Source: Acidobacteriota bacterium (GTDB lineage: Bacteria > Acidobacteriota > Terriglobia > UBA7540). Taken from it: a DNA stretch of 6,888 bases. The position numbers and the translations under genes are program-made. The stretch covers positions 1 to 6,888 of the forward strand of contig PLWR01000322.1 in the NCBI GenBank assembly GCA_003165615.1, written 5' to 3'. Of the stretch, positions 1 through 6,888 are shown one piece after another. Under the pieces are notes generated by a model. It was not told the origin of the DNA and searched no databases. It saw nothing but the letters and a program-made list of their open reading frames with translations. How positions within the stretch are numbered: the first letter of the stretch is position 1; the number at the start of each line of letters is the position of its first letter.

Positions 1-248
1 CCCGCGAAAGGAATCAGCGCGCGCGAACCCAAACCCGGGCGCGAGGAGATGTGAAAGCGATGAATGGCATACAGGAAAAACAGGGCTCGCACGCGCTCGT
101 AGAGATTGTCGCTAGTGCGCCGGAAGCGGTCGAGCGCCTCGCATTCCCGCAGCAGGTCTTCCTGCGTCGCCGCCACGCACAGAGCGTCCAGCGGCTGGTT
201 GCGGGTTTCCGCATCGTGCGCAGTGATGATATCCGTCAACAGACTCAC
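1..248 (-). CDS. N-terminal part of an unrecognised conserved-looking protein (runs off left edge)
   Basis: A reading frame starts at GTG (246-248, minus strand) and stays open to the window edge, giving 82 residues that begin MSLLTDIITAHDAETRNQPL. A G-rich stretch (GGGGGG) lies about 7 nt upstream of the GTG, and the frame has no ATG between that GTG and the in-frame stop further upstream, so the GTG is the likely start. The composition is that of a real cytoplasmic protein: acidic and leucine-rich helices (LLRECEALDRFRR, then NLYERVRALFFLYAIHRFHI), no signal peptide and no cysteine cluster. The two other minus-strand frames over the same bases give Arg/Ala/Pro-rich, implausible products. 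I do not recognise the family with confidence, and the C-terminal remainder lies outside the window. Confidence 0.7.
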   Translation of the reverse strand, partial: MSLLTDIITAHDAETRNQPLDALCVAATQEDLLRECEALDRFRRTSDNLYERVRALFFLYAIHRFHISSRPGLGSRALIPFA

Positions 249-320
249 GTCTAGCCCCCCGAGGCAGTTGTGGCGCCGTCCTTTTGGGCGGCATCGGATG
301 TTCTGAGAAAATAAACCATC

Positions 321-406
321 TCACGCCAGGACGCCAAGTCGCAAAGGACGCGAAGAATAAATGCCCTGTCTTCTCTGCGCCTTGGCCACTTTGCGTCTTG
401 GCGTGA
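321..406. repeat. Long imperfect hairpin of CGCCAAG/CGCAAAG-type dispersed repeat
   Basis: The left arm at 321-357 (begins TCACGCCAGGACGCC) and the right arm at 371-406 (ends GTCTTGGCGTGA) are inverted copies that match at about 30 of 37 positions, separated by about 13 nt. Each arm is itself built of short near-repeats (CGCCAGGA, CGCCAAGT, CGCAAAGGA). Repeats of this CGCAAAG/CGCCAAG character are scattered between genes in many environmental bacteria. Here it sits between the 3' end of the aldo/keto reductase gene and the start of the left-edge gene, so it could act as a transcript-end structure for the reductase or be an inert mobile repeat. No T-run follows either arm closely. Confidence 0.7.
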
Positions 407-479
407 AATGCTCTTTGCGCATCCGCCAGCCAATCTTACCGTAGTATGACCAGAACGGCAGCAAGATCATCATGGTCGA

Positions 480-513
480 ACGGCCGCGCTGATTCCACCC
501 GCGCCGCGGCCGT
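480..513. repeat. 9-bp perfect inverted repeat downstream of the reductase gene
   Basis: ACGGCCGCG (480-488) and CGCGGCCGT (505-513) are perfect inverted copies with a 16-nt loop. The structure lies 7 nt beyond the stop codon of the minus-strand aldo/keto reductase gene and could stabilise or end its transcript. There is no T-tract after it in the direction of transcription, so a classic intrinsic terminator is not supported. Confidence 0.4.
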
Positions 514-519
514 CAAAGC

Positions 520-1713
520 TCATCGGGTGAAGAGGCTGCGGGCCATGGCTTCCCGCTCCTTCAGCCCATCTCCTTCGAACTGGCTTACCACCTGCTCCAG
601 CAGACTGGGAATATCAAGGTTCTGTGGGCACTTCTGGACACAATCCCTGCAGTGCGAACACAGCGAGGCATAACCAGGCCGGCCGGTCAATATCCCTCCC
701 ATACGCACGACGTACATGAATGCGGACTGCTGCTTCTGACCGAACGTGTGAAAGGCGTTGAACACCGCAAAGCATTCGGGGATATTGACGCCCGAGGGGC
801 AGGGCTGGCAGTACCCGCAGCCCGTACAGCCGACCTTCATGATTTCGCGGTATTTCCTGCCCACTCTCGTGATCAGGCCGACTTCCGTATCGGTGAGTGA
901 ACCCGGGCGGGCGTCCGCCGCAATTTTCAGGTTCTCTTCCACCTGCGCCTCATCGTTCATCCCCGATAAGACCACGCTTACCTCCGGGTGGTTCCAAACC
1001 CACCGCAGAGCCCACTCGGCAGGAGTCCGGCGGCTTCCGGCTTCCTGCCAGAGGGCCTCAATAGCAGGAGGCGGTGGAGAAGCGGCCAGCGCACCACCGC
1101 GCAGGGGTTCCATAACGATCACGCCGAGGCCCTTCGAAGCGGCGTACAGCAGCCCCTCGGTGCCCGCCTGGTTTTCCTCGTCGAGGTAGTTATATTGAAT
1201 CTGGCAGAACTTCCACGGATAGGCGTCAACGATGCGTTTAAAATCCCCACGGAGCCCGTGAAAGGAGAATCCGGCGTTCACAATTCGTCCGTCCGCCTGC
1301 GCCCGGTCGAGAAACTCCGCGACGCCGAGTGCCGCCACTTGGTCCCAGGTAGTTCCATTCAGCGAGTGGACCAGGTAGTAGTCAATCCGCGACGGTGCCA
1401 ATTTCTTGAGCTGCGCGTCAAGAAAACGGTCCATATCAGAACGGCTGTGGACGAGCCAGGCCGGCAGCTTGGTGGCGAGTTTTACCCGCTCGCGATAACC
1501 GCCGGCGAGGACGCGGCCTACAAACGGCTCGCTTTCACCGCCATGATAGGGCCAAGCCGTATCGATGTAGTTCACCCCGTGATCGATGGCGTAGCGGACC
1601 TGGCCTGCCGCGCGCTCTTCGTCGATCCGGCCATTTTTCTGCGCCAGGCGCATACAGCCGAATCCCAGGATCGACAGTTCATCACCCGTCTTCGTGACCT
1701 TCCTGTAGAGCAT
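520..1713 (-). CDS. Aldo/keto reductase with two C-terminal [4Fe-4S] cluster motifs
   Basis: The product is a 397-residue cytoplasmic oxidoreductase of the aldo/keto reductase superfamily, ferredoxin-extended subgroup. Residues 1 to about 280 form the NADPH-binding barrel. The catalytic tetrad is visible as D51 (NYIDTA), Y56 (WPYHGG), K82 (LATK) and H116 (YYLVHS). The C-terminal part holds two cysteine clusters, CTGCGYCQPC (C296, 299, 302, 305) and CSHCRDCVQKC (C352, 355, 358, 362), which should bind two [4Fe-4S] clusters. I chose the ATG at 1711-1713 because GAGGTG lies 6 nt upstream of it; a GTG three codons earlier falls within two bases of that ribosome-binding site. The gene is divergent from iorAB and has its own extended -10 promoter. 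The substrate cannot be told from sequence. The full length and intact motifs argue for a functional enzyme. Confidence 0.93.
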   Translation of the reverse strand: MLYRKVTKTGDELSILGFGCMRLAQKNGRIDEERAAGQVRYAIDHGVNYIDTAWPYHGGESEPFVGRVLAGGYRERVKLATKLPAWLVHSRSDMDRFLDAQLKKLAPSRIDYYLVHSLNGTTWDQVAALGVAEFLDRAQADGRIVNAGFSFHGLRGDFKRIVDAYPWKFCQIQYNYLDEENQAGTEGLLYAASKGLGVIVMEPLRGGALAASPPPPAIEALWQEAGSRRTPAEWALRWVWNHPEVSVVLSGMNDEAQVEENLKIAADARPGSLTDTEVGLITRVGRKYREIMKVGCTGCGYCQPCPSGVNIPECFAVFNAFHTFGQKQQSAFMYVVRMGGILTGRPGYASLCSHCRDCVQKCPQNLDIPSLLEQVVSQFEGDGLKEREAMARSLFTR

Positions 1714-1739
1714 CAAATTCACCTCGAGACTGAAGGATT

Positions 1740-1748
1740 ATTGTAGCA
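1740..1748 (-). promoter_or_regulatory. Extended -10 promoter for the aldo/keto reductase gene
   Basis: Read on the minus strand the bases are TGCTACAAT, that is, a TGn extension followed by TACAAT (5 of 6 matches to the -10 consensus). No good -35 lies at the usual distance, as is typical of extended -10 promoters. Transcription would begin roughly 20 nt before the ATG at 1713, just upstream of the GAGGTG ribosome-binding site. Confidence 0.5.
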
Positions 1749-1858
1749 GGTTGGCTCTAACCAGGACGCTCGTATCGCGAACAATCCTCATTTGGGGTTG
1801 GCGCGGACATGGCTCAGGGCGTCGTCCATGGCCGTTTGTTGCTCATTATCGGGAACGT

Positions 1859-1900
1859 GCCGTTCGGATTCGGCCGTTCGAATCATATTCGAATCATATT
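1859..1900. repeat. Clustered TTCGAAT-type direct repeats (candidate operator) upstream of iorA
   Basis: An 11-bp unit CGAATCATATT occurs twice in perfect tandem (1879-1889 and 1890-1900). Just before it GCCGTTCG occurs twice (1859-1866 and 1873-1880). TTCG therefore recurs at 1863, 1869, 1877 and 1888, with TTCGAAT or ATTCGAAT at the last two. The cluster abuts the -35 box of the iorA promoter (1903), the position expected of an activator site or UP element. The regulator is unknown. Confidence 0.5.
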
Positions 1901-1902
1901 AA

Positions 1903-1931
1903 TTGATTAAGCTCTCGAGCAAGGTTAGAAT
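1903..1931 (+). promoter_or_regulatory. Sigma-70-type promoter for iorAB
   Basis: TTGATT (1903-1908) and TAGAAT (1926-1931) are separated by exactly 17 nt and match the -35 and -10 consensus at 4 of 6 and 5 of 6 positions. The predicted transcript starts near 1938, leaving a leader of about 145 nt before the iorA ATG. I saw no recognisable riboswitch in that leader; in particular I found no TPP-riboswitch core. Confidence 0.6.
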
Positions 1932-2084
1932 CCATCGTTTCGTTGGCTGCCTATCGCGCTTCCTTTGTCCGCTTTCATTCAGGTATCGTACAAGGCGTGA
2001 TAGTTCGCTGCTGCGCTCGGGAAACGCGGAGTGCCAGTTTGTGTACGGGTAGGTCCAGCGAAGAATAGCAATCATGAGACCTCG

Positions 2085-3719
2085 ATGAGTGAACCGGATC
2101 GACTGTTATTGAGCGGGGACGAAGCGGTGGCTCTGGCTGCCCGCGACGGGGAGATCGCTCTGGGCACGGGATATCCAGGAACGCCCTCCACGGAAATTCT
2201 GGAGAGTTTTTCCCGCCTGGGAGGCCGCGCCCAGTGGGCTCCCAATGAGAAGGTCGCCCTGGAGGTGGGGCTGGGGGTCGCTTATACCAACGCCCGAGCC
2301 CTGGTCACGATGAAGCACGTGGGCCTGAACGTGGCCGCCGATCCGCTTTTCACCGCTGCCTACACCGGTGTCACCGGCGCTCTGGTGGTGGTCTCGGCTG
2401 ACGATCCGGGCATGGCCTCAAGCCAGAATGAACAGGACAATCGCCGCTACGCCGTGGCGGCGGGAGTGCCGATGCTGGAGCCCGCGGACTCCCAGGAAGC
2501 CTATGACTTCACCCTGCTGGCCATTCGCATCTCGGAGCGATGGGGAATTCCCGTGCTCCTTCGCCTCACCACCCGCGTCTGCCACTCCAAGACCGTTGTG
2601 CGTCCTTCAGGAGCCCGGGCGTCATCGAATCAAGCCCCGGTAACGTTCGTCCGCGACATCAAAGGTCGCGTGATGATCCCCGCTTACGCCCGCCCTGCCC
2701 ATCGCCGGCTCCGGGAAAAGCTCGCGCGTATGGAGGAATGGAACGACGCCGAAGGGCCGAACCGGGAAACGGACGGCAACCGCTCAGTGGGGATCATCAC
2801 TTCCGGAATCACCTTCATGCACGCCCGCGAAGCGGCGCCGGAAGCGGCGGTGCTGAAGTTAGGCATGACCCACCCCCTCCCTCTGGAAACCATCCGCCGT
2901 TTTGCCCGGAGCGTGTCCTGTTGCATCGTCCGTGAAGAGGGAGATCCTTACCTGCTGGAAGCTATTCGCGCCGCTGGCCTGAAGGTGGAAGGGAAGCCGG
3001 AAGCGTTCCGCTTTGGCGAATTGGATGTGGATCGCGTCAAGCGTATTCTCACTGCTGACGCATCGCCGCAACCGGTTCCACCGCCGGGGAAGCCTCCCGA
3101 ATTGTGCCAGGGTTGCCCGCACCGCTCGGTCTTCACAGCTCTGCGCAACCTGGATTGCATTGTGGCCAGCGACATTGGTTGTTACACGCTGGCGGTGCTG
3201 CCGCCCTTCGAGGCCTGCGACACTTGCGTCTGCATGGGAGCCAGCATCGGCGTGGGGCTGGGCCTAAGGCACGCGCTGCCGCCCGAGCAAGCTCGCCGTG
3301 TCGTCAGCACTCTGGGTGACAGCACCTTTATTCATAGCGGCATCACGGGCCTGGTGGAGATGGTTTACAACCCACCGAAAACCGGCCACGTGGTGATTAT
3401 TCTCGACAACGGAACCACGGCCATGACCGGCTTGCAGGAGCACCCCGGAACAGGGCGCACCCTGGAACACCAGCCCACGGGCAAAGTCGTCATCGAAGAC
3501 CTGGTGCGATCACTTGGCATTACCAACGTTCATATTACCGATCCGACAATTAATCCCGCTGCCTTCCAGGAGTTGGTAGCTGCCAGCCTTGCCCGTGGAG
3601 ATCTCACGGTGATTGTGGCCCGCCGCAACTGCCTGCTGGCGGCGGGCAGTATCAAGGCGTATGAACGCGCCGCGGCGCGCGAGGGAATACCGGAGAACTG
3701 CGTTGAGCAACACGACTAA
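2085..3719 (+). CDS. iorA: Indolepyruvate:ferredoxin oxidoreductase, alpha subunit, lacking the C-terminal ferredoxin domain
   Basis: This is the thiamine-diphosphate subunit of the enzyme that converts an aryl pyruvate plus CoA to the aryl-acetyl-CoA and CO2, passing electrons to ferredoxin. From the ATG at 2085 it has 544 residues. The N-terminal pyrimidine-binding domain carries TGYPGTPSTEI (28-38) and NEKVALE (54-60). A central transketolase-C-like domain follows. The pyrophosphate-binding domain has the family signature CQGCPHR (C341, C344), DIGCYTL (363-369), CDTCVCMGASIG (378-389) and the ThDP motif running from GDS (411-413) to DN (441-442). IorA proteins usually have about 600 to 650 residues and end in a ferredoxin-like domain with two CxxCxxC motifs. 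Here the chain stops about 26 residues after ARRNC, with no such motif. A GTG at 2031 would add 18 residues of non-family sequence and is less likely; the ribosome-binding site for 2085 is weak. The gene overlaps iorB. Confidence 0.93.
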   Translation: MSEPDRLLLSGDEAVALAARDGEIALGTGYPGTPSTEILESFSRLGGRAQWAPNEKVALEVGLGVAYTNARALVTMKHVGLNVAADPLFTAAYTGVTGALVVVSADDPGMASSQNEQDNRRYAVAAGVPMLEPADSQEAYDFTLLAIRISERWGIPVLLRLTTRVCHSKTVVRPSGARASSNQAPVTFVRDIKGRVMIPAYARPAHRRLREKLARMEEWNDAEGPNRETDGNRSVGIITSGITFMHAREAAPEAAVLKLGMTHPLPLETIRRFARSVSCCIVREEGDPYLLEAIRAAGLKVEGKPEAFRFGELDVDRVKRILTADASPQPVPPPGKPPELCQGCPHRSVFTALRNLDCIVASDIGCYTLAVLPPFEACDTCVCMGASIGVGLGLRHALPPEQARRVVSTLGDSTFIHSGITGLVEMVYNPPKTGHVVIILDNGTTAMTGLQEHPGTGRTLEHQPTGKVVIEDLVRSLGITNVHITDPTINPAAFQELVAASLARGDLTVIVARRNCLLAAGSIKAYERAAAREGIPENCVEQHD

Positions 3720-4218
3720 GGTAACCAATATCGTGATTGCCGGCCTGGGCGGACAGGGAGTGCTCAAGGCTTCCGATATCGTCGCCGATGTGGCGTTCCG
3801 CGCCGGCCTCGACGTGAAGAAGAGCGAAATCCACGGCATGAGCCAGCGCGGTGGCTCGGTGACGAGCGATGTCCGCTTTGGGGAAAGAGTGTACAGTCCC
3901 ATGGTGCCCGCAGGAGAGGCCGACTACCTCGTGGTCCTGTCACCTGATCAAGTCGAACCCAACCGCTGGCAATTGCGCGAGGGTGGCACTTTGATTACAC
4001 CCGCCGCGATTGCGCAGGGCGCCTTGCGCGACAAGCGGAGCCTTAACGTGGCGCTGCTCGGCTGCTTAAGCGTCAGCCTCCCATTTCCCGAATCCGCCTG
4101 GCTGGACGCTATCCGCCAGAACCTGGCGCCGAAGCTGCATGCCTTGAACTTGCAGGCGCTCGCCATCGGCCGCGCCGCAGCGCAGGGCGGGGCGGGGGAG
4201 GCGAAGGCAAGCAAGTAA
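3703..4218 (+). CDS. iorB: Indolepyruvate oxidoreductase, beta subunit
   Basis: The product is the gamma-type 2-oxoacid oxidoreductase subunit that pairs with IorA. From the TTG at 3703 it has 171 residues. The glycine loop GLGGQG (14-19) and the signature EIHGMSQRGGSV (42-53), followed by VRFGERVYSP, are diagnostic of the family. I chose TTG because GGAG lies 7 nt upstream (3692-3695) and because the product then begins right before the conserved TNIVIAG strand. An in-frame ATG at 3661 would add 14 basic residues and is less fitting. The gene overlaps the end of iorA by 17 nt in another frame, so translation of the two is probably coupled. The chain is somewhat short: the segment between the REGGTL strand (92-97) and SLNVALLG (113-120) is compact compared with typical members of around 190 residues or more. 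It is probably functional. Confidence 0.9.
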   Translation: MSNTTKVTNIVIAGLGGQGVLKASDIVADVAFRAGLDVKKSEIHGMSQRGGSVTSDVRFGERVYSPMVPAGEADYLVVLSPDQVEPNRWQLREGGTLITPAAIAQGALRDKRSLNVALLGCLSVSLPFPESAWLDAIRQNLAPKLHALNLQALAIGRAAAQGGAGEAKASK

Positions 4219-4253
4219 TCGGGGATTCAAGTTCGAAGTAGGCACAGTACCCT

Positions 4254-4268
4254 GCGGCCGAAGGCCGC
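4254..4268. repeat. GC-rich hairpin after iorB
   Basis: GCGGCC (4254-4259) and GGCCGC (4263-4268) form a perfect 6-bp stem with a GAA loop, 36 nt after the iorB stop. Only two T residues follow, so on its own it is a weak terminator. With the next hairpin it forms a double-hairpin intergenic element. Confidence 0.5.
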
Positions 4269-4276
4269 TTTGGAGT

Positions 4277-4300
4277 GCGGTAGCAGCAGCTACTGCTTTT
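4277..4300 (+). terminator. Putative intrinsic terminator of iorAB
   Basis: GCGGTAGC (4277-4284) and GCTACTGC (4289-4296) pair over 8 bp with one G-U wobble, around an AGCA loop, and TTTT follows directly at 4297-4300. The placement about 60 nt after the iorB stop fits an operon end, although the T-run is short. The surrounding sequence (TTTGGAGTGCGGTAGCAG) has the look of a dispersed intergenic repeat, which may supply the terminator. Confidence 0.5.
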
Positions 4301-4358
4301 GGGAGGTTCCACACTTCTGATGAGGCTATTTGTACCTTGTATTAATCTCCGGCGTTGA

Positions 4359-4502
4359 CCGGCTCCGCCGCCCGCTCTGCGGAAAGGCTCCGAACATGTG
4401 AAAAAATTGAATTTGGACCTGTTTTCAACTGTGTAAAGCATTGAAAATGCGTGGTGCTGAAATCGTTATAACCAATTTTTTCACACGTTCTCCGCCTTTC
4501 CG
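4359..4502 (+). repeat. Left REP-like inverted repeat, split by a 97-bp insertion
   Basis: The outer 29 bp (4359-4387), one CTCCG copy and CCTTTCCG (4495-4502) together rebuild a repeat matching the complement of the right-hand copy with one mismatch. Everything between is the nested MITE-like element. Confidence 0.8.
4393..4489. mobile_element. 97-bp MITE-like element nested in the left REP repeat
   Basis: The ends AACATGTGAAAAAATTG (4393-4409) and CAATTTTTTCACACGTT (4473-4489) are inverted copies matching at 16 of 17 positions. The element is flanked by a 5-bp direct repeat, CTCCG (4388-4392 and 4490-4494). Removing the element and one CTCCG restores a perfect hairpin identical to the intact right REP copy, which is near-proof of insertion. 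The interior is AT-rich, has no coding capacity and contains small foldbacks (GCATT/AATGC at 4438-4450; TTTTCAA/TTGAAAA at 4422-4447). The terminal G/C pairs could belong to either the element or the duplication, so a 99-bp element with a 3-bp duplication (TCC) is an alternative reading. The transposase that moved it is not in the window. Confidence 0.85.
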
Positions 4503-4529
4503 ATCGCGCTCCATAGAAATTGTTTCCGG

Positions 4530-4544
4530 GGAGGCTGCGCCTCC
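4530..4544. repeat. Left subterminal hairpin of the RAYT unit
   Basis: GGAGGC (4530-4535), loop TGC, GCCTCC (4539-4544) is a perfect 6-bp hairpin just before the transposase start codon. Bases 4531-4544 match the complement of 5109-5122 exactly. It may be a recognition hairpin, or it may hide the translation start. Confidence 0.6.
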
Positions 4545-4553
4545 AACATTCTC

Positions 4554-5102
4554 ATGGCCACGATTTCCAGGGACAATCCGTGTCTCTCCATCACCAGTGT
4601 GGCGCACGACCGTCTCCCGGTGTTCCGCACCGACGCCAACAAGAAAATCGTTTGCGCGGCTTTGGACGAGGCCCGCCACTCGGGAGGGTTCGCGATTTTC
4701 GCCTATGTCATCATGCCCGACCACCTACACATCATCACGGACGGGACGCTTAAGCCTAGCGACACCTTGCGATTCTTAAACGGTATTTCCAGCCATCGAG
4801 TGATCGGCTATCTCAAGGAGAACAATCACACAGCCTCGCTCGCCAAGCTGCAGGACGCCCCGAAAGCCCGCGGCCACGCGCACTCGTTGTGGGATGGGCA
4901 CTCGCACGCTTTGCCGCTATTTAGCGAGAGCTTCTTCATGCAGCGGGTACATTACATTCATCAGAACCCGGTGCGAGCGGGATTGGTGGAGCGTGCCGAG
5001 GATTATCGCTGGTCGAGCATCCGGTGTTGGAACCGGTGGCCGCAGGAGGACGAGCCGCTCAAGATGGATTTGGATAGAATCACTTGGCGGAAGCCTCGAT
5101 GA
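4554..5102 (+). CDS. REP-associated tyrosine transposase (RAYT; Y1/HUH family)
   Basis: The product is a 182-residue single-strand DNA transposase of the IS200-like Y1 superfamily. Such proteins nick and join REP hairpins. The metal-binding motif HLH is at 57-59 in MPDHLHII. The catalytic tyrosine is probably Y134 in VHYIHQNPVRAGLV, followed by the family signature EDYRWSS (149-155). The N-terminal strand ending LPVFRT (21-26) is also typical. The length is normal and the motifs intact, so it is likely active or recently active. The ATG at 4554 lies 10 nt after one hairpin and the stop 7 nt before its partner; no ribosome-binding site is evident, as expected for a tightly self-limited mobile gene. 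It separates iorAB from the downstream module and is the likely agent that spread these REP repeats in the genome. Confidence 0.9.
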   Translation: MATISRDNPCLSITSVAHDRLPVFRTDANKKIVCAALDEARHSGGFAIFAYVIMPDHLHIITDGTLKPSDTLRFLNGISSHRVIGYLKENNHTASLAKLQDAPKARGHAHSLWDGHSHALPLFSESFFMQRVHYIHQNPVRAGLVERAEDYRWSSIRCWNRWPQEDEPLKMDLDRITWRKPR

Positions 5103-5108
5103 TTTGGC

Positions 5109-5122
5109 GGAGGCGCAGCCTC
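5109..5122. repeat. Right subterminal hairpin of the RAYT unit
   Basis: GAGGC (5110-5114), loop GCA, GCCTC (5118-5122) forms a perfect 5-bp hairpin 7 nt after the transposase stop. It is the inverted partner of the left subterminal hairpin (14 of 14 bases). Confidence 0.6.
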
Positions 5123-5154
5123 GGCTGAAAAAAAGAGGGTTGAGATGACCCGCC

Positions 5155-5196
5155 CGGAAAGGCGGAGCCTTTCCGCAGAGCAGGCGGCGGAGCCGG
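5155..5196 (-). repeat. Right REP-like inverted repeat, intact
   Basis: The first 21 bp fold as CGGAAAGGC (5155-5163), loop GGA, GCCTTTCCG (5167-5175). The remaining 21 bp carry a second copy of GGCGGAGCC (5186-5194; first copy 5161-5169). It is the uninterrupted partner of the left repeat and lies past the transposase stop codon, where it may also end the transcript. Confidence 0.8.
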
Positions 5197-5267
5197 AGGA
5201 TATGGGAGCGGGTAGCGAGCCTAACCCTGCGTTTTTGTGCAAATCCAGCCAGCCGGGCCAAGTACCA

Positions 5268-5298
5268 TTGACTACCGAGAATCCTTAAGATAGGATTC
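5268..5298 (+). promoter_or_regulatory. Sigma-70 promoter overlapped by an inverted-repeat operator
   Basis: TTGACT (5268-5273) and TAGGAT (5291-5296) are exactly 17 nt apart and match the -35 and -10 consensus at 5 of 6 and 4 of 6 positions. A perfect 7-bp inverted repeat, GAATCCT (5279-5285) and AGGATTC (5292-5298), spans the spacer and covers the -10. This is the arrangement expected for an autorepressed operon, as in most type II toxin-antitoxin loci. Transcription would start near 5303, about 27 nt before the TTG start at 5330. Confidence 0.6.
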
Positions 5299-5329
5299 GG
5301 CATCAATACTACGGGAAGAGGTGTGCCAG

Positions 5330-5833
5330 TTGAGCGTCGCGGTAGCGGTCTTAAACAATTTCGGAAATGACCAGTGGAATGCAGATGTGTATGACACCAT
5401 GGCATTAGCATCACGTCTTTCCACCCTTGTGAAGGATCGTTCCAAAACCATAGGCATCTCGTATCGTCTTTACGGTCTTAATTCCAAGCTTAATGCATTA
5501 TTCAAACAAATATATGCAAGACTCGAAGGCCCGGCAGGGGAAGAAAGGGTATTCACGCCGGAGGAAACCCAAGATGCAATACGCTCTCTGCGAAAATTAT
5601 GCGGGTTACTGGACACTCTTTTTGAAGCTGGAAGGCGCAGCAGGCTGACGAATAATTCCTTGACCGCCAGTTGGCTCAATAGCATTCATGTTTACAGTGA
5701 TGAACTTCAGGAGCTGGCACAGATTATTGAATTGACGTTGGATGAGTATCACCTGAAATTCGTATATGAAAGGGCTTCGAAGGAAAGAGAATCTGGAGAC
5801 GTGTTCGATATTAGCCAAATTGAGATTAAGTAG
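5330..5833 (+). CDS. Unknown 167-residue helical protein, candidate antitoxin of the RelE-like toxin
   Basis: I do not recognise this family. The TTG at 5330 is chosen because AAGAGGTG (5316-5323), nearly a full Shine-Dalgarno sequence, ends 6 nt upstream; a GTG at 5321 lies inside that site and an ATG at 5399 would cut away 23 residues. The chain looks almost wholly alpha-helical: predicted helices lie near 18-38, 43-65, 78-101, 112-134 and 135-152. There is no signal peptide, membrane segment or metal-binding motif. The C-terminal tail (about 150-167, KERESGDVFDISQIEIK) is charged and ends with a beta-prone stretch, the kind of tail that can wrap a toxin partner. The gene is AT-richer than its neighbours, has its own promoter-operator and ends 9 nt before the RelE-like gene. 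It is much longer than common antitoxins, so the antitoxin role is only an inference from position. Confidence 0.8.
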   Translation: MSVAVAVLNNFGNDQWNADVYDTMALASRLSTLVKDRSKTIGISYRLYGLNSKLNALFKQIYARLEGPAGEERVFTPEETQDAIRSLRKLCGLLDTLFEAGRRSRLTNNSLTASWLNSIHVYSDELQELAQIIELTLDEYHLKFVYERASKERESGDVFDISQIEIK

Positions 5834-5842
5834 GCGTTTCCA

Positions 5843-6099
5843 GTGCCCCTCCCAATCAAATTCACCGGCACACCTTACAGATACCTCCAATCCCTCGACA
5901 AGCCAACAAGAAAGAGAATCGTCGAAAAGCTCAAGGCCATCGCAGAAGCGCCATTGGATCCACGTTTGTCCTACCCCCTTTCCGGCAGCACCAAGAGAAG
6001 CAGCCGAGTTGGAAAATACAGGATTTTATTGGAAATAGATCCAACATATTATGGGTTTCAGACATAGGGCCGCGAGGACAGATTTATCGACAAGTTTGA
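5843..6099 (+). pseudogene. RelE/ParE-family toxin gene with a single frameshift
   Basis: From the GTG at 5843 the first 68 residues follow the RelE/ParE pattern: a helical hairpin SLDKPTRKRIVEKLKAIAEAP (17-37), then DPRLSYPLSG and the strand RVGKYRILLEID (55-66). In frame the product stops at 6067 after an aberrant tail (YYGFQT). Moving two bases forward after about 6045 gives ILWVSDIGPRGQIYRQV and a stop at 6097-6099, which is the expected last strand of the family (compare the common 'V.DIGHRGEVYR'). One base is therefore missing, or two are extra, between about 6041 and 6048. The intact protein would have about 86 residues. RelE/ParE toxins are ribosome-dependent RNases or gyrase poisons; the frameshift removes the last strand and probably the activity. 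A sequencing error is possible. The ribosome-binding site is weak, which suggests translation coupled to the upstream gene. Confidence 0.75.
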
Positions 6100-6254
6100 C
6101 ATCCGCGCAAGGAGAAAGGGCCGCAGAGGAATTCGTCTCGGAGCCGAATACCTTTGACCTACCAGCTTGTCAAGACGCACGAATCGGCCAGGTTATAGGA
6201 TCGGAAGCGGGCTAAGGCGGCGGACGCTCTGCTCCAGCCAGCTTTGGAGCCTTA
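6100..6254. other. Non-coding spacer before the TonB-like gene
   Basis: I find no gene and no convincing promoter here. TTGTCA (6167-6172) and TTATAG (6193-6198) are 20 nt apart, too far for a good sigma-70 promoter. The segment ends in the ribosome-binding site of the next gene (GGAG, 6246-6249). Confidence 0.4.
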
Positions 6255-6629
6255 ATGCTAAATATAAATGAGAAAAGAAGGTGGATTGGGACTCTCTCAG
6301 TAGCATTGGTAATGACTGCCATTGCCTTAAACGCGCTTAGTGCATCGCAGACGATACCTGCGGCTTCAAACAAATGTGTGCCGTTACCGGTGTTCACCCC
6401 GGAGCCGAAGTTTCATCCCCTAAAGGCCGGCACGCCAGTTGGGGCTCCGGCTCTGGAACTGCGAGTTGCCGACGATGGAACAGTGGGAAAAGCTCGCCTA
6501 ATCCGTACTTCAAACGTCAAGGATTGGGACAAGGAAATTCTTAAGACGGTGATGACATGGCGGTTTTCGAAGGCGCCCGGTTGCGGTTGCAGGAAGACGG
6601 TAGTTGCCATCACTATGCACGTGGACTAA
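6255..6629 (+). CDS. Small exported protein with a TonB C-terminal-like domain
   Basis: The ATG at 6255 is preceded by GGAG at 5 nt spacing and encodes 124 residues. Residues 1-31 are a Sec-type signal peptide: a basic start (NEKRRW), a hydrophobic core (IGTLSVALVMTAIALNAL) and a likely cleavage after ALSA. Residues about 62-124 resemble the TonB C-terminal fold: a strand ALELRVADDGTVGKARLIRTS, then the helix DWDKEILKTVMTWRFSKAPG, whose W-x-F and following P/G are typical ('A...v..WrF.Pa..nG'), then a final strand KTVVAITMHV. Unlike true TonB there is no long proline-rich spanning region. Such stand-alone domains are common in Acidobacteriota-like genomes and are not obviously energy transducers. 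C41, C110 and C112 could form a disulfide outside the cytoplasm. No operon partner is evident. Confidence 0.7.
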   Translation: MLNINEKRRWIGTLSVALVMTAIALNALSASQTIPAASNKCVPLPVFTPEPKFHPLKAGTPVGAPALELRVADDGTVGKARLIRTSNVKDWDKEILKTVMTWRFSKAPGCGCRKTVVAITMHVD

Positions 6630-6773
6630 TTCTTATCAGTCCTGCGCGTGCTTGCGCGGGGGGACAGAGCGGGTGGCGCTTCGCGCAGGCTCAAACCATG
6701 ACTCGTTTTAAATGGACAGGAAAGGCCACTCACGTAAAATTGCAATGCACATGAACTCGAGCGTAACCAACCC

Positions 6774-6888
6774 ATGAGCGCTATTTCGGACGACGACTCC
6801 CTCGATATTCATCCTGCCAGCGCGCCGGATTACATGCAGGTTCCGCACATGCGGGAACTCCAGTTGGGCCGGTTGCGGAGCACCGTTC
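6774..6888 (+). CDS. N-terminal fragment, probable phenylacetate-CoA ligase
   Basis: The frame opens at the ATG at 6774 and continues through the window edge (38 codons). The visible part ends in MRELQLGRLRSTV, which resembles the first helix of PaaK-type AMP-forming ligases (the pattern 'eeLealQleRLratv', followed in the family by 'ayenVPfYr'). These enzymes make phenylacetyl-CoA or related aryl-acetyl-CoA from the acid, ATP and CoA. Genes of this family often follow iorAB directly, which supports the call. Here they are separated by 2.5 kb of accessory sequence. The ribosome-binding site is weak. An 8-codon open frame at 6751-6777 ends in an ATGA overlap with this start, perhaps by chance. 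The call rests on a short stretch and on context. Confidence 0.55.
   Translation, partial: MSAISDDDSLDIHPASAPDYMQVPHMRELQLGRLRSTV

Follow-up and report, generated by a model that had tools for sequence, protein, structure and literature searches.

Loop-duplicating insertion of a MITE with IS1182-type ends into a REP hairpin tip of a RAYT unit

Some members of the IS1182 family of insertion sequences (IS) are reported to use palindromic targets (Siguier et al., as cited in PMC5678879 and PMC4923244). In the portions of these two papers drawn on here, IS1272 and TnSha1/2 of staphylococci, which belong to this family, use hairpins of differing sequence as targets, and IS1272 replaces the stem-loop and leaves no duplication. 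An outcome in which the loop is duplicated appears in the same portions only as a hypothetical path: the legend to Figure 13 of PMC5678879 gives, as possible path c, a joining event at the loop that duplicates nothing but the loop. Short derivatives of the family are on record as well. The part of PMC3852290 used here lists ISMac2-related IS1182 MITEs of Methanosarcina acetivorans with lengths of 160 bp (14 copies) and 169 bp (7 copies), along with size columns (26 and 4; 25 and 0) for terminal repeats and direct repeats, the column order being our interpretation. REP palindromes, for their part, receive insertions of IS3, IS110, IS4, IS256 and IS5 according to the main text of Tobes and Pareja (2006; PMC1525189), and in REPtron and TIRtron units, as presented in the portion of PMC3733652 used here, a RAYT-like gene is flanked by inverted repeat copies.

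The RAYT unit and its split left hairpin

We analysed a window of 6,888 nucleotides (the whole stretch of DNA under study) in which the gene for a REP-associated tyrosine transposase (RAYT) is flanked by two copies of a palindromic repeat in opposite orientations (4359-4392 and 5163-5196, 34 nt, 97%). Here we confirm and identify a MITE with IS1182-type ends, lodged at the tip of the left REP hairpin, whose loop it has duplicated. The features of the unit are, from left to right:

4359..4392, plus strand: the part of the RAYT unit's left flanking repeat that precedes the insertion; 34 nt, complementary to 5163-5196 at 97%
4380..4387, plus strand: left arm of the split REP hairpin, CGGAAAGG
4388..4392, plus strand: left copy of the target-site duplication CTCCG; a duplication at the same offset is seen in two sets of element pairs
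4393..4489, plus strand: MITE of 97 bp, non-coding, GC 33%; relatives cover at least 90 of its 97 bases at 77-87% identity
4393..4409, plus strand: left terminal inverted repeat, AACATGTGAAAAAATTG, complementary to the other end at 16 of 17 positions
4473..4489, minus strand: right terminal inverted repeat; its outermost 24 bases agree with the right end of the complete IS1182 element L195 at 20 of 24
4490..4494, plus strand: right copy of the target-site duplication CTCCG
4495..4502, plus strand: right arm of the split REP hairpin, CCTTTCCG
4554..5102, plus strand: RAYT, 182 aa; NF047646 at 89.3 bits (cut-off 80), PF01797 at 24.3 bits (cut-off 23)
5155..5175, minus strand: intact partner hairpin CGGAAAGGCGGAGCCTTTCCG, the empty site
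5163..5196, minus strand: right flanking repeat of the RAYT unit, inverted copy of 4359-4392

The original prediction described a 97-bp non-coding element with 17-bp inverted ends flanked by the 5-bp repeat CTCCG, and this description is exact to the base: the ends are complementary at 16 of 17 positions, and CTCCG is an exact direct repeat at both element edges (4388-4392 and 4490-4494). With a GC content of 0.33 against 0.58 for the window, the element has room for at most 32 codons and is entered only by mechanical frames that cross its edges. A simple scan found no promoter-like or terminator-like sites within it, and an Rfam scan of the window at gathering scores gave no match. Excision of the element and one repeat was predicted to restore the hairpin. 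Indeed, 4380-4392 joined to 4495-4502 gives CGGAAAGGCTCCGCCTTTCCG, which is identical to the reverse complement of 5155-5175 at 21 of 21 bases, and this identity confirms that the window carries both the filled site (left) and the empty site (right). The insertion anatomy, comprising the ends, the duplication and the split hairpin, is confirmed as real.

As single-stranded DNA, the intact right 21-mer is predicted to fold into nine pairs with a 3-nt loop, which reads GGA on that strand and TCC on the other. Because the intact hairpin folds in this way, CTCCG, at positions 9-13 of the 21, takes in the loop and the base pair that closes it, with its midpoint on the hairpin axis. The block 4380-4502 with its insert is predicted to form one long stem (-27.2 kcal/mol vs a shuffle mean of -11.5, z -6.6), and the 97-bp element alone is palindromic (DNA fold z -2.9).

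Inside the hairpins, a second inverted repeat pair flanks the RAYT gene (4520-4544 and 5109-5133, 25 nt, 84%). Elsewhere in the window lie a minus-strand frame for an aldo/keto reductase with a C-terminal 4Fe-4S domain (520-1722) and two overlapping frames (2031-4218) with the domains POR_N plus TPP_enzyme_C and POR, which resemble the two subunits of an indolepyruvate ferredoxin oxidoreductase. Downstream of the RAYT unit, at 5321-6067, a 170-aa frame without Pfam match is followed by a 74-aa ParE-like frame (PF05016 at 21.3 bits, below the cut-off of 23); the two are possibly a toxin-antitoxin pair.

The proposed order of events, with the MITE younger than the RAYT unit, is upheld by the nesting and by empty sites in relatives. 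RAYT matches at E 1e-60 or better were found in 5 of 399 Terriglobia genomes, at six loci with 55-70% protein identity. At these loci, 24 hairpins match the type CGGAAAGG..CCTTTCCG within four edits and are uninterrupted, the only state that was counted, filled ones having been checked via the absence of ends; no element end was present at any of the six loci at up to one mismatch. Because of these 24 hairpins and the lack of ends beside them, the REP does not carry the 97-bp segment as a constant component, and the case in which every copy of the RAYT unit has it in its left REP was not found. The insertion is younger than the RAYT unit. Among the 120 RAYT relatives listed, those with an organism in the source name come from Terriglobia MAGs (P0004, 88%; P0055, 73%; P0085, 68%), with one further relative from Pyrinomonadaceae (P0117, 67%); the host is thus probably a member of Terriglobia (Acidobacteriota). 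At one locus (L206, 784-2317), eleven CGGAAAGG..CCTTTCCG hairpins form two arrays around a single RAYT gene.

That uninterrupted hairpins occur also speaks against reading the whole of 4380-4502 as one mobile unit, in which the REP arms would be the outer part of a longer inverted terminus and no pre-existing hairpin would have been entered. CTCCG, moreover, is a direct and not an inverted repeat, with its TCC oriented as in the single loop; outer arms vary among elements with similar ends, even inside one genome (GGTGTCAGG vs GTAGGGGCG in G002). In G001, and partly in G002 and G167, the flanks outside the ends are alike between copies, so composite units may spread there, but for the window we consider a single unit of this extent very improbable.

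Recurrence of the ends and their probable link to IS1182 transposases

A search of relatives for the ends, proposed with the original prediction, found them there, far above control. The 11-base end TGTGAAAAAAT had 309 occurrences in seven genomes preselected for having matches, where its reversed control had 3, and the 14-mer AGCTGTGAAAAAAT occurred 342 times (summed over the table) in 25 of 151 Terriglobia genomes, a sample drawn by class around G002, with a control of 0. A BLAST search with the 97-mer gave matches in 6 of 200 Terriglobia genomes at E 0.01. Near-full-length relatives (at least 90 of 97 bases, 77-87%) occupy at least nine places in four of these 200 genomes (three each in G002 and G171, two in G167 and one in G183), nine being a lower bound from the part of the first-look candidates that was scored. 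Because the strict paired pattern with exact ends was present in 1 of 399 Terriglobia genomes, the family is visible mainly by tolerant searches. With one genome per species, the paired-end pattern was found in three stretches, from Bryobacteraceae, Terriglobia and Verrucomicrobia MAGs; it had no exact match in viral contigs, and the 97-mer had no match in a plasmid collection at E 1e-5.

Fifty-five paired elements span 64-246 bp including four outer bases, and their interiors differ between genomes. One genome, G085, holds 194 copies of the 11-base end. Its elements of about 238 bp (L146, 413-651; L149, 627-864; L152, 387-623) have ends of the same kind, and inside them are a central hairpin and two inverted REPs resembling those in the RAYT unit of the window, which amounts to a reverse nesting.

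A 5-bp duplication at a fixed offset is a signature of DDE transposases. We compared the five bases that lie outside the four bases preceding TGTG on either side of paired elements. The first set comprised 55 pairs, window included, from the matches listed (both ends within one mismatch, identical flanks collapsed). At least four of the five bases matched at this one offset in 21 of 55 pairs, vs 0-5 of 55 at twelve other offsets, and the mean match was 2.71 of 5 vs 0.85-1.67. A second set was drawn, without the window, from genomes with AGCTGTGAAAAAAT matches listed, on condition that one end or both were exact and neither had more than two mismatches; 60 loci yielded 34 pairs (13 from G080, 15 from G056, three from G046 and one each from G037, G147 and G135), and the 26 loci that gave no pair were dropped. 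Here at least four of five bases matched in 13 of 34 pairs vs 0-2 at other offsets (mean 2.65 vs 0.41-1.71). The G001 pairs reached four or more matching bases in only 2 of 18. The short target duplication of the window, CTCCG occurring twice at an offset that is fixed in both sets, is consistent with a DDE transposase. Chance as the source of the anatomy is excluded, mainly because related 97-mers occur in other genomes and unrelated copies have a duplication at the same offset.

The G001 family (e.g. L097, L103 and L109) has TGTGAAAAAATT ends and GGGACTGAC..GTCTGT interiors and lies between inverted CCGC..ACGG flanks, without a clear duplication. It is perhaps a composite unit that spread jointly with its REP.

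The duplication bears directly on another possible origin, in which a RAYT-type single-strand transposase would have moved a REPIN-like unit and the nesting would be one of REP in REP. To our knowledge, RAYT and IS200-type movement produces no target duplication, an absence that is a defining feature of REPINs mobilised by a RAYT, so the fixed-offset duplication argues against such movement. The element is short and palindromic (z -2.9) and sits inside a RAYT unit, and the same-kind ends of G085 enclose REP pairs, all of which a REPIN-like origin would accommodate. Yet when 30 of 34 RAYT places were scanned, an end pair was found only at L043, where it lies some 1 kb away from the gene instead of enclosing it, and one weak single end match at L036. 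Similar ends, moreover, border DDE elements with IS1182 transposases, and we therefore give a RAYT-driven origin very little credence.

The evidence for an IS1182-type element, which the original prediction had left unnamed, begins with G171, in which the end AACGTGTGAAAAAATT is followed by a transposase start at the contig edge, 39 residues of which can be read just inside the end. This 39-residue start recurred in 28 places in 18 of 299 genomes. By hand count, an end within two mismatches of TGTGAAAAAAT lies upstream in 23 of the 28 places, at about 1.4 kb in the case of L172, and none lies upstream of the match in the other five (L171, L173, L174, L182 and L185).

Five long end pairs were found: L191 (1835 bp), L192 (3028 bp), L193 (1661 bp), L195 (1689 bp) and the shorter L198 (1124 bp). 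The first four are complete elements with open frames of 497-843 aa that contain DUF772 and DDE domains, and their transposases score 376-417 bits against the IS1182 model NF033551 (cut-off 270). Exact duplications flank L191 (CTATG) and L192 (CCTCG), and none was found at L193, L195 or L198, which leaves two of the five long pairs with one. The ends of L195 give the best match to the MITE ends, at 16-20 of 24 bases, and the single G171 end agrees at 17-18 of 24; those of L191, L192 and L193 agree at only 11-15 of 24, having mainly a GTGAA core in common. The search proposed at the outset, for a complete element with the same ends and a transposase, was successful in relatives, most clearly with L195 (up to 20 of 24, IS1182) and least with L191-L193 (just 11-15 of 24). 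We found no element with an interior similar to that of a full IS and of this MITE alike, and because of this the IS1182 assignment rests on ends and duplication: judged by sequence, the similar ends on relatives' complete elements point to IS1182 as the putative family.

Two other candidate partners were set aside. The inner frame behind a single end at L071 is by eye an ordinary non-transposase gene, and DUF772 genes, found at eight places in five of seven genomes, had no such ends adjoining, bar one weak match in L159.

Taken as a whole, the 97-bp segment is very probably a MITE of an IS1182-type IS that, with transposase provided in trans, entered the hairpin at its axis, so that loop and closing pair are now present twice. 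The segment would be a non-autonomous derivative of such an IS, whose two AACRTGTGAAAAAATTG ends would have been recognised by an IS1182-family DDE transposase supplied in trans. Insertion staggered by 5 bp, on the symmetry axis of the RAYT unit's left REP hairpin, would then have duplicated the loop and closing pair (CTCCG) and left the hairpin arms on either side. We infer that this host had an IS1182 partner acting in trans, and that recognition of the hairpin depended on its structure, for example as an extruded cruciform, and not on its base sequence.

Insertion position and the hairpin axis

A further question is whether insertion at the hairpin axis is a property of these elements. For each pair, the empty site was rebuilt around the duplication and its palindromy scored per axis offset. 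The mean score of the first set was 2.40 at offset 0 vs 0.18-0.95 at 56 other offsets, and a score of 6 was reached in 7 of 55 pairs at the axis vs 0-2 at other offsets. These seven strong cases (the window, L034, L043, L069, L134, L119 and L124) include the window, which prompted the test, and three hairpins of one type (L043, L069 and L134), and in L119 and L124 another axis scored higher. The three insertions of one type lie in GTAGGGGCGAGG-CGGCG-CCTCGCCCCTAC-type hairpins, which occur empty at 12 places in three of four genomes (at most three mismatches; control 0). The complete IS L191 also sits on a hairpin axis, with its exact CTATG duplication between GGCGGT and ACCGCC.

Shuffling of flanks was applied to 38 pairs, G001 being left out, in an analysis to which L029 had been added by hand to give 56 pairs. 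Right flanks shuffled within genomes gave 1.62 vs the observed 2.42 (p 0.021), a modest difference under a control that is strict because hairpins are repeated inside a genome; flanks shuffled across genomes gave 0.81 (none of 5000). There was no excess at the axis in G085 (14 pairs) or G001 (18 pairs) and no centre preference in G080 and G056. The axis score of the second set was 1.0, under the 1.09 of the best other offset, with strong cases numbering 1 of 34 (in G135).

In an exploratory test on G080, G056 and G085, set up after the sequences had been viewed, the duplicated 5-mer formed a hairpin arm in 9 of 42 cases at the site, in 8 at each neighbour position and in 0-4 elsewhere. Several insertions in G080 and G056 (within L221-L260) adjoin or enter the arm of ATTCCCCTC..GAGGGGAAT-type hairpins, off axis. 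The insertions of G002 and G167 in GGTGTCAGGTACC were kept out of the main hairpin-targeting evidence because GGTGTCAGGTACC is poorly supported as a high-copy REP (one-mismatch counts vs control of 7/3 in G002, 3/3 in G167, 16/8 in G171 and 2/3 in G183).

The target could also be chosen by a weak CNNNG base preference of IS1182-type elements, in which case the axis insertion would be a chance hit; this account is compatible with the MITE identification. The duplications of the non-G001 pairs with at least four of five bases matching all end in G (20 of 20) and mostly begin with C (14 of 20), and the lack of centre preference in G085, G001, G080 and G056 fits the same account. It is harder to reconcile with the axis excess of the first set, which comes from hairpins of differing sequence, or with the position of the complete IS L191, and we regard a base preference with chance placement as rather unlikely.

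Insertion at the hairpin centre has support in some lineages and is not shared by all. We tentatively entertain, at somewhat less than even chances, that in some acidobacterial lineages an IS1182-type transposase reads hairpin shape and joins at the loop, duplicating just the loop region, and that other lineages with same-kind ends use the hairpin arm. If true, the family would form a natural series in which the strand-joining position has shifted within one kind of structured target, and REP hairpins would be a standing supply of targets for IS1182-type elements. The structural target preference as such is putative.

Comparison with described systems

For a MITE in a REP hairpin, the window provides the filled and the empty site to the exact base, with the likely transposase family named, and the same kind of end is recurrent across Terriglobia, one 14-base form being present in 25 of 151 genomes. 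Should the preference for the hairpin tip be structural, it would offer a route to studying the way in which folded DNA is read by DDE transposases, and it would account for the fact that elements of one mobile system gather in REP hairpins, the products of another.

IS1182 MITEs and palindrome targeting are already known. An IS1182 MITE in a REP hairpin was found in none of the titles and abstract starts of the literature searched, most subscription papers lying outside it. The related complete elements share similar ends and family transposases with the IS1182 family (NF033551), and exact duplications of 5 bp flank two of the five long pairs, whereas the window element is without a transposase. 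In being a short non-autonomous IS1182 derivative it resembles the ISMac2-related MITEs; those, however, belong to an archaeal host, and the portion of PMC3852290 used here draws no link to REP hairpins. Insertion into REP palindromes is shared with the IS of Tobes and Pareja (2006), but IS1182 is absent from the main text of PMC1525189. The RAYT unit that was entered is itself like the REPtron and TIRtron units in the portion of PMC3733652 used here, with its RAYT gene between inverted repeat copies.

The contrast with published work is in the outcome, loop duplication at this locus vs the stem-loop replacement published for IS1272. In the window both arms of the stem survive on either side of a duplicated loop and closing pair, unlike in replacement of the IS1272 type. 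As far as the legend to Figure 13 of PMC5678879 describes it, path c is nearly the outcome seen here.
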